DNA of 9,407 nucleotides, taken from the NCBI GenBank assembly GCA_946885335.1, contig CAMPGG010000121.1:1-9407 (forward strand). The letters are read 5' to 3'. Both the position numbers and the translations under genes were made by a program. The notes below the pieces were generated by a model, which was not told where the DNA came from, did no database searches, and worked only from the letters and a program-made list of their open reading frames with translations. Below, piece by piece: positions 1 to 9,407 of this stretch. Within the stretch, counting starts at the first letter, position 1; each line of letters begins with the position of its first letter. The DNA comes from an uncultured Chitinophagaceae bacterium. Its GTDB lineage: Bacteria; Bacteroidota; Bacteroidia; Chitinophagales; Chitinophagaceae.

Positions 1-26
1 GCTGATATTTTAGTTTTCAGTTCCAC
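1..26 (-). CDS. Start of probable SRPBCC/AHSA1-family protein (partial)
   Basis: Five bases after the stop of the ArsR-type gene an in-frame GTG opens a frame that reads V(M)-E-L-K-T-K-I-S and leaves the window. No ATG is available in this frame between the GTG and an upstream TAA. Small non-metal ArsR regulators of this kind are very often followed in an operon by an SRPBCC (activator of Hsp90 ATPase, AHSA1-like) gene, and proteins of that family in Bacteroidota commonly begin with an M-x-L/T-K-T-K-I sequence. The call is inferred from eight codons and the neighbour. It could also be noncoding sequence. Confidence 0.45.
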
Positions 27-31
27 GATAC

Positions 32-355
32 TTATGTTTTACGTTTATATTTTTTCATTACCTGTTCTAACTTATTAAATCTGTCATCCCAAATCTTTTG
101 GAATGGTTTAAGGAAGTCGGCAATGACTTTCATTTTATCTGCATTGAGGTGATAGATTATTTCTCTGCCATTTTGTTCCTGTTTTAATAGTTCACATTCT
201 GTAAGTATTTGCAAATGTTTGGAAACCGTAGGTCGGGCAGTATCAAAATTTGATGCAATGGCTCCCGCTGTCATTGAATGGGATGCTACCAATAAAAGTA
301 TAGCTCTTCTTGTGGGGTCGGCAATGGCTTGAAAAACATCACGTCTTAAATTCAT
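32..355 (-). CDS. ArsR/SdpR-family winged-helix transcriptional repressor
   Basis: A 107-residue protein, the normal size for a single-domain ArsR regulator. Residues 8-24 hold the family opening ([16 protein letters not shown]). Residues 28-57 form the helix-turn-helix, with the recognition helix around 41-51 ([11 protein letters not shown]), and the wing follows at about 57-70 ([15 protein letters not shown]). A C-terminal helix (about 73-104) would give the dimer interface. The metal-binding CxC motif of true ArsR/SmtB sensors is absent and there is one cysteine (C54), so this belongs with the SdpR-like, non-metal group. It should bind DNA as a dimer in the cytoplasm. Two copies of a 16-bp palindrome cover its own promoter, which suggests self-repression. 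A probable SRPBCC gene follows on the same strand. The inducer is unknown. Confidence 0.9.
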
Positions 356-358
356 TAT

Positions 359-374
359 GAAGTCATTTGACTAC
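359..374. promoter_or_regulatory. Operator copy 2 (downstream) for the ArsR-type regulator
   Basis: Minus strand GTAGTCAAATGACTTC, matching copy 1 at 14 of 16 bases and starting 26 bases from it, about two and a half helical turns. It touches the last base of the -7 box and covers the expected transcription start. Its inner arms AGTCA/TGACT are also complementary. Confidence 0.65.
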
Positions 375-405
375 AAATATAAATGTAGTTATTTGACTAC
401 GCAAA
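374..405 (-). promoter_or_regulatory. Promoter of the ArsR-type gene (Bacteroidota -33/-7)
   Basis: On the minus strand a TTTG (402-405) is followed after exactly 20 bases by TATATTTG (374-381), which matches the Bacteroidota -7 box TAnnTTTG in full. The implied transcription start is near 367, leaving a leader of about a dozen bases before the ATG at 355. Both operator copies overlap this promoter. Confidence 0.75.
385..400. promoter_or_regulatory. Operator copy 1 (upstream) for the ArsR-type regulator
   Basis: A 16-bp palindrome: on the minus strand GTAGTCAAATAACTAC, with perfect 5-bp arms GTAGT/ACTAC. It fills most of the spacer between the -33 and -7 boxes, so a bound dimer would exclude RNA polymerase. 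It is the better conserved of the two copies. Binding by the adjacent ArsR-type protein is inferred. Confidence 0.7.
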
Positions 406-459
406 TATTTTTTTATTTAGGTTGTAATTGTCCGTACATGTATGATTGGATCTTTACGC

Positions 460-505
460 TTTGGTTAATTTCGCTTACAGGTCCCTGTTGGAAATTTCTA
501 CCAAA
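460..505. repeat. Structured intergenic repeat, copy A (nested stem-loop)
   Basis: Nested inverted repeats: outer arms TTTGGT (460-465) and ACCAAA (500-505), middle arms AATTTC (467-472) and GAAATT (491-496), inner arms ACAGG (477-481) and CCTGT (484-488). The core 467-495 closely resembles 4547-4574 in the same orientation. It lies about 55 bases beyond the lipoprotein stop codon. It has no clear T-run, so it is not a classical terminator. A dispersed palindromic repeat or an RNA 3'-end structure are the likely readings. Confidence 0.55.
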
Positions 506-543
506 CAAAAACAATTTATTAGATGCTAATTTGTAAAGCGGTT

Positions 544-565
544 GCCAGCGCTATTTAGCGCTGGC
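544..565 (-). terminator. Strong hairpin over the lipoprotein stop codon
   Basis: A perfect 9-bp stem (GCCAGCGCT at 544-552, AGCGCTGGC at 557-565) with a 4-base loop. The stop codon TAG (551-553) lies at the loop edge, so the last codons form one arm. On the minus strand the stem is followed by AACCGCTTTAC, which has no U-tract. Intrinsic termination is therefore uncertain. It may protect the mRNA 3' end or work with the stem-loop further downstream. Confidence 0.5.
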
Positions 566-970
566 TGTCCACTTAAGCAAGTGTGTGTCGCAGTTCAAAT
601 TTGTAATGCTCATCCTGAATGTTCCACTGGCAGTCTTTCCTTTGATAGTGCCGTCCAATGCAAACCGGAAGGCTGTTGATCCGCCATTTTCCGGATCAAG
701 AATTACACCATGCACTTCGCCGTTTTTTACGGCATAACCTTTTTCGGGTCCCACGGTAATGCTTTCCAGGCGTCCATTACAGCGCCAGTAACCGCTGAAG
801 GTGAGATCAGTAATAGTCTTCTTATCCGCGGATAAATTAAAACTGATCTTATCTCCTTTGTAACCGTTGGAAACCGTTCCTGAAAAACGTTGCTGGCCAC
901 ATGCGACAAATGAAATGGAGCAGGTGACAATAATAAAAATTAAAGAAAGATATTTCATTATACTATTCAT
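551..970 (-). CDS. Small secreted lipoprotein, function unknown
   Basis: A 139-residue protein with a hydrophobic leader (about 6-22) ending in the lipobox-like F-V-A-C, so C24 is the probable lipidated cysteine. A second Met at residue 5 (position 958) gives a more usual leader and is a possible start. The mature part (25-139) is rich in alternating polar and hydrophobic stretches with G-T/G-K turns (FSGTVSNG, LTFSG, GTIKGKTASGTF), suggesting a small beta-sheet or barrel domain. Two cysteines (C64 in WRCNG, C127 in NLNCD) could form a disulphide outside the cytoplasm. It starts 11 bases after the stop of the DUF4214-like secreted protein, so the two are probably one transcript. I do not recognise a named family. 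Localisation to an outer-membrane or periplasmic face is inferred from the lipobox. Confidence 0.8.
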   Translation of the reverse strand: MNSIMKYLSLIFIIVTCSISFVACGQQRFSGTVSNGYKGDKISFNLSADKKTITDLTFSGYWRCNGRLESITVGPEKGYAVKNGEVHGVILDPENGGSTAFRFALDGTIKGKTASGTFRMSITNLNCDTHLLKWTASAK

Positions 971-981
971 TTATGGATTGA

Positions 982-1701
982 TCAGTTGCCGCCACCTGCA
1001 GCTATTATATTTCCGCCGCCGGCTGAGATCACGTTGCCTCCGCCTGCAGCTATTATGTTACCACCGCCAGCAGCAATGATCCCGCTGGCAGCTTGCGAAC
1101 TCAGTGATGCAGTAGATACGGATGATGTCTTAATATTAGGCCTGATACTGGTGGCAGAAGAAGTGCTCCGGTTATTCTGCTTCCAGGTAGTGTGCATAGC
1201 AACAAGTTGGACAAAAGAATAAGTGGGCTGTCTTTTCCAGTACTTCACTTCGTCACTGGTGGCATTGCGATTAAACACTTTGTAATAGGATTGCCTGATG
1301 ACATGTTCTTTTTTGTCGGGATAGATATTCAGCCAGTTGTCGATATGATTTTTCATCAACTCCGCATAGGTTCTATTCTGGCTGCTCCAATAGCGTAATT
1401 CATCTGCACTTGGCTGCCATCCGAAAGCGTCCATATATGAGTTCTTCACTACTTTTTCTTTTTCATACCGGTTTGATTTCAAGTAATTCCTGTGATTTTC
1501 CACCATCTGTGGAATGTTTCTGTTGCCCACATTCTGCCGCCAGTAATTCAGTTCGCCGGAACTGGCATACCGCCCAAAAGCCACGAAATAACTTGCATTA
1601 ATGATTTCATCTTTTGATTGCGCATTCACTGAAGTTGAAAAAGATAATGTTAGCATTGCAAGCATTGCAAAGATCACATTGCGTGATAACCATGATTTCA
1701 T
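982..1701 (-). CDS. Secreted protein with three DUF4214-like repeats and an octapeptide tail
   Basis: The frame is open further up to 1731, but only from a TTG. The ATG at 1701 starts a good signal peptide (MKSWLSRNVIFAMLAMLTLSF, cleavage near SVNAQ/SK), giving 239 residues. Residues about 31-80, 83-131 and 132-178 are three related units of roughly 50 residues, each with the core S-Y-x(3)-F-[GN]-x(3)-[AS]-[ST]-x-[GD]-E-[LV]-x-Y-W. This resembles the DUF4214 motif found in bacterial surface and secreted proteins. A Ser/Thr-rich linker (about 178-206) leads to four exact octapeptides, [IV]-I-[AS]-A-G-G-G-N (208-239), ending at the stop codon. No enzyme motif is visible. A structural, adhesive or surface role is inferred. 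The lipoprotein gene follows 11 bases downstream. Confidence 0.8.
   Translation of the reverse strand: MKSWLSRNVIFAMLAMLTLSFSTSVNAQSKDEIINASYFVAFGRYASSGELNYWRQNVGNRNIPQMVENHRNYLKSNRYEKEKVVKNSYMDAFGWQPSADELRYWSSQNRTYAELMKNHIDNWLNIYPDKKEHVIRQSYYKVFNRNATSDEVKYWKRQPTYSFVQLVAMHTTWKQNNRSTSSATSIRPNIKTSSVSTASLSSQAASGIIAAGGGNIIAAGGGNVISAGGGNIIAAGGGN
985..1080 (-). repeat. Four 24-bp coding repeats for IIAAGGGN
   Basis: Four consecutive in-frame 24-base units (985-1008, 1009-1032, 1033-1056, 1057-1080) encode the octapeptides at the C-terminus of the secreted protein. Codons for Gly, Asn and Ile differ between units, while the peptide is almost unchanged. That points to selection on the protein rather than very recent slippage. 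The first and third units in plus-strand order are the most alike. Confidence 0.85.
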
Positions 1702-1707
1702 AATGTA

Positions 1708-1738
1708 AATTGTTTTGGTGATGAACAACAAAACAATT
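1708..1738. repeat. Perfect 10-bp inverted repeat in the secreted-protein leader
   Basis: AATTGTTTTG (1708-1717) and CAAAACAATT (1729-1738) are perfect reverse complements separated by 11 bases. On the minus strand the repeat ends six bases before the ATG at 1701. It may be a protein-binding site or a 5'-leader hairpin that hides the start region. No convincing -33/-7 promoter could be assigned next to it. Confidence 0.6.
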
Positions 1739-1758
1739 CGAAATCAATGCAGGAAACA

Positions 1759-1776
1759 ATACCTGCTGTCAGGTAT
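1759..1776 (-). terminator. Hairpin after the response regulator gene
   Basis: A perfect 7-bp stem ATACCTG (1759-1765) / CAGGTAT (1770-1776) with a 4-base loop begins 16 bases after the response regulator stop codon. On the minus strand it is followed by TGTTTCC, a short and broken T-run. It is a plausible weak intrinsic terminator that separates the two-component operon from the secreted-protein gene. Confidence 0.5.
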
Positions 1777-1792
1777 ATTTATGATCACGATG

Positions 1793-2428
1793 TTATAAAA
1801 CATTATGTTCCCTGGCGTAATTAAGCAAACCGATTACAGTTTTAGCTCCTGTCTTTCTAATAATATTTTTGCGGTGCGTTTCAACCGTGTGTTCGGATAA
1901 AAACAACTCCCGGCTGATTTCAGCTGAAGTCATTTCATTTGCAATCAATTTAATAATTTCTATTTCCCTTGGTGTAAGCTGGCTGTTCTTCCTGCCTTCT
2001 TTTTTCTGCTGGTTGAAACGGGAATAACTAACGGCAAGCATTTGCTGAATGTACTGGCGGCCGGCCATTACATGTTCAATGGCTTCAAACAATTCTGGTT
2101 GCTTTACATTCTTAAGCAGGTAGCCCAGTGCGCCGGCTTCCAGCAGGGAAGAAACATGCTGCATATCATCGTGCATGGATAATACAATGATCTTCGTTTG
2201 TGGAAATTTCTGCATAATGTTTTTGGTAAGACTAAGACCTGATACTTCGCCCATGCTGATATCGGTAAGTAAAAGGTCTGGTTGCAGCTTTTGCACCAGG
2301 TCTTCCGCAGCAGTGGCTGATGAAGCTTTACCAACTACCTGTAAATGGGGCGAATCATTCAGAATTGATTCTATGCCATCCATGAGAATGTCGTGATCGT
2401 CTGCCAGTACAATGGTTATCTTTTCCAC
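1793..2428 (-). CDS. LuxR/NarL-family response regulator
   Basis: A 211-residue two-domain regulator of normal length. The receiver domain (about 3-120) has the acidic pair D10/D11, phospho-acceptor D56 (in LLTDISM), the switch Ser S84 (IIVLSMHDD) and the conserved K106 (GYLLKN). After a linker (about 125-148) comes the LuxR-type helix-turn-helix (about 150-211; LTPREIEIIKLIANEMTSAEIS, then LSEHTVETHRKNI). The protein should be phosphorylated on D56 by the sensor kinase encoded just upstream and then bind target promoters as a dimer. Its ATG lies inside the end of the kinase gene with a 13-base overlap, so translation of the two is probably coupled. Target genes cannot be read from the sequence. 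The secreted protein and lipoprotein genes downstream are candidates only by position. Confidence 0.93.
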   Translation of the reverse strand: MEKITIVLADDHDILMDGIESILNDSPHLQVVGKASSATAAEDLVQKLQPDLLLTDISMGEVSGLSLTKNIMQKFPQTKIIVLSMHDDMQHVSSLLEAGALGYLLKNVKQPELFEAIEHVMAGRQYIQQMLAVSYSRFNQQKKEGRKNSQLTPREIEIIKLIANEMTSAEISRELFLSEHTVETHRKNIIRKTGAKTVIGLLNYAREHNVL

Positions 2429-4353
2429 AAATTATTTTTAGCGTTATCAATAACTGCAAGTGATTGTTTGTTTATTCGTACGATTGTGGTAGTCCCTTTC
2501 CCTGGTGTGCTGTCTACCTCAAAAACACCATCAAACAATGCTACCCGGCTTTCGAGATTTTTAAGTCCCAGCCCGGAAGTAGTGCCTGTTTGAAATCCTA
2601 TACCATTGTCTTCTATCATCAGTTGCACTTCATCTTTATCTATATCCAATTGAACCGTTACCATGCTTGCCTGCGAATGCTTTAATGTATTTGCGCTTAG
2701 TTCCTGGAAGCAACGATAGATGGTCAGTTCAATCAGTTCATCATGCAGTGGTTCCTGCACATGTGTAAAAAGAGTAAAAACCATTTTGTCGCTGGCGTCG
2801 TTGAGCCTGTCGATTGAAATTTCCACAGCCTTAATGAGTCCGTAATGCAATAGCAATTCAGGCGTAACCTGGTGCGAAAGGTTGCGCACTTCCGTGCCGG
2901 CTTTTGTAATAAGTTCATCAACTTTCTCCAGCGGAAGCTGTCCTTTGATCGCTTTGTTTAATTGCATGGAAGCTGCAACAAGCATTTGTCCCACACCATC
3001 GTGCAGGTCTGCCGCGATGCGTTTACGTTCTTTTTCTTCCGCTTCAACTACCGCGATGGAGCGTTTTTTTTGTTCATTCAGTTGCCCGACTGCTAATTGA
3101 GTTTTGTGCCGGCTCTTCATCAGTTTGGATATGTAAAGACCGGAAGCAATGAGCATACCGAGTACGGCCAAAAGTAATATCAGCCATCGCTGCTGGTTGC
3201 TGTTCCGCAATTTTGTTTCAAGATTTTCCTGCCTGAGGCGAAGGTTCTCAGAAGTTTTTTTCTCCGTTTCAAATTGAACCTGCATTTGCGCAAATGCCTG
3301 GTTATAATGTTCGTCTGCCAGGCTATCCTTATGCTGCAGTAATTTTTCCAGGTATGTTGCTTCATTGCGGTGATCACCCGTAGCCGCATAGGCATTTGCC
3401 AGCGACCTGTATGCGGCAGAAAGTTTCAGGTTGTTGTCATTTTGCACACTTATCGCTTCTGCTTTTTTTGCCCAGGTGATGGACTGGCGGGGTTGGTTAT
3501 TTTTTAAATAAAGATCGGCCAGTTCCAAATAATCCGATGCCAGCATGGAAGGATCTGAATTCATTTCACGTATCGTGGAGGCTTCTTTTAAAACTGCGAT
3601 GGCTTTATCCATTTTACCTTGCTGGTAATAACTCCGGCCAAGGATATTAAGACCATTTGCATGGTCCAACCTGTTTTCATTTTTTTTAGATGCGGCAATG
3701 CCTTGCAGCGCATAAGTTTCCGCTGTTTTAAAATTGCCCAGTGTATTATAACAAGCCGCAATATTGTTAAGCAAAACTGGCCTGCTAAGATAATTTTCTG
3801 CAGGATTCAGTTGTAACACTTCATTAAAAAAACGAATGGCTTCCGAAGGCTTGTTATCTTCCATATATGCCCAGCCGATGCTGATAAGCACACTGGTTTC
3901 GCTGAACTTATCATTACGTTTGCGGGCTACACTTAGTGCCTGGTTAAAGTTTGCCAGTGCTTTTGCAAACTGGGTTTTTTTAACGAAGCATTGTCCTTTA
4001 AGGATATAAAACTTCACCAAAGCGGTATCTGCATTTATTCCCGGCAAATGTTTCAATGCACTGTCTATTGATGCGATGGTCTGATCTGGCGGATTTTGAC
4101 GATAACTTATCCAGGCCTTAAAAAAACTGCTTTGGATGGTTCCGTGTTGATGGTTGTGTAATTTGGAAAGGGTGGCAAGTGTATCAATCATTCTCCGGGC
4201 GGCTGCTTCATCACTGCGGACTTTTGAAGGAATATTCCGGATGAGTGAATCAATGGCAGGAGTAGACTGCGCTGATATATTAACGTTATGAAATATTACC
4301 AGCAGTAAAAGAAACTTAATTTTTGTAAATGAAATAATTGCCGCGGGTTTCAT
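2416..4353 (-). CDS. TPR-repeat sensor histidine kinase (HisKA_3/NarL type)
   Basis: A 645-residue membrane sensor. Residues 1-29 form a signal peptide (cleavage near ISAQ/ST). About 65-345 consist of TPR-like helical repeats (for example GQCFVKKTQFAKALANFNQAL, near 120-140), placed outside the inner membrane. A coiled coil (about 350-388) leads to one transmembrane helix (about 390-408), then a short helix and the HisKA_3 dimerisation domain with phospho-acceptor H451 (ERKRIAADLHDGVGQ). The HATPase_c domain (about 540-626) has its N-box at N555, a G1 box D582-N-G-I-G586 and a G2 box G594-L-G-L. All catalytic motifs are present, so it should be active. Its partner is the overlapping NarL-type regulator. 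The signal sensed by the TPR part is unknown; in this family it may be a protein or peptide partner. Confidence 0.93.
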   Translation of the reverse strand: MKPAAIISFTKIKFLLLLVIFHNVNISAQSTPAIDSLIRNIPSKVRSDEAAARRMIDTLATLSKLHNHQHGTIQSSFFKAWISYRQNPPDQTIASIDSALKHLPGINADTALVKFYILKGQCFVKKTQFAKALANFNQALSVARKRNDKFSETSVLISIGWAYMEDNKPSEAIRFFNEVLQLNPAENYLSRPVLLNNIAACYNTLGNFKTAETYALQGIAASKKNENRLDHANGLNILGRSYYQQGKMDKAIAVLKEASTIREMNSDPSMLASDYLELADLYLKNNQPRQSITWAKKAEAISVQNDNNLKLSAAYRSLANAYAATGDHRNEATYLEKLLQHKDSLADEHYNQAFAQMQVQFETEKKTSENLRLRQENLETKLRNSNQQRWLILLLAVLGMLIASGLYISKLMKSRHKTQLAVGQLNEQKKRSIAVVEAEEKERKRIAADLHDGVGQMLVAASMQLNKAIKGQLPLEKVDELITKAGTEVRNLSHQVTPELLLHYGLIKAVEISIDRLNDASDKMVFTLFTHVQEPLHDELIELTIYRCFQELSANTLKHSQASMVTVQLDIDKDEVQLMIEDNGIGFQTGTTSGLGLKNLESRVALFDGVFEVDSTPGKGTTTIVRINKQSLAVIDNAKNNLWKR

Positions 4354-4380
4354 TTTTTGATAGAGAAAAGGATTAAGGGG

Positions 4381-4412
4381 TAAATATAATATAACGGCAC
4401 AGGGTGAGCAAA
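4381..4412 (-). promoter_or_regulatory. Promoter of the TPR kinase / response regulator operon
   Basis: On the minus strand TTTG (4409-4412) is followed after 20 bases by TATATTTA (4381-4388), seven of eight matches to TAnnTTTG counting the free positions. The spacing equals that of the ArsR-gene promoter. Transcription would start near 4374, about 20 bases before the ATG at 4353. Confidence 0.6.
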
Positions 4413-4546
4413 AAGAGGAGTGTGTTTTTATATGTAGATGAATTATTTTATGCGATAACGAACACTTCGTATGTTATTAATTTTTCTTTTATGACGGGAT
4501 AATTTCCAATTATGAAATGCAGAGGCTTTGCAGGCCCGCAAATTCC

Positions 4547-4574
4547 AATTTCGCTTACGGGTTACTGTTGAAAT
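4547..4574. repeat. Structured intergenic repeat, copy B
   Basis: This resembles 467-495: the first 12 bases AATTTCGCTTAC are identical, then 9 of the next 12 match, then one base is missing before AAAT. It keeps the middle arms ATTTC/GAAAT of copy A but not the inner palindrome. It sits about 63 bases beyond the stop of the PAS kinase gene, in the same orientation relative to the upstream gene as copy A. The rest of the gap 4413-4636 shows no gene. Confidence 0.5.
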
Positions 4575-4636
4575 GATTATAAAGATAAATATGAATGGAA
4601 GTAACGAATTGGTTAATCAATAATCGAAATACTGGA

Positions 4637-6709
4637 TTATGGCACCGGTAAATAAACCAAAAATGTTGATCCTTCTCCCGGTTTGCTTTCTGCCTTTATA
4701 TATCCATTGTGATTTTCAATTACCTTTCTTGTAATGGATAAACCGATCCCGGTTCCTTTGTATTCTGCATTGCCATGCAGCCTGGTAAATACATTGAATA
4801 TCCGGTTTGCATCTTTTTGTTCAAAACCAATCCCATTGTCCTGGATGGAAATGACATAAAAATCTGATTGCTTTTCCCTGGCAGATAAGTGCAAGCCTGA
4901 ATCTTTACCGCTGATTTTTTTGCCATTGATATTAATTTCCGGAATTACACCGGGCTTGGTATACTTTAATGCATTGCCCACCAGGTTTTGAAAAGCTTGC
5001 TGTAACTGCCGGTGATGTCCTTGTATGGTAAATAATTTGCCAACATGCACTTTTGCATTTTTCATTTCCGCTTCAAGGTCAAGATCATTTAAAACAAGCG
5101 TAAGTACCTGGTTCAAATCAACGGCTTCAAAAGATGTTGGTCGCAATGATAATTGAGAATAATTCAACAGGTCATCAATCAGCGATCCCATCCGCGTAGA
5201 TGCCAGTTCCATCCGTTCAAAATACTGGCTCTCTTCTTCTGACAACCGGCTGTTCAAACTCTTTTTCAACCGGTCAGCAAAAAAATGAATTTTCCTGACC
5301 GGTTCTTTCAGGTCATGCGAAGCTGCATAAGCAAACTCTTCCAGGTTTGCGTTGGATCGCTTTAGATCTTCTACATATTTCTCTAACTGGATTTGTGATT
5401 CTTTGATCGGTGTAACATCTGTAAAAATGTGAATCAAATGATCATCATCCATTTTAGATACGGTAAGTTCCAGCCATCGTTTGGTATATTCCAAATAGTA
5501 TTGGGTAATCGACGGTTCGCCAGTCTCTAATGTATTTACGCACATTTGATAATATGGTGAACCAATTAAATTGGGATCAATTTCAACGGCTGTTTTTGAC
5601 AGGTAAATATCTTTGGGAAGACCAGTAAATTGAATAGCCGCATCATTGGCCAGTATGGTTTTGGCATCAATGATTTTTCCATTTTTATCCCTGATCATTT
5701 CAGATACTGAAATGCCATTAGAAGAATAAGTAAGAATGTTATCCAGTAGATTATTTTGTTTTTCCAGGTCAGCGGTACGTTCCTGCACTTTTTTCTGCAA
5801 TTCGGCTTCACTGCCTTCTAACTTTTTCCTGGCTACAACCTGCTCTGTAATTTCATGGGCAACCACAATAAAACCATCCACTATGTCATTTTCAAAAAGC
5901 GGTTCCCACACCGAATTAAAGTAACAGGTTTCTAATTGTCCATTCCGCTTCAGTTGCATTTCAAATTCACTGGCCGGAAAAGATTTACCGGTTCGCATCA
6001 ATTCTTTTGCAAGCGGTTCAAGGGTTTCTTTGGCTTCCGGTAAAGATTCAAACAAAGGTTTACCAACAAACTCTTCACGGGTTCTGCCAACCAACGGCAG
6101 GTAAAAGTTGTTGGCTAATTCAGCAACAAAATTTTGTCCGCGAAATACCGCGATAGCTACGGGTGCCTGCATGACCATAGATCTGAAACGCTGTTCGCTT
6201 TCTTTGATCCTTTTAGCTGCCAATACTTTTTCAGTAGTTTCCGTACAGGCACAAAAAACACCACTGACTCCGCCGGCATCATCAAACACAGGGCTGTAAG
6301 AAAAAGTGAAATAAGTTTCCTCCACATACCCATGCCTGTTAATCATCAGCAACTGATCTTCTGACCAGGTGGAGGTACCTTCCTGCATGACCTTGTTGGC
6401 CAGCGGACCCACATCATCCCATATTTCTGACCATACTTTGGGCCCTGATTCACCCAAAGCTTTTGGATGTTTATCTCCCGCTATAATATGGTAAGCATCA
6501 TTATAAATAGTAACCAGTTCAGGTCCCCACCAAACAAACATGGGGAACTGCGAATTCAGTAAAATATTTACAGCGGTACGTAAATTCTGGGGCCAGGTGC
6601 TGGCATCGCCGATTGGCGTTTGCGACCAGTCAAAATGACGAATCAGTTCTCCCATCTCACCGCCACCTTGTAGAAAAGAAATGGCTGAATCTTTTTTGGT
6701 TGATTTCAT
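4637..6709 (-). CDS. Soluble multi-PAS sensor histidine kinase
   Basis: A 690-residue kinase from the ATG at 6709; a GTG two codons earlier (6715) is possible. Three PAS-type sensing modules are visible: about 25-158 (opening WSQTPIGDASTWPQNLRTAV, a common first domain of Bacteroidota kinases), about 172-288 and about 320-435. A short coiled coil (295-320) lies between the second and third. The HisKA domain carries H465 (YAASHDLKEPVRKI). The HATPase_c domain (about 560-688) has N-box N579 (NLVGNALKYT), a G1 box D624-N-G-I-G628, an F-box FNVFTRLHG and a G2 box GTGIGLS. No membrane helix or signal peptide is seen, so it should act in the cytoplasm on an internal cue. PAS ligand residues cannot be assigned. 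No response regulator or receiver domain is attached or adjacent, so its partner lies elsewhere. Confidence 0.92.
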   Translation of the reverse strand: MKSTKKDSAISFLQGGGEMGELIRHFDWSQTPIGDASTWPQNLRTAVNILLNSQFPMFVWWGPELVTIYNDAYHIIAGDKHPKALGESGPKVWSEIWDDVGPLANKVMQEGTSTWSEDQLLMINRHGYVEETYFTFSYSPVFDDAGGVSGVFCACTETTEKVLAAKRIKESEQRFRSMVMQAPVAIAVFRGQNFVAELANNFYLPLVGRTREEFVGKPLFESLPEAKETLEPLAKELMRTGKSFPASEFEMQLKRNGQLETCYFNSVWEPLFENDIVDGFIVVAHEITEQVVARKKLEGSEAELQKKVQERTADLEKQNNLLDNILTYSSNGISVSEMIRDKNGKIIDAKTILANDAAIQFTGLPKDIYLSKTAVEIDPNLIGSPYYQMCVNTLETGEPSITQYYLEYTKRWLELTVSKMDDDHLIHIFTDVTPIKESQIQLEKYVEDLKRSNANLEEFAYAASHDLKEPVRKIHFFADRLKKSLNSRLSEEESQYFERMELASTRMGSLIDDLLNYSQLSLRPTSFEAVDLNQVLTLVLNDLDLEAEMKNAKVHVGKLFTIQGHHRQLQQAFQNLVGNALKYTKPGVIPEININGKKISGKDSGLHLSAREKQSDFYVISIQDNGIGFEQKDANRIFNVFTRLHGNAEYKGTGIGLSITRKVIENHNGYIKAESKPGEGSTFLVYLPVP

Positions 6710-6912
6710 CTGCACGCTAATCAGTTAAGAATTTGAAATTAATAAATAAAAATTATGAACGATTTATATAATAATTATCGAAATCAAATTATAAAACTGC
6801 AAAACGATGAATAATATATTTTGCATTCATTGTCAAATTAATAAACTTTAAATGTGAATACATTGGATTGTCAGTATGCAAAATACAAGCCACCTGTTTT
6901 GGGATTATTATT
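6710..6912. other. Divergent intergenic region
   Basis: About 200 AT-rich bases separate the PAS kinase gene (leftward) from the ABC importer operon (rightward), so promoters for both must lie here. No full TTTG-N20-TAnnTTTG match was found for either; TACATTGG (6859-6866) and TAAATGTG (6849-6856) are near matches on the plus strand without a well-spaced -33 box. A 7-bp inverted repeat TGCAAAA (6798-6804) / TTTTGCA (6819-6825) with a 14-base spacer is a candidate regulator site. Confidence 0.5.
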
Positions 6913-7863
6913 ATGATCGTCGCAAATAATATAAGTAAAAGATTTAACGGGATACAAGCCGTTGATAACATTTCTTTTGAAGTAAAAGAAGGTGAAACCC
7001 TTGTATTGCTGGGCACTAGTGGCTGCGGCAAGACAACCACTTTGCGCATGCTGAATCGTTTGATTGAAACGGATACAGGTGATGTAACAATTAATGGAAA
7101 AAATATTTTGTCTCAATCCATCACCGGGCTTAGAAAGAACATGGGTTATGTATTGCAACACCATGGATTATTTCCACATTACACAGTAAGCGAAAATATT
7201 GGCATTGTGCCCCAATTACTTCATTGGGAAAAAGGAAAAATAAAAGAAAGAACAAATGTGTTAATGGAGAAATTGCAATTACCTGTTTCATTGGCCAATG
7301 CTTATCCTGCTGAATTAAGTGGCGGACAGGCACAAAGGGTAGGCCTGGCAAGAGCCCTGGCTGCTAACCCTGATATTCTTTTGATGGATGAACCATTTGG
7401 TGCCTTAGATCCTATCACCCGGGTTGAAATAAGAAAGGAACTAAAACAACTGGATGAATTAAAGAGAAAAACAATTGTATTGGTTACGCATGATGTACAG
7501 GAAGCCTTTGAACTTGGGGATATGATCTGCCTGATGAAAAATGGATCCATTGAACAAATTGGTGAACCTGCGGAATTATTATATCATCCTGCAACAGCAT
7601 TTGTCAGCCGGTTTTTAGAACAGGAGCGGTTGCAGTTGATTTTAAAATCAGTTTTGATCAAAGATGCCTGGCATTTATTACCGGCAACACAAATTGAAAA
7701 GGCTAGTCAACTAACTATACAAAATAATTTATGGGAAGCCATGGAACTCATCACCCAAAAAAATAAAAATCTTATTATAAGAAATGAAGAAACAGGAGAA
7801 ACAAAAGAGATCAGTTTTGCGGTAATTGAAACTGCATTGAATTCAATGAATCAAAGGAACTAA
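6913..7863 (+). CDS. ABC importer ATPase, OpuCA/ProV/EgtUA type
   Basis: The ATG at 6913 is chosen because it aligns with the family N-terminus (MIVANNISKRFNG); the frame is open further upstream, but only from a TTG. The 316-residue product has Walker A G34-TSGCGK-T (34-42), Q-loop Q82, ABC signature LSGGQ (135-139), Walker B ILLMDEP (155-161), a D-loop near GALDP and H-loop H193. It couples ATP hydrolysis to uptake through the permease encoded one base downstream. Sequence around 217-236 (GEPAELLYHPATAFVSRFL) is typical of the betaine/osmoprotectant class. The tail (about 256-312) looks like a single weak CBS-like unit, where OpuCA-type proteins often carry two CBS domains. The substrate, betaine-type compound or ergothioneine, cannot be decided from the ATPase. 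Confidence 0.93.
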   Translation: MIVANNISKRFNGIQAVDNISFEVKEGETLVLLGTSGCGKTTTLRMLNRLIETDTGDVTINGKNILSQSITGLRKNMGYVLQHHGLFPHYTVSENIGIVPQLLHWEKGKIKERTNVLMEKLQLPVSLANAYPAELSGGQAQRVGLARALAANPDILLMDEPFGALDPITRVEIRKELKQLDELKRKTIVLVTHDVQEAFELGDMICLMKNGSIEQIGEPAELLYHPATAFVSRFLEQERLQLILKSVLIKDAWHLLPATQIEKASQLTIQNNLWEAMELITQKNKNLIIRNEETGETKEISFAVIETALNSMNQRN

Positions 7864-7864
7864 A

Positions 7865-9407
7865 ATGGAAGAACAGCAAAACCTTTGGCAGTTTATGGCG
7901 CAGCAATCGGGCAAGCTTTGGGAACAAACGCTTACGCATACCGGTCTCACATTTATTTCTTTACTGATTGCTGTGTTGGTTGGATTGCCGCTTGGGATTA
8001 TTATCGCAAAAAGAAAATCGCTTGCTTCCGGAGTGTTGGGGTTTGCCGGCATTTTGCAAACCATTCCTTCTATTGCATTATTGGGTTTCATGATCCCTTT
8101 GCTGGGCATTGGTCCGCTACCTGCTATAGCTGCACTTTTTCTCTATGCACTTTTACCCATCATCCGCAATACGTATACAGGTATTAAGGAGGTGGATCCT
8201 GCTGTTGTTGATGCAGCTTATGGAATGGGGATGACCCCAAAGCAGGTTTTATTAAAGATTCAATTGCCACTGGCCATGCCCGTTATATTAGCCGGTATTC
8301 GTACGGCAACGGTAATCAATGTGGGTGTGGCAACACTGGCTGCCTATATTGCCGCAGGTGGTTTGGGTGAATTTATTTTTGGGGGCATTGCCCTGAACAA
8401 TACCAACATGATACTGGCAGGCGCCATTCCTGCAGCATTACTTGCCATACTGTTTGATTTCGTTTTATCCATCGTTCAAAAATTACAGGTTAGAAAAATG
8501 CGCAGGGTGGCCATGGTATTGCCTGTTGTTTTATTGCTGTTTTCATCTTTTTATATTGTTCCATTTTCGGGCAAAAAAATGCTGGCAGGTTTTACGCCTG
8601 AATTCATGGGCAGGGAAGATGGATACCTTGGGTTAAAGAAAGTCTATGGATTAAAAATTCCAACGGTGGTGATCAGCGATGCCGTAATGTATAAAGCGGC
8701 ATTTGAGAAAAAACTGGACGTGATCAGTGGTTACAGTACAGACGGAAGATTAAAAGCTTTTGATCTCATTACGCTGGAAGATGATAAAACCATTTTTCCG
8801 CCATATTATGCGGCACCATTGGTGCGGCAAGAGTCATTAAAGAAATTTCCTGAACTGGAACCGGTGTTAAATATGTTGTCAGGTAAGATCAATGACAGCA
8901 TCATGACCGATTTGAATTACAGGGTAGATTATTTAAAACAGCTTCCGGAACAAGTGGCCAGGGAATTTTTACAACAACATCAATTGTACAAACCGCCACA
9001 AAATGGACAGGGCGGCATAGTACGCATCGGTTCAAAAATATTCGGCGAGCAATATATTTTAGTCAGCATGTACAGCATGCTGATTAAAGGATACACAAAA
9101 CTGCAGGTAGAAACAAAAACCGGGTTGGGTGGTACCAAAATATGTTTTGATGCATTGACCAATGGCCAGATCGATTTTTATCCTGAGTACACGGGAACGG
9201 GATTGCTGGTTTTGTTGCAACCATCCAAACAGGAATTGCAAAAAGTGATTGGCGATAAAGAAGCCACCTACCAGTTTGTAAAAACTGCATTTCAAAATAA
9301 ATTCAATCTTGTTTGGCTTCAGCCCATTGGATTCAATAATGCATATGCGCTGATGATGCGAAGGCAACAGGCAAATGATTTGGGCATTAAAACCATTTCT
9401 GATCTGC
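7865..9407 (+). CDS. Permease fused to a rearranged substrate-binding domain (OpuC/ProWX/EgtUBC class, partial)
   Basis: One open frame runs from the ATG at 7865, one base after the ATPase stop, to the window edge (514 full codons, no stop). Residues about 26-205 are the permease, with several membrane helices and the ATPase-docking EAA-type segment at about 116-146 (DAAYGMGMTPKQVLLKIQLP). A basic stretch (KLQVRKMRR, 206-214) and a further helix (215-233) would place what follows outside the cytoplasm. Residues 241-375 match the C-terminal part of the usual binding protein (REDGYLGLKKVYGL, STDGRLKAFDL, LEDDKTIFPPYYAAP, NYRVD). A linker KPPQNGQGG (376-384) leads to the normally N-terminal part at 385-514 (VRIGSKIFGEQ, GLGGTKICFDAL, FYPEYTGTG, IGFNNAYAL, ISDL). 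The order is thus reversed. The import role is well supported; the substrate (betaine-like or ergothioneine) is not. Confidence 0.9.
   Translation, partial: MEEQQNLWQFMAQQSGKLWEQTLTHTGLTFISLLIAVLVGLPLGIIIAKRKSLASGVLGFAGILQTIPSIALLGFMIPLLGIGPLPAIAALFLYALLPIIRNTYTGIKEVDPAVVDAAYGMGMTPKQVLLKIQLPLAMPVILAGIRTATVINVGVATLAAYIAAGGLGEFIFGGIALNNTNMILAGAIPAALLAILFDFVLSIVQKLQVRKMRRVAMVLPVVLLLFSSFYIVPFSGKKMLAGFTPEFMGREDGYLGLKKVYGLKIPTVVISDAVMYKAAFEKKLDVISGYSTDGRLKAFDLITLEDDKTIFPPYYAAPLVRQESLKKFPELEPVLNMLSGKINDSIMTDLNYRVDYLKQLPEQVAREFLQQHQLYKPPQNGQGGIVRIGSKIFGEQYILVSMYSMLIKGYTKLQVETKTGLGGTKICFDALTNGQIDFYPEYTGTGLLVLLQPSKQELQKVIGDKEATYQFVKTAFQNKFNLVWLQPIGFNNAYALMMRRQQANDLGIKTISDL

Follow-up and report, generated by a model that had tools for sequence, protein, structure and literature searches.

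A permease-fused substrate-binding domain with circularly permuted halves in an uncultured Chitinophagaceae bacterium and its relatives

The window, that is, the whole 9,407-nucleotide stretch of DNA analysed here (contig CAMPGG010000121.1 of an uncultured Chitinophagaceae bacterium), ends inside a gene whose product joins an ABC permease to a substrate-binding domain with its two halves in reversed order, which raises the question of whether this domain is circularly permuted or part of a longer array, and what it may transport. The gene is the last ORF of the window (7865..9406, + strand) and is open at the window end, with 514 codons read into 514 residues that finish at ISDL. The permease domain and its last anchoring helix occupy residues 1-231 (7865..8557, +); a Pfam profile search placed the BPD_transp_1 match at residues 40-214, and the helices in the model of P0001, a 99% identical full-length protein, extend to residue 231. 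A short tether (residues 232-240; 8558..8584, +) connects this helix with the opening strand of lobe 2, which begins at residue 241 in the P0001 model, where residues 232-235 have pLDDT <50. The block found at the C-terminal end in canonical relatives comes first (residues 241-375; 8585..8989, +), with the pocket residues E246, R250, Y290 and Y314. A Pro/Gly/Asn-rich linker (residues 376-384; 8990..9016, +), which bridges the original C- and N-termini, connects it to the block found at the N-terminal end in those relatives (residues 385-514; 9017..9406, +), with the pocket residues K391, T424, Y442, T445, N492 and Y494. About 11 further residues of the latter block are expected past the window end.

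Reversal of the halves was evident in profile and structure-based alignments. PF04069 matched the ORF in two stretches, the best of which aligned residues 240-371 with profile positions 116-257, i.e. the second half first. Against the solved EgtUC domain 9egi_A, residues 239-376 aligned with chain positions 139-276 (i-E 4e-34) and residues 388-514 with positions 10-132 (i-E 6.2e-20); on the chain the two pieces are adjacent, six residues apart, and no part is duplicated. The reversed order is far beyond chance. The original prediction had placed the C-terminal half, as a homolog of the C-terminal segment of this family, ahead of the N-terminal half, with a Pro/Gly/Asn-rich linker joining the old termini; all of this was borne out, including its coordinates for the two halves (residues 241-375 and 385-514), the linker being read in the sequence itself. 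With both halves of PF04069, the protein belongs to the cluster F-III/OpuC-like quaternary-amine-binding domains, except that the canonical order of halves is reversed.

Whether residues 241-514 close into one two-lobed fold had been raised as a check, and the binding domain of a 76% identical relative did so in an AlphaFold2 model (pLDDT 92.5). The available text of PMC9732360 defines the EgtUC lobes as D1 (233-331 plus 445-506) and D2 (341-432). Mapped onto these lobes, the cut falls between about positions 361 and 368 of EgtU, within D2, suggesting that lobe 1 is made continuous by the new linker, that lobe 2 is split over both ends of the domain, and that the permease tether would enter lobe 2 instead of lobe 1. 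The only strong end-to-end structural match of the permuted domain was Bacillus subtilis OpuAC.

To place the end of the gene, the relatives were compared by HMMs of the C-block (C) and N-block (N) built from 105 relatives of the window, to which a permease HMM (T) was added later. P0001 is 525 aa long and stops 11 residues after ISDL; 12 relatives inspected end 6-12 residues after the stop point of the window, and the best 120 matches of one homology search are 511-526 aa in length. The C-block precedes the N-block in 80/80 named genome loci (L001-L080, two of them cut by contig ends), which are the best 80 of 413 confirmed matches to the window and hence mutually related. Among the matches listed by three homology searches, each comprising the 120 top-scoring of about 8000 proteins, 351 distinct proteins were found, 348 with the architecture T-C-N and three with T-T-C-N, and none of the 351 contains two binding domains by HMM architecture. 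Across 444 rows (the 348 and three proteins, the window, and 78 and 14 loci), the linker between the blocks spans 8-23 residues (median 11 by HMM ends) and the tail after the N-block 0-18 residues (median 2).

Since ISDL, with which the window ends, is precisely the point after which a second C-block could follow, the window might have cut a C-N-C array of tandem or one-and-a-half binding domains. However, P0001 finishes shortly past this point, none of the 444 rows extends more than 18 residues beyond the N-block, the three long homologs have two permeases rather than two binding domains, no other ORF with an N or C block was present in the examined DNA of 94 loci, and no second complete C-block lies downstream in the relatives, while the window itself ends at ISDL. 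The tandem reading is thus refuted for the relatives seen, as judged from their sequences, and we regard it as extremely improbable for the window. An assembly chimera or frameshift artefact could be raised only because the window end lies within the gene; it is ruled out by the relatives with the same block order in all 80 named loci and in 351/351 homologs among the matches listed, and its probability is vanishingly small. These comparisons of relatives show that the fusion is a clean circular permutation, as the original prediction had favoured, and the search in Bacteroidota genomes that it had suggested revealed the same order recurring.

Natural permutation of this fold has a precedent. 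A 2008 report (available part of PMC2395249) described permutation within the glycine-betaine-binding proteins, 2b4l being one of them, and an alignment of OpuAC with an Enterococcus faecalis OpuA-like domain (query 119-270 on chain 7-157; query 18-118 on chain 165-266) agrees with it, in line with the changed domain order mentioned in the original prediction for OpuA-type betaine-binding proteins. OpuAC (2b4l/2b4m) is a natural permutant within the OpuA family with the same permuted order of halves as the domain of the window and the same cut after the ISDL-equivalent. In contrast to the permease-fused domain studied here, it is a stand-alone, lipid-anchored OpuA-family protein (PMC2861598, available part). 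It is 16% identical to this domain over the structural alignment, and its cage is of the Trp type (PMC9732360, available text), whereas the domain of the window is kin to OpuC/OpuF/EgtU with a Tyr cage.

A profile of 60 permuted domains retrieved 27 distinct PDB sequences (E 5e-77 to 6e-33), including EgtUC, OpuBC/OpuCC and Archaeoglobus fulgidus ProX, and in each of them the first block of the permuted domain falls on the later part of the chain. The same profile matched Lactococcus lactis OpuA weakly (E 0.0045) and did not retrieve 2b4l even at E 10, so that the likeness to OpuAC in order and cut site is not accompanied by close sequence kinship. Inheritance of the permuted order from the same event as that of OpuAC would account for the shared cut site and for the structural match, but we consider it very unlikely: identity to OpuAC is 16%, whereas EgtUC/OpuBC-type chains of canonical order reach 38-45% over the matching half, the profile finds canonical kin rather than 2b4l, and the close kin of OpuAC (L. 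lactis OpuA and the E. faecalis domain) are not permuted. Because the sequence kin are canonical EgtU/OpuC-type proteins and not OpuAC, the data support a second permutation that arose independently at the same site; the trees described below left out B. subtilis OpuAC.

Among fused systems, the EgtUBC (Streptococcus pneumoniae EgtU, Listeria BilEB)/OpuF-type fusions are similar in having a permease followed by a binding domain and a separate ATPase, with halves about 35-45% identical to those of the window's protein and the same pocket frame, but they have the canonical T-N-C order, and the EgtU specificity residues are not those of the window's protein. The Listeria protein L132, which its residues together with Lmo1422 (entry 4z7e) lead us to infer is BilEB/EgtU, has a 52% identical permease. 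Bacteroidota also contain N-C-T fusions (23/296 sampled genomes; e.g. L095-L116 and L131), which share the phylum, the Pfam pair and a similar pocket with the permuted fusion, whereas their binding domain is canonical and placed ahead of the permease. In L. lactis OpuA (7ahc-7ahh), an anchoring helix and a short, 11-residue linker likewise connect the fused permease and binding domain (PMC11065425, available part), and 370 residues of 7ahh superpose with an rmsd of 5.1, but this protein is not permuted and is distant in sequence.

The pocket is conserved among the permuted domains. K391, E246, Y442 and Y314 are invariant in the 444 rows, R250 and N492 are each present in 443, and 442 have Thr at position 445, as also at position 424. 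Position 494 holds Tyr in 393 rows and another residue in 51, and position 290 holds Tyr in 358 and Phe in 85. The aromatic cage and hinge Asn of EgtU (Y341, Y419, Y443, position 293 and N339) have counterparts in Y494, Y290, Y314, Y442 and N492, indicating from sequence that the quaternary-amine cage is largely intact. The EgtU carboxylate/imidazole contacts K242, T296, R379 and E375 correspond to K391, T445, R250 and E246, which canonical relatives have too and which are therefore not diagnostic. The EgtU specificity signature defined in PMC9732360 (available text; Gly244, Phe293, Tyr337) is absent from the window's protein, which has F393, Y442 and F490: position 393 is Phe in 368 rows and Gln in 76 but never Gly, position 442 is Tyr in all 444, and position 490 is Phe in 436.

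Directly ahead of the fusion gene lies a ProV/OpuCA-like ABC ATPase gene of the same operon (6913..7863, +; PF00005, E 7.7e-37), which scored 291.1 bits against the NCBIfam proV subfamily, under its cut-off of 326.6. Its mechanical ORF begins at a TTG at 6868, and the ATG at 6913 is the likelier start. Such an ATPase is directly upstream of the transporter in 88/94 loci (median gap -4 bases), and the next downstream ORF carries an EgtB motif in 80 of the 92 loci in which such an ORF was examined. Four representative EgtB neighbours scored 526-552 bits (NCBIfam cut-off 360), and four EgtD neighbours included three at 302, 384 and 396 bits and one at 280, just under the cut-off of 290.9. EgtB or EgtD occurs in the examined flanks of 86/94 loci, comprising 76/80 close relatives and 10/14 evenly drawn loci. 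The order oxidoreductase-ATPase-transporter-EgtB-EgtD was found in 65/94 loci, where the cluster is opened by an FAD-dependent, disulfide-reductase-like oxidoreductase (e.g. L004:2553-3935 and L125:4911-6299); this enzyme passes no cut-off among the 25 NCBIfam families shown, and one may speculate that ergothioneine disulfide is its substrate. In the Balneola-like genomes of L118 and L121, EgtD is encoded upstream of the ATPase rather than downstream.

The linkage is not universal. The first two named relatives, L001 and L002, have no egt gene in the examined flanks, and the flanks of L001, L002, L117, L122 and L124 lack an EgtB/EgtD pair; these five genomes encode elsewhere an EgtB over the cut-off and also an EgtD, four of them over the cut-off and that of L002 (285.3) just under it. 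EgtB is missing near the transporter in 5/15 sampled permuted genomes (G075, G084, G131, G169 and G252), of which G084 has EgtD there; no EgtB passes the cut-off in G084 (L118). At canonical N-C-T loci, EgtB was found in the examined flank of 4/20 (L142, L145, L149 and L159). Genome-wide, an EgtB over the cut-off is present in 14/15 permuted genomes, 19/23 N-C-T genomes and 48/258 others (Fisher 1.6e-16, not corrected for kinship). The window stops before the downstream flank of the fusion gene and contains no egt gene.

Ergothioneine is an antioxidant, and a Cell paper of 2022 reportedly described an ergothioneine transporter of Helicobacter. Since the permuted family usually sits in an egtB-egtD cluster, the likeliest cargo would be ergothioneine or a closely related compound, for example hercynine, which we regard as rather more likely than not although the EgtU signature is absent. 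An ordinary osmoprotectant importer for glycine betaine, choline or carnitine, with an incidental egt neighbourhood or a broad range, is possible but doubtful. It would agree with the JGI name (osmoprotectant transport system permease), with the permuted genomes lacking EgtB near the transporter, and with the Tyr-type cage, in which Phe replaces G244 and Y337 in the majority of rows, as the available text of PMC9732360 describes for glycine-betaine-binding A. fulgidus ProX; the frequent EgtB or EgtD flanks and the genome-wide co-occurrence of EgtB, uncorrected for kinship, argue against it. Overall, we consider it very likely that the gene encodes one subunit of a homodimeric ABC importer, with a permease and a covalently attached, permuted cluster F-III domain (OpuC/OpuF/EgtU kin) of single independent origin, and with a probable ergothioneine-type cargo. 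In this importer, the new termini would lie in a lobe 2 loop and the old ones be joined by the linker of about 9 residues. As fold and quaternary-amine pocket are kept, the domain is expected to bind its ligand between the lobes. As in other type I importers, the closed domain would then engage the permease dimer and unload its ligand with the help of the upstream ATPase.

Of 296 Bacteroidota genomes drawn evenly, 15 contain the permuted fusion, 23 the canonical fusion (N-C-T in every case) and none both, and the Listeria and Fusobacterium records are T-N-C. Named permuted homologs among the matches listed are mostly from Bacteroidota/Balneolota (we take Fodinibius to belong to the latter). 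Others come from three cyanobacteria (P0293, P0342 and P0348) and from single records of KSB1, Scalinduaceae (presumably Planctomycetota), Aminicenantes and Thermodesulfobacteriota, a range based on the source names given to individual proteins (P0281, P0284, P0293, P0297, P0339, P0342 and P0348), any of which could be misassigned, P0281, P0284, P0297 and P0348 being named as metagenome bins. In a 60-row tree of the permease and re-ordered domain, the 41 permuted rows formed one clade (99/97; 99% of bootstrap trees), on which permease-only and domain-only trees agreed with weaker support. Because canonical rows occupy all other branches, the permuted state is derived, supporting a single permutation in the sampled rows of the permease-fused family. 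It probably arose when the domain was duplicated and the outer halves were then deleted; the relatives examined included no intermediate with a duplicated domain. P0188 (779 aa), P0194 (805 aa) and P0196 (788 aa) have two tandem permease domains followed by one permuted binding domain, and in the permease tree the duplication in P0188 and that shared by P0194 and P0196 look independent within the permuted clade. We tentatively propose that importers of ergothioneine (or hercynine), spread over several phyla, form a family that re-invented the OpuAC permutation while fused to the permease, in which the lobe 2 tether may alter docking on the homodimeric permease and, in T-T-C-N variants, a single permuted domain may serve a fused permease pair.

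Within partial literature coverage, no earlier report of a permuted permease-fused binding domain or of an egt-linked transporter like that of the window was found. Natural permutation of the fold being known from OpuAC, the permease-fused, egt-linked family is a second natural example of this fold opened in the same loop, a site at which new termini may be acceptable in binding-protein sensors. Living T-N-C (Listeria, Fusobacterium), N-C-T and T-C-N (Bacteroidota) fusions can be compared, making it testable whether the tethered lobe matters for docking and turnover. The family further indicates, close to egtB-egtD, a likely transporter of ergothioneine in Bacteroidota, which are not mentioned in the available text of PMC9732360.

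Upstream of its ATPase gene, the window carries a histidine kinase on the opposite strand rather than the oxidoreductase: genes for a LuxR-type response regulator with a TPR histidine kinase and for a PAS histidine kinase lie at 1793-4353 and 4637-6715 (-). The segment 982-1071 (-) encodes the C-terminal end of a protein with weak, sub-cut-off similarity to DUF4214 (22.2 bits) and is made of 24-base repeats coding for units like GGGNIIAA.
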